64,000 nucleotides of DNA from Phaeodactylum tricornutum CCAP 1055/1. Taxonomy: Eukaryota > Bacillariophyta > Bacillariophyceae > Surirellales > Neidiaceae. The translations under genes and the position numbers were made by a program. This document shows, one piece after another, positions 1 through 64,000 of the stretch. Where the stretch lies: contig NC_011691.1 in NCBI RefSeq assembly GCF_000150955.2, forward strand, positions 372,001 through 436,000, read 5' to 3'. The notes beneath the pieces are model-generated. The model was not told the origin of the DNA and searched no databases. It was given only the letters and a program-made list of their open reading frames with translations. Every line of letters starts with the position of its first letter. Position 1 is the stretch's first letter.

Positions 1-237
1 CAGAGTCGCACCTTCTACGAAAACCGACAGAGAGGTAGACTGCTTGGCCGGGCTTTTGGTGACACTTTTGGAAGTTGGCGGCGAGGATTCCGGCTGGACG
101 GGACGAGTCGTGCTGCTGGATCTCAAGGTTTCTTCCGGTTTTCCCGGGGTGCATAAACCGAATCCATCCTGTTTTCGTTTGTAGGCAATGGTGACTCCAA
201 CCGGAATCACTTCCCGTGGCATCCCTTCGTCGTCCAT
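1..237 (-). CDS. Unknown protein, N-terminal part (runs off window)
   Basis: An open minus-strand frame begins with ATG at 237 and stays open for 79 codons to the edge of the window, so only the N-terminus is visible. It starts MDDEGMPREVIPVGVTIAYK and becomes rich in Ser, Thr, Pro and Lys after about residue 35, which suggests a disordered region. The frame is also open upstream of the ATG to an in-frame stop at 301-303, but no other ATG lies there, so 237 is the only plausible start. I recognise no domain and assign no function. The gene points away from the small plus-strand gene at 961, so the two probably share a divergent promoter region. Confidence 0.5.
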   Translation of the reverse strand, partial: MDDEGMPREVIPVGVTIAYKRKQDGFGLCTPGKPEETLRSSSTTRPVQPESSPPTSKSVTKSPAKQSTSLSVFVEGATL

Positions 238-960
238 TGCTGCCGTTGACGTCGCCGTTGCAGTGCACGACACGAAGGTCCGCTTACGGAACAAAGGTAT
301 CTATCTATCCACCGGATTCACAGTCCAGCACGACAATCCCTCTTGATTGTTGCGCACTTTCGTTGGCCGTATGCCGTCTTTCTTTTTGTAACGTAGGAGT
401 ACTGCTTGTGGTGAATGATGATGGTCGAGCAAGAATGCAACGGAAACGCTCCAACCCGTCTTCCCAACCGGTCCGCTGGGATTTGACACCGTGCGGGTTC
501 GGACGAATACCGGTAGTCAACCGGCACTTGAGGGATATGTGTGTTGGTGTGAGTGAGTGAGTGAGTGACAAGTGAATGTGTCTGCGTTATGGGCTGGTAG
601 GGATGGGGACGAACAGGGAACGGGGTTGTACCCCTGACCGAGGTAGGGTCGTACGCGTTCGCTAGAGCGGCTAGTGTAAGTGACGTATCTCTGGAATGAA
701 GAATCTCGAATTGTCGCTAGTGAAAATCCAAATCGTATCGACGGCACGATGTACCACGATGCGAACTCACGGGTCACCCACCGCCCGAGTCCTTCGTGTA
801 CGCCGCCGCGACACTCGGTCGACCGACCGCGGTACCTCTACCTCCCCCGCACAGCAAGCGACGGCAACAAGCGACGCCACACACAAACATACTGTTGTCA
901 CACAGCCCATCCGATCGCCCGAGTGTTTTCGGTACCAAGTTCCGGAACTCTATTTCGATC
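238..960. other. Intergenic, probable divergent promoter region
   Basis: No convincing gene. It holds a short GTGA microsatellite around 548-570 and separates two divergently oriented genes. Open frames here overlap one another on both strands and resemble no known protein. Confidence 0.5.
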
Positions 961-1337
961 ATGTCTTTTGTAGCGACAGCTTCGTCTCGTATGGTGGTCA
1001 AGGCCCGACCAGCGGTACAACAACGTCGTACTTTCTTGAACTGGATGGTGAATTACCCCGATAAGGTACGTGGGAGACCCGGAAGTAGGGACACGGTGTC
1101 CGCGATATCCTTGTGCTACGATCGTTCTGACGCTGTTGTGGGTCCGGTGTGAATTTTTTAAAGATTAACGAAATGAAAAAGGCGCATCAGGCGGGAGGCC
1201 GTGCCGTGTATACGTGGCAAAAGCAACCGCAAGACAAGGTGGCCAACCTGATTGGGATCGGTCTCGTGACGATTGGTATGATCCAGCTCGTTCCGGCGTT
1301 CTACCGATTGTCCACCGGCAAGGGCAAGATGGAATAG
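961..1337 (+). CDS. Small mitochondrial inner-membrane protein, COX7A-like
   Basis: Two exons, 961-1065 and 1164-1337, joined across a 98-nt phase-0 intron with a GTACGT donor and AAG acceptor, give 92 residues. The N-terminus (MSFVATASSRMVVKARPAVQQ) is rich in Arg, Ser and Ala without acidic residues, typical of a mitochondrial presequence. The rest holds a Gly/Tyr segment (GGRAVYTWQKQPQD) followed by one hydrophobic helix (roughly residues 62-82) and a short basic tail. This arrangement resembles cytochrome c oxidase subunit VIIa, a single-span structural subunit of complex IV, but such small proteins diverge quickly and the assignment is inference. The splice model is supported by the frame changing exactly at consensus sites. 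Confidence 0.6.
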
Positions 1338-2413
1338 AGTTGCAGCAATGTTCTTTAATTTATACTTTGACCCAAGATGGAGAAACTGGAGGAAGTGGTC
1401 ATGGTGGTGGTTGTCTTGGCGCTGATTGGTTGCCGCTTTGGTCGTCCACACGAACGGTAGTGCGAAAGTCCTTGATTAGTTTCTTCGGTAATACTAAAGA
1501 GAGATAGTACCTGTACCTAGCTAATTCGGAAAGTGTCTACTTATTGGGGATGGCATTTCTAAAAAAATCATGTTTTACTGTCCAACTGGTAGCTGTAGGA
1601 CTCGCCTTTAACTGTGATTGTCCCCTCTCTAGTAATACCTGCTGTATTCCATAGCGTTTCGATCGAAAGGAAGAAAGAATCCAGGCCAACCCGCCAATAC
1701 GCTGTCACGGAGTAAGGGCGAGGGATTGTCAAAAAGGGCGTGCTTTTGGAGAGGCGTAGTAGACCAGTAGGGAAGGCGAAGGAGGCATGTTTCCCGTGGT
1801 CCTGCCAAGCATAATAGTAGTGTGTGTATGTATGTTTGTACGGTACGCATGTTTGGGAGAATTCTCGGAATCCTGGGTCTCGCTTCCGTTTTGGATTGGT
1901 GTGGAAGGAGTTTTCCAGTTTGCTTTACACAGTTCGGCGTACAAGCTATCGGGAACCTTCTCTCTTACCATAGAAAAGGTACTTCTACTAGATTTGTTCG
2001 CCAACTTCGCGAACCGCAGCCGGCCGCTTCGACGGGAACAATCGGAATCCTAATAAAAAGTCACTTGAAAATTCACGAGCCCTCGACCGATCTTTTTTTT
2101 TTTTTCGACGCTCCCCGACCCGGGCTTGTCTTTCCGCTAGTAGAGCAACTTGCGGATTGTGATCCCTACACTTCACGGCAACGTCTACTACCTACCGTCC
2201 TACCTACGTTACTACTACACAACACTCTTCCCCCACAACACACCAATACTTCCAATTACGGGGTGAGCGTGTGCCACGAGACGTGTTGACTAGTAGAGGC
2301 GCGAGTGTCTAAGGATTTCAGGGCCGACCTTGAATCCGGTAGAGTGACGCTACCCGTCCTGTTTCATTCTGTTCTGTTTCGTTCCGTAGTGCGTGCTACG
2401 TTACCCTTTCGTC
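1338..2413. other. Intergenic
   Basis: No gene recognised. A poly-T run lies near 2093-2106 and pyrimidine-rich sequence precedes the next start codon. Several overlapping open frames on both strands have no recognisable content. Confidence 0.45.
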
Positions 2414-4038
2414 ATGTTGCCGCGTGTCCGATTATCGTTCGTCGCCGCCAGTCGTCGGGTAGGGACTCTGCCCACGGCAACCCTCGCGTCCGGAGACCGT
2501 ACGGCGCGTCATCGTCGCGTTGCGACTCCCGGCTTCTACCCTGTAAACCGCAGCCACGCCATGCGCACGCTCTTTGTCGCTCCCACGCCCGTGTACTATA
2601 TGCCCATCAAGACTATTGATGTAAGTAGAGAAACTCGCGCACTTACACATGCTTGCGTCGGTCTGACGGTGTGTGTGTGTGCGTATTATTATTGTTGTTG
2701 TGAATGTATGGTATAGTTGTTGGCACGAGTCGGAATAGTGCGAAAGGATAGTTGGTTGAGCGTTCGAATGTCATTGTGCATTTTGTGTGGCTTGTTCGTT
2801 TCAATGTTGTCACGACTAGCGACGATACTTGTACAAAACGTTACACACTTGGTTTTCAATCCTTATTTTTTGTCTCGATTTTGGTATACACGCAGGTTCC
2901 TACCATGGGCGACAGTATTTCCGAAGGCACGATTGTAGATTTGCCCGTGGCGCCGGGTGATTTCGTCAACGTGGACGACGTTGTCGTCGTCTTGGAAACG
3001 GACAAGGTTTCCGTCGACGTGCGTGCCCCGGAAGCCGGTGCCTTGGTCGAAATCCTCGGTGAAATCGACGACGTTGTCGAAGTGGGTACCAACCTCTTTC
3101 GGATCGACACCGATGCGGATGCACCGGAAGCCCCCGTGGCGCCTGAATCCACTCCGGAAGAAGTCGCGACGCACATTGCCGAACCCGCACCGTCCCAAAC
3201 TCCAACGTCCGCGCCCGTGGCGGCGGCGTCCGCCGCCACCAAGGCGCCACCACCACCACCCGCCGCCAAGTCTGCACCGCCGTCCGCTCCCTCCGGCGCC
3301 CCCGCGTCCCAACCCGTCTTTTTGGGGACCCGCAACGAACGTCGCACCAAAATGAGTCGCATGCGTCAGCGCGTCGCGGCGCGACTCAAGGATGCACAAA
3401 ATACCGCCGCCATGCTCACCACCTTTCAAGAAGTCGATATGGGTAACCTCATGGAACTCCGTAAGCGGTACAAGGATGTCTTCCAAGAAAAGCACGGCGT
3501 CAAGTTGGGATTCATGAGCGCTTTTGTCAAAGCCACCACGGCGGCTTTGCAGGAAATTCCCGCCGTCAACGGCTATATCGACAACGACACGCAAGAAATT
3601 GTTTACCGCGAATTTGTGGACATTTCCGTAGCCGTGGCCTCGCCCAACGGGTTGGTTGTGCCCGTCTTGCGCAATACCGAGACCATGAGCTTTGCCGACG
3701 TGGAACGCAACATTGCCGCCTACGGACAAAAAGCCAAGGAAGGGTCCCTCAGTTTGGACGACATGGCTGGTGGTACTTTTACCATTTCCAACGGCGGTGT
3801 CTTTGGATCGCTGATGGGAACCCCCATTATCAATCCGCCACAATCAGCCATTTTGGGAATGCACGCGACCAAGATGCGGGCAGTCGTCAACGAACAAGGC
3901 GAAGTGGTGGCGCGCCCCATGATGTACCTCGCCTTGACGTACGATCATCGATTGATTGATGGCAGAGAAGGTGTCACCTTCTTGAAGTCCATCGCCGAGA
4001 AGATTGCGGATCCCTCCAAGCTGTTGCTGGAAATCTAA
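2414..4038 (+). CDS. DLST: Dihydrolipoamide succinyltransferase, E2 of 2-oxoglutarate dehydrogenase
   Basis: Exons 2414-2620 and 2896-4038 (275-nt phase-0 intron, GTAAGT donor, CGCAG acceptor) encode 449 residues. The enzyme moves the succinyl group from lipoamide to CoA in the mitochondrial 2-oxoglutarate dehydrogenase complex of the TCA cycle. The N-terminus is Arg-rich like a mitochondrial presequence. A lipoyl domain starts at [11 protein letters not shown] (residue 70) and carries the lipoylated lysine in ETDKVSV (K106). A Pro/Ala-rich linker follows, and there is no clear E1/E3-binding domain, as usual for eukaryotic DLST. The C-terminal catalytic domain ends with [10 protein letters not shown], with catalytic His420 and Asp424. 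ATG 2414 is the first in frame. The identity is secure; succinyl rather than acetyl specificity rests on overall DLST-like organisation. Confidence 0.95.
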
Positions 4039-4321
4039 AATCCAACAAGAAAATTCGAAACTGAACGGAAACTATTAAACGTACTATAAGTGAGTGAGTG
4101 TGATTAGGGCGTGTTTTGACTTACCACCTATGTGAATGTAAGTGATCGAGAAATTTTCGTGATTCGATGCGGGCTTACACGTCCAATTCTAGTTTTATCC
4201 GGTCGTATCGTCTAATAATATAATGCTAGGAACTTCTGCGAAGTGAGAACATTGCCGACTCAACTCGTTCGCAAGGATTCTTTCCAGGTAGACCAACTCT
4301 GAACTTGGATCTAAATTCTCT

Positions 4322-5386
4322 TCAATCTCGAAAGGATACGGGGGAGTCAGGGCGGCTTCTAAGCTTTTGGTGTATCATTTCTAGAAGTATTTCATCATGT
4401 TCATTCGCCGTCAATATGACTCGGCGTACGCAAGCATTCCTAGAAATGGCGTCCAAAACGGCTTGTGTCCGTGCGTGTCTGCGTTCCGCCAAATATTCTA
4501 CGGGAAGATCAAATGGCAGGGTATGCTCTAGATTCACCAATCTCAGACTAGATCGTGTTCCAATGGCTGTGACCATGATTGGCCAGGACTCGCCCGGAAT
4601 AGCATTGTTGGCCAACGACAACGCATAGAGACAGTTGTCTTCTCCAAATATGTGAATGAGTGCTTCGATTGCGGATGGACAGAGTTTCATGTTGAGCATG
4701 CGTAGTTGCGTCATATCTTTCTTTGCGAGTCGCTCAAGAAATGTCGTTTGGACAAGATTCGATGTTCGAACGTTGTCAAACGTAATTTCTTACGGGAGTC
4801 GAAAGGGCGGTGCCTGGACAAGTTGTAGAAGAGCCTCCTCGAATCGGTTGGTCAGCTCGCAGTTGTCCAGCACTAGCGATCGCAAAGTATTGAACGTTCC
4901 GTCAGCGTGAGACAAACTAGCGCAGCTCTCACAGCTCATATTACGGATTCCGGACAATCGAAGGAAAGTGAGACTTTTGGTATGGCTGAGAAAGCCATTC
5001 CAAATGTGTGGCGATATCAACGAATAGTTTATTTCCGTCTTTGCAGTGTGGCTGTGGATACCGTATTGTGTCAGGTGGACGCGACAGATGGAAGTATTGG
5101 CGGTCAGGATGCGGACTAGGGCCTCCGCAATAAAGCAGGCTTGCTGTCTGTGCTCCACAGACAAGGACCACAGAGTTACATGCTCGTTGTGGTTGACCGT
5201 GTTTGTGAGGACGGACAGGTACTCCGTCTCTTTTAGCGGACTCGTAGATACAGGAATTGATTGATGGGAATACGAAGGGATAGTTGTCACGAGGGTAGCG
5301 CTTACATTTCTTGCCCTTTCGGTACTCAACGCCACGTGACCGGCAACCGAAACCAATTTCTTTTTGACCAAGCGATGTAAGACCAT
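4322..5386 (-). pseudogene. Leucine-rich-repeat protein gene interrupted by a stop
   Basis: One minus-strand frame runs from ATG 5386 to a stop at 4322 and reads as leucine-rich repeats throughout (for example SLTFLRLSGI, LRSLVLDNCEL, LYALSLANNAI). It is interrupted by an in-frame TAA at 4790-4792. Repeat-like sequence continues in the same frame on both sides, so the stop looks like a nonsense change. I tested a splice explanation: the stop lies inside a GTAAGA donor-like string, but the downstream in-frame sequence has no acceptor in the matching phase. The family resembles the intact LRR gene at 30117-31463. The true N-terminus is uncertain because other minus-strand open frames lie upstream to about 6040. 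A sequencing error could also explain the stop. Confidence 0.6.
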
Positions 5387-6304
5387 CCAAGAGAATATCT
5401 TCTTACTATCCAAACTGTGCGTCAGACGTTACTGGAGAGAATGGTAGCACCATCGATTGGTCTACGTCGACAAGCAATGTATCGTTCCACCATATGTGTA
5501 GGTAGAATGTTGCTTGGCTCCAAAAAAAACGAGTGTCAGAAGGCGCAGACATCGCGGGATGAACAATATTTGTGCGGCCTGGTGGGGTCTCCAAACGGAT
5601 TAGTCTTTGCTTTTGTCAGCACCGTCATTCTTTTGGATGACGGAAGCCTTTAGGAATATGCTGTGTGATGAGTTTGGAAAAGCTTTCGAATAGTCCCACT
5701 CGCACCCCAAATAATACCACAGAATCGAAAGTGGATCGGAAAGCTGCGACGCAGAAGCATGGCCCAGAAAGCGTTCTGGCTCAACTCGTGTGCGTTTTGA
5801 ATTGTCGCACGCTTCACGGTCAAATTCTATCTGTCCATCACCAGTACGATACACTTTAGATGGTCGATGACGAGTGAGAAGCGAAATCGTTGACTGTGTG
5901 AAGTCGAAGCGTCGGCCCGCATCGTTTACTGCTGTGTTTGCTCTCTTAACGTTCACCGTGAGAAAAAGATACCTGCAAATACCCAATAAGACTTTTCTAT
6001 CTAGTTCGACGCTGTACGACACAATCGCGAAGTATGACATTCTGCGGTCACGGCACTTCTCCTTCTTGGTTGTTCCCAAAAAGATTTAGCCAATGTGATT
6101 GGAGCAGGGCGAACCCGAACGACACGGAAAGCTACAGCAAAACGAGCCCAAGCGTGATGTGTATCCTTGCTCAGGAAGGAATTTCAAAAATGTCCATTGC
6201 GCGATCCTCGACTGGCGTTCTCCGGACTCGGAAAGCGCTCATACTTTCCAACTACATCCCCTTATTCCCAACTCTCTTCCTATACAGAAACACTGAGTAC
6301 AGCA
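5387..6304. other. Intergenic or decayed 5' part of the LRR gene
   Basis: Minus-strand open frames at 5406-5594 and 5600-6040 lie directly upstream of the broken LRR gene and could be decayed or spliced 5' parts of it, but they show no clear repeats. Nothing recognisable lies on the plus strand before the next start. Confidence 0.35.
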
Positions 6305-8365
6305 ATGTCCCCGACTCCGACACAGGCCCACGATGAAATGAGCGATACGCTACTCGAACTCGCTGAAGAGTTTCAAGCCCAAATCGAAATTAAGGACCGC
6401 AAGTATCGTCTCAAAACGTACAAGGACACGTTTGTGGGTAGCGAAGCGGTCGACTATCTTGTCTCGTCCGGAAAAGCTGCCACGCGTACCGAAGCTGTGT
6501 CCCTCGGTCAAGTTCTGCAGGTCAACTTTCACCTATTTGAGCACGTCACGCGCGATCACGACTTTGCCGACGACGGCCTTTTTTTCCGCTTCTTGACGGA
6601 CAACGAGCGCGGTGGATTGTCCCGGGATGAATCCGGGAATTCCCTTCGCTGGCAGAACTTTTTGGGCACCCCTGACGGTCTGACCAACCAGAACGGCCTC
6701 CAACCCTCCTTCCCCAAGAACGACATTCTCCCCGACAAGGACCAGCACGTTGTCAACCAAGTATGGCCCCTCGACGAATACAACCGCACTTTGCTGAATA
6801 ACGTGCACCCTCCGGGCTGGCGAGACCCTGCAGTCGCATCCGACAAGGACTTGTACTACGACATGGTTGTTATCGGTGGGGGCACGGCCGGTCTCATCAC
6901 CGCTGCTGGTAGTGCAGGGGTTGGTGCCAAGGTTGCTTTGATTGAGGCCCACATGCTGGGTGGCGACTGTTTGAATGTCGGATGCGTGCCTAGCAAGACG
7001 ATTATTCATTCTGCCAATCTCGCTCACCAGGTCCAGAATCAAACACACTTGGCCGAAGCCGGAATTGCGGTAGAAGGCCACGTGACGGTTGATTTTGAAA
7101 AAGTCATGGAACGCGTCCGGAAAATTCGCAGTACAATCAGTCACCACGATTCAGCCGAACGCTACAGTAAGGAACTCGGAGTTGAAATTTACATTGGGTG
7201 GGCCATGTTTACGTCGGAACGCACGGTCGAGGTCAACGGCAAAACGCTGCACTTTAAAAAAGCGGCCATTGCAACGGGCGGATATCCAGTCCTTTTGCCA
7301 ATGCCGGGTCTTCAAGAAATCTATAAGAAAGCGCAAGATTCCGGCGCCGTCACCAACGAATCGCGGCCACAAGTCATGACTAACGAAACAGTATTCAATC
7401 TGACCAAACGTCCCGAAAATATGGTCGTTATTGGCGCCGGCGTGATTGGATTGGAACTGGCCCAAGCGTTGCAGCGCTTGGGAGTTGGGGTGACCGTGTT
7501 GGGCCGTTCTGGGAGAGTCCTTCCTAAAGAGGATGAAGACATGGGTCTAGTGGTCAAGAATCAAATGATTCAAGACGGAGTGGACTTTCGCTTGACAGTG
7601 CAAGACTACAAAAAAATTGAGCTCACCGGCAAAGTTCTCGAAAACGGGTATCCCGAGATGAAATTGACGCTTCAAGAAAAGGGCAATTACGAACCAACCG
7701 TTTTGTATTGCGACGCAGTTTTAATTGCTGCTGGGCGTGCTCCTAATGTTTCTGGTATGAATTTGGAAGCTGCCAAGGTTCAGTTTGACAAAAAAATGGG
7801 GGTGCACGTCAACGACAACCTCCAAACGTCGAATAAACGAATCTATGGTGTTGGTGATGTCTGTTCCGACTTCAAATTCACCCATGCAGCCGACTTTATG
7901 GCTAGGGCTGTGATTCGAAATGCGCTATTCTTCGGAAAAGAAAAAATGTCGGAACTACTTATTTCATATGCTACGTTTACAAGTCCCGAGATTGCCAGTG
8001 TTGGTCTCTACGAAGACGACTTGAAGGCCAAGAACATTGCCTTCCGAGTCTTTGAAAAGCATTTCAAGGACAACGACCGTGCCATTGCTGATGACGCTAC
8101 TGATGGATGGGTACGATTTCGGGTGAACGCCAAAACGGACAAAATTTTGGGAGCCAGTATTGTGGGAGTTGGCGCGGGAAATATGATTTCGGAAGTTACG
8201 CTTGCCATGCAGTCGGCAACTGGACTAGGATCACTGGCCAATGTAATTCATCCGTACCCAACTACCGCTGAAGTCCTTCGCCAGTCTGGCGATCTCTACA
8301 ACAAGACCAAATTGACAATGACGGCGAAAAAGATTCTCCGTGGTGTCGTCAAGCTGCAACGTTAA
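6305..8365 (+). CDS. DEP-domain fused to FAD/NAD(P) disulfide oxidoreductase (MerA/RclA-like)
   Basis: A single exon encodes 686 residues from ATG 6305. Residues about 15-95 form a DEP domain (KDTFVGSEAVDYLVSSG, then LFEHVTRDHDFADDGLFFRF), a fold usually found in signalling proteins. The rest is a class I pyridine nucleotide-disulfide oxidoreductase: FAD-binding GGGTAG near 187, redox-active pair C222/C227 in GGDCLNVGCVPSK, NAD(P)-binding GAGVIGLE near 376, and the dimerisation domain with HPYPTTAE (His649, Glu656). It resembles mercuric-reductase-like proteins such as cyanobacterial Slr1849 and RclA more than lipoamide dehydrogenase. It lacks both an N-terminal metal-binding domain and the C-terminal Cys pair of true mercuric reductase, so Hg(II) reduction is unlikely. 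The substrate is unknown. The frame is open upstream but has no earlier ATG. Confidence 0.85.
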   Translation: MSPTPTQAHDEMSDTLLELAEEFQAQIEIKDRKYRLKTYKDTFVGSEAVDYLVSSGKAATRTEAVSLGQVLQVNFHLFEHVTRDHDFADDGLFFRFLTDNERGGLSRDESGNSLRWQNFLGTPDGLTNQNGLQPSFPKNDILPDKDQHVVNQVWPLDEYNRTLLNNVHPPGWRDPAVASDKDLYYDMVVIGGGTAGLITAAGSAGVGAKVALIEAHMLGGDCLNVGCVPSKTIIHSANLAHQVQNQTHLAEAGIAVEGHVTVDFEKVMERVRKIRSTISHHDSAERYSKELGVEIYIGWAMFTSERTVEVNGKTLHFKKAAIATGGYPVLLPMPGLQEIYKKAQDSGAVTNESRPQVMTNETVFNLTKRPENMVVIGAGVIGLELAQALQRLGVGVTVLGRSGRVLPKEDEDMGLVVKNQMIQDGVDFRLTVQDYKKIELTGKVLENGYPEMKLTLQEKGNYEPTVLYCDAVLIAAGRAPNVSGMNLEAAKVQFDKKMGVHVNDNLQTSNKRIYGVGDVCSDFKFTHAADFMARAVIRNALFFGKEKMSELLISYATFTSPEIASVGLYEDDLKAKNIAFRVFEKHFKDNDRAIADDATDGWVRFRVNAKTDKILGASIVGVGAGNMISEVTLAMQSATGLGSLANVIHPYPTTAEVLRQSGDLYNKTKLTMTAKKILRGVVKLQR

Positions 8366-9100
8366 AGGGACTTCTGTTACATGCATATTTCTTCGGGGAA
8401 AGTCGGACAAAGTGACTTTCTACATTTAAAGTCTGTGGGAATCAAGTTTTGGAGGTCAAAAGATCTCATAAATGTCAAAGATACTATCATGTTTGTTAGC
8501 AGAGACCACAAATATGAATCGCATACTTCCAGGATTGCGAGCTGGATGACCATGATTCACCGTCAGGGGGGTATAGTGGTCAGTAGCATATTTCTGACCG
8601 TGAAGCAGTACCTGTACAATGTTTCTGGTGCAAACGTGATACTTACTCGCATGGAGAGATAATGACGTAGAAGTTTCTTCTTTTTAGACAAGACCAGTAC
8701 GCAGAGGGTTGTTGACATCCCTCCTCAATGAAATTTCGTATATGTGGGCTCGTGGGGCACTGTCGATTGAAGATACACTGACGTAAAGAGTTTCATGACG
8801 TCGAAAGCGAAAATGAACTTTGACTTTGAAGCGTCATGAATCTGGAAGATTCATGTTTATTTCTGTAGAAGTGGTATATTTCTTACGTAGAGATCTTTTG
8901 TCGATTATACCTTTGCGATGAGCCGAGGTGGCCTGGCTATGTTCCTTCATAGTATCAATAGTGATGTCTCAATCCTTGCGAGCTCGAAATTTAAGAGATT
9001 TTTGGAGCTTGTTTTGAAGGTCTGCTCACAATTAGCAGTAGCAGCAACCGTGAAACATTCTGACATACTGCGAGCTCGAGCAATCGTTTGAAAATCAACC
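8366..9100. other. Intergenic, 5' region of the phosphate transporter
   Basis: No gene recognised. The 3' part must hold the promoter and 5' UTR of the Na/phosphate cotransporter. I looked for a P1BS-type site (GNATATNC), expected for phosphate-starvation control, and found only near matches. Confidence 0.4.
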
Positions 9101-11068
9101 ATGGTAAGTTGACTGAAGCGACGCAGGGGCTGCGGTCCGAAGACTCACAGGCTTCGTTTCGTAATTTTTGTATTTGCAAATCGGAAAAGCCGGGATTATC
9201 TTTGGGAATTGACAGAAGTCGCATTGGTCGCATTGATCTCGTTTTTGCAGTAGCCACGCTAGCCTTCCTCTTTTGCTAAGCTCTTACTTTTTCTTCGTGA
9301 CCTTCTATTCCAGTCTGCAGAAAATCCTGAGGTCGAAAACTTGAAGATGGAAGCGACCGAGGCGGAAGTCAAGTCTCGCAAGGATCGTCCCACCGGCTCC
9401 ATTCACTTTGGAGATACGGACTTTGACGTCGAAGATGAAGTCGCTGATGCTACGTGGTCCGAGGTTTGCCAAGCTTGCTGTGTGCATTCTGGACAAGAGT
9501 GGGGCATGATCGCAGTCGGCATTTTTTTGGTCGCTTTCTTCCTTTACTTTTTCCTCGTTGGTCTCGACATGCTGGGTAACGGTGCCAAAGGTATGTGCGG
9601 CTGCACTGCTGGAGAGCTGTTTGGGGATGACACTAACCCTATCGCCGGTCTCATGATTGGTATTATTGCCACTGTTCTGCTCCAGTCCTCTTCCACAACA
9701 ACCTCCATTGTTGTGTCTTTGGTTGGATCGGCCGTTTCGGTCCGTCAAGGAATCTACATGATTATGGGTGCCAACATTGGTACTTCGGTCACCAACACCA
9801 TTGTCGCTATGGGGCAGATGGGAGATGGCGATCAACTCGAGCGCGCTTTTGCTGGAGCAACTGTCCACGACATGTTCAACTTTTTGTCAGTTGCTGTCCT
9901 GCTTCCGGTTGAGGTTATCACTGGATACCTCTACCGCCTCACCAAGGCTATGGTCAAGAACGTCAACCTTGAGGACGGAGAGAGTTGGGACGGACCCATT
10001 AAGAAAATGGTTGATCCTCTTTCCGATATGGTTATCATCTCGAACAGCAAGATCATCACTGCTGTGGCTAAGGGCACCGGCACCTGCGACGAAGGCGGTG
10101 GCTTTTATCCTATGAACTGTACCGATTCTTCGTATTTGGGATGCGGTAAGAAATTCGGTCTTATCTCTTGCAACAAAGTCAGCGGCAAATGCCCGGCTTT
10201 CTTTCAAGCTGATGCCAGTGCAAAGGATGATAAGGTGTCTGGGGGCGTTGTTTTTTTCATCTCGATTGTGATTTTGTTCACGTGTCTGGCCGGTCTCGTG
10301 ACAGTCCTTCAAAAGATGCTCCTCGGTATGTCTACCCGTGTTGTTTATAAGGCCACGGATATCAACGGATATCTGGCCATTGCCATCGGTGCTGGGTTGA
10401 CTATGATTGTCCAGTCTTCCTCTATCACTACGTCTGCGCTGACGCCCTTGGTCGGTATGGGTGCCCTTCGTCTCGAACAAATGTTTCCTTTGACGCTCGG
10501 AGCGAATATTGGAACAACCTTGACTGCCATCATGTCTGCCCTTGTCTCTGCCAGTCAGGATTCTCTACAAGTTGCACTCGCCCATTTGTTCTTCAACTTG
10601 ACCGGCATTCTCATCTGGTATCCAGTCCCTATTATGCGTCAAGTTCCGTTGAGTGCCGCCCGACGTCTCGGAAGGTTGACCCGCATCTGGCGTGGGTTCC
10701 CGCTTGTCTACATCGCGGTCATGTTTTTGCTCATCCCTCTGCTTTTGTTGGGTCTTTCGTCGCTTTTCGATGACGGCAGCAAGGGTCTCACTGTGCTTGG
10801 TTCGTTCCTCACAATCCTGCTAGCCCTGGTGCTGCTCTATTCGGTCTACTGGTTCCGTTACAAGGACGGTAGCCAGAAGTGCTCGGACTGCATGGCGGAA
10901 CGTGAAAAGAAACGTTTGGTCATCAAGGAGCTTCCTGAAGATATGATCTACCTCAAGGAACACATGAAGCGCCTTATTGAGCACACCGGTCTTCCCGAGG
11001 ACGAAGAAGCTGGTGAAGCAAAGGATCTTTCACCGGATACTTCGGACTCAGATGAGGTTGCAGCTTAA
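9101..11068 (+). CDS. Na+/phosphate cotransporter, SLC34 (NaPi-II) type
   Basis: The coding sequence starts with an exon containing only the ATG (9101-9103), then a 210-nt intron (GTAAGT donor, TTCCAG acceptor), then 9314-11068, for 585 residues. The second exon has no suitable ATG at its beginning: splicing gives MSAENPEVENLKMEA. The protein is a polytopic plasma-membrane carrier with the paired inverted repeats of the family, marked by QSSSTTTSIVVSLVG (from residue 125) and QSSSITTSALTPLVG (from residue 368), which form the Na+/phosphate site. A Cys-containing loop separates the halves and the C-terminus is acidic. The role is phosphate uptake driven by sodium. An alkaline phosphatase gene lies 3.7 kb downstream, fitting a phosphorus-acquisition context. 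Confidence 0.93.
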
Positions 11069-11677
11069 GCATTCAATCACGAGAGGTCGATATCACCGTT
11101 GATCGGTTTGAGGTCCCCTCTATTTTCCCATATTTCTGTTTAGCCAAATAAATACTGTGCCGAGAGCTTTCTCGTTGTGTGTGGTTTTGCGCACACTGCT
11201 GGAGAATATAACATCTTGGATTAAAGTGTCTTTTACTTCCCCTTTCTGTGCTCCAACTTTAAATGGCTTGGTTGACTTCCTTGATCTCCAGCAGGATTAG
11301 TCCTTTTGAAAAAATGGTGTTTGTTCAACCGGCGGCAACTACTACCTCTTTCTCCGGTTCACCGGATTGCCATCAAGTGTCTCGTTTTTCACAGCACATC
11401 ATTCTGACGATCGCTTCCAAAGCCGACGTGAAAAACGAGGAATATTGGTGAGTTGCTTCACTCTAGGCTGGAGAAACACGTTGGCCGGCGTCGTCAAATC
11501 TTTCTTCCTATACACGATTGCAAAGTTCCATCTCACAATGCGGTATTCTTACTGTAAATGCAATTTATGTACCGTTTATCCCTTGCCCCGTCCTTAAACT
11601 GGTCACGGCATAGATAGCACCAACGCTCACCAACACCGACCTCTGCGGATGCTATTCGTCCGGCGTTTGGTGTCCGC
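11069..11677. other. Intergenic between convergent genes
   Basis: Shared 3' region of the transporter (plus) and ornithine carbamoyltransferase (minus). No gene or repeat recognised. Confidence 0.5.
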
Positions 11678-12883
11678 TTACTCGACTTTGCCCAATTGCG
11701 CCGCCATGACCGCCATGACGGTCCACATTCGATTTTCTGCTTCTGGAAAAACGAGGGACCGTTCGGAATAAAAGACTTCATCGTCCACTTCTTCCGGATG
11801 CCTCGGTAGACAATGCAAAAAGACGGCATCCGGCGAAGCGTGACTGATGAGAGCCTTATTGACCTGGTAGCCGTCAAATTCGGCTACGCGCTTGGCGTAT
11901 TCCTCTTCCTGTCCCATACTGACCCAAGTATCGGTGACTACCACGTGTGCGTCTTTTACAGCTTCGGCAGCGACCGTCGTGGTTTGCACCTTCATGCCTT
12001 CGGCGGCGGCAAAGCCCCGAGTCGTTTCCAGTATCTGGGCGTCGGGTTCGTAGCCGGTAGGCGTAGCGATGTTGACATTCATACCCAAAAGGGCCGATCC
12101 GAGCATGAGATCGTGCAACACATTATTGCCGTCACCAACCCAGGCCACAGTCTTGCCCCGGAGTTTGTCCTTCCCGAAATGCTGTTGGAGGGTCATGAGA
12201 TCCGCCAAGGTCTGCAACGGATGGTGTCGATCGGAAAGGGCGTTAATGACGGGCACGGCACTGTACTTGGCGAGTTCCGTGACGTCGGCGTGTCCAAAGA
12301 CTCGGGCGAGAATGAGTGAATTAAAACGGGCGAGTACGTTGGCGGTGTCCCGCATGGATTCGTTGACGCCGAGTTGTACGTCGGAGGGTCCCAGGAAGAG
12401 CGCGTGTCCGCCAAGCAGGGCCATGCCGGTCTCGGAACTGACCCGCGTGCGCGTCGAGCGCTTTTGGAAGATCATGGACATGGAATGTCCAGCCAATGGA
12501 CGCGGCGTGTTGGCGGTTTGTGTCGCGTATTGTGCCTTATAGTGGTGCGCAACGTCCAAGAGACCCTGTAGCTCGGTCTTGCTGAACCAGTGCCGCGAAG
12601 ACGAACAAGAAAGTGTGAGACAATTGATATTTTTCTACTTTCACTGGCAACACCCACCGATCGTCACGTGACGAACGGCAGTGGATCGATAGCCGTAGGT
12701 GTGAGTGGACGCTACATACGCGTATACGTACCTTAGTTGATCAATCGACATAAAGTGCTGTCCCTCCAGTGTTCCGACGGCGTCCGCCATACCGGAAGCG
12801 AAGCATCGCTGCGTCCATTGTGTCGCCATCGTTGAAGACGAGACTCGGAGAAGCCTCGCAGTAGAACGAGTAGTAAACAACAT
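11678..12883 (-). CDS. OTC: Ornithine carbamoyltransferase, mitochondrial
   Basis: Exon 1 (12883-12732) and exon 2 (12581-11678) are joined over a 150-nt phase-2 intron with GTACGT donor and CAG acceptor, giving 351 residues. The enzyme condenses ornithine with carbamoyl phosphate to citrulline, a step of the diatom ornithine-urea cycle. Motifs are the carbamoyl-phosphate loop STRTR, the substrate loop around ALSDRHHPLQTLADLMT, and HCLPRHPEEVDDEVF with the catalytic Cys. The N-terminus from ATG 12883 (MLFTTRSTARLLRVSSSTMA) is a typical mitochondrial presequence, which favours this start over ATG 12829. Splicing restores the expected helix (SIDQLSKTELQGLLDVA). The identity is secure and mitochondrial location is inferred. 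Confidence 0.95.
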
Positions 12884-13921
12884 GTCGTACAGGAAAGAAA
12901 GAAGCAAAAATCAACAAGGGCAACGATAGTATGTGTAGGTTGGTTTTGGGAATGGACCCGCACTCACTAACGAGCGATGGCGAAGATACGAAAGTCCCAT
13001 TAGACCTTGAAAGGTGCGAACCGCAAGACGGCAGGTAATATACCGTACGGTCTCGACTGACGGTGAGTGTCTGTCCTACCCATCCGACGTCTGTATTTGC
13101 AGCGGTGTGCAAATACAAGACGTAGGGAACAGAACCTTTTCAAATCTTCCAATATATATTTCAAATATACCGGCTGCAGTTAGATCGAATAGACAACAAG
13201 ACCTCATTTCTTCTGGCGGAGACTGGGAGAGTGGCGGCCGAACGATTCCAACCAACCGGGGAACGGCCAAATACTGTACTACCATCGCAATGCTACTTTA
13301 GCTCGCTAGCAGAGTGATTTTTTACAGTTAACAATCCAACGTTCGGCCTGATTGTCACTGAATACACTTTTGCTTTTCCAGTTCCTTGTTCGTATAATCA
13401 ATTCAGTGGAGTGTGCTCTTTCCATAATAACAGCAATTGCTGTTTTGCCAAAAAGGTGTCTATCCCCCCGTGGTAGTTCCAACGGAAGTATAGACAGACG
13501 GAAAAAGCAATCTTCCGGAAGCAAGATCCCACCGTTGTCCAGGCCGTGACCAAAAGGATGGCCGATACGGTATAGGATGCGCTGGGGTCTTCGCGAGAAT
13601 CCAAATCCCACCCGGTCCTACTACAGAGACGGGGTCGACTTTGGCTAGTCTGCACGCTAGATAGAGCGATCGCACCTTTTACAGATCTTTGGGCTTCCGG
13701 AGGCAAAGGACTGGCGCGCTCCGAAAATGTGACGAATTGAAATCCTCCCCAAAATGCGAGAGAGAGCTTGTGTACTCTCTCGTCCCGACACCACCCATTG
13801 CCAACATAAAATAATAGTATTTGCTGGCACACGGTGAAGGGACCGCCACCTTATCGACGACATCCAGACAAAACATTGTGAATTGAAACTCTCGAGCGAT
13901 CTGTCAATCCGAAACCCCGAC
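12884..13921. other. Intergenic
   Basis: No gene recognised. A short inverted repeat, CGAGAGAG/CTCTCTCG, near 13758-13786 could form a hairpin. A minus-strand open frame at 13398-13832 has no ATG near its start and no recognisable family. Confidence 0.4.
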
Positions 13922-14299
13922 ATGAAATACCTCGTTTTCTCGCTGGCTGGTTTCGGGGAATTGCGGTCCATCGCCACGGCGTTTGTTCTTCCTCAGCACT
14001 ACGGACATCGTGCTTGCATTCCGACAACCGCAACCGGTGTTCCCGCTACCAGCTTGAACCTTTCCCGACAAAAGCTCAACGACGTGGATCTCATGGCAAT
14101 CGAGAACGTTGCCGAGTTTTGCCTGCAAGCGGACGAGATGGCGAGCGGGGAATGTGACTTGGATGAACACGAGGCGTTGGTCAATCAGTTACTGGATCAA
14201 CGTGCGATTCTCGCCGACCATATTCAACATATGGACGCCATTCTCGCCAAACTACAGGGCAATCGTATCGACACGGTCCAAAGCGAACCGAGTGCCTAA
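13922..14299 (+). CDS. Small unknown protein, possibly plastid-targeted
   Basis: A 125-residue protein from ATG 13922. The first 20 residues (MKYLVFSLAGFGELRSIATA) are moderately hydrophobic and are followed by FVLPQ, so there is an A/F junction like the ASAFAP site of diatom plastid preproteins, then a basic, Ser/Thr-containing stretch. The remainder is acidic and helical (EHEALVNQLLDQRAILADH) with a heptad-like pattern, suggesting a short coiled coil. I recognise no family. Codon use and the absence of stops support a real gene; the targeting is inference. It converges on the alkaline phosphatase gene. Confidence 0.6.
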   Translation: MKYLVFSLAGFGELRSIATAFVLPQHYGHRACIPTTATGVPATSLNLSRQKLNDVDLMAIENVAEFCLQADEMASGECDLDEHEALVNQLLDQRAILADHIQHMDAILAKLQGNRIDTVQSEPSA

Positions 14300-14807
14300 A
14301 GACGGGCCGGTCCGGTAGCCTAAGCGAACACGGTAACGGCCTCCGACGGAATTGATGCGGTCCTCCGTTTGCGTGTAGAGCTAGGTAAACTACCTACAGC
14401 CTTTTATATTTACTGTTAGAACATCACAACCACTTTGTTCGCAAAGTGCCATCGTCTCTCAATAAGATGTAAGAAGGGCAGGGTATGACTCGACGTGTAC
14501 CAGTACAGAACAGTTTTTCCAATCAAAAGTCGGCTCCAGCGGGCGCACCGTTCCAACTAAAATCGACATTCTGCGCGAGCAACGCTCACATTCCATGGGT
14601 GGGGGAATCTGCACTCAAAATGTTTGCTTGTTCCAAACAGCTCCTAAAATGCACCACACTATGTACAACTATGAGTGCCTTAACTGTGTAACATGATTCT
14701 ATGCTATTTCCGCCTACATAGCAAAATCGGACGAAAGCCTAACTGTAAATTTCGGACGCAACATATATAAGTCTCAAATTCCTGTGCTCCAATCACCAAG
14801 AATCCGA
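14300..14807. other. Intergenic between convergent genes
   Basis: Shared 3' region of the gene at 13922 and the alkaline phosphatase. AT-rich near 14760 (ACATATATAAG). Nothing else seen. Confidence 0.5.
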
Positions 14808-17231
14808 TTAGAGACCGAACAGGTTCTTGAGCATGCAAGCGTGCAAATGCATCTGGTCGATTTTACCGTGATGCCCCTTCACGTCGCGGCCAAGAACCTG
14901 AAAGCCGGTACCAGTCAACGCTTCGATGCAGCCATCGTCTCCCATGTAACTGACCGGGACGGGGCGCGTCGAGTGGCTACCCCAGCCGTTGCCGCCGGAA
15001 CCGTTGGCGCCCCAGAAGTGGCCCACCGCGTCAACGTCGTCTTCCGACCAGGTAGAAAAGTCGTTAATATGCTCGGTGACACTCTGGGAGTCATCTTCGT
15101 GACGACCGACTCCGATACCGGCATCCCACGGGTTTACGCCGGAATTACTCTGAGGCGTAATGTTGTGGGATTCACCGCGGATGAGCAAGTGGGCCAAGGC
15201 CTCGGGAAAATTGTCCTTCAGAGTAAGGTAGTGGTCGTGGTCGGCAGTGACGTAGAGGGCGTTCTTATCCCAGCCACCGTTATCCATGATCCAGTCAATG
15301 ATGACCTGCACCGACTCCGAAACGTCAAACATGGTTCCAATCATGTCGTCCATGTGGTTGGCGTGAGCGGACCAATCAATCTAAGAGATACAAAGTGGAA
15401 ACACGTGAGATTCCGGGAGAAAGCGAGGGGTGGGTAGACAGGAACACAACGTACATCTCCCTGCTCATACATTAGAAAGAAACCATCATCGTCCTTTCCG
15501 AGAAAGTCCAAAGCAGCTTTGACATTTTCGGAGATATGGGGAATCTGTTCAATTTCTTCCTGTTCGTAATGGTTGCAGAGTTCATCTGGAGTTGTGGCAG
15601 TGATTCCGATCACAGCACCAGTATCGGGGTCTGTTTGTCCTTCACCAGAACTACACCAACGATTCGAGTATGTACCGTCAACACCACGGTACGGAAGATT
15701 TTGTTGGCCGCTAGTGGTGTAGTCGCCACCCAAGCAAACAAGGAGATGATCGCCATTGTCAGGATCAAGGTCCGCAATCGGGTCGTAGAAAGCGTCGGCC
15801 GTTGTCATGTTATTCTGGTACAAAAAGGTCCACTCACTGGAAAGGGCGCCGTTCATCATGCTCTCCAGGTCTTCTTCGAAGGGATAGTAGCGGCCTCCAC
15901 AAACACCACTGGCCATTGTGGGACGAACCTGCATGAAGCTACGACGTAAGGAGTCGCGATCGGAGCGGGAGTTCGTATGCGTCACAAAGGCTCCAGGAGT
16001 AGCATGGAGCATGGGAACGGAAGTAACGACACCTCCAGCCATACCGCAATACATGGCGTCTTCCACAAGCGTGCTAACGTCTTCTTCGTAAAGTGTTTGT
16101 GACATCATGTTCACGGCAGCCTTGTGACCAGTGGCCATTGTTCCAGCTGTAGAAGCCGAATCCGTCGCATGACGCATAATGTACTCCGGGTCGAATCCGG
16201 TTGAAGTATCGGGACGCTCCTGATAGTAGCGTTTGTCCCAAGGAAATTCTCCTCCCATTTTATTGTCCCAAAGGACCATGTTGCCGCCGTCGGCTTCAAA
16301 GTCAAGCGGAGAGAAATCGATCGGGAAACCACACTCGTCAAGAGCAAGGGCAGCCTGACCACTCTCGTGCTCAGAGACATCACCTTCAAGAAGACTTCGA
16401 GAAGGAGCATAGTGGTTTCCAGGGTTGGGTTCTTGAGTGACAGTGGTGGTGGTTGTCATCAAAGCATAGCCATCCAACTCTTGGAAAGACATACCACTTC
16501 CCTTACCTTAAGAGAAAGCAGGAGTTGGTCGTGAGGCTTTGGGTTGTTTACTCTTACACAGCAATAACTTGCAGCAAGAAAGCTTACCCTCAGTATAATA
16601 GTCGTCTAGTGTTCGTCCACGGAAAGCATTCATCGCAGCACTGTTGTCTGGGCAACCTGTGGTGGTATCGCAACCGAGACCTTCCAGCTCATCCACCACC
16701 TGCTTAGCAATAGCACCGGATCTGACCATCTCCCATCCCATACCATCTCCAACCACCAAGATGACATTCTTGTTGCCTTCGTTTCCACACAAAGAAGGCT
16801 TGATGGAGTCAACGACACCTTCGCGAAGCAGAAGACGCTGCGAGTTGTCCAGCCCTTTAAAGGGGAACCGAGAAAACCCATTCTTTCCCGCACACTTGTC
16901 CGCCTCACCTCCACTGCTCTTCGCTCTATTCTTCTTAGGAGAGCTATTCATGCGATTACTTCCTTTTTCCTTTCCCTTGCCATTATCGGACGCAGGATGT
17001 TCACTCTTTCGATGTCCAGATAGCTGGCGGACGCCTTTGCCTTTGCCAGACTTGGATTTCTACAGTAAAAAGAGATAATCGTTGAGGTAACAAGCACCCG
17101 GGAGATCCAACAAGCAGCGAGCCGATTGAGAGACGCACCATTCCGGTCTTAAGGTATCGAGATTCCTCAGCGGCGCCCACGACCAGTGGTGCGACGGTTA
17201 TGAGTGATACAACGGCAGTAGAGAATTTCAT
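14808..17231 (-). CDS. Secreted alkaline phosphatase (PhoA-type)
   Basis: Four exons: 17231-17139, 17059-16588, 16506-15455 and 15380-14808, with introns of 79, 81 and 74 nt, all GT-AG. The product has 729 residues. A signal peptide (MKFSTAVVSLITVAPLVVGA) opens it, followed by a Lys/Gly/Ser-rich spacer. The catalytic domain has metal-binding GDGMGWEMV, the active-site serine in ATDSASTAGTMATGHKA (Ser305), and late metal ligands in VTADHDHYL. It releases phosphate from organic phosphomonoesters outside the cell or in the secretory pathway. It matches in general form the phosphate-starvation-induced alkaline phosphatase known from P. tricornutum. The Na/phosphate transporter lies nearby. Splice sites are supported by restored motifs across each junction. 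Confidence 0.93.
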
Positions 17232-18187
17232 TTTGCAGGTCCGATAATGTTAGGATGCCGATAGAAAAATCCTTGGTGGCAACTCACAAAATTATGAGCT
17301 TTATCAGTGCGCCCAAGAGATGAGATCTTTTCCTCGGTCTTGCATCCGATCCCATCAATTGTAAGAAAGTACACGTGAGCCTGGTCATGGTTTCTCTAAA
17401 GAATCTAATTGTAATTTGTGAACGGTTCTCTGATTTAGGACGTATAGACCGTATATCGTTCGACAACCATGAAGATTGTTTTGACAAAGATGATTTATCA
17501 CTGTCGAATCTAGCGAATCTTGAAAAATGTGTACTGAAGATTCGACACTTTACGTTAACAAAGCGTCCATTTCATGGTACGGTGTATGGCGTTTTTGTCA
17601 CGGATCTTTAAGATTCGTTGACACGTAAAACATATTTGCACTTGGCTGACTCATACAAACGCCCCGCAAATCATCTATTATGATGCTTAAAAAGATGAGT
17701 CATGCTTCTCTCTTCTTGTTTAGTATTCTGTGTCTACTTGTGTATCTTCCGAATTGACAAGTCTTTTTTTAATCTATGTTCTTCTCTAATTACAGTCGGC
17801 CGGGAAGTCAGCTCCCAGCGCATTCTTCGCACATGCGCGACACTTAACCCTCTTGGTCCACATTATTTCTGGTGGGAAACTTGGCGTACGACTTCACCAA
17901 ATGCTTCAGCTTTGAAATTTTTCAGCGTCCGGTGGGGACGGCCGCAGAGAAAAATCGAAACGGGGACACGAATCTATTATGCTGAAAAACCAATCCTCCT
18001 GCTAGTTTTGGTCCCATGAAGATCTCGACGCCAAAATCCCTGCCGTGAACGAAATTTTGGTCGTGTAGGGAAACGTCGCCATTTTATACGTTACGATATT
18101 AGGGCAAATTGCCGTGGCCGAGCGTTGACAGTGAATGAATCTCCACGCGACGCGGCTCCGGGTATCGTATATTTACACACCGGCGTA
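17232..18187. other. Intergenic, 5' region of the alkaline phosphatase
   Basis: No recognisable gene. A 105-codon plus-strand frame from ATG 17702 begins with a hydrophobic stretch but resembles nothing. Two bZIP-type sites lie within it (separate entry). The right end is the 3' side of the Nudix gene. Confidence 0.4.
17647..17702. promoter_or_regulatory. Pair of TGACTCA (AP-1/GCN4-type) sites
   Basis: TGACTCA at 17647-17653 and its reverse TGAGTCA at 17696-17702 lie 49 bp apart, about 415-470 bp upstream of the alkaline phosphatase start. bZIP factors, abundant in diatoms, bind such palindromes. Function here is only inferred from position and spacing. Confidence 0.3.
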
Positions 18188-19594
18188 CTAGATTCGTTCC
18201 AGCAAGTCTTCCGATTGCACGACTTCTTCCGTACCATCGGGTCGGCTGTTGGGGACGAGAATATCTTTGGCGAAGCGATCAAGAATGTAGCCCGTCAATC
18301 CCCAAATCACGTGCGGACCCCCCAAAAAGATGGGTGCGCGTCCTTCCTTATACACCCAGGCATCTTGGTCGACGAGGGATCGCAGCGGTATGGTAAAGAC
18401 TTGCGCGACTTCGTCCGGATTGGGGTACAGGTCCGGTGGTAGTTCCCCTAGATAACAAACAACGGGTGTAACAGCGACACCGACCAAGTGGTGCACTTCG
18501 CCCCAATTAGTGCGGAACACGCCCAGTACGGCTATATTTTGGTCCTCCAGCCCACCAATTTCTTCCTTCATTTCTCGTAAACATGTATTGACAATCGTCC
18601 GGTCCGCAATTTCGCAAACTTTCCCTCCCGGCAAGCAGACTTGGTTGGGATGTGCCCTTAGATGGGACGCTCGTTTTTCCAAAAGTAGCGAGGGTACACC
18701 GTGTACGGTACAGAGTGGAATGACGACGGCGGCTCGTTGCGAATGTGCCGCCACGACGGTCCGGGGCATGCGCCCGAGCGTTTTGCGCAATCGTTCGAGG
18801 GCAAAATCATCCAACAAGGCGGTGACGTTGAGTTTTCCGCCGGACTGTCGTCGTTCCAGCACCAGTCTCGGATGATAAATCCGCAAAAGTCGTTGAAGGG
18901 CCGGCCAGTCTGCTTCGTCCGCCAAGACTGCCGCTTGCTGGAGGACGTCTTCCCGATCCCGCAAGGCACTGGCGACGGCGGGGAGTGTGTAGTTTTGTGT
19001 CAAGAGTTGCATATCGGTAGCAGGGTCTTCGTGAAGCACCCCGAGTTGTCGGGATTTCATGCGTCCACCACTGCTCTTGTCACTGTGGTCTTTTTGCGCC
19101 TCAATCATGGCGTACAAGCTTTCCCGACGGAGCGTCTTTTCGTCCAATATGCGGTCATGCCATTCGTACGTTTCTCGTTGGGACGTCCAGACCCGTTGGT
19201 GTGCCGTGTCGGACGGCGGTGTCGTCTTCGTTGTTGTTGTCCTACTAGTACCGGTAGTCGTCGTGGCGTCCCACGGGGGGACGGATTGGTTGGCATCTTC
19301 GTCGGCTTCGTGTTCCGTCGACGACTTGTCGGCAAATCGTCGTCTTTGCAATGTTGGTATCGTCGTTGTTGTTATTGTTGTATAGGTATGAGTGTGTGTA
19401 GTGTGGGGTGTGAGCAATCCGAGTTGTCCGGGATGAGGACTGGGTACTAGAGTCGTGTCGTGGACGTGGCTAGTAGGAGTGTATCTCCGACGAGTCCCTT
19501 GCGAAGAAATCGTCCGTCCCGTTTGGTAGACCCACCGCCGCATGTTACACCCACTGTCGGTGTAAAGCAGTCGTACGAACAATCCAAAAAGCAT
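18188..19594 (-). CDS. Nudix hydrolase, CoA diphosphatase type
   Basis: A single exon gives 468 residues from ATG 19594 (alternative ATG 19543, which starts MRRWVYQTGRTISSQ, a possible mitochondrial presequence). The first 200 residues are low complexity, rich in Thr, with an acidic stretch. The catalytic part begins near residue 270: KRASHLRAHPNQVCLPGGK is the motif ahead of the Nudix box in CoA-cleaving members (NUDT7/NUDT8/PCD1), followed by LREMKEEIGG with the metal-binding REXXEE. The Nudix box has no Glu at its usual first Glu position, as I recall for this subgroup. The expected reaction is cleavage of CoA or acyl-CoA to phosphopantetheine and 3',5'-ADP. Organelle location is uncertain. 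Confidence 0.85.
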   Translation of the reverse strand: MLFGLFVRLLYTDSGCNMRRWVYQTGRTISSQGTRRRYTPTSHVHDTTLVPSPHPGQLGLLTPHTTHTHTYTTITTTTIPTLQRRRFADKSSTEHEADEDANQSVPPWDATTTTGTSRTTTTKTTPPSDTAHQRVWTSQRETYEWHDRILDEKTLRRESLYAMIEAQKDHSDKSSGGRMKSRQLGVLHEDPATDMQLLTQNYTLPAVASALRDREDVLQQAAVLADEADWPALQRLLRIYHPRLVLERRQSGGKLNVTALLDDFALERLRKTLGRMPRTVVAAHSQRAAVVIPLCTVHGVPSLLLEKRASHLRAHPNQVCLPGGKVCEIADRTIVNTCLREMKEEIGGLEDQNIAVLGVFRTNWGEVHHLVGVAVTPVVCYLGELPPDLYPNPDEVAQVFTIPLRSLVDQDAWVYKEGRAPIFLGGPHVIWGLTGYILDRFAKDILVPNSRPDGTEEVVQSEDLLERI

Positions 19595-19935
19595 AACAGT
19601 GAACAATGGCGTCGGGGGAATATTTGGATTAATGTGGAGAACGAGGTACTGTGTGTATTGTTTGTTGTCAATGGAGCCGTTGCTCGAGCGAAGGACTCAC
19701 GACCGAATGGTGTCTGTGAGTGTGTGGGAGTGACCGTGAGAGAATGAGGGCAGGCATCCCATCCCGTGTGTGTGGACGGGATGCGCAGGGACCGACCCAA
19801 CCCTTCGACTATGAAGGGTTTCCCGGTCCGTCGTACGTGCCTACGCATCTACCTACTAGGTAGTGTACCCGCAGTCAACCTACCTACTTGACACTGTCCG
19901 TGTACGAGACGTTCCCGGTCCCATCCGATCATAGT
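19595..19935. other. Intergenic
   Basis: Nothing recognised. It contains the short 5' side of the Nudix gene. Confidence 0.5.
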
Positions 19936-20158
19936 CCGGGATGGTAGGGAACCAAGGACTAATCCCGGTAGTTATTTGTGGGCTCCAACAGTCAATTGTC
20001 TACTGGCATTTTTATGCGGAAGGAAACAAGGGGGGAGAGAGAGATCTTTTTTGGAATCTATGCGGCACGCTTCCAAATCCTAGGAAATCAGCGGGCCTTT
20101 TTCGTTTCGTGTACCGTGGAGCGTATGCGGAGGGTTTGGCTCACAATGAGTGACAATA
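19936..20158 (+). pseudogene. Decayed partial copy of the membrane-protein gene at 20674
   Basis: This stretch aligns collinearly with about 21503-21705 of the neighbouring gene. The clearest blocks are the start (CCGGGATGG followed by AGGG.ACCAAGGA, then AATCCCGGTA), the middle (TTTATGCGGAAG) and the end (GGAGCG.ATGC.GAGGGT.TGGCT, then TGACAATA). The blocks keep nearly the same spacing, with about 20 bp of net difference. No long frame survives and stops are frequent, so it is a fossil of a local duplication rather than an exon. Confidence 0.65.
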
Positions 20159-20673
20159 TTGACTGTAATGTCACTGCAAATGGGGGCTGGGGGGGAGAAT
20201 ACCATATTGTTGCCATCCTTTCGGGGTGGTGTCGATCGGAACCGAACTATTATAAATTTGGACTTTTGGCCACTCTTCCAGCGAAACGCAGTTTGGTAAC
20301 ACTTTTTAAACTGTACCCGATTATGAAAAATGGTATTTTGGGCTATTATATAAACAAATTGAAAACCATGGAGAAAAACTGTAGACGTTAAAACCTAAGT
20401 AGTGTTGTTTTGTACTAGGCTAGAAGGGCCCCACATTTTGATTGTGGTACACAGCACAAGAGAACCGAGATGGTTTCAAATGATATCATAGATATGATGT
20501 ATATACCCAATGACATGTGTTCTCTTCGACGACACAGATCCTGCTCAAGGGAACTCACAAACGGCAACCATCAAACTCCTCTCTTCCTGGTCCACAGAGG
20601 AAGAACTTTATTTTGTCTGTTTCTACTGTGAGCCCAATTCGTACCTTTGTTGCTCCAATTCCTTCCAAGGACA
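20159..20673. other. Intergenic
   Basis: AT-rich sequence without a recognisable gene. It includes the promoter of the gene at 20674. Confidence 0.45.
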
Positions 20674-21894
20674 ATGCTTCGCAACGAAGAAAAGCGTCCA
20701 AAACATGAAATGGTTCATCGCGAACTCCGTTCTAATCAACCTTTCAACAGATCTCTGTACTGCTTGTCCATGCCGTCGCTAGCTGTCTTTCTCATCATCG
20801 CCATGATCATCCAGATGAATTTCATCCGTTACATATTTCTAGGTATCCTACGGGCTGCTCCGTCCGAGTCAGAACACTTCTCTTTGCCTCTACAGGTTTC
20901 CACGCCTCCAATAACCTCTGTGTGGCCTGCAAAAGCAACGGGAAGCACCGTTATAGCATTCGATGCAAATGAGACGAAATCGACCGCCTTGCGTGTCTTT
21001 TCCTCCCATAATTCCTCCTCCAAACGAACCGCCGCTATTGTACTCTTTGGTATTCCCAAAGAGTTTCCAGTTATATGGAAGCACTACGAAGACAACTTGA
21101 TAAGGCTCAATCCCAACGTAACCTTTTCCGTAACAATCCATCTCTACAACGACGTTACCAAGCTGACGAATCTGAAAAACAACGAATTTGACGTTGACGT
21201 TGAGTCGGAGGACCGTATTGCAGAAGTGCTCCGAAACTATCATCCTACGATTGTATCCACCAAGCAAGCTGATGTTGATCAAGAGCTGGAGTGGATTACA
21301 TCGGAGCACGTGCTTCCCCGCTTCCACCAGCCTAACTGGACGGTTGCTGTGGTCAAAAACATGTTTCGACAAGGCTTCTCGATACGGAGTGCCTTTCATG
21401 CGGCACCAAAGGATGGTATGTATCTTTTTCTCCGATCCGACACCTTGCTGTTCTCCCCGATAATTTTGCCATCCAATGCTAGTCCCGAGGATATTTATGT
21501 TCCGGGATGGCAGGGTACCAAGGATAAATCCCGGTACATAGACCGATTGGAGATTTGTGGTTCTGAATCCTCCGCTGGCGTTTATGCGGAAGCAAAGTGG
21601 GCGCCCTTTCTGAATTTTGTGCGGAACATTTCTGGGACCTTTGAGAGCGACGGGGTGCCATTCTTGCGCAACTCGGAGCGAATGCTGAGGGTCTGGCTTG
21701 ATGACAATAGTCGTCATGCGCCAGTTCGAGTCAAGTTAATGCCACGGTCGTGGGCCCAGATTATGCGCATTCGAGGTGAGGGTAAGGTGGATGAACAGGA
21801 CATGCGAACCCATGTGAATGCGACTGGGGACTGGACAAAAACAACAATAGACACTCTGATGGTGCTGAAAAAGGAGAAAATGCTAGGGTTATGA
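20674..21894 (+). CDS. Type II membrane protein, glycosyltransferase-like, family unknown
   Basis: 406 residues from ATG 20674. A basic cytosolic N-terminus (about 30 residues) precedes one hydrophobic segment (about residues 33-58, SLAVFLIIAMIIQMNFIRY and following), then a large soluble domain: the layout of a Golgi type II enzyme. The lumenal part contains AAIVLFGIPKEF, LNPNVTFSVTIHLYND and a DTLLF segment, reminiscent of the nucleotide-sugar side of a GT-A fold, and several Asn-X-Ser/Thr sites. I cannot name the family and no catalytic motif is certain. A decayed copy of its C-terminal third lies just upstream, so the locus has duplicated in tandem. The frame is open for nine codons before this ATG with no earlier ATG. 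Confidence 0.7.
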   Translation: MLRNEEKRPKHEMVHRELRSNQPFNRSLYCLSMPSLAVFLIIAMIIQMNFIRYIFLGILRAAPSESEHFSLPLQVSTPPITSVWPAKATGSTVIAFDANETKSTALRVFSSHNSSSKRTAAIVLFGIPKEFPVIWKHYEDNLIRLNPNVTFSVTIHLYNDVTKLTNLKNNEFDVDVESEDRIAEVLRNYHPTIVSTKQADVDQELEWITSEHVLPRFHQPNWTVAVVKNMFRQGFSIRSAFHAAPKDGMYLFLRSDTLLFSPIILPSNASPEDIYVPGWQGTKDKSRYIDRLEICGSESSAGVYAEAKWAPFLNFVRNISGTFESDGVPFLRNSERMLRVWLDDNSRHAPVRVKLMPRSWAQIMRIRGEGKVDEQDMRTHVNATGDWTKTTIDTLMVLKKEKMLGL

Positions 21895-22551
21895 TTTGTC
21901 GAGCTGTCCCGACGGAAGTAAAAAAGCTGGATAAAATGGATCTAACGTAAGGACTGTGGTTAGTCCAATTAGTAAGTGACGGATTGACTGCGATTGCAGT
22001 TTATCTAGGTAATCTGACATCTTTGTAGATTGTGTCCTCTGTGCGTTGGTTACTAGTCAAGTTGTTTTTATCAGCTGCTCTTTCTATGGAAAAAGTTAAG
22101 ATTGATGAACACTCTAAAGTTCCTAGTTCAACAGTCATGTGTTGTTGACGTATGCAGTCCTGTGCAGTCGAAACGGACGGGTATAAAGAAGCATTTTATA
22201 AAGATCCGTGCCTGGAATGCCTCGACTGGATGCAATGTTTCCCAATATTCCTTGCGCGATTGCCCGACATCCTGGATCTGCGGGGTTCAGGCCGTTACTC
22301 GAGGGTTGTTGCTCTTGCATTTGCCCATGCTTGCCCCTCGTAGTGATTCTTTCCACTTCCCAATCACAACGAACGTTTCAAACAAACGGCATCAGCGGGC
22401 ATCGGCTTACGTCTACAATAAGCAACAAAGCTAATGCATCTTTGTGTCCGATGCATGCGTAGTAGTAGTAACACAAAAATGTGTGTTCCTATATGCGGTA
22501 GTTGAACAGTTAGGGACCGCGTGGTACGTATTTATTTTTGCTTTTTTTAAA
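21895..22551. other. Intergenic between convergent genes
   Basis: No gene recognised. Overlapping plus-strand frames at 22102-22462 have no family resemblance. Confidence 0.45.
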
Positions 22552-23043
22552 TTATTTCCCGTTGACCATATCTTTCCAGGCCTTGCTGGGAGTAAAGCCG
22601 GGCGATTTGCTGGCGGCAATTTGCATTTCTTCGCCGGTTTGTGGGTTGCGTCCCTTCCGAGCAGCCCGTGACTTGAGCACGAAGGACCCGAATCCGGGCA
22701 GGGTAACCTTTTTGCCTTCACTGACCTGGGCCTGTAGAATATCCAGCACGGCCTGTAGAGTACCTTCCGATTCCTTTTTGGTTTGTCCGGTTTGTTCCGC
22801 TAGAGCCGTGACGAAATCGGCCTTTTTGAAGGTTTCCGGTGTGACGGGAGTGGCGACGGGAGCAGTTTTCTTGGTCGTCTTTTTGGGGGTGGTCTTTTTG
22901 GTCGCGGCGTGCAAGAGGGTGGGTGGGACGGCGGTGGGGCGTGTGACGCCCCGGGCGCCGCGGGCGACAAAGGCGTCCGTCTCCCGACACCACAGTGTCA
23001 CGAGGACGCCCACGGCGAGTCGGAAACCTCGCGATAGTCTCAT
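22552..23043 (-). CDS. Plastid-targeted HU-like DNA-binding protein
   Basis: 163 residues from ATG 23043. Residues 1-24 are a signal peptide (MRLSRGFRLAVGVLVTLWCR...TDA) ending at A/F in TDAFVAR, the diatom plastid signature, followed by a basic transit segment and a Lys/Thr-rich linker. From about residue 73 it is a bacterial histone-like HU/IHF domain: KKADFVTALAEQTGQTKKES, VTLPGFGSFVLKSRAARKGR, and the family signature GRNPQTGEEM with its DNA-binding arm. It should bend and compact plastid DNA. In some red-lineage algae HU is encoded in the plastid; here it is nuclear. The HU identity is secure and targeting is a strong inference. Confidence 0.92.
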   Translation of the reverse strand: MRLSRGFRLAVGVLVTLWCRETDAFVARGARGVTRPTAVPPTLLHAATKKTTPKKTTKKTAPVATPVTPETFKKADFVTALAEQTGQTKKESEGTLQAVLDILQAQVSEGKKVTLPGFGSFVLKSRAARKGRNPQTGEEMQIAASKSPGFTPSKAWKDMVNGK

Positions 23044-23827
23044 TGCAACAGTATGTTTTGTTTTAGCGGGGGAATGAATGAAGCAGTGAATGAAGCAATG
23101 AAGCAAGTTTCAATGAATGAAGCAATGAACGAAAACTACTGTAAACACAAAGAGTGTTGGTTTTGGTCGGTGACTTCCACAAACGAAAGTGATGCTTCTG
23201 GGTTGTTTGTTGACTGTGTGAGGTTGGCACACAACCGATTTGTTGTATATCTTTGCGTGCCCGTACAAACGATGCGGGTTGTGTCTGTCGGTGACGGTCG
23301 GAAGAGCGAGCCCGTTGTGGCGACCCACCTTTTTCACGAGTTACACACCGACACGAGTTTTTCGATCTCCCCCTTTTTTTCGGGCGAACACTCGGGCACA
23401 GTCTGTCCGTGTGTTTCTGCCAAGAGAGAAGGGACGGTTGATGGATGTGAGCGATTGTGACGGGGGGCGGATAGACGCGCACTGAGCTTTTGTCTGCGTG
23501 ACACTGAAACGACGACGAACGGATTTGGGATTCCCGATCTTGTGGATTCGAATTGACAGCACTGCCTGTGAGTTGGGTCTCATGTTTTCTACTGGGACTC
23601 GCCATGGCGGTGGCGCGGATGCTGACCTTATGACACAGTTCATGACTAATGTAACTACTGCTCTTGTGTCTGTCCTTGACACTCTACCCTCCTACCCAGA
23701 CAGACATCGACACACACCTTTGCAGCACTCGCTGTTTCTCCATACATGGAGTAGGTAGAGATTCCCACCATTTTTTCTTCCCATCCGTCTTTCTTCGTCG
23801 TCAAACGGAACGGAGCACGCCCAGCGG
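23044..23827. other. Intergenic, divergent promoter region
   Basis: Lies between the divergent HU-like and HIT genes. No gene recognised apart from short repeats at the left end. Confidence 0.45.
23072..23130. repeat. GAATGAAGCA-type short tandem repeats
   Basis: Several imperfect copies of a GAATGAAGCA unit occupy the 5' leader region just upstream of the HU-like start codon. Probably a microsatellite in the 5' UTR. Confidence 0.6.
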
Positions 23828-24609
23828 ATGCGGTACGTGGGAGGAACAAAGCAAAACAACAGACATACACGAGTGTATTCCTTACGAACCCGCAACGCTT
23901 GCTACCATTCTTCGTGATCTTTTGCTACTTTTTGCACAAAGACTGACTTTCCCTGTTGTTGTCTTGTTTGCATTTTTGTGATTGGTTCAGATTGGGGAAT
24001 CGAATCTTTCCTCATCGACTCGTTTCCTGTGGTGTCCTACTCGTCCATCCTTCGTGGGCCTGGTCTACGACACGGAGTTTGTCACGACACCGGTCGATTG
24101 CGATTGCTGCGGCGACGTCGTTCACTCGGGTACAGGCATTCCCACGCACCACGACATCCGCGACTACTCCCGGGCGATTGAGCATCCGTCGCGACATGTC
24201 CAACAACAACAACGATACGAACGACGAAGTGGCGCGGGCGACCGCAGCCGCAGCGAAAGACCCCGCCACGGAAACCATCTTTGACAAGCTCTTGTCGGGA
24301 GCCTGGCCATCCGACGTGGTGTACGAAGACGACTGGGCCTTTTGTTTCCGGGACGTGAATCCGCAAGCCCCGGTGCACATTCTATGCATTCCCAAAGTCC
24401 GGGACGGCTTGACGCAACTCGTCCACGCTCGAGAGGACCAGAAGGACCTGCTGGGGCATTTGTTGTACGTGGCCAAGGAAGTGGCCCGTAAGGAATGTCC
24501 GGAAGGCTACCGGATTGTGATCAACGACGGGAAAGATGGAGCCCAGTCGGTGTACCATTTGCATCTGCACATTCTGGGCGGACGACAACTGCAGTGGCCG
24601 CCTGGGTAG
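23828..24609 (+). CDS. HIT-family (HINT-type) nucleotide hydrolase, organelle-targeted
   Basis: Proposed exons are 23828-23832 (ATG plus two bases) and 23991-24609, with a 158-nt intron (GTACGT donor, TTCAG acceptor), giving 207 residues. An unspliced reading would have to start at ATG 24196 (137 residues) and would drop a leader of 70 residues. With the intron the protein starts MRLGNRIFPHRLVSCGVLLV and runs through TRVQAFPRTTT, an ASAFAP-like site, so targeting to an organelle is likely. The HIT domain spans about 90-207, with the histidine triad HLHLHILGG near the end. HINT proteins hydrolyse aminoacyl-adenylate or adenosine phosphoramidates. The family call is secure; the short first exon is inference from frame and site quality. 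Confidence 0.85.
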
Positions 24610-24846
24610 TTTATACGGTGTAATGGTGCGGTAGACGTAGGGAGGGTCCTTGCCGACACGCTCTAGAGAACCTTTGTAGATGTCTATATATGTTATCTCC
24701 TTTATATACACACGTTACGTCAAACTACGTTACTTCTTTGCATTGGGTCCGTACGAGATGCCTTTTTATCTGACTATCCATTGACCGTGAGCCAGTTAGT
24801 TCGTGGACACCATAGGCCAATTCCTTTGGAGATTAGCACGTATGGT

Positions 24847-25377
24847 TTACGGTTTGGGTTGGAAGACATCCTGTGCGTCGCGTGTGGGCAATGGCGGTTG
24901 CCATTCTTTCCGTTCGGGCAGATTGGCAATGTACTGTCGTTCCGCCGGTATGGTTGTGGCGTCCGGTTCGGTACCGGCGGGTGCCACAAAGGGATGATGC
25001 TCGTCCACCGGCGTGGGTTCGGGCATACTAATGGCGTGTTCAAAGCTGTTCAACTGCATCATGAGGGATATCATGCGTTCCCGGTAATCCCTCCGCTGGA
25101 CACAAAATACGTAGGATCCGACGTACACGACAAGAAAGGCCCCGAATCCCGTATTGATCGCCCACGTGGTGGTGGAGCGCATACGCAGACGGTGCAGGGA
25201 CGTGGCCGTCCCCGTGGCGATGCCCCACAAGGCCGCCTCGCGGACGCACCAGCGGTACTTGGAAGCCTCCACGGCCCGCCGAATCCCAAAGGCCTCCGGT
25301 AAGTGACGCGTCCAACGAGGCGTCGAGGGGGATGCCAGCGGGGTCGGTGGGGTGCTGGATTCTGGCGTCTGGGACAT
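24847..25377 (-). CDS. COX20: Cytochrome c oxidase assembly protein COX20 (FAM36A)
   Basis: 176 residues from ATG 25377, single exon. The conserved core is CVREAALWGIATGTATSL followed by RLRMRSTTTWAINTGFGAFL and YVFCVQRRDYRERM, matching the two-span COX20 family: two transmembrane helices with basic residues between them and after the second. COX20 is a mitochondrial inner-membrane chaperone for newly made COX2. The N-terminal Pro/Ser/Thr-rich leader and acidic/Pro C-terminal tail are extra. It converges on the HIT gene with 237 bp between the two stop codons. COX11 and a COX7A-like protein are also encoded in this window. Confidence 0.82.
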   Translation of the reverse strand: MSQTPESSTPPTPLASPSTPRWTRHLPEAFGIRRAVEASKYRWCVREAALWGIATGTATSLHRLRMRSTTTWAINTGFGAFLVVYVGSYVFCVQRRDYRERMISLMMQLNSFEHAISMPEPTPVDEHHPFVAPAGTEPDATTIPAERQYIANLPERKEWQPPLPTRDAQDVFQPKP

Positions 25378-26114
25378 ACTGCTAATTCTCTGCTATTTTT
25401 ACGGGGTGTGTGCATTTGTGCGTTGGTGTCGCCATGGTGTGTACGGTTGCCGATTATGGGTAGGAAATGTAAATTACCGTTAGTTGCCGGCGTGTGCTGA
25501 CTGTGGTAGTCGAATGGCAGTCGGGTCCGGTCGAGTCCTGTTGATGACGTCAAGACGGTCTTCCAGGACTGCCAACCTCCAACATCTCTCCAATCACCCC
25601 AAGTCAAGTGTTCTATTTTGTTCTATTGCAGATTCTTGTATTCGCATCCTCCAAATACATTCGGAAGTACAGCGTTAGAAAAAAAATCCGCTTTAGAAGT
25701 TCCTTCGCAATGAATGGGTAGTGGATGTGCTCTTGATGTGGGCAAGGGAAAAAATCTACTTGCCACGACTAACAAACGTAAAACAAGTGAATGGTGGATA
25801 CGATGTTATCCAAAGTGTTTGGCACTTTGTCTGCGGTCACGTTGGGACGACTTATCCTTCAGCGCACGTTAGAACGCAGAGTGCACGCAGTGGGAGCCGG
25901 CTCCCCTCGACAGTGACAAAACCGAAGAATTGGAGGGAGGATCAACACACAGCAGACCCATCAAGCAACTATTGTTATTGTTGCAATGTAGTTTATACTG
26001 CGAAAGTTTGGCCAATTGTTTGAACTACTAGCTTAACAGCACGCACCAAGGTCGATGCCACCATTGTCACTGTGTGCTTGGCTGGGTCCGCCCGAGACAG
26101 GCTTTGCCAACACT
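25378..26114. other. Intergenic
   Basis: No gene recognised. It includes the promoter side of the COX20 gene and the 3' side of the small repeat-containing gene. Confidence 0.5.
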
Positions 26115-26384
26115 TTACGCAACTATTTTGCGATCCATCATCATCGCCCTTTTCTTGCTACCCATCATCCCATGACTGTTCATGCTACCCATCATCCCAT
26201 GACTGTTCATGCCACCCATCATCCCATGACTGTTCATGCCACCCATCCTATAACCATCTATGACACCTGTCATGTTTTGGCCTCCGAAGGTGTTTGGCGT
26301 GACGCCTTCCACTGCCGTGACCGAGCCGACCATAAAGGACGAAGCCGCAAGGACTCCGAGCAATGCAAAACGGGACAAGCTCAT
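26115..26384 (-). CDS. Small secreted Met/His-repeat protein
   Basis: 89 residues from ATG 26384. A signal peptide (MSLSRFALLGVLAASSFMVG, likely cleaved after VTA) precedes a short segment and then three tandem GMNSHGMMG-type repeats encoded by a 27-bp DNA repeat (about 26154-26240). The tail is basic (SKKRAMMMDRK). Met- and His-rich repeats of this kind often bind copper or other soft metals, so a role in extracellular or secretory metal binding is possible, but this is inference. I recognise no family. The signal peptide and in-phase repeats support a real gene. Confidence 0.6.
   Translation of the reverse strand: MSLSRFALLGVLAASSFMVGSVTAVEGVTPNTFGGQNMTGVIDGYRMGGMNSHGMMGGMNSHGMMGSMNSHGMMGSKKRAMMMDRKIVA
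26154..26240. repeat. 27-bp tandem repeat, about three copies
   Basis: The unit (CATCATCCCATGACTGTTCA and seven more bases) repeats about three times with one or two changes. The period is a multiple of three and encodes the Met/His repeats of the minus-strand gene. Confidence 0.8.
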
Positions 26385-27330
26385 GATAGTCAAGTTGGAA
26401 CAGAGGAAAGGGATTGTTTTTTCGGAACGCGAGGAAAAACAACGGTATACGGGGTTGGTCTCCAAAATTTGTGAGCATGATTGTTGGAGAGATATTTGGA
26501 TGTCAGTACACGGGAGGAAAATTTCTCGCCGCCTTCGTGTTGAAACGGGGACCGGTGAAAATGAGAAGGTGCGGGCAGATAAACCGGGACGTGCTCAATC
26601 CCGCGTGCGAACCTCGCTTTTCCGCAATTCTTGAAGGATGTCAATACACGAGAACGGGGATTAATTGGTCCTGCCACAGCGATCAGAATCGACGAAATTT
26701 TTGCAATAAGAGAGTATGACCTTGTCGGGAATGACTCTTCACTTTAGGGCCCATGGCATGATTTGGTTTGTCTATCTCTACGGCCTTGTTCAACCTGGCG
26801 GTTTCCGGTACTCACCGTTAGGGATCTTTTTAGGCTTCGGCTGTTCATCGTTCGTCCAGTTTGGATCGCAAGTCGTAAGCAAAGTCCTCGTCGAACATGT
26901 GACAAGTCCTCTGTTCTCCAATTGTGGATTTCGGAATCTAGAATAGTCTTTGTATATGTTTAGAACAATGGAACGACTGAACGGATGTCAGGAGAATACC
27001 GTAAGTATCTTGAAAACCTCTTTTGTATTGGAGTACCGGATGCCGTCGTGCGACGAGCTTGCGACGGCCACCCATATTCGGAGATCGAAAAAGTCTTCCG
27101 ACTATCACCAGTCGGACGGATGGTAGGCAAGGCGGCGCCCACCGTTTTTGTGGGGACCTGCCGAATCATCCAGTCGAAGCCGAAACAGAAATCCCAAAGC
27201 ACAATTTTCGCACCATTTCTGGCATTACTGTTTCACAGTAGCACTTCCAATACTATCTATCACCTATTCTCCATTGATCTCAGACACTAGAAAGCTGATC
27301 AACGTTCGTGTGCGTCTTTTCCCTTGTTAC
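26385..27330. other. Intergenic, divergent
   Basis: No gene recognised. It separates the minus-strand repeat protein from the plus-strand helicase. Overlapping open frames have no family resemblance. Confidence 0.45.
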
Positions 27331-29388
27331 ATGTGGACACGATCGAGTCGTCCGGTTCGTAGTTTGTTGACGCTAGCGGCGACCTTTTCGACTCCGTCCA
27401 CGAGCGCCACGGCCCAACGTTTCTTCGTCGGGGCCTTTGCGCATCCCACCAGTCGGTCTCGTCCCTGGGTGTCTTCCTGGAGATTCTTTTCCACGGCATT
27501 TGAAGACGCTACCGAGTTTCCCGGTAGTAGTACAACAACAACAGCAACTACTACTACCGTCAAGGCTCCCCTCACGTCTCCCATGGCGGAATCGTACCCG
27601 GCCTTTGCGTCGCATCCCAAGCTCAATGCGCATTTCAAGACCGCCTTGGCTTCCATGGGATTCGATCGCATGACGGAAATTCAAGCCAAAACCTTCGATG
27701 CCGCGTCTTTGGGAAAGGACGTGCTCGGGCGCGCCCGCACCGGATCCGGCAAGACCGTCGCCTTTCTCCTACCCGCACTGGAACGACTCTTGCAGGACAA
27801 CAACAACAAAAGCAACAAAAAGTCGACGCGCATGCTCGTCTTGTCGCCCACACGAGAATTGGCGCAACAGATTGCCGAACAAACCCGGCTCTTGACGGCC
27901 CATATGCCCAATATGTCGCACCAAGTCATGGTGGGGGGAACCCCCAAGCCCAAGGACGTCTCGGCCATGAAGCGCAAGGTACCCACCATTATCATTGCGA
28001 CTCCTGGACGACTACAGGATCATTTGGAATCCACCGTCGTACACAACACGCCTTTTAAGGATCTCTTCCGGGAACTCGATGTGCTCGTTTTGGACGAGAC
28101 GGATCGACTCCTCGATATGGGCTTTCGTCGAGAAATCGACAAGATTATCAAATACCTCCCGCGCAACAAGCAGACGCTCTTGTTCAGCGCCACCATACCG
28201 GAAGACGTCAAGCACGTCATTCGACAAACCATGCGCGACCCCTACATCACGGTGGATTGCATACACGACGATCAGGCCGAATCCTCCTCCCACACCAACG
28301 CACAGGTATCGCAAGCTCACGTCATTCTCCCGACCAACACCCGCATGGCATCCGGCACGGTAGACATTATCCGGAACATTCTCGAAAAACAACCCCACTC
28401 GAAAATTGTCGCCTTTTTCCCCACCGCCAATCTTGTCGCCTTTTACGCCTCGCTCCTACGGGACGTCCTCGAAATCCCCCGCATTCTCGAAATACACTCG
28501 CGCAAATCACAGTCCCAACGCGAAAAGGCCTCGGAGAGCTTCCGCAAAACCAACCACGGCTGTTTGCTCACTTCCGATGTGAGTGCCCGTGGAGTAGACT
28601 ACCCCGACGTTACGCACGTCTTGCAGTTCGGCGTGGCCGATTCCCGCGAATCATACATTCATCGCCTCGGACGGACCGGACGCGCCGGTAAACTCGGACA
28701 GGGCATCCTCGTCCTCACGGACGTCGAACGCGGCTTTCTACGGCACCTGAAGGGACTCGATATTCCTGTCCACCCGGAACTACAAGCCATTGTGGACGGG
28801 CCCACGGTCGAGTCGCAGCAGGACCTTGCGCCCGTCTGGGCATCGATCGGTTCGGGACGGAACGCGGATTTAGCCCTCAAGGCCACCAAGGCCTACGTTT
28901 CCGCACTGGGATTCTACAACACCCACCTCAAGGCTCGCTGTGGCGTCAAGGGTACCGACGCTTTGGTCGCTTTTTGCAACGCCTTTGCCTACCAGGTGGG
29001 ATTCACGACGCTGCCCCCGATTGAGAAGAAAACAATTGGCAAAATGGGACTCAAGGGTATTCAAGGTTTGAACGTGGGTAGTCCACTGACTATCGGCGGT
29101 GGAGGCGGTCGACCCCGCAACGCTGGTCCCCCGATGAACCGCAACCGCAGTGGCGCCAACGCGAACAATGGACTGGCACCGCGGGAGGAGGCGAACGGTC
29201 GCGGTCGACCGGATGCCCGCAACGGTGGTCCCCGGAACGCGGGCGGTCGCGGAGGCCCCCGCGCGAGTGGCGGCGGCTGGGACGGTACGGATCGCAAACG
29301 AGCGATTCCGTTACGTGACGACCCGCACCGTCCGAAACGCCCCAGTCGGGGGGACGCCGCCCTTCGTGATCCCAACTCCACCTTTTAG
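27331..29388 (+). CDS. DEAD-box RNA helicase, organelle-targeted, RGG-type tail
   Basis: 685 residues from ATG 27331. The first 60-80 residues are basic and Ser/Thr-rich (MWTRSSRPVRSLLTLAATFS), typical of a mitochondrial presequence, although an FxxP-like GAFAHP also occurs. Helicase motifs in order are the Q motif with MTEIQAKTF, Walker A ARTGSGKT (about 136-143), PTRELAQQ, TPGR, motif II written DETD (residues 255-258) in place of DEAD, SAT, ARGVDYPDV and HRLGRTGRAG. The last 100 residues are Gly/Arg/Asn-rich, a likely RNA-binding tail. It resembles the MSS116/CYT-19 group, which remodels organellar RNA and group I/II introns. The family is certain; target and organelle are inferred. Confidence 0.92.
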   Translation: MWTRSSRPVRSLLTLAATFSTPSTSATAQRFFVGAFAHPTSRSRPWVSSWRFFSTAFEDATEFPGSSTTTTATTTTVKAPLTSPMAESYPAFASHPKLNAHFKTALASMGFDRMTEIQAKTFDAASLGKDVLGRARTGSGKTVAFLLPALERLLQDNNNKSNKKSTRMLVLSPTRELAQQIAEQTRLLTAHMPNMSHQVMVGGTPKPKDVSAMKRKVPTIIIATPGRLQDHLESTVVHNTPFKDLFRELDVLVLDETDRLLDMGFRREIDKIIKYLPRNKQTLLFSATIPEDVKHVIRQTMRDPYITVDCIHDDQAESSSHTNAQVSQAHVILPTNTRMASGTVDIIRNILEKQPHSKIVAFFPTANLVAFYASLLRDVLEIPRILEIHSRKSQSQREKASESFRKTNHGCLLTSDVSARGVDYPDVTHVLQFGVADSRESYIHRLGRTGRAGKLGQGILVLTDVERGFLRHLKGLDIPVHPELQAIVDGPTVESQQDLAPVWASIGSGRNADLALKATKAYVSALGFYNTHLKARCGVKGTDALVAFCNAFAYQVGFTTLPPIEKKTIGKMGLKGIQGLNVGSPLTIGGGGGRPRNAGPPMNRNRSGANANNGLAPREEANGRGRPDARNGGPRNAGGRGGPRASGGGWDGTDRKRAIPLRDDPHRPKRPSRGDAALRDPNSTF

Positions 29389-30116
29389 AACCGGACACGG
29401 GTCGTTACCGAAGCCAGTGTTTGCCGGGGAAGCTTCGGTTCGACGACCACTCTCACGCAACATAAGTTTATAAGTGAATAGAACGTGGTTTTTTTTCTTT
29501 GTGTACAGATTGGAATGCTACCAGAGGACGAACAAAGTGCGGAAAGTCACACCGTACCTGGCTATGTTACTATTATGATAGTCTAGCTTGCGAGAGAGGG
29601 GAGCGTCACGGCTTGCCCATGGGTAGTATTTCACCAACTCCATTGGGTCCCAGTCGGACTGTCTCAAGTATATGCATAAGACAGTACGCACTTTGGCGAA
29701 CTCGTTGTTCCGAAAACGACAACACTTGCCTTTGCTTCGTGTCAGTTTTACAGTTAGTACCGGTACGTACGAGTACTTATTGTACGTACGAGTACTTATT
29801 GTACGTACGAGTACTTATTGTACGTACGAGTACTTATTGTACGTATGGGATGGCAACTCCGAGACGGTGGTGTGCGTACGGTCGTGATGTGTCTCTCGAA
29901 ACGAAAGCGACGCCAACGGACACGCAGGGAGGAACGCGAATATGTCACTCGAAACTCCAGTGGTGTCCATCCAAGGCCTCGGTCGGTGAACGCATTCCCC
30001 GAACTCCTCCCATCGGAGGATACCATACCACCATCCAAAACCCCAAGCACAAGCCTATCAACTACGTAACGAACTAACAGGCTACTAGTCACTAGATTTC
30101 TCGTTTCTCCTAAACA
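29389..30116. other. Intergenic with a tandem repeat
   Basis: No gene recognised. A 19-bp tandem repeat (separate entry) lies in the middle, between the 3' end of the helicase and the LRR gene promoter. Confidence 0.5.
29763..29845. repeat. 19-bp tandem repeat, four copies plus a partial
   Basis: The unit GTACGTACGAGTACTTATT occurs four times without change (29763-29838), then GTACGTA. Each unit contains the palindrome GTACGTAC. There are no spacers between copies. Confidence 0.95.
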
Positions 30117-31463
30117 ATGGTAGTGGATTTTCGTGGGCCGCGACGGCAGCCGGAACACTTTTCCAAAGAACTCCGAATCGACTGTTCGGACGGAACGAGT
30201 TCCATGGAAGATTCTGCCAGAACACGGACCCAAATCCAATCATCGTCAAGTATACACTCCAGTCCGGATCCCGAAGATTGCTACACGCCAGTACTCCCGT
30301 GCGACGACGTCGGAATGCCTTGGAACCGACTGGACGCTGCGTTCGACAACGACCGCATCCACCGTAGCCCAAGCGGTGGGGATCTTTCTCCCGTGCTCCG
30401 AATTTCCGGATCGGTCGGGACCGAACACAATCTCTCGAATCCACTCTATATTGCCTCCGGAGAGAACGTGGCCGCGGCGGTGGCTCAATGGTACGCACCC
30501 GGCGTGGGACCCGCCGATGGTCCGGGCGGGATGGTGCCCGGAACACCACGAACAATTCTAAAGGTGCAAGCGCTCACCCGATCAGCCGCACACGGGGTCG
30601 AGCTCGCGTTGCTTTTGCCTGCCGTTACCGGGTGTTCCGTAGACGAGCTACAGCTGCAGGACTTTGATTGGCGAGTCAATGATGTCAATGCTTTGTGTAC
30701 GAGTGATAGTGGGACGAAACGCGTACGCATCCAACACGGCAGTATGTCCGACGCGGCCGTACACGCTCTGGCTCGAGACCTAGTCACCGCACCGACACTT
30801 GGTGACGATAAGCCGGTCAGCTTGCTACTGGATCAAGTAGATATCTCTCCGAGGGCACTCCAGGGGTTGTTCGCTAGTGTGGCCCGTGCTCCGAAGTTGA
30901 TATCCTTGGGGCTAGTTGCCATGCAAATGCGCAACAATGTATTACTTAACGCTTTCACGCAGAGTCTTTCCACCAACCATAGTCTGCACGAGCTCGATCT
31001 GTCCTGGAATACCTTTTCACTCTGGCAGTGGAAAGAGCTCTGTCGCGCCGTGCGGGAGCATTGTTCTTTGCGAATTCTCAAACTCAACTGGATTTCGCAC
31101 GGCACCCAACATCGTGACGACGAATGCATCGACGAGCTTTCCCGCACGCGGACCACGGCATTGCTGAACATGGTACAAGCGAATCCCAACATTCAAGAGA
31201 TTCAATTGGAGGCGTTGAGAGATTCCGATTACGATACAGCCCTTCTCGACTGCCTGCAGTCGGGCCTGACGGTCCGACGGCTATACCAACATCGTGTGGC
31301 CGCTCTAGCCGACCAAGACACCAGTGGTCACCGTAGAGCGCTCCTACTACAATCGCTCGTCCACGCACAGCAGTCATCCTGTCGGCACGATTTGTTTTTT
31401 TGCATTCTTACCCAAAGTACCGACGCTCTGGCGATCGAGCGCGGACAACCGTTCGGCAGCTAG
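30117..31463 (+). CDS. Leucine-rich-repeat protein (RNase-inhibitor-like)
   Basis: 448 residues from ATG 30117, single exon. The N-terminal 140 residues are Ser/Pro/Asp-rich and probably disordered. From about residue 215 repeats of the ribonuclease-inhibitor type follow: LISLGLVAMQMRNN, SLHELDLSWNTFSLWQ, SLRILKLNWIS, NIQEIQLEALRD. There is no signal peptide or transmembrane segment, so it is probably cytosolic or nuclear and acts by protein binding. The broken gene at 4322-5386 belongs to the same general family, which is large in diatoms. Specific function unknown. Confidence 0.75.
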   Translation: MVVDFRGPRRQPEHFSKELRIDCSDGTSSMEDSARTRTQIQSSSSIHSSPDPEDCYTPVLPCDDVGMPWNRLDAAFDNDRIHRSPSGGDLSPVLRISGSVGTEHNLSNPLYIASGENVAAAVAQWYAPGVGPADGPGGMVPGTPRTILKVQALTRSAAHGVELALLLPAVTGCSVDELQLQDFDWRVNDVNALCTSDSGTKRVRIQHGSMSDAAVHALARDLVTAPTLGDDKPVSLLLDQVDISPRALQGLFASVARAPKLISLGLVAMQMRNNVLLNAFTQSLSTNHSLHELDLSWNTFSLWQWKELCRAVREHCSLRILKLNWISHGTQHRDDECIDELSRTRTTALLNMVQANPNIQEIQLEALRDSDYDTALLDCLQSGLTVRRLYQHRVAALADQDTSGHRRALLLQSLVHAQQSSCRHDLFFCILTQSTDALAIERGQPFGS

Positions 31464-32002
31464 AGAAGCAGCCTCTGAGCTCTCAAGTTATAAGCTTTTG
31501 GTTCTCTCAAGTCTTATTTGCTAAAGGCTATCATCGAACAACTCGGCAATTACCTAGTATCCTGGTGGTGGCGATGGATGTATAGCCCTACAGTACTATA
31601 GTTCCTTCCGAAGAGTAGAGAGTAGCGCCACCCGAGAGAATCCAGTAGTTCCATGTCAGACATAGTCTCGGACATTAGCCCCTGATTCAAATATGTATGT
31701 CAGCGAAATTGTTTTATAACGTAACATCTCCAGACAATCTCAACGACTTTCTCATTGCCTCACTTCGTCACGGACTCGGAGGAAACAAGTTGTTCTCGGC
31801 ACGACTCCAATTCGTTGCAGGAGCTAGCTACTAGCTCGTAGCGGCAAAGCATCGTTTGCGTACTAGAACGGGTAATTGTAAATTCGACGAATCGTCAACC
31901 CCCAAATACTGAACGTCGAAGTTCAACATCTCCTGCACCAGAGGCTTTCATATAAAGAGTGCCCTGTCAATACCTAACAACCACAGCAAAAGGTACAAGA
32001 TA
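31464..32002. other. Intergenic
   Basis: No gene seen. A TATA-like CATATAAAG lies about 50 bp before the start codon at 32003 and might be the promoter core of that gene. Confidence 0.4.
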
Positions 32003-32449
32003 ATGTCAAAAGAAACGATCATGCGGAGTTTGCTGAGTTGTCAAGAGGAATGGCAGGAATACGTCGACACGTACCAATATTCCGTCATTGCGTCTCTGAT
32101 CTTTACGATGATGTGCGTGGCAATCTTCCGGAGTCTCAAATCCCGTTTGGAAGGGGCGCCAGGTCTTACGGCTCAGTTCTTTTTCGTGACGGGCTCCCTC
32201 AAGATATTGGTAGCGATTGCTATATTGACCATTTTCGTTCCACGGTACCCCGAGCGTTGCGTGCTGCCGGGGGGCAATCCTTCCATCGCCCAGTACTACG
32301 CGTATCCCGTTCTTGCGTTATTGGTGGGGCTGCTCTGGATTCTTAAGGGTTACGAAAGATTACGGCACGCACGGGAAGTGTTGGGAGACCCACAGGGAGC
32401 GGAGAATGAGGCCGTGTTTGACAAGGTTTCCACCGCGGAACTGGCTTGA
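32003..32449 (+). CDS. Small multi-span membrane protein, unknown
   Basis: 148 residues from ATG 32003. Three hydrophobic segments are visible: SVIASLIFTMMCVAIF (about 27-43), FFVTGSLKILVAIAILTIFV (about 60-80) and YPVLALLVGLLWILKG (about 98-114). A short CVLPGG loop separates the second and third, and the C-terminus is charged. I recognise no family. The clean ATG context, the strong alternation of hydrophobic and polar segments and the lack of a competing frame support it as a gene. Location and role unknown. Confidence 0.6.
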   Translation: MSKETIMRSLLSCQEEWQEYVDTYQYSVIASLIFTMMCVAIFRSLKSRLEGAPGLTAQFFFVTGSLKILVAIAILTIFVPRYPERCVLPGGNPSIAQYYAYPVLALLVGLLWILKGYERLRHAREVLGDPQGAENEAVFDKVSTAELA

Positions 32450-33286
32450 ACGCCCCCAAAACTCTATATAAAGGGATGCGACACGAGACGCTTCTGCTAT
32501 GGCATGCATCATTTTGATGCCCAAGGAAGCCATACTGATACTGAGTAATTCGGGACTGTATAGATTCATAGATCGATTTTGTGTATTATCGACTGGGATA
32601 ATCTTTTGATACGATACTGCAAGCTTTGGACCCCGTCAGCAATCGATATCCATATATCGTGAGGCCCAGCAATCGATATCCAAATAGCGTGAGACGTATT
32701 CCAATAGCGTACGAGACAGGCTATCGAAAACTGAAACTCCACCAACTGTTAGGTCGACCATGCATCTTCTTAGAGAAAGAAACCGTGAGCATAGTTTCAC
32801 TGTCAGTGATATATTTTCTCCGGGTTTCTAGCGAATCCCATGAAACCTCTCGATTCCCGAATTTATGTTCTCCTCTCTTCATCGCTGTATACATTGTAAG
32901 CATATTCGACGGTATCTTTCCAATCGATCCAAACCCGAAGCGCGTCACTTTCGTTGATGGGACGCGGATCTCCAAAAGCGGTTCTTTAAAGTTACGAAGT
33001 AGACAGCTGGATGTCGATGTTCTCTACGCACAGAGCAAGCCTTTGGATCAGGACAGTCGTAGTGTTTTCCACTCTTGACACATTGTCGACTCCATCTCTG
33101 CAGTCTTTCGTTTCCTTCGGTGGTGTCAAGCAAAGTTCCTCGGTTTCCTTTACACAAGGATCGTTCCAGTTGTTGTTCCCACGGCCCTAGCAAAAAGGAT
33201 TCTGGATTGCGGTCGGCCTCATCCCTTGTAACACAGTACCAGCATCCCAGCACAATTCCTCGGTTGTAACTGCTGCTGCGGATAGT
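32450..33286. other. Intergenic with a short repeat
   Basis: No gene recognised. A 30-bp direct repeat is listed separately. The right end is the promoter of pyruvate carboxylase. Confidence 0.45.
32637..32693. repeat. 30-bp direct tandem repeat, two copies
   Basis: CAGCAATCGATATCCA followed by a T/A-rich stretch and CGTGAG occurs at 32637 and again at 32667 with a few changes. Each copy contains the palindrome ATCGAT. Function unknown. Confidence 0.6.
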
Positions 33287-36200
33287 ATGTATCGAACTCG
33301 GGTTCTCCGTCGTGCCACTGCGACGACTCGTACTCGTGGAGCCGGTAGCGGAAGTCTTTCCCCGAGTCGTTTTCGGCTGAGTCGTTGGTCAACTACGTTT
33401 GCGGCCCCACCGTTGGCCTGCGGACTTCTCTCTTGCGCGGCAGGTCTTTCACAGCAGTGCCACCAACCAATTGGGCGGGGTTTACATACGTTCCATACTC
33501 CCGACGAGCAGCTTCCCAAGAGTGGAGGACCCGTGGGAGTGGATACACCGCCCTTTACCAAGTTACTCGCTGCCAATCGTGGCGAAATTGCGACCCGTAT
33601 CAACCGCGCCGCGGCGGAGCTAGGGATTTCGACCGCTGGCATTTATTCTTACGAAGGTACGTCGACGCGGAACTCTAGATTCGGCCCGTGGAACCCGTGG
33701 GCCTTGTTTTCACATAGATGTATGTGTATACGTACGTCACAATGCCAGGATATTGCACACTCCTGACCCACCGGCATTTTCGTTTTGCTATTTTAGATCG
33801 CTTCACCCAGCACCGCTACAAATGTGACCAAGCCTTTGAACTCGATACCAGCAAGTCTCCAGTCGCTCAGTACCTAGATATTGACAAGATTGTCGATATT
33901 TGCGTCAAGAACAAGGTCCAAGCGGTCCATCCTGGGTATGGATTCTTGAGTGAAAACGAGACCTTTGCCAAGAAACTGGACAATGCCGGTATCATTTTTG
34001 TTGGGCCGACGGTCCAGAACCTGCAAGCCTTTGGTGACAAGACTGCCGCCCGCAATATGGCCATTGCCTGCAACGTCCCGGTCGTGGCGGGCTCGCACGA
34101 CGCCTTTGCGACCGCCAAGGAAGCTTCCGCCTGGATCAACGATCCCGCCAACCAATGCGACTATCCCGTCATTGTCAAGGCACTCATGGGCGGTGGTGGC
34201 CGTGGCATCCGTATTGTGCCCACGGAGAAAGATCTCAACGCCATGTTTCAGCAAGCCTCCAACGAGGCCGCCAGTGCGTTCGGCGATGGTCGCTGTTTTG
34301 TCGAAAAGTATGTCGAAAAACCGCGGCATGTGGAAGTTCAGTGTCTCGGAGATGGTACGGGTAACGTCATTCATTTGTGGGATCGTGATTGCTCTGTACA
34401 GCGCCGGCATCAAAAGGTCGTTGAACTGGCACCCGCCGAGGGTTTGTCGGAAGACGGACGTAACCAAATTTTGAACGATGCCGTGCGTTTGTTGCAGAAT
34501 GCCAACTATCGCAACGCTGGGACGGTGGAATTTTTGGTCGACAAGAACGGCAAGCATTATTTTATGGGTATGTCACGTTAAAGTGCAGGGAAGGCATCCA
34601 ATATTTGGTTTTTTGCTATTTTTTACTTGAGCAGAGCCAATCTCACACTTTCCGATGGACGACTTGGTCTTGCAGAGGTAAACCCACGTGTACAGGTGGA
34701 ACACACAGTGACAGAGGAAATTACTGGCGTTGATATTGTACAGTCTCAAATCTTGATAGCCTCGGGTAAGACGCTTCCTGAGCTTAACTTGACGCAAGAA
34801 AGCATTCCATCGCCCATGGGTGTCGCCATGCAATGTCGTGTAACGACTGAGGATCCTGCGCAGGACTTTCGCCCCGATACAGGAACCATCAATGTTTTTC
34901 GTATGCCAGCCGGTATGGGTATTCGCTTAGACGATGGTCCCGGCTTTCCCGGTGCCCGAATTACACCTCACTACGATTCGTTGCTCGTCAAAATCACTGC
35001 CAAGGCTCGCAACCGCAAGGAAGCTGCTGCCAAATTGATCCGGGCCCTTAAAGAATTCCGAGTTCGTGGAGTGAAGACGAATAAGAGTTTTTTGTTGAAT
35101 GTTTTGAAACATCCAGATTTCTTGGAAGGAGTAGTTGACACGGGATTTATTGCTGCAAACCCGCATTTGCTGGCGCCATTGCGGGAGCAGGACCGCGCTC
35201 AAAAGCTGTTGTATTACATCGCAAATGTTGTTGTGAATGGTACGCCGAAGGAGCTTGGTGCCACTGGCGCGCCACCATCAACGGTAGATCCTATCATACC
35301 CGTAGTCGAACCGAATTCTGGTCAGCAAAAGAAACCATCTCTGAAAAAGATTTTTGATGCAGATGGACCTGATGCTTTTGCCAAGGCCGTTCGAAATAAC
35401 AAGGGATTGCTAATTACGGATACTACCTGGCGTGACGCACACCAATCCCTTTTAGCTACCCGCTTGCGCACGAAAGATATGCTCAATATTGCCCCTGCAA
35501 CGACGGTTGCTCTAGCGAACGCGTATTCGCTGGAATGCTGGGGTGGAGCCACATTCGATGTTTCGTTACGCTTCTTACGCGAGTGTCCGTGGGAACGATT
35601 GTCAGCGTTGCGCGAGGCTGTGCCAGACATTCCGTTTCAAATGCTTCTTCGCGGCGCCAACGCTGTAGGATACACAAGCTATCCAGACAATGTGGTATAT
35701 GAATTCTGCCAGATGGCGAAAGACACTGGCATGGACGTGTTTCGTATATTTGATTCTGTAAACTACATTGAGAACATGAAGGTACGGCACGATCTCTCTC
35801 TTTTTACATATTACGGCGTTTCCCCTCTCACAACTTTGCTATAGCTTGGTATTGATGCTGTTGGAGCTGCTGGCGGTATCGTCGAGGCAGCCGTATGCTA
35901 CACTGGTGATGTCTCCAATCCGAATCGCGGCATGTACAATCTGGAATACTACCTTGGCTTTGTCCGTCAGCTCCATGGGCTAGGCATTCATGTTTTAGCC
36001 ATCAAAGACATGGCTGGCTTGCTCAAGCCTGAAGCAGGAACAATGCTGGTAAACGCGATTCGACAAGAGTTTCCAGATTTGCCGATCCATGTTCATACAC
36101 ACGATACTGCTGGAACAGGGGTCGCGTCAATGTTGGCTTGCGCCAAGGCTGGAGCCGATGCTGTCGACGCCGCAGCGGACGCCATGTCTGGAACCACTTC

Positions 36201-37428
36201 TCAGCCTTCTCTTGGAGCTCTCGTTGCGAGTACGCAGGGAACCCAGTGGGACACTGGATTGGATCTGAATCAAGTTCAAGCTGTAAATGACTACTGGGAA
36301 GAAGCCCGGGGATTGTACGCTCCGTTCGAATCTGGTCAGAAAACTGGTTCAAGCGATGTTTACGAACACGAAATGCCCGGTGGACAGTATACTAACCTTT
36401 TGTTTCAGAGCTCGCAGCTTGGGCTAACAGGGCAGTGGTCAAAAGTGAAGAAAGCCTATGCTGCTGCAAATCGACTGTTGGGCGACATTATTAAGGTGAC
36501 TTCTCTCGATTGCGTGCGTTACTTGAAAGCTGTTAGTTTTGGACTCACATGTTGATGTTGTTTCCAGGTGACACCGTCTTCTAAAGTAACCGGAGATCTG
36601 GCTCAGTTTCTTGTCGCCAATGACCTGACCGAGAAAGAGGTAATTGAAAAGGCTGAAACTCTTTCGTTCCCCAAATCTGTTGTTGAGTACTTCCAGGGTT
36701 ACCTGGGTATTCCACCATTTGGATTTCCGGAACCATTGCGCACGAAAGTTCTCAAGGGGCAGACAATCGAAGGCTATGAAGGTTTGACTTGCTTTGAGGG
36801 ACGTCCTGGTGCGGACTTGAAACCCATGGACATGGAAGCTGTGCGGTCAAAACTCGAGGAGAAATGGGGAGGCCAGGCTGACCATGGTGTACGTAACGTT
36901 GACATACTCAGTCATGCTATGTATCCCGCAGTGTTTGACGAGTACAAAGAGTTTAAGAATGTATTCGGCAAGCTCGACTTTCTGGATACCCGTACGTTCT
37001 TGACAGGAATGCGGGTTAATCAGGAACTACGAGTAGAAATTGAACCAGGCAAGCAACTAGTGATCAAACTGGACTCGGTCTCGGAACCGGACAAGGACGG
37101 CTTGGTAACGTTACAATTCGAGCTGAACGGTACCCTCCGTACCGTCCAAATCCAGGACAAGTCGGTGGACTCTGAAAAGGCCGTCCGGCCGAAAGCGATG
37201 GCCGCAGTTGCCGGTAGCGTTGGAGCTCCTATGCCGGGAGTTGTTGTGGAAACCAAAGTGAAGAAAGGCGATGTCGTCGAGCAAGGAGATCCATTACTCA
37301 GTTTGAGCGCCATGAAAATGGAGACCACGGTGTCGGCCCCAGTGAGTGGCACTGTCGTCTTTTTCGAAGTCACCGCTGGAGACCAAGTCGAAGCCGGAGA
37401 CCTGTTGGTCGAAATTGAGGACGAGTAA
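33287..37428 (+). CDS. PYC: Pyruvate carboxylase (probably mitochondrial)
   Basis: Five exons: 33287-33656, 33797-34567, 34676-35781, 35845-36495 and 36568-37428, separated by short GT-AG introns of 140, 108, 63 and 72 nt, give 1252 residues, normal for the single-chain enzyme. It carboxylates pyruvate to oxaloacetate using ATP and bicarbonate. Domains in order: biotin carboxylase ([43 protein letters not shown]), carboxyltransferase ([20 protein letters not shown]), then the biotin carrier with AMKM, biotinylated Lys1216. The first 70 residues are Arg-rich with few acidic residues, suggesting mitochondrial import. Diatoms have more than one pyruvate carboxylase in different compartments, so location is inferred. 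All junctions restore conserved sequence. Confidence 0.95.
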
Positions 37429-37869
37429 GGTGCTGGTAGGAAAAGCTGCAATATAAAGGTAGTGGACGGCACGAAAGGCGGTACATAAAATTTGTAGGCT
37501 CGCGAACCGACGTAGGAAGGCAGCTCCATTCAACTAATATAATAAAATTTACATTTACTGCGACCGAGGCTGTCGTTATTTTTGGAGAAAAACGTACCGA
37601 CCGCGACGCTAAGCAACGTTTGCTTTGCGGGAGCGCCGAGCCATACCCACGGGCGGGTTCCCAGCCTCAATTCTTGTCCACAGGATGTCGTGATGGTTCT
37701 ACTTTGCCTGCAGCAACCCTTTCGAGACCGTGCGAATAACGAAGTACCAATAACGCCTTCCTACTAGAATATACAGCGAGAACTATATTTTATGGAAGCA
37801 TTGTGAGATGGGCTTGGTGCTAGTCGTAGGGTTACCGTTCCGTTGGTCGGGGGGCCAGCAACACGTTCC
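37429..37869. other. Intergenic between convergent genes
   Basis: Shared 3' region of pyruvate carboxylase and the minus-strand TPR gene. Nothing recognised. Confidence 0.5.
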
Positions 37870-39265
37870 TTAGGCGGCGGCGGCCGTGCGGACAAAGGCG
37901 ACGCGCCACAGCGTCAAACCTTCCAATTCTGCGGCACCGCCGTCCACGGCTTCGCCGAGCTCCATCCCGATGCGCCACGCGACGGCATAGCTTTGTACGC
38001 AAGCGGCTACACGATCCAATTGCAATTCGCAGTTGGCAATGTTGTTCCAGAGAATTCCGCAGACGCGACGATTCTGAGGAGTTGCGGAGGATCGGTGGCG
38101 AGATGATGACGATCGGAGAGCGGATTCAAAGGCCAGTTTGGCGGCTTGCCAGTCACCGAGCTCCTGGTAGAGTTCGCCGGCTACTTGATGAATCCAGACG
38201 GCACGATTCTCCTCGTCGTCTTTACCGATATCGTTCGTATGTGTGTGGTGGTCAATATGGTGGGTCAAGGCCACCAGGGCTTGGCGAATGCACAACAGGG
38301 CGCGTTCCAGCTGTCCTTGTCGTTCGTACCAAATGGCGGCGTGCGTCCAGAAATCCACCCAAAGGAACGTACTGTTAGTGGCGGGTGTCGCCAAAGGAAT
38401 GGTGATCGTGGCGGGTGGCTGAACGTGGAATTGCCGGAGCCGCAGGGAGGCTTTGTGTAGGACACGTCCCGCGTGCGCATCCTGTCCCAAGGCCAAGAGG
38501 TCTCCCACCATATCCACCAGCAGTCGAGTTTGGGTGGAGACGGTCGCGTGCTTGGGTCCCGAAGGATTCGGGTCACCGGAGTGGGAAATTGGCACATTAA
38601 GATCCGTGGGTCGAATGGTATCGTCCTGGTGTGTTTGGAGGACTTGTCGAGCGGACTCGACGGCCAGTTGGAATTCTCCCAGTGTGCGATAGAGTGGAAT
38701 CAGTTGCCGTCGAATCGAAAGTTGTTGTTGTTGTTGTTGTTGTTGTTGAGGATGTTGTTGAGGATGTTGTTGAGTATGATTCGAGTCGAGGGATTGTCGC
38801 CATTGGTCTTCGAGTTGGGTGACTCGCGTAACCTGGTCCAGGCGTCGTTGCCAACACAGCGTGTCGTAGGCATCGCCTCCGGTACAACTGCAGTTAATCA
38901 CGGGACACCAGTCTTCGTCGAGTAAGGAATGGTGCTGCTGATGTTCCGGTTCCGAAACTAGCGTGGGGAAGAGAGAGAGTGTGTATGAGTGATATATGTA
39001 TGAGTATATGTATATGGAGGAACAAAGAGGGGCGAGACCGTTACACCGCCATCTCCGTCGACGTCGACGACTCGGACGAAGATCCGATGGATGTTTTGTG
39101 GTACTCACTTTTGGAAGTATCGACACGGTACGGTTTGACGTGACGACCATTGGGAGAACGTTTCCGTGGACGGGTATTACCATCGTGCGGGGCTGGTCTT
39201 TCGTGATGGGCCTCCGCCCCCGTCGCATCCCTGGATGGCGGCGGAGGCGGTACCCGCACTACCAT
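37870..39265 (-). CDS. TPR-like protein with polyglutamine tract
   Basis: Exon 1 (39265-39109) and exon 2 (38957-37870) are joined by a 151-nt phase-1 intron with a strong GTGAGT donor and CTAG acceptor, giving 414 residues. Exon 1 is Pro/Arg/Ser-rich. The long frame also reads through the intron, but that stretch is low-complexity Arg and Tyr/Ile sequence, so splicing is the better model. A run of nine Gln interrupted by His/Pro (encoded by GTT/GAG-type repeats near 38728-38780) precedes helical repeats such as WYERQGQLERALLCIRQALV and ELYQELGDWQAAKLAFESAL, typical of tetratricopeptide repeats. It is probably a scaffold. No targeting signal or specific family is evident. Confidence 0.7.
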
Positions 39266-39932
39266 CCTACCGTGTCGTGTGTCCGTTTGTGGATACACAC
39301 CCTTTTTGTCAGGGCTCTTGTTGTTCGCGCGACGGCAAATCCGTATATACCCGTATACCCGTATTAGAGTATACCACCCGCCACTTGTACGTTTGGTAGC
39401 GATACAAGGTGAGAATGGTTCTATCTCCCACTATCCGGACGAAACTCGAAGGCGAGGAGGGATCCCTACCTGACATGGTCCGCTTTCTTCGAAAGCCAAG
39501 ATCGGAGAATTCGGTCCAGTGTGTGTCGTCCCGTACTAATTGGATACAATATACAATCCATGTCGCAACCAACGGTACGGCGTCACAGACTTGACACCCA
39601 TTTGCAAATACGACCGAAAAGGATTCGCGGATACCTCCCCGGATGTGGCCGCCGAGAAAAGTACATCCACCTGACTAGGAAATGATTCGCGAAATTCGTT
39701 CCGTCTGCGTCGGCCCAACGAACGAACGAACGAACCAACAATCAACAACAACAACAACAACAACAACCTAGCTCTAGTGCGATACGACAACCGACACAAC
39801 AAACCACAACTCATCGTCAAAGAGGCCTTTTCCTGCACCGTCGTTGTCGTCGGTAGAACCGGAACCAGACGACTCGTAGAAACTCTCATTCTCTCTTCCG
39901 TTTCTCTAGCTACGACTACTACGTCGTTCACC
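39266..39932. other. Intergenic, divergent promoter region
   Basis: Between the divergent TPR and COX11 genes. It contains AACG and CAA microsatellites near 39718-39767, probably in the COX11 leader. No gene recognised. Confidence 0.5.
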
Positions 39933-40856
39933 ATGATCCGAACGTCTACTACTCTGTGTACGACGGCGCCGAGTCGGCTACGCACCCGCACGGGGCGTTC
40001 CGGCGTCGTCACTTTGCCGACACCCCCGTTCGTACGCGTCCAAACGGCATCGTCATCCGCATCGTCACAAAAGGCGGCGTACGACTTTTACACAAATCGC
40101 CAGCAAGCCGATCCCTGGTTCCGTTTCTGGAAACGTCGACCCGCCCCCCGTTTGTCCCGCGACGAGCGCAACGTGCAGGTGGCCTGGTACGGCGTCGCCA
40201 TTGTAGTGGGAGCTCTGGGGGCCACCTACGCGGCCGTGCCACTCTACAAAGTCTTTTGTCAGACCACCGGCTTTGGCGGAACCACGCAGCGGGTCCGGAT
40301 CGGGGCCGACGATGCGGCGGAAGAAACCGTGGTGGAAGAATTCCTCCGCCGGACGATCGGGGCCTTGCCGGTCACGACGGCCAAGGTGCACACCTGGACG
40401 GATCAGGACGCCGCCGCACGACTCGCTAGTCTCAAGCCCGTCGCCAACGCCGATCTACTGACCGTCCGCTTTGATACTACCGTCGGAGACGTCCTGCCCT
40501 GGAGCTTTGTGCCCGTCCAACTCGACGTCAAGGTCGTGCCCGGAGAAACCGCCCTCAGCTTCTTCCGCGTCACCAATCATTCCGATAAGGCCATTACCGG
40601 CGTCGCTACCTATAACGTACATCCTCCCAAAGTTGGTGTCTACTTTCAGAAAATTCAGTGCTTTTGTTTCGAAGAACAGCGACTCCTGCCCGGAGAAACC
40701 GTCGATATGCCCGTCTTTTTCTTTATCGATCCCGATATCGTTAACGATTCACAAGTTTCCTACGTACGCGCCATTACTCTCAGTTATACCTTTTTTCAAA
40801 CCGACGAAGAAGACGACGACGACGATGACGAGCAGCCGCCGGAGGTGGCAGCCTAG
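39933..40856 (+). CDS. COX11: Cytochrome c oxidase assembly protein COX11 (CtaG)
   Basis: 307 residues from ATG 39933. A basic, Ser/Thr-rich presequence (MIRTSTTLCTTAPSRLRTRT) targets the mitochondrion. One membrane helix (VAWYGVAIVVGALGATYAAV, about residues 90-109) is followed by PLYKVFCQTTGFGGTTQ and the intermembrane-space copper domain with the copper-binding CFCF motif at residues 243-246 and PVFFFIDP. COX11 delivers copper to the CuB site of COX1. The C-terminus ends in an acidic run of Asp and Glu, unusual for the family. The frame is open upstream but this is the first ATG. Confidence 0.94.
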   Translation: MIRTSTTLCTTAPSRLRTRTGRSGVVTLPTPPFVRVQTASSSASSQKAAYDFYTNRQQADPWFRFWKRRPAPRLSRDERNVQVAWYGVAIVVGALGATYAAVPLYKVFCQTTGFGGTTQRVRIGADDAAEETVVEEFLRRTIGALPVTTAKVHTWTDQDAAARLASLKPVANADLLTVRFDTTVGDVLPWSFVPVQLDVKVVPGETALSFFRVTNHSDKAITGVATYNVHPPKVGVYFQKIQCFCFEEQRLLPGETVDMPVFFFIDPDIVNDSQVSYVRAITLSYTFFQTDEEDDDDDDEQPPEVAA

Positions 40857-41389
40857 GAAGAAGGACTTCCTCTCTTACCCCACCTCACTCCACGGGTACC
40901 GACGACGACGAGTTTCTAGTAGTGTCAGTATTAATCGTACTTCTTTTCACAGTCAATCCGGTCTGTCTCGTACCAAAGATAAGAGTGAACTCTAAAGTGA
41001 GAATCTTCGTGTCCAACCAAACAAAAACCGACTCGATTTCCTACTACTACTGGCTACGCATATAGGTATCACCATACCATAAATCGAAAACCGAAGAGAC
41101 TGTTTGTGTGTCTGACCCCTAATCCCCCCAGCGATCACTCTCCAGGGTTGTGTAATGCCTCTCCGTTTGACATTTGAATGACCGTTACGGAACCACCGGT
41201 CTTTGCCGGGAGTCTTGACGATTTGTCGCAAAAAGTTCCTTGGGAGTACTTTTTTTTATCCACTTGCCCTTGGGCCTTACGGACTCGTCACAATTCACAG
41301 TCGGTCGGGCAGTGCATCTCTCTCTTTCTTTCTCGCAGTGACCCCACTCTAGACTCAGCCCAAGATACGATCCGTGTACCTACTGTATC
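40857..41389. other. Intergenic
   Basis: No gene recognised. It contains the 3' end of COX11 and the promoter of the thioredoxin-like gene. Confidence 0.5.
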
Positions 41390-42727
41390 ATGGCAACAAC
41401 CATGGCGTCGTCCCTTCAAGACGAATCGGCCCTGGAAGCAGAAATTCATAAACTGGAACAAGAGATTGAGAAAAAACGCCTCGAAGAACAGATATCTCTG
41501 TTGGAAATGCAACTCCATCGGGCCAAGCCTGAGGCGCAGCGCCCGAACGCACCATCCAACCCATCGGTGGTAGGACAATCTACCTCCACTTCTCGAACTT
41601 CCAGTCCCCGCTCGCTGGAACATATGCTTCCCACCCAAAACGTCAGTTGGTCTGGGGCCAACGGACAAAGTCCAGAAGACGACAGTATTATCGCGTTGGC
41701 GACTCAAGATTCCGAAGGCGTGGAATACGACGAGGAAGACTATGACGAAGAAGAATGCGACGAAAATGAGTACGAGGAAGTGTTCGAAGAATTCGTCGAG
41801 TACGTTACCGACGACGAAGAAGAAGAAGTTGGAGAGCAACCTCTCGAAAGCGTTGAAGAATACGAAGAGGAAGAGGAAATCCAACAAGCCCCGGTTTCAC
41901 CCTCCCGAGCTCCTCCTCGTCAGTGGCCTCCTCCGGCACGTCCAGTGAACGACGAGCATGTAGTTCAATACGTGGCACCAAAAAAGAACACAGAAGCTCC
42001 CGAAGAACCGAAGCAAGTTGCCAAGCCTCGAAAGAAGTGGGTGCCCTTGAGTCAACGGGATCCCAAAAAGTACCAAGCAGCCAAAGAAGCAACCCCTACA
42101 CCTCCCAAGTCACCAGGACTGCCCGCTTTGCCGTTCACGCGACGTAAGCTCCCCGACGTTACGACGTCGCCTCCCGGTGAGGAAACAGTTTGGGAACAAC
42201 TGTTGGGTCCCAAACTCATTGTCAATGAAAAGTTGGTCAAATGCACAACCAACTGTGCTGCTCAGGGACAAGAACTTATTCTGCTCCTGTTTGGCGCCAA
42301 GTGGCGTGCAGAATGCAAGATCTTCTACCCACTCATGATCGACTTCTTCAAACTAATGGCTCACCAGCACAAAATGGAATGCGTGTACATCTCGAATGAT
42401 CGTACCTTGATGGAGTTTAAGGATATTTTTGTCAAAATGCCCTTTTTAAGTTTGCCAACAGGTACGGTGGAAATCAAGAATATCTTGGCGCAACGACTGA
42501 AAGTGAACGACTTGCCTGTATTGGTCGTCATGACCGCCGACGGTCGTGTCATCACAACGGAAGGATACCGCATGGTGGCAGCCCTGGAGCGTCGGAACGA
42601 GGACCAGGCTAACAAACTGGTTGATGTCTGGAAAAAGGCGCAGACGTACAACATCGATCAAGTACCAGCCGATACCAGTCTCAAACATGGCAATTTGGCG
42701 CGGGGAACAGTCTACTGGCAAGCATAA
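41390..42727 (+). CDS. Thioredoxin-like (nucleoredoxin-type) protein with altered active site
   Basis: 445 residues from ATG 41390. The N-terminus is a short coiled coil (EAEIHKLEQEIEKKRLEEQI), then a Ser/Pro-rich stretch and a strongly acidic region (about 115-165, many EEDYDEEE-type runs), then a basic linker. The C-terminal 180 residues form a thioredoxin-like domain of nucleoredoxin/tryparedoxin type: LILLLFGAKWRAECKIFYPL and VNDLPVLVVMTADGRVITTEG with the cis-Pro. The usual WCxxC motif is WRAEC, so only one active-site Cys remains. It could act as a monothiol enzyme or only bind partners. No targeting signal, so a cytosolic or nuclear location is likely. Confidence 0.75.
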   Translation: MATTMASSLQDESALEAEIHKLEQEIEKKRLEEQISLLEMQLHRAKPEAQRPNAPSNPSVVGQSTSTSRTSSPRSLEHMLPTQNVSWSGANGQSPEDDSIIALATQDSEGVEYDEEDYDEEECDENEYEEVFEEFVEYVTDDEEEEVGEQPLESVEEYEEEEEIQQAPVSPSRAPPRQWPPPARPVNDEHVVQYVAPKKNTEAPEEPKQVAKPRKKWVPLSQRDPKKYQAAKEATPTPPKSPGLPALPFTRRKLPDVTTSPPGEETVWEQLLGPKLIVNEKLVKCTTNCAAQGQELILLLFGAKWRAECKIFYPLMIDFFKLMAHQHKMECVYISNDRTLMEFKDIFVKMPFLSLPTGTVEIKNILAQRLKVNDLPVLVVMTADGRVITTEGYRMVAALERRNEDQANKLVDVWKKAQTYNIDQVPADTSLKHGNLARGTVYWQA

Positions 42728-43454
42728 GATACGACAGAACTAACTTTATACAAGGCGACCTCGAAAGTCGCTTAATTGTTATAGTGCGGCTTGTGTTTTC
42801 CCTAGTAGACTCCTCCCTTGGGCGTAGCATACGTAGCGCTCTTTGTCTCTCGCATGACTCTCTTGTGTTAGCAAGAGACGGAATCTATCATCTTTCAATT
42901 TCTACCTTTTTAGATGACATCGCACGATTCCGTCCACCTCCAAAATGAAGCTGCTATTACAAGTTGCCAGACAGTATATGGCAGGCTGAATTTGGATGTT
43001 CCTTGAGCGTGTAAGTGCACACTGATGATATACAAAACTACATGGCCTTATGGAATCCGGCTCGAAGGCACAACAAGCTCGTTTCCAATCAGCAAGAATG
43101 CGAGAATGGCGTCGAACGCAGTACTGTATCCAGAGATCTAGCACTTCAGTAAGCACATGACAGAGAATCATCCGGGAAACCGTCCATGGCACAGTTGGAC
43201 GATCACTCAAGCGGTAGGAACAATCGAAAACGTCACATCTTTAGTTTAACCGAATAAAATTTGATCATGGCCGTCGCAGTCGCGCAAGGGAAGTGTGCCA
43301 ATAATCCAGACGGATCGCTCTTTTGCGTCCAGCCCCAAAGAGGCGGTACAGGCAAACGAGTTCATTCTCTAGGAATCATTGCATTAGTTTCACAAACCCT
43401 CCGACCCGTGTGTTGTCACTCATTCATTCATTTATCCATCCAATTCACATTCTT
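42728..43454. other. Intergenic between convergent genes
   Basis: Shared 3' region. It contains the putative SECIS hairpin of the minus-strand DCC gene (separate entry); otherwise nothing recognised. Confidence 0.5.
43305..43374 (-). promoter_or_regulatory. Putative SECIS element
   Basis: Minus-strand hairpin about 90 nt after the DCC stop codon. Read 5' to 3': lower helix TCC-T-AGA (43374-43368) pairs with TCTGGA (43310-43305); an internal loop; ATGA (43365-43362) opposite CGAT (43317-43314), the positions of the SECIS quartet; then CTCGTTTGC (43360-43352) pairs with GCAAAAGAG (43326-43318), eight of nine pairs. The apical part is about 25 nt and has CC rather than a clear AA motif, and at a longer distance than usual. 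The architecture fits a SECIS, but the apical motif is not canonical. Confidence 0.4.
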
Positions 43455-44186
43455 CTAAAGGGAATGGTCTTCCGACCCCGACGCCGTCGCAGTGTCAAAG
43501 CCCCAAGCTGGATCCAGTGGTTCTTCGAGACCCAGAATCCGATCGCGGTAGGCTTCGAGTCGAGTGACATCGACAGGCCACCCCATGATTCGTCGAATTC
43601 CTTTCCAAATTGTTCCACGACGCTTGGTAAAGGCCCGGAACGCGGCATCCCGGATCATTGTCGGTACCAACCACAACCCGATCGGACCCAGGATATTGTA
43701 CGGGAATCCGAGATACGGTAGCATACGGAGTACCGCGGTGGAATCCCGGTGCGCCCCTTGCTCGTCCACCAAGATTCCCGTAGAACGGTCCGCCGGCATG
43801 CCGTACGCCCGGCACGTGTCTTGGCCCAGTGTGGACTGCATCGGACTAAAGCGCAAATGATCCCACTCGTCCCGATCCAGACAAAACTGGACGGTAAACT
43901 TTCACACACCGCATCCGCCGTCGTAAAAGAAAATTGCGCGTGGTTGTTGACGTACATTCACGCCGAGACGGTCCGTGAACGATGAGCGTAACGACGAACC
44001 CGACGCTCCCGGACGATGGCTCCTCACGCTCCGTCTACGTTGAAGGCGGCTAGTTCGAGCGACAAAGACGTACTCAATACGGGGGAAGCCGAGCACTGCA
44101 GACATGGACAAAAGAGAGTGAAATAATAACAGTAGTCGAGAAGCCAAAGTGGTTGTTGTTGTACGGGTTTGGTTCCCCAGTCTCAT
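43455..44186 (-). CDS. DCC-family thiol-disulfide oxidoreductase, predicted selenoprotein
   Basis: From ATG 44186 to the TAG at 43455 the frame encodes 243 residues if the single internal TGA (43904-43902) is read as selenocysteine. The sequence before it is RAIFFYDGGCGV and after it KFTVQFCLDRDEWDHLRFSP, which is the DUF393/DCC core with the family's DxxCxxC motif. The TGA sits exactly at the second Cys, giving Cys92-x-x-Sec95. DCC proteins are thioredoxin-fold redox enzymes of largely unknown substrate. An intron cannot explain the stop: homology is continuous on both sides. The N-terminus has a hydrophobic core (ASRLLLLFHSLLSMSAVLG) followed by F, which suggests a plastid or secretory route. 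If TGA were a real stop, a truncated 94-residue product without the domain would result. Confidence 0.75.
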
Positions 44187-45689
44187 GGCTCCGACAATGA
44201 TGTTGGGTGCAAGCGGTTTGTTGCTACATTGGCAGTGTTCTGTTTTCGATGTCAGAGGTGCCGCAAGATGTCGTTGCGGTCGATTGTGGACCAATGGTAA
44301 AGATCGTGAAAAACTATCCACCCTCGGAATCGGCCTCACCCCGCACAGGGCGGTTCTCGACTGGCGACATGGATGTGTCTTCCCAGAGGATGACAATGAA
44401 TGGAGGCTTGTGGACTCTGAGGTCGTTCCATACTTTAGCCGTGTCAAAAAGAATGCAAGGGAAATGGCAAGAAAACAGATCCAGATTGAAAGCGTCAGTT
44501 GTCAAATAGTTTTAACATATGTATGGAACCCTGCTCTATTATTCTACTGCGGCAGCATTCACAACAGAAAACGGAACAGCAGAGGTAGCAAGTGAGTAAA
44601 GTGATATCACGTGCTCACGTCAAGCTTAACTGTTTACTGCGCTGTGAGTAGTACCAACAATCGGATGATGGAACTATGCCATTGTTAGAATTGTGCATCC
44701 ACTAGTATTTAAGATACTTCGCTACGTACCCAGATCTCACGGACGGTCCTCCGTCTACAACTCTTCATTGGTATTGCCCATACAATGGATAACTCCCTGC
44801 ATTGAAGAAAACGGTGGGAGCTCTTTTCCCACTTTTAGTCGGGAAACATCCTTTTGGAAAAAGAGTATCTTACAGGGCGCTTAAACGCAAACAATTTTAC
44901 TATATGTGTAACAAGGTTTTCACATTGATATCAGAACCACCAACTGGGCGGCGCCAAAGCACTGGGCTCAATTCTCGTAACATCAGATGAACTCGACACT
45001 TTTGGCTGATGCGATGATTTGTCACCTCAACCTATAGAGGACTGACAAAGACAGGAAGGCAATTGTGGTTATGCCAAACAGGAATGCCTGATGGAAGGCT
45101 CTCCACGGATTGGGTTCAAGCATAAAGATGATTTCCAAAATTTTTTATCTTCTACCTCAGGGATATTTGGGTGGGTCACGTTTACTTACTGACATTTCCA
45201 ACAAGTATTTTTTTCTTATAGGTCTTGACGGCAACGCATCCTTTTCCGGTTCTGAATGGTGAAGTGGTGACTACTGGCTACTTATTGTTTATGACTGCAA
45301 AAGCTCGTGAAAATTTGTTCAACCGTGAAAACGGCTCGGCTTTCAGGAGGAGAATGAGAGGTTGGCTCTTTTCAATTGCACTGTTTTAGCTTTGGGAGGA
45401 TCTGCAGGCCTTTTTCTCCTTTCATGGCCCCATGGGTTGCCCTTATGCTTTGTCCAAGTTCTTAGACTCAATATATGCGCTCGGGCCTATCTTTGAGCCC
45501 ACGGTTTTTCTTTGGTGAGTGGAAAGCTATTTGGTCGGATGCACAAATTCATCCATGCACCCATGCATGCGTGTTGAAGTGAATCTGTTATTGACCCTGA
45601 CCTTGCCTACCGTACATCCCTGTTCAAAGTTCCGGTCGTAATCCGTGGGCAGGTACAAGTCCTGTCGACTTCAGTCGAATTTGATGTGG
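44187..45689. other. Intergenic
   Basis: No gene recognised over 1.5 kb. The right part might contain further decayed sequence of the MBOAT pseudogene, but I see no clear similarity before about 45690. Confidence 0.4.
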
Positions 45690-47010
45690 ATCTGACCTAT
45701 TGCTTGGGGCTCCTATTGTGCTACCCGCTTGCCTTGGCTATGAATTCTATTCCGTACGGAAAGCTTCGTCATCTTTTCTCCTTCTTCTCTGGAGCCTTTC
45801 TATTGTAAATTACCCTCGGAGAACAGTGGATCCATCAGCTTGTGACATTATTGATCGCGTATACTCTCCTGGTAATCTTGCCGCGACAGACTGCAGCTCC
45901 GGTCGTCCCACTTTTCGCCATGCTCTATCTCATCATCGGGCACCAACATCGTCAATACGTAAATTACCTTTGCGACAATTTGGCTTTACCGGAGCCCATA
46001 TGGTCTTGACACAGAAATTATTTATGATTGCTTTCAACCTTTACGACGGTGAAGTGCTATCTCGTGGTAAAATGTCAAGGCGGCCAAGAGATGCTTAGAA
46101 TTTGCCCTCCCTCACCTTCCGAACCTGATTGAGTTTCTTGGGTACACATTTTGCTTCTCCACTGCTTTGTCGACTCCCGCCTTCGAGTATTCTGTAAATC
46201 GCGACATATGTAGCGGGTAGGAAACCACGTGGCAAGGTGCCGAGTACTCTTTGGCCGACTCTCGGTCCGCTCCTTACTGGCTTGGTCAATATGGGTCTGT
46301 TTGTCTGTTTGAGTGGGTTTTTCCCGCATTAGGATCCCTCCATGCCTCGAGGCGCAACTCCAGTCATTTTGACGGCTGATTTTTTGGCCAAGCCTTGGCA
46401 CGTGAAATATGGGTATTTATGGGGGCTGCTTTGCTCGCTCTGCGTCAAAAGTGCTTCTTTAATTGGAAGATCTCGAAGGTGCCAATAACCTTTAGTTTGC
46501 GGGGTTTGAAAGTTTCGATGAAGAAGGCAAGGCTAAAGGATGGGACAATTGCGCGAACATGAATATTTGGGGATTCGAAACGGCTCCTAACGTCCAAACA
46601 CTTTCCAAGGAATGGAACAAGAAGACCTCCGATTGGTTGACTCGCTATGTGTATATTCGTACAAACGGAAGCTTAAACGCTGTTTATGGTTTGTCTGCTG
46701 TTTGGCACGGCTTTTACCCTGGATACTTTATGTTCTTCATGTCGGCTCCCCTGGTGACGGTTTGCGAGCGATTGAAAAAAAAAAAGATCTCGCCCTGCTT
46801 CTCCAAAGAGAAATGGAGCCTATACGGTATTGCAACGATGCTTGTGACATCAGTAACTGTCGGATGCATGGCGTCTCCCTATCCGCTTTTGGCGTTTATC
46901 ACTTCCTGGAGCAATTGGAAAAGCCATTACTTTTTGGGCATTTGGGATGCGTCGTTTTCTACGTTGGCGTTTCGATGCTTCCAACGCCCAAGAAAGAAAA
47001 GAAGCAGTAA
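45690..47010 (+). pseudogene. MBOAT lysophospholipid acyltransferase pseudogene
   Basis: Recognisable pieces of a membrane-bound O-acyltransferase follow one another in the right order but in different frames: FTGAHMVLTQKLFMIAFNLYDGE (shown in part, near 45990-46055), CLEFALPHLPNLIEFLGYTF (46095-46155), TLWPTLGPLLTGLVNMGLF (about 46245-46300), DFLAKPWHVKYGYLWGLLCS (46380-46440), then NIWGFETAPNVQTLSKEWN with the conserved SAVWHGFYPGY that carries the catalytic His (46562-46730), and a lysine-rich C-terminus (PTPKKEKKQ) ending at 47010. At least four frameshifts are needed, and a TAG replaces an expected Trp near 46494. Such enzymes re-acylate lysophospholipids in the ER. The locus is therefore a dead copy of a host gene; no intact copy is in this window. 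Confidence 0.8.
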
Positions 47011-47373
47011 GAGTCCCATCTATAAACCAGCTCAACGCATTCCTAAGTTCTGCTATGTGGTTGCAAGCACTCTGAAGAATTGCTTTTACTGATTACACCT
47101 TAACCACAGAAAAATTAATAACCTTTGGAGCACATTTTTTACCTGACACGAGCTTTCGGTCCAAGGGAAGGCGAAAACTCTAAAAACACTAGATGGCAGA
47201 TCCAACTAGCAAGTTTCACGAGAGACGTTCCACTGTTCCACTTTCTGGCCGCTGAGTACAATCTTTAAAGGATAAGTTGCGTGCTCGTACCCAATTGGAA
47301 TGCTGCCGAAACCATTCGAAACTCGATCAGAGTTTTCAATTCCATCCGAATACGTTCCACTCTTCTACAAGCA
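47011..47373. other. Intergenic
   Basis: Nothing recognised between the MBOAT pseudogene and the convergent TPR gene. Confidence 0.5.
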
Positions 47374-49434
47374 TCAGGATCCATTCTCGTTCAGAATGTC
47401 CACGGCTTGGGCGGCCATTTGCGTATGATCGTGGTCCCGGCCGAGTGATACCGTCCACGCCGCACGGGCCATGTCATACTCGATCTTGGCCTCGGAAGTC
47501 CGCTGCAGTTCTTGTAAAACTAGACCCATATTGAAATGCGTCGACCCCGTATGCGGATGCGTATCGCCCAAGCTCGCAGCAAAGGCTTTCTGAGCTGCCC
47601 GGTACTCCGCCAGTGCTTCTTCCAAACGAGCTTGTTGCGCCAACACGAGACCAATGTTGTTGTGCGAACTAGCAACGTCGGCGTGGACGGGACCGAGCGC
47701 TTTTTCCAAGAGGACGTGTGCGTGACGGAATTCGGACAAGGCCGCATCAAATTGCTGTTGCGCCTTGAGTACGTTACCAATGCTCCCAACGGTCATTGCG
47801 AGACTGGGATGATCCGGTCCGTAGGATTCTTCTAGAATCGCCCGTGCGTGCCGGTGCGCCGCCAAGGCTTCGTCCAGTTTCGCCACGTTTTGTTCCCGAC
47901 TCGCTTGTTGGGCTAGTGCCAATCCGACGTTGTTCCACGCCGCCGCCACGTCCGCGTGATTGGACGGTAGTACGGCTTGCAGAATGTCCAAACCCTTGCG
48001 GTATTCCGTCAAGGCTGCCGCGTAGTTCTGTTGTTGGTAGTAGACGGCACCCAGATTGTTGTATCCCGACGCCGTAATGGGGGACTGTCGCCCATAGACC
48101 GACTCGTGAATGGCCACGGCCGCTTTGTACTGCTCCACGGCGGCATCCCACTGTCCAATTTCCGACAACAACTGCCCGAGTGCGTAGTGACTGGCGGCTG
48201 TATCGGGAGCTTCCGGACCCAGAACGTCGCGACGAATTTGCAAAGCCTTTTGACAGTGCTCCAGTGCCATGGGCATGTTATCGCCGACGTGTTTGAGCGC
48301 AATACTGACATTGTGGTACGACCCGGCGGTATCGGCGTGCGCTTCTCCGTGCAGTTCTCGGTGAATGGCGAGTGCCTTGCGGTACAGGGAGAGTGCTTCG
48401 GCATATTGTCCAGTTTGGTAGCGAATAGCTCCGAGATTATTCCACGAAGCCGCCACAAGGGCGTGAGATTCTCCGAGATTCGCAATTTGTGCTTGCAAGG
48501 CGGTTTGAAATTTGTCAAAGGCTCCGTCCAAGTCTCCTTTTTGGTTCAAAACGGCCCCAATGTGTATGTGTGCCGCCGCCGTTTCGGGATGTTCCGGGCC
48601 CAACGTTTCGATGCGAATATCCCGAGCGTAGGACAAGTGCGTCAAGGCTTGTTCCAGATCGCCCATCCGGTACAGGAGTATACCAATATCGGTGGCGGTG
48701 GTCGCCACTTGCCGAGCGGGTGTTTCCGGTTGGGATCGCTGCAGGGCCAAGACTCGGCTGTACAACGCTAGGGCTCGTTCGCGCAGCGTGGGAAAGCGAT
48801 CACGCAAGACGTTGGCCACGATTTGTATGCGCGGCACGTCGGTCCACTCCAGGTACGTCTGGAAGACGTCGTCGGGTAGGGTACCGTTGTGCGTGGCGAC
48901 GTGCGCCACGAGTTCGTGGACGTCGTTGTGGGGGACGTCGTCCCCCGCGTCGGTATCGATGCGGAAGAGCACGTCGCCGAGCTGCACGCGTTCCGTGAGT
49001 GTCTTGGTCCAGGCAACAATTTTCCCATCTTGCGGGGACCGTACGGACGTTGTGGATCCGTTCGGTTCCGTTTGGAGAACGGCGACGACGTCGCCCGCGG
49101 TGACGAGCGATCCGGGTGGGGCCACGATTTGTACCAACCGTGCGGTGCCGGTGCTGCGGCCGCTGCCTATGGTGGGATCCGATCCATTCTGCTGGACAGC
49201 GCCATCGCCAACGAGACTCAGCACTTCGACGTCCTTGATGGGTAGCCACAACGGTTGTGAAGTGGACTGGAAGGAACGTTCCTGTACGCAATGTGGATGT
49301 GCTGGTGATACCGGTAAGGGTCGCTGTGATGGTGGATGAGCGCCATCGAGGCCCGCTCCGCGACGGGCAACCCAACGGCTATTGACACTCGCGAACGAAT
49401 GCACAGTCACACGCAGTGCAGCAATCCGACTCAT
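47374..49434 (-). CDS. Mitochondrial-type TPR protein with a degenerate lipoyl domain
   Basis: 686 residues from ATG 49434, single exon. An Arg/Ser-rich N-terminus without acidic residues (MSRIAALRVTVHSFASVNSR) suggests mitochondrial import. Residues about 62-163 read like the lipoyl domain of an E2 acyltransferase: LPIKDVEVLSLVGDGAV, PPGSLVTAGDVVAVLQTE, then [15 protein letters not shown], which matches LFRIDTDAD of the DLST encoded at 2414-4038. The modified lysine of ETDK is missing: the segment reads QTEPNGSTTS. From about residue 225 there are some ten tetratricopeptide repeats of the kinesin-light-chain type (ATTATDIGILLYRMGDLEQAL, AASWNNLGAIRYQTGQYAEA and so on). I know no enzyme activity for this architecture; a scaffold linked to 2-oxoacid dehydrogenases is speculation. 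Confidence 0.85.
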   Translation of the reverse strand: MSRIAALRVTVHSFASVNSRWVARRGAGLDGAHPPSQRPLPVSPAHPHCVQERSFQSTSQPLWLPIKDVEVLSLVGDGAVQQNGSDPTIGSGRSTGTARLVQIVAPPGSLVTAGDVVAVLQTEPNGSTTSVRSPQDGKIVAWTKTLTERVQLGDVLFRIDTDAGDDVPHNDVHELVAHVATHNGTLPDDVFQTYLEWTDVPRIQIVANVLRDRFPTLRERALALYSRVLALQRSQPETPARQVATTATDIGILLYRMGDLEQALTHLSYARDIRIETLGPEHPETAAAHIHIGAVLNQKGDLDGAFDKFQTALQAQIANLGESHALVAASWNNLGAIRYQTGQYAEALSLYRKALAIHRELHGEAHADTAGSYHNVSIALKHVGDNMPMALEHCQKALQIRRDVLGPEAPDTAASHYALGQLLSEIGQWDAAVEQYKAAVAIHESVYGRQSPITASGYNNLGAVYYQQQNYAAALTEYRKGLDILQAVLPSNHADVAAAWNNVGLALAQQASREQNVAKLDEALAAHRHARAILEESYGPDHPSLAMTVGSIGNVLKAQQQFDAALSEFRHAHVLLEKALGPVHADVASSHNNIGLVLAQQARLEEALAEYRAAQKAFAASLGDTHPHTGSTHFNMGLVLQELQRTSEAKIEYDMARAAWTVSLGRDHDHTQMAAQAVDILNENGS

Positions 49435-50037
49435 GCTGAAAAAACAGGGAGACTGTGGGTCGTTCCGGAAGAAAAAGGTGGGCTCTCAGTGTACAGCATA
49501 GAGAAGATCGTTTTCCGAACGATTTCGTTTACGGGGACAGTGAATTAATTGTATGATGCTATATGGTGGGGGTTACACAGAACGGGCATCGTAGGGTTTT
49601 GGTCGATTCGGGGGAAGCTCTACCCTACCCTATCCGGGTTGTCACACACGCGAGGCGGAAGCCCCAGTCACAGTGAACAATCTTTTCTGTACCAAAATTG
49701 GAGCCAGAGTCGTTGCCCGTGAGCTCGTGAACTCACTACTAATGCTCTAGAGCGTGTCTCGTCATTGACAGTGACACACAGAGCCGAGTGAGGCCCGGAT
49801 CGCACGTTGTCAGGGCAGTCCTCCTGACTTGCTTGGCTACCGATCGTTCCCGCATCTAGCAGTAAACAAACACAGCTTCCATCCAGCAAGGCAACCCAGT
49901 GGGTAATCTAACCGTAAAACTACACAAGTTTGGAGTGTCACCACAAGCTGTTTAGATTGTAACGCCATGCATAATTATACCATGGATTATTGCAATATAT
50001 CACCGACGGCTTTTTTCTCTCGACACCTTACAGGGTT
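49435..50037. other. Intergenic
   Basis: Promoter side of the TPR gene and 3' side of the methionine synthase gene. No gene recognised. Confidence 0.5.
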
Positions 50038-53000
50038 TTAATCTCGTTCGTAATTAAGAATAGGAGACAGCCATCGTTCGCAGAGTGCCAAATCCATCTG
50101 TTTGCGTGACGCGTAATTCGTTACCTGATCTTTACCCACTTGGCCCACGGCAAAGTACTCGGACTCGGGGTGCGCAAAGACCAACGCCGAAACGGACGAC
50201 GCCGGCATCATGCTCAGCGATTCCGACAATTCAATGCCGGCCAGTTCCTGCGCCTGCAGGAGATTCCACATTGTGCGTTTTTCCGTATGGTCCGGCTGCG
50301 ACGGGTAACCCGGAGCGGGGCGAATACCGTCGTATTTCACCTTGAGCAAATCGGACTCGTTCAATTGTTCGCCAGCCGCGTATCCCCAGAGATCCAGACG
50401 CATCTCGCGGTGCACGTACTCGGCAAACGCCTCGACGAAACGATCCGCCAAAGCTTGTGCCATAATCTTGGAATAGTCGTCGTTCTCGGATTCGAACTTC
50501 TTCACTAGAGCGTCACAACCAAAACAAGAAACAGCAAACATACCCAAGTGATCCTTGTAACCCGCGGGGGCGACAAAGTCGGCTTGGGACAAATACGGGT
50601 CGTCGGACTCCTTCTCGGCTTGCTGGCGCAACATACAGAACGTAGTCGACACATTTCCTGATTCGCGATCGGCTTCCGTCTCATAAACGTGCACATCCTC
50701 GCCATCCTCACTACGGTTCGCCGGGAAGATACCGACAACTCCCTTCAACGTCATGGAGCCGTCCTCGCAGATTTGATTCAGCATCGTCTGCGCATCATGG
50801 AAAAGTTTCTTGGCTTCGCCTCCGACCGCTTCGTCGTTAAAAATCTTGGGATAGCCTCGATTCGGGTATCGACCACGCAGCTCCCACGTCTGAAAGAATG
50901 GATTCCAATCAATGTAAGGAACAACCGCCGAAATCTTGACCGTATCAATGACGGTTATGCCGATTTTGTTTGGAGTGTCTGCAACCGGTGATTGATCAAA
51001 GTTGATCGTAATCTTTTGCTCCTTGGCCTTCTCAAAAGTTAAAAAGTTGCGGTCCTCGAGCCCTGCATAGTAATCTTCACGCATTTCTTCGTACTCCTCC
51101 ATAATATCCTCCACAAACTCTCCCTTGTTCTCTCCCAAAAGAGAGTTGACCACCGTTACGGAACGAGACGCATCCAGAACATGAATTGTTGGGTGCTCGG
51201 GGGTTGTGTAGCTCGGAGCAATCTTCACGGATGTGTGCATCTTGGAAGTAGTGGCGCCACCAATCAGCAAGGGTTGCTTGAAACCTTGCTTGGACATTTC
51301 TTTGGCAACATCAACCATCTCGTCCAAGGAAGGAGTAATTAATCCAGAGAGACCAATCACATCGACATTGTATTCTTTAGCCTTGGCGAGAATTTTTTCA
51401 CACGAGCACATTACACCAATGTCGTAAACTTTATAGTTGTTGCATCCAAGGACAACAGCGACGATATTCTTTCCAATGTCATGAACATCTCCCTTGACTG
51501 TGGCCATCAGCACTTTGCCAGCGTAATTCGAGTCGTCATCAGGATCAACGTCATCTGGATCCAAGCCAGCCGCAATCATATTTTCCCTCTTCTCTGCATC
51601 CATAAACGGTAACAGATAGGCGACTGCCTTTTTCATGACCCGTGCAGACTTGATGACTTGTGGTAGAAACATCTTTCCCGCTCCAAACAAGTCCCCGACA
51701 ACGTTCATGCCGTCCATTAAGGGTCCCTCAATTACATCTAGTGGCTTGGTGGCCAACACGCGAGCTTCTTCGACGTCTGAATCGACAAATTCGGAAATAC
51801 CGTTCACCAATGAATGCTCCAGTCGCTTGGACGGTTCAAGATCGCGCCAGGAAGACTTTTTGACCTCGTCCACAACTCCACCTTTCTTCCGAGCCTCCAT
51901 GGCATCACGCTCCTTTTGCGTGAGCAAGAGCATAGTATCAGTAGCCTCCGGATTTTTATTGAATACAAGGTTTTCAGAAGCAATGCGAAGCTCGGGTTCA
52001 ACCTCGCTGATTGCCAGCATTTCGGCGGAGTTCACGATGCCAACATCCATGCCCGACTCGGTAATAGCATGGTGCAAGAACACCGCGTGGATCGATTCCC
52101 GGATCTTCGTCACACCCCGGAAGCCAAACGACAAGTTCGAGATACCCCCACTAATCTTCACGTACGGACACTCCTCCTTGATGCGCTTCACAGAGTTGAT
52201 AAAATCCACACCGTAGTTCGCGTGCTCTTCCATACCCGTACCGATCGTCAGTACGTTCGGGTCGAACACAATGTCCTCCGGTGGGAAACCCACCTTGTTC
52301 ACCAGAACGTCGTACGACCGCTTGCAGATACGGATCTTCTCGTCTTCCGTGGCCGCTTGACCCTGCTCGTCAAAGGCCATGACAACCACCGCGGCGCCGT
52401 GCTTCTTCAGCAACGTGGCCTGCTCCATGAACAGCTCCTCGCCCACCTTGAGCGAAATCGAGTTCACAATGCACTTGCCCTGACACCACTTGAGACCCGC
52501 CATGACAATGTCAAACTTGGACGCGTCCAGCATGAACGGCACCTTGGCAATCTCCGGCTCCGTCACCGCGATCTTCACAAACTTTTGCATCGCCGCTAGG
52601 CCATCCAGCATACCGTCGTCCACGTTGATGTCGATCACGTGCGCGCCGTCCTCCACCTGCTGCTTCGCAATGTCCATGGCCGCGCCGTAATCGCCCTTCA
52701 TCATGAGCTTTTTGAACTTGATCGACCCGGCTATGTTACACCGCTCGCCCACGTTCAGAAACGGCAAACCCAGCTGGTTGTGCACGTCCTCCACCTTCAG
52801 GTCCTCCAGCCCCGACAGCCACATCTTGGGCCGGCCCACATCCGGCAGCTTGCGGGGCTGGTACCGCTCTGCCGTCTCGCGGATGGCCTTGATGTGCGGC
52901 GGCGTGGACCCGCAGCACCCTCCGACCATGTTCAACCAGCCGTTCTCGAAAAACACCTCGTTCTCGCGCGCCATGTCTTCCGGCGTGTCGTCGTACCCGC

Positions 53001-56000
53001 CCATGGCGTTGGGCAGACCCGCGTTCGAGTACACGTGCACAAAACACTCGGCCGCCTTGCTCAAGCGCTCCACAAAGGGTACCATGTGCTTGGCGCCCAA
53101 CGCACAGTTCAAGCCCACACACATCGGCTTGGCGTGCCGGATCGAAACGTAAAAAGCCTCGCCCGTCTGTCCCGACAGTGTACGACCCGACTGGTCCACC
53201 AGTGTGCCACTCACAAACACGGGAATGTCCAACCCGCTAAACTCCAAAAACTCTCCGATCGCGTACAACGCCGCCTTGGCGTTCAGCGTGTCGAAGATGG
53301 TCTCCACCATTAGCACGTCAGCACCACCGTCCACCAGACCCACCACCTGCTCCAGGTACGTCTCTACCAGCTCGTCAAACGTCACGTTGCGCGCCGCGGG
53401 GTCCTCCACCGACGGCGAGATCGAACACGTACGATTCGTGGGTCCAATGGCTCCCACCACGAAACGCGGCTTACTAGGGTCTTTGGCCGTCACTTCATCG
53501 CAGGCCTCCCGCGCCAACCGAGCGCCCACGTAGTTCAGCTCGTACGCGTACGCTTCCATCTGGTAGTCCGCCATGGCAATGGTGGTGGAGGAAAACGTGT
53601 TGGTCCCAATCATGTTGCTGCCGCCCTCTTCCAGGTACTGCATGTAGATACCCTTGATGATGTGGGGCTGCGAGATGCTGAGCATGTCGTTGTTGCCCTT
53701 GACGGCGCAGTTCCAGTCGCGGAATCGCTCGCCCCGGTACTCTTCCTCGTCTAGTCGGTTCTTCTTGGCGTAGTTCTGGATCATGGTGCCCATGGCCCCG
53801 TCGTAAATGGCAATCTGCGACGTAAACAGCTTCGTGATGTAGGTCCGCAGACTGTCGCGACCCCGCACATAGTACGGAAAGTCCGTGGGGTACAGGTCCA
53901 CCGGTTGTGGGTAGTCAATGTCGTTCCGCTGCGCGGGGGACAGGGTACTGCGACTACGGATTTCTTGGATCCGCTCGTGCGTGAGAGTCGTATTGACGTA
54001 GGGATTGGGCACGTGATTGCGAGCGGCGGCGGAAGTCGGCAGGGGCGGTTCCGTAGCGGGCTTGGGGGGAATCTTGTCGTAGTCAAACTCGACCCGTGGA
54101 AGATTCGGAAGCTTGCCTCGCGGTTTACGCGGCGGGGGCAAGCCTTTCTTTTTGGCTTCCAGGACGGATCGCTCGAAGTTTGTACGTTCAAGCATATCAT
54201 CTGTGGCATCGGGAGTCTTATTGAATACAAGGTTTTCGCACAAAAGCTTCATATCGGGTTCCAAGTCATCAACGGACAGTAGCTCGTGCGAGTTCACGAT
54301 GCCAACATCCATGCCCGACTCGGTAATAGCGTGGTGCAAGAACACCGCGTGGATCGATTCCCGGATCTTCGTCACACCCCGGAAGCCAAACGACAAGTTC
54401 GAGATACCCCCACTAATCTTCACGTACGGACACTCCTCCTTGATGCGCTTCACAGAATTGATAAAATCCACACCGTAGTTCGCGTGCTCTTCCATACCCG
54501 TACCAATCGTCAGTACGTTCGGGTCGAACACAATGTCCTCCGGTGGGAAACCCACCTTGTTCACCAGAACGTCGTACGACCGCTTGCAGATACGGATCTT
54601 CTCGTCTTCCGTGGCCGCTTGACCCTGCTCATCAAAGGCCATGACAACCACCGCGGCGCCGTGCTTCTTCAGCAACGTGGCCTGCTCCATAAACAGCTCC
54701 TCGCCCACCTTGAGCGAAATCGAGTTCACAATGCACTTGCCCTGACACCACTTGAGACCCGCCATGACAATGTCAAACTTGGACGCGTCCAGCATGAACG
54801 GCACCTTGGCAATCTCCGGTTCCGTCACCGCGATCTTCACAAACTTTTGCATCGCCGCTAGGCCATCCAGCATACCGTCGTCCACGTTGATGTCGATCAC
54901 GTGCGCGCCGTCCTCCACCTGCTGCTTCGCAATGTCCATGGCCGCGCCGTAATCGCCCTTCATCATGAGCTTTTTGAACTTGATCGACCCGGCTATGTTG
55001 CACCGCTCGCCCACGTTCAGAAACGGCAAACCCAGCTGGTTGTGCACGTCCTCCACCTTCAGGTCCTCCAGCCCCGACAGCCACATCTTGGGCCGGCCCA
55101 CATCCGGCAGCTTGCGGGGCTGGTACCGCTCTGCCGTCTCGCGGATGGCCTTGATGTGCGGCGGCGTGGACCCGCAGCACCCTCCGACCATGTTCAACCA
55201 GCCGTTCTCGAAAAACACCTCGTTCTCGCGCGCCATGTCTTCCGGCGTGTCGTCGTACCCGCCCATGGCGTTGGGCAGACCCGCGTTCGAGTACACGTGC
55301 ACAAAACACTCGGCCGCCTTGCTCAAGCGCTCCACAAAGGGTACCATGTGCTTGGCGCCCAACGCACAGTTCAAGCCCACACACATCGGCTTGGCGTGCC
55401 GGATCGAAACGTAAAAGGCCTCGCCCGTCTGTCCCGACAGTGTACGACCCGACTGGTCCACCAGTGTGCCGCTCACAAACACGGGAATGTCCAACCCGCT
55501 AAACTCCAGAAACTCTCCGATCGCGTACAACGCCGCCTTGGCGTTCAACGTGTCGAAGATGGTCTCCACCATGAGCACGTCGGCACCGCCGTCCACCAGA
55601 CCCACCACCTGCTCCAGGTACGTCTCTACCAGCTCGTCAAACGTCACGTTGCGTGCCGCGGGGTCCTCCACCGACGGCGAGATCGAACACGTACGATTCG
55701 TGGGTCCAATGGCTCCCACCACGAAACGCGGCTTACTAGGGTCTTTGGCCGTCACTTCATCGCAGGCCTCCCGCGCCAACCGAGCGCCCACGTAGTTCAG
55801 CTCGTACGCGTACGCTTCCATCTGGTAGTCCGCCATAGCAATGGTGGTGGAGGAAAACGTGTTGGTCCCAATCATGTTGCTGCCGCCCTCTTCCAGGTAC
55901 TGCATGTAGATACCCTTGATGATGTGGGGCTGCGAGATGCTGAGCATGTCGTTGTTGCCCTTGACGGCGCAGTTCCAGTCGCGGAATCGCTCGCCCCGGT

Positions 56001-56388
56001 ACTCTTCCTCGTCTAGTCGGTTCTTCTTGGCGTAGTTCTGGATCATGGTGCCCATGGCCCCGTCGTAAATGGCAATCTGCGACGTAAACAGCTTCGTGAT
56101 GTAGGTCCGCAGACTGTCGCGACCCCGCACATAGTACGGAAAGTCCGTGGGGTACAGGTCCACCGGTTGTGGGTAGTCAATGTCGTTCCGCTGCGCGGGG
56201 GTCAGGGTACTGCGATTACGGATTTCTTGGATCCGGTCGTGCGTGAGAGTCGTATTGACGTAGGGATTGGGCACGTGATTGCGAGCGGCGGCGGAAGTCG
56301 GCAGGGGCGGTTCCGTTGCAGGCTTGGGGGGAATCTTGTCGTAGTCAAACTCGACCCGGGGGTAGAGTTTCGTCGGAGGATTCGGCAT
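50038..56388 (-). CDS. METH: Cobalamin-dependent methionine synthase with internal duplication
   Basis: A single exon encodes 2116 residues from ATG 56388; the usual length is about 1230. The enzyme transfers methyl from methyltetrahydrofolate via cobalamin to homocysteine. Residues 11-700 hold the homocysteine domain ([11 protein letters not shown]; zinc ligands in NCALG and [10 protein letters not shown]) and the pterin domain ([11 protein letters not shown]...). A linker (701-764) follows, and residues 765-1454 repeat both domains almost exactly. Only one cobalamin module follows, with DxHxxG as DVHDIG (Asp1634, His1636, Gly1639), and one activation domain ([29 protein letters not shown]) for reductive methylation. 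Both substrate modules keep their key residues. The duplication is described under the repeat entry. Whether both modules are active is unknown. Confidence 0.93.
52028..56358. repeat. Two 2069-bp direct repeats inside METH
   Basis: 52028-54096 and 54290-56358 are direct copies with an offset of 2262 bp (754 codons). I counted roughly 20 differences, mostly at third codon positions, so identity is about 99%. The boundaries are sharp: GAGTTCACGATGCC at the low-coordinate end and GACCCG at the other. The 193 bp between them encode a linker that is only loosely similar to the segment following the second copy. Confidence 0.95.
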
Positions 56389-57802
56389 CGTTGCCAACAC
56401 ACGCAGCCCGTCTTCTTTGTCACACAAAAGGAGCTAAGAGTAGGAACAAAAGAACAATTGGAGAGCGAGTGAGTGAGTGAGGACGTTCGGGTTGTATGTA
56501 AGCTTCCACACGATGACCTGCCAGTCGTCACAAGAATGTTTCTGCGAATTCTGGATCCACAAGTCTACCAAGGAACGTTAGCATTATGGGACCAATTTGG
56601 AAGCAATCCCAAGAAGGAACTGCGTAATGCCAACACGAGCCGACGTGTCTTACATTTACTACAAAACGAAAAGCTATTCTTACCGAAAGGAACTGGAATA
56701 GAGAGAGTCAGTCTATCGAACCTAACTATCTATGTGGTACCGATGATTTTGGTTCCGAGGAGTGCTGGAGGAAACGGAATGCCGTTGTTGTTGTTGTCCC
56801 GTTCACGCAAAAATGCCCGTCTGCCGGGCGCTGGCCAGTCGCGGCACCGTCCCCACTGCGCGCACGGTCCCAACCGGGTCCCTCAGTAACCCTCCCCTAA
56901 AATAGCGCACGTGCGGATTCGCTGCGGCGTCGCACGATGGAACGTGCCAATGGACACGGAGACGAAACACCCCGAGGCACGGACAATCGACTTTTCGAAT
57001 CGTACTCCGGCGGGAATCGGTTGGCGCGACCGACGAGACTAGCTACTAGAGATAGGTAGTTGCAGAGTACCACGTATGTCCGATATACTGTTTGAGATAC
57101 AGTTTCTGGAATATATACAACAAGCAATCTATCCGACAATCTCGGCAACATAAGTATTTCAGGATTTTCATACTTGGATCGGATTGCGAGGTATCGTTTT
57201 TCGGAACTCTCGTGTACAGAGAAGTTCTCCGACGCGGAAATAACCAAAACGGCCCCGCAACCCAAAAAAGTAGCTAAATCGCGCCAGAGCAAAGAATCCT
57301 ATAGTTGGAATCAATGACATCCAGGACCTCATCAACTTGCACGCCTGTACAAGGAGTCAAATACTGTTTCATTTCAAACACTTATGGACTTGTTTCTCGC
57401 TCCAATGTCCCGTCCCGTTCGTAATCCACCGTATGACTTTTGCTTCGGTGGTCCAAATTGTGCCATTCTTTTCTTCCAAAAGGCCAAAACTGCATGCCTT
57501 TGCAGGTACTCCTGCTTGTGGATGAGGTCTGCCGATACTTATGCCTCGAGTCAATGAGCCCTTGCCTACTGCGAGAGTAGATAGGTAGTATTCCCTTCTT
57601 GCTGTGCGACTGACTGTGAACGCCGTATCTGCTGAAACTGCATCGCGGCAGATGAAAAAACTACTTTTATTTTTTTGGGAAAAGAAAGATATTTGGCAAT
57701 ACAAACATTTCGACGTGGACAGTGCTTTGGTTGGCAACCACTCTTGCATGGGTGCCTCGCAATTCTGCCACCGATTTGGATTGGATCGATGATAGTAGTT
57801 GA
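56389..57802. other. Intergenic
   Basis: No gene recognised. It contains a GTGA microsatellite near 56466-56482 in the leader of METH. Several overlapping frames without family resemblance follow. Confidence 0.45.
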
Positions 57803-58438
57803 CGTACCCAAAGTGACTGTTGCAAGGCCAGGGACTCGAATACCGTCATCAACATTCGACCGGACCGAGACAATACAATTGATATCACATGCGGGGGCAG
57901 ATCAATACCAATCATTCGAGGCAACGAACCTTTTTGCGAGTTCCAACCAGATACCGAGGGGCTTTTCGTTGCTGCAGGTGTGTTGGTTTGCCTGTTGAAC
58001 GAGGGTAGCGATGTTTACGAGTACTCATGCCCGGACGGTGTGGCGCTAGCCTTCAGTTGCAGCGAGGGATGTGAAGTCTTTGGACCCGCTACGGATTGGT
58101 TGGTTCAGGATCCATTGACCATTACCTCGAGCAGGTGGTCCAGAACAGTGGCTCCTTTAAGTTTTGTCAGTCTCCTTCCGGAGGAAGTATCTTTAGTCGA
58201 CCCAACCGGTGTCCTTGATGACTATCAGTGCTAGACTCAAGGAAAAGAGGTGGCACCTCCGGCTTGTTGCGTAAGCACGGTCGAGGATTCCTCGACTGCG
58301 AGCGAGGTGAAGAGCTGCGACTCACAGTCAGTGAATGGAGTGACGAATGGATCCAACTTTGACAACAGCTTTGCGCTCTCCACTATGATCGACTTATTGT
58401 CTCTCGTCCTGGCAGTAGTAGGCTGGCTGCATACGTGA
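57803..58438 (+). pseudogene. Cys-rich, GPI-anchor-like protein fragment with an in-frame stop
   Basis: One plus-strand frame is open from 57803 to the TGA at 58436-58438 apart from a single TAG at 58232-58234. It has no ATG in its first part. The translation is Cys-rich with protein-like composition (DNTIDITCGGRSIPIIRGNE, VYEYSCPDGVALAFSCSEGC, DYQC before the TAG, then TQGKEVAPPACCVSTVEDSS) and ends in a hydrophobic tail ALSTMIDLLSLVLAVVGWLH, like a GPI-attachment signal. TAG could replace a Trp codon. It may be a truncated relic of an extracellular protein gene, or the last exon of a gene whose start I cannot find. I know no family. Confidence 0.4.
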
Positions 58439-58920
58439 GCGAATGAGAAGTGCCTTGCGGATAACATCCTCCAACAAGACTTTGCGGGAACTTCTGCAAG
58501 AGCTGTATTCCCTTTCAATCCCGTAGGTGCGCTGGGGTTTCTCTAACCTGGAGTCTCTCCCCTGGTGGCCAAATAATGATAAAGTAAACGTACAGATTAC
58601 CTGTATTACAAATAGTGGACCTTGTTTGGCTTGGATCGAGTAAGCGGTGGACCACGTTGCGCGTCAGTGGAAGGCGGCAGCGACCCTGAACGTCCATATA
58701 TGGGAGATTGCCGTAACAGGGATTGGGCAGGATCTGCTTCCACCGGTAGTTGTCCACTATCCGAGAACGCGCCAGGCATCGTTTCGTTGTACTTCTATTA
58801 ACAGGGTGCGCTTTACTAGGTGTGCGTTATGGTCAGTGCGACTATGCAAGGACGAGGCGGTTGTATTTCGTCTTGGCCACGTAAGACGCGACGACGGTCC
58901 ATTGCGTCAGCGAAGGGTCC
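58439..58920. other. Intergenic
   Basis: No gene recognised between the Cys-rich fragment and the convergent UBE2S gene. Confidence 0.5.
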
Positions 58921-59992
58921 TTACAATCGCTTGAGGGATTTTTTCTTGATCAGTTTGGACGCGGTTTTCTTTTTGTTAGCCGCCGCAGCGTTGGCTTTGC
59001 TCGAACCGTTCGGGAGCGCGTTCTGATTGTCTGACGAGGACTGCAACACGCGCACCGAGTGTTCGTCGACCGGACTGTCCGGGTCATCCTGGTCGGGATC
59101 GTCTTCGTCCGGGGCGGCACAGGCAGACGTTGTCCGCCCGTGAACGTCCGCCATCAATCGAGCCCGCTTCGAGTACTCCTCGTAGCTTTCCATAAACAAC
59201 TTGCCCGCTTCATCGTTTAAACTCGACTCGGGAAAGGGAACAATCAGTAAACATCGAATGACCGCTAGAACGTGTGACAATGCCGTCGTGGCGTTCCAGT
59301 CCTTTTTCAGCGTATTGACGCAAATGGCACCCGTCGCATTGTCCACGTTGGGATGGTAGATTTTGGTCAAGAAAAAACCCCTTGGCGGGACCGCCGGAAA
59401 GTCCGAGGAAAAGACGAGCTTGAGCAGAAAGAATTTGTTCTCGTACGGTGTTCCCGTGGGTCCTTTGACTTCGGCCTGTAGCGGAACGGCAAACAGGAGA
59501 AGGGGGAACAACAACGCACGGAACGGATCGTATCGCACGGGAGTGGAAGGCGGAACAGAGATGGGTGAGCGATAGCTGTTGGATCGGTAGTCGCGTTCTC
59601 ATTTCAAATCTTAAATAGCTAGAAAAGTAGCATACCCGTTAAAACGGACCCGACCGCGTAAAGTTGACACGAAGTCGAGTGTCGCACCCGGCGGTACGGA
59701 ATTCACAGGAGGGGGGTTACCATGATGGGACCGAACGGAGCGCTTTTGCGATCGAACGTTTTAGGGCGATTTTTGGACGTACCATGAGTTCGGAAAGATT
59801 GCTGGGAACGCCGGTATCTGAATCTACTACCAGTCGGACACCTTCTGGTGGATTCTTATGCAGATCCCGCACTTCGCGAGCAACTCTCGCCAGCGTACGG
59901 GGTGGCAGATTTTCCGAAGCGCTATTGCTGTTGCTGGAATATTGACGATACACGGCTCGTGCGGCAGCGGAGGATGACGACGATGTTGACAT
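58921..59992 (-). CDS. UBE2S: Ubiquitin-conjugating enzyme E2, UBE2S type
   Basis: Exon 1 (59992-59783) and exon 2 (59475-58921) join over a 307-nt phase-0 intron (GTACGT donor, CTACAG acceptor), giving 254 residues. Exon 1 supplies the first helix, LARVAREVRDLHKNPPEGVR; exon 2 continues AEVKGPTGTPYENKFF, HPN at 111-113, catalytic Cys122 in ICVNTLKKDW, and ESSLNDEAGKLFMESYEEYS, all matching UBE2S. An acidic linker leads to a Lys-rich C-terminus ending KKKSLKRL, comparable to the LRRL tail by which animal UBE2S docks on the anaphase-promoting complex. The expected role is elongation of Lys11-linked ubiquitin chains in mitosis. Neither exon alone encodes a complete UBC fold. Confidence 0.92.
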
Positions 59993-61231
59993 GATTGCAG
60001 CGTAGAAGCTTTCAGATTGACTTGGCTTGGCGCTCCGTAGATTGGCTCTGACTATTTCGAAAATTAAAGTAGTATTGCAAAGGAGATTTGCTTTCTCGAG
60101 CGTCGCACCGAAATGGAAGACTTTTTTGGAAGGCGTGTTGGGAAAGAACAGTCGCGCTCGGTGAACAGGCGATAGATACTTCGCGGGGGGGATCTCTACC
60201 GGCGAGTGACGGCGCTGTGCACAATTTTGACCAAACCTAATTGTAGCTCTCCATATGGGGTCCGAAACGGCCATCGCCGAAAATGTCGGACAAAGCGAAC
60301 ACACACAATTCTGAACCATCCATGTTGAAGTTCCGTATTCCACAAGAATCTGAATCTCGGAAATAGATACTCTGTTGAAGGAAATTCTCGATTCCGTCGA
60401 TGACGTTGCACAACGCACGGTGTAAGTACGTCACATGTTTATTACACAAGGCACTTCCTTGGGTAAATTCCTAGAGAGGCGGAAAAAAGGTGTGACGAGA
60501 GTTGCGCACTGTCGTTGCCGGAAAATCCGAACTCGGCGGATGTGTACGAACCACGATCTTTTTGGTTGGCGGATTGGCCATCCCGGAATGGGAAAGTTAT
60601 GTGTAAGGGCACGTGGTACACGGAAAGTATATACGTACTATGAAGGGATACCGTGCGACAACGCGACTCACACCCCGAGAGTGATACCGACTCTCCTTCC
60701 CTCCCCCCTATACATCCAACACGGATGAGTCGTTTGGTTGCGCATCTCTAGGGGATCCTTGGGTACGTGCCAATGGAGGAGGAAGGTCGAACGTATAGTA
60801 ACGACAGGAAGGAGAGCGGACAATTCGTGAAGAAGTCTCCATTGATTTTCAATGGAGAAAGCTGCCGACTGCGCGTTGTTCCCCAGCATCGGCTCGGTAC
60901 CCAACCACCGTCCCTAGTTATTACTTTCGCAGCATTAATGTTACAAGACACCGATCATTCAATGTCAGAGTCCTGCAAATCAATCTGTCTCTAGACCTTA
61001 CGTTGGCTCGAACGAAGGTCTCGTGCTTGCAAATGCTGTTACGCTATGTCTCTAAATACATATATTTACAGTACAGTTACATCTCTCTAACGCTGCCTTG
61101 ACGTTGCTCTTTGACAGGCATTTGGGTCATACGCACATCCACTATTCGCGATCGGAATGAAAAGGAGATATACATTAAAGAGAGTATTTGTTGTGATCGT
61201 GCCTCTGAATCTTGATACCTTGTCGTGATCC
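59993..61231. other. Intergenic, divergent promoter region
   Basis: 1.2 kb between the divergent UBE2S and KH-domain genes. No gene recognised; overlapping open frames on both strands are without family resemblance. Confidence 0.45.
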
Positions 61232-63554
61232 ATGGATCCCAGCGTAAGTACATCCCGTGTCCGCGATGGCTACCGGACATATCTACCCTTGCTCACCACG
61301 CTTACCCGCCTATGCCCTTTAGAACAACAAGGCTAGCAGCAACAATAGCTTGAGCCAGTCCTTGAGACACGAGTCGGCACACGGAGCTGTCGTGCACTCG
61401 AAGCATCCTCCGCTTCCACTCAATGCCCCTCAGCCCGTGGTCCCTGGGGAGTCCACACCCCACCATCCTCCAGACGAAGGAGGTCCGCACTACTCGTTCC
61501 CGGGTGACGCAGTCACGGCCAATCAAGTTCTGACTGCTGCTCCTCCGGCGATCCAGGAAGGTTCCGCTACCCGGAATGTCAAGTCCCGACAATCGCCTTC
61601 ACCGCCACACTCTACAGCTCCCGCCACTGACATTACCGCTACACCAACTTCGATAGGGACCAATTCGAACTACAGTGGAGCTGACAACATCCATCACGTC
61701 CCTGAAGTCAACACGGCGCCCAGCTTTCCACGAGATCCGGTACCCAACATCACCGACCCTGCCAACCCAGCTTTGACCCCCTCCAGGACAGAAGAAGTGG
61801 GGTACGCAGCGCTACACACCCAAGCTTCCAACGCTAACAGTAGCAACGAAAGTGACCACGGACAACGCTACAACCCCGCCAACTACCCTTTTGCTCTCAA
61901 AATTCTCGTCTCCAACAACGTTGCTGGGTCCATCATCGGACGAGCGGGTCAAACAATCGATGAGCTCCAAACGCAATCGCAAACACGGATTAAACTCTCG
62001 CAAGCTGGAGACTACTATCCTGGTACGCAGGATCGAGTCTGTCTCATCCAGGGGAAACCGGAGAACGTCCGGACGGCTCTGCAACTCTTGTTGGCACGCT
62101 TGTTCAAGTTGCAGTCCGATCAACATGCGCAACAGCTGGCGTGGCAGCTACAGCGACCAAAGGGAGAAACGCCATCCTTTGACTTCGTCGTCCGTTTGTT
62201 GATTCCAACAGCGAGTGGTGGAATGATCATTGGAAAAATGGGATCGAATATCAAGTACTTAGAAGAAACAAGCGGTGTCTCTTCGGTCCGATTGTCGTCG
62301 AAGGAAAGCAATACTGACGGGAACTTTCCGTCTGCCGCTATCTTGTCGGCTACGGCCGAACGTGTAGTAAAGGTGACCGGCTCGAGTTTGGAGTGTTGCC
62401 TGCAATGCGTCTTCTTGATTGCAGAAAACTTGCTGATTCATCCCGATGTCTCGAGGTATTCAAACATGACAACGAGCTATTCGCGCATTCTTTCCGAAGG
62501 CGCCGCTATGACTGTACCGTATGGGTCGTCCGTCGCCGTACCGCAGGTGTCAAACATGCCACGAAATCGGCCGATTCTGGATTCACTAACTGGTACACCT
62601 CGTCATTTGTCGTTGGATCAGCACCAGCTTCATCACCGTCCACCTACAGCACTATGGGAATGTACACAACCGGGTCCACAGTCATCTTTCATTCCACGGG
62701 CTGGTACTTTGAAGCAGCGAAGACCGCAGGACGTTCACGCAAACCAACGAAGAATTGTATCATCACCTGATCTCCCAGGTATGGGATTAAACCAGCACAG
62801 CTTAAACGAGCCAAACACTCCAGATCGATTTTCTGGCTATAGCCCAAGTCTGAGCAGACCATCGTATTCTTTTGTCGACCATCCAGCAGGCTTGAATGCT
62901 GACCAAGCGCCACTATTCCCAGTCCCACAATCATCATCGCTGGAATCGTCATCGATCACCGCTGACCAGTACGTTGGATATAATCTGTCGGAGCCAGACT
63001 TGCTGGCAATGCACATGAATCAATCGATGCAGGTAGGCGGGGCTCAACCGTCGCCGTCTAGTGTGTCGCCATTCTCCAACACGCTCGTACCCCAAACTTC
63101 TACAACAACAACACATGGCAATTTTCAAGCACAGATGTTTGTGCCAGATACAATGGTTGGATCCATCTTGGGAAGGGAAGGTCGTACTCGAAATGAGCTG
63201 GAAAGGAGGTCGGGAACAAGCATTCGTATAAGCCAGAGAGGAGAATTTGTGCCTGGGACGCGACTGCGAATCGTTACGATAGTCGGACCGTCGGCGCAAT
63301 GTGTGTGGCAGGCCCAATACAGGATGAATCAGCGCATGGTGCTGCCTCCGACCGCTTCGTACCCGCCGCAACAACAAAAACAGTCGTCACCGCCGCTGGA
63401 GGGCCCCAGAATTCCTCAGGCACAAGTAAGCATAGAGCACGGTTACGGTCCATCCGAGCATGTGGTGCCTTTTGCAACGGACGCTTCGAGGAATGCATTG
63501 GCAACGGACAGCTCGCAGTGCAGTAACTCTCCTTCACCGCCCTCGTCCTCATGA
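61232..63554 (+). CDS. Three-KH-domain RNA-binding protein (PCBP/NOVA-like)
   Basis: A 12-nt coding first exon (61232-61243, ATG GAT CCC AGC) with a GTAAGT donor, a 79-nt intron ending TTTAG, and exon 2 (61323-63554) give 747 residues. Exon 2 has no ATG near its start, so the small exon is needed. The N-terminal 185 residues are Pro/Ser/Thr/Asn-rich. KH1 (about 190-255) has SIIGRAGQTIDELQ, KH2 (about 290-360) has MIIGKMGSNIKYLEE and KH3 (about 605-670) has SILGREGRTRNELERRSG; each GxxG loop is intact. A long low-complexity Pro/Ser/Gln region separates KH2 and KH3. Such proteins bind C- or YCAY-rich RNA and regulate splicing, stability or translation. Targets unknown. Confidence 0.9.
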
Positions 63555-63943
63555 ATCCAGTACTCACTTTCTCTCTCATTCAAACCCTACATTGCATACA
63601 AAACTCTATCTCATCCAGCTAAAGGAGGGAGTCATGAATTCTGCTGAAGCAAAAAAGCAAAAAAAACAGCAGAAGAAGCACGCAGCAAAATGAGCCGATT
63701 TAAAATTTTCTTTTGGTAAACTTGTTCAATGGTAATCGACTTCGCCTCGGGAGAAACGTTGACTTGTAACATTCATTTGTGTGGAATATTCGTATCCAAC
63801 GGGTTCAAACTAGGTCTAGGTTAGCTTGTCTTGCCCTCGGCTTCTTAGAAGCGTGCTGTTAAGCAACATTCTCACATACCTCACTTTAGGAAAACACTAT
63901 CTTCTCACTGCCTCCCGCTTAAATTGATAGACATTATCCCACA
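63555..63943. other. Intergenic
   Basis: No clear gene. A tiny plus-strand frame (63634-63693) would encode a 19-residue Lys/Gln-rich peptide, MNSAEAKKQKKQQKKHAAK; it may lie in the 3' UTR of the KH gene and I give it little weight. Confidence 0.4.
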
Positions 63944-64000
63944 ATGCGCAACCGGTCTCTATTGACTACGGTTCTAGAAATGGCTGACGAGACCAGCGCT
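63944..64000 (+). CDS. Possible 5' end of a further gene (partial)
   Basis: ATG at 63944 opens a frame that stays open for 19 codons to the window edge (MRNRSLLTTVLEMADETSA). It is preceded by 389 bp without a gene and sits in ACAATG, a reasonable start context. Too short to judge; no function suggested. Confidence 0.25.
   Translation, partial: MRNRSLLTTVLEMADETSA

Follow-up and report, generated by a model that had tools for sequence, protein, structure and literature searches.

Does a TGA codon that interrupts the reading frame of a redox protein at a catalytic cysteine mark a stop, or is it read as selenocysteine (Sec)? The question is raised by a gene in the window, that is, the whole 64,000-nucleotide stretch of Phaeodactylum tricornutum DNA analyzed here (contig NC_011691.1, positions 372,001 to 436,000; position 1 is its first letter). 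A preliminary description had put the gene forward as a candidate selenoprotein of the DCC family with a CxxU active site. This proposal is supported by the Cys that homologues carry at the site, by a read-through product that outscores 198 splice variants, by a SECIS-like hairpin behind the gene, and by two bacterial DCC genes that carry TGA. In our judgment Sec is the best reading of the TGA, and the gene most likely encodes a genuine selenoprotein from a family so far unlisted, with a probability of about 0.75.

The reading frame and its single TGA

The frame starts with an ATG at position 44186 and closes with a TAG that ends at 43455, and the TGA is its sole internal stop (Table 1). PF04134 (DCC1-like) covers residues 87-193 in one uninterrupted match across codon 95 (E 2.6e-17) with a bit score of 64.5, above the curated cut-off of 27.8; comparison of the same protein with NCBIfam returned no family. 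The active-site motif reads D89-GG-C92-GV-TGA, with D89 and C92 present, and the DxxCxxC of PF04134 is complete only if the TGA is read as Sec or Cys. In a first alignment with six homologues, all six have Cys, the second of DGxCxxC, at the column of the TGA, and no gap intervenes. The frame, the Pfam match, and the alignment thus confirm what had been claimed, a 243-codon frame broken by one TGA at the second Cys with domain sequence on both sides. An in-frame TGA where homologues have Cys, with the domain conserved on either side of it, is one mark of a eukaryotic selenoprotein, and the gene shows it. The window protein shares with the PF04134 (DUF393) family the DGxCxxC site and the order of conserved residues; it departs from the family in that TGA takes the place of the second Cys codon and in that the protein is lengthened by a presequence at the N-terminus and an extension at the C-terminus.

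Table 1. Features of the DCC gene and its 3′ region, in window positions
Feature	Position	Strand	Remark
DCC-domain protein CDS	44186..43455	minus	243 codons + TAG, single in-frame TGA
In-frame TGA, codon 95	43904..43902	minus	proposed Sec, second position of CxxU; Cys in homologues
TGC, codon 92, first active-site Cys	43911..43913	minus	homologue comparison
DCC1-like domain PF04134, residues 87-193	43608..43928	minus	Pfam match
N-terminal hydrophobic segment, residues 1-33	44088..44186	minus	ends SAVLG before FP; possible signal peptide
SECIS-like hairpin, 3′ region	43300..43380	minus	helix I, ATGA...GA core, helix II, mini-stem
ATGA, 5′ side of proposed quartet	43362..43365	minus	90 nt beyond stop-codon end
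CGAT, 3′ side of proposed quartet	43314..43317	minus	folding

The comparison was extended to 89 loci, comprising 80 from one scan together with L001 to L009, of which L009 duplicates L001. Homologues lacking Cys at the TGA column, named in the preliminary description as evidence against Sec, were not met with: Cys is found in 89/89, a count that retains some bias, as the 80 scan loci were picked from 434 relatives for being the most similar to a query with Cys at the site. The scan used two patterns, one including the second Cys and the other omitting it. Seventy-four of the 80 scan loci fit solely the pattern that omits the second Cys, and Cys is present at that position in all 74. When viral and prokaryotic contigs were scanned with nothing but the window protein as query, no relative appeared.

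The codon may instead be, or have been, TGC or TGT, converted to TGA by an assembly base error or by a real nonsense mutation, and the gene would then encode an ordinary CxxC DCC oxidoreductase or be newly dead. A single base change in either Cys codon suffices, but the position of the change counts against this explanation. Among the 242 codons other than the TGA, one base change could turn 25 into TGA and 61 into a stop of any kind, yet the sole lesion is on the catalytic Cys and no further stop has appeared. A run of 148 codons without a stop arose in 71 of 20,000 Markov sequences. Because there is just one TGA where 25 codons besides the site could have given one, and because so long an open run is rare, the placement appears to go beyond chance. 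We consider an error or a nonsense allele unlikely, and return to it below with the hairpin and the bacterial genes.

Seventeen double ORFs split by one TGA occur within the window, among which the Pfam comparison covered the DCC gene alone. An in-frame TGA is also found between two long ORFs at 36553 (plus strand); these ORFs presumably encode pyruvate carboxylase, and the TGA is perhaps within an intron. Two other ORFs of the window deserve mention. On the minus strand, 50038-56433 encodes a B12-dependent methionine synthase of 2131 amino acids in which the homocysteine- and pterin-binding half is tandemly duplicated; the repeats (51929-54096 and 54191-56358) are 97.5% identical and result either from a recent duplication or from the assembly itself. 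On the plus strand, a single ORF (6302-8362) joins a DEP domain to a pyridine nucleotide-disulfide oxidoreductase.

Reading through or splicing out

Against a family HMM built from 59 homologues, with the query excluded, the read-through protein scores 85.2 bits with Cys at the site and 78.5 bits with X. The part behind the TGA alone scores 65.9 bits and the part before it 0.5 bits, which is all that would remain of the family signal in the product of a standard annotation cutting the gene at the TGA. The in-frame codon score is a rough guide, with long ORFs from the window itself as its training set and non-coding sequence chosen by eye for contrast. It is 0.161 behind the TGA; the references are 0.30 ± 0.14 for the training ORFs and −0.38 ± 0.19 for presumed non-coding sequence, where the highest of 170 values is 0.35. 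Residues 60-94 score 0.10 in frame and residues 1-84 score −0.23, a non-coding-like value; we take residues 1-84 as a presequence of odd composition.

This low value would also suit a downstream translation start, which, like an intron around the TGA, would make recoding unnecessary. The preliminary description had seen no usable intron here. That claim was too strong: GT/GC-AG pairs exist, including a consensus-like GTACGT donor that defines a 57-nt in-frame intron ending right after the TGA. What stands is that the spliced forms score lower. The GTACGT form reaches 65.7 bits, and the best of 198 variants, generated by every GT/GC-AG removal that deletes the TGA and keeps at least 130 amino acids, reaches 68.7 bits versus 85.2 for read-through. 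Each of the 22 spliced variants listed loses either the strand with the YDGGC motif, by which the family is defined, or residues at the start of the first helix. An intron or a downstream start is improbable.

Read through with Cys placed at residue 95, the protein was modeled with AlphaFold from an alignment of 56 sequences (mean pLDDT 72.9, pTM 0.60). Ten-residue blocks of residues 81-200 average between 83 and 93, and those of residues 81-130 between 86 and 92. The model predicts a strand at 84-88 followed by a helix at 93-105, with C92 and residue 95 at the helix start, and the motif opens the first helix as in thioredoxin-like folds. Foldseek searches with this model gave no match at E 0.001 (best E 0.08), and among the matches listed Trx, Grx, PDI, and GST-type folds predominate. 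Sequence comparison with solved structures gave nothing meaningful (best E 0.85).

The N-terminal segment includes a predicted helix at residues 11-31, and the order along the chain is a hydrophobic helix, SAVLG-FP, and a basic stretch. We take this arrangement to resemble the bipartite plastid presequence of diatoms. Judged by its N-terminal sequence, the DCC protein is possibly imported into the plastid.

A candidate SECIS element behind the gene

The 3′ region of about 730 nt reaches to the next gene, a convergent plus-strand gene (41390-42727) whose product combines a Thioredoxin_8 domain with a long acidic stretch. Folded without constraints, a 96-nt piece of this region shows an 11-pair helix I and an open loop in which TGAA stands opposite CGAT. 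These are followed by helix II and by a mini-stem (GCCTC/GGGGC) that encloses a loop of 3 nt. The GA/GA core is unpaired, and the energies are −23.1 kcal/mol for the whole and −16.5 kcal/mol for the upper stem. This layout matches the type II SECIS plan as given in PMC11227280. The rule quoted from PMC2375036 is NTGA..AA/CC..GA, with 10-13 nt from NTGA to AA/CC and energies under −12.6 and −3.7. Measured against this rule, the core, the helices, and the energies agree, but CC follows ATGA after 9 or 15 nt, outside the spacing, and AA is absent there. With the 10-13 nt spacing enforced, nothing in the 3′ region passes the SECIS test. A comparison with Rfam found no SECIS family in 7 kb, where one unrelated match appeared (E 6), or in 131 bases. 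When all 730 nt are folded together, the upper stem survives, but a local hairpin, in which GATCC pairs with GGATT, covers the 3′ side of the core and takes the place of helix I.

Other candidates were set aside. A strict SECISearch-like pattern applied to the 2 kb past the stop marked 43210, which at −11.5 kcal/mol misses the limit for the whole structure, and 42219, 42055, and 41646, which are antisense to the neighboring gene; at 42219, in addition, GA does not directly follow helix II. A relaxed version of the pattern does start at 43365, but it selects a different GA and its constrained fold lacks the SECIS plan; the pairing reported here comes from the other folds.

How often would such a hairpin arise by chance? 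For an 80-nt stretch, the fold z-score is −1.39, and 17 of 200 shuffled sequences are equally stable. The published rule, when widened, matches in 30 of 400 random 3′ regions; on both strands of the window, nine start sites pass it, among which the hairpin is the most stable (−23.1; the next is −20.2). A generous published model scores as well in 132 of 1000 random regions and in 22 of 348 window pieces, and finds three start sites in the real region versus a mean of 2.2 in random ones. A rule drawn up after the hairpin had been seen gives five matches on both window strands and lower chance rates, which rest on this post hoc choice (3.7% of 300 random sequences, and about 1 in 300 if helix I must be strong). 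Depending on the rule, comparable hairpins are seen in 4 to 13% of random sequences.

We regard the hairpin as a plausible, atypical candidate SECIS that may have arisen by chance, and its atypical form is a main source of doubt about the Sec reading. Neither the loss of helix I in the long fold nor the low codon score of the presequence clearly alters our estimate for Sec. For an assembly error or a nonsense allele, the violated spacing rule is a point in favor, while the presence of a SECIS-like hairpin on the correct strand and in the correct place counts against it. That UGA is read as some other amino acid, through read-through or a changed code and independently of a SECIS, would suit an uncertain SECIS but is very improbable, given that the position is a redox Cys in homologues.

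Bacterial relatives and the reach of the family

The family was then compared in four bacterial groups, named after their first locus (L079 Planctomycetota, L011 Nitrospina, L061 KSB1, and L019 Acidobacteria). In the Planctomycetota group, 68 of 99 genomes have a family match, and one match carries stops, both of them TGA. In this gene (L126, at G107:C275:47400-48100; also L130), the motif reads DGV-TGA-NF-TGA-RR, so that both Cys codons are TGA. The other groups have a family match in 42/60, 26/59, and 56/119 genomes, with no internal stop in any. Over the 337 genomes of the four groups, TGA inside a family match thus occurs in just one, and a prokaryotic CxxU form of DCC was not found in any of the four sets (60, 99, 59, and 119 genomes). 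One weak match below the cut-off, in a set of four genomes, holds a TAG.

A search with the UxxU protein of G107 gave a match in 7 of 392 Planctomycetota-group genomes, the source genome included. Among these is a second UxxU gene (L132, G444:C108, match 300-638), 43-46% identical to the first and likewise with TGA at both Cys positions. A third relative, in G068 (46-47% identical), has Cys at both. selA is above the cut-off in G107, G444, and G068, and selB in G107, the sole genome compared for selB. Behind the second TGA, both UxxU genes share GTCGCCTGGGTCAGG, which forms a short hairpin in four of six predicted folds. Bacterial SECIS elements are placed about where this hairpin stands. Sec is the plain reading of these codons, because it is difficult to believe that two diverged genes should each have suffered nonsense mutations at exactly the two catalytic positions. 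On sequence grounds, L126 and L132 are apparently bacterial DCC selenoproteins.

These genes bear on the diatom protein in two ways. They resemble it in the DCC domain and in having TGA at the same active-site position, which argues against an error or a nonsense allele in the window. They differ in that both Cys codons are TGA, in their bacterial decoding, and in that L126 is only 21% identical to the window protein. Because the motifs differ and the identity is low, Sec probably arose separately in the window gene and in the bacteria. We lean, with less assurance than for the diatom gene itself, towards DCC as an undescribed selenoprotein family in which Sec was gained at least twice, as CxxU in an alga that uses selenium, where the protein would be plastidial and its decoding guided by an unusual CC-type SECIS, and as UxxU in Planctomycetota.

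No diatom DCC selenoprotein was known to the preliminary description, and this agrees with word searches of the open-licence literature, which found no paper on a DCC, DUF393, COG3011, PF04134, or YuxK selenoprotein. The word DCC is also absent from the accessible portions of PMC2398784, PMC13188914, PMC6627142, and PMC2375036. An algal selenoproteome survey lists 42 families, one of them named "Hypo"; its main text has no occurrence of DCC, DUF393, or thiol-disulfide and its abbreviation list no DCC family (PMC7539508). The DCC gene may be recorded under another name in the material of that survey, for example as "Hypo".

Selenoproteins of the SELENOW-like CxxU type have a thioredoxin-like fold and belong to a protein family other than DCC. 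SELENOW itself is listed with CxxU, and such eukaryotic proteins have Sec at the second position, as proposed here (PMC7539508). Within the DCC family, two proteins offer a plastid setting like that proposed for the window protein: Arabidopsis AT1G52590, tabulated among plastoglobule core proteins (PMC12587418), and Chlamydomonas CPLD1 (Cre03.g145587), tabulated as "PSII assembly (likely)" (PMC11313482). They are likened to it through their annotated DCC domain, by annotation alone, and differ in that the tables concerned mention no Sec for them. An apparent mention of CPLD1 in PMC9110296 is actually CPLD10.

The mechanism that we infer, from decoding and SECIS function to plastid location and catalytic role, would be as follows. 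The gene would encode a DCC thiol oxidoreductase with a thioredoxin fold. Its product may be imported into the plastid, and Sec would stand in for the second active-site Cys, giving CxxU. At codon 95, an atypical SECIS of the CC type, built on the type II plan with its ATGA 90 nt past the stop codon, would direct the eukaryotic Sec machinery to decode the UGA. For diatoms, the survey gives 20-44 selenoprotein genes (PMC7539508). A search for tRNA genes within the window found none. At the start of the first helix, C92 and U95 would form a selenenylsulfide upon oxidation, and this site would reduce or isomerize disulfides of partner proteins. In this scenario, the protein is a disulfide reductase or isomerase, perhaps plastidial, and Sec at the second site may make the enzyme faster and easier to rescue from over-oxidation.

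If the Sec reading is correct, the catalogue of selenoproteins would gain a family, and the rules by which such genes are found would be broadened by an atypical SECIS. With the UxxU genes of bacteria, the claim can be put to the test in a second, unrelated system. For the diatom, selenium chemistry may enter the plastid, beside proteins that are tied elsewhere to plastoglobules and to photosystem II assembly.
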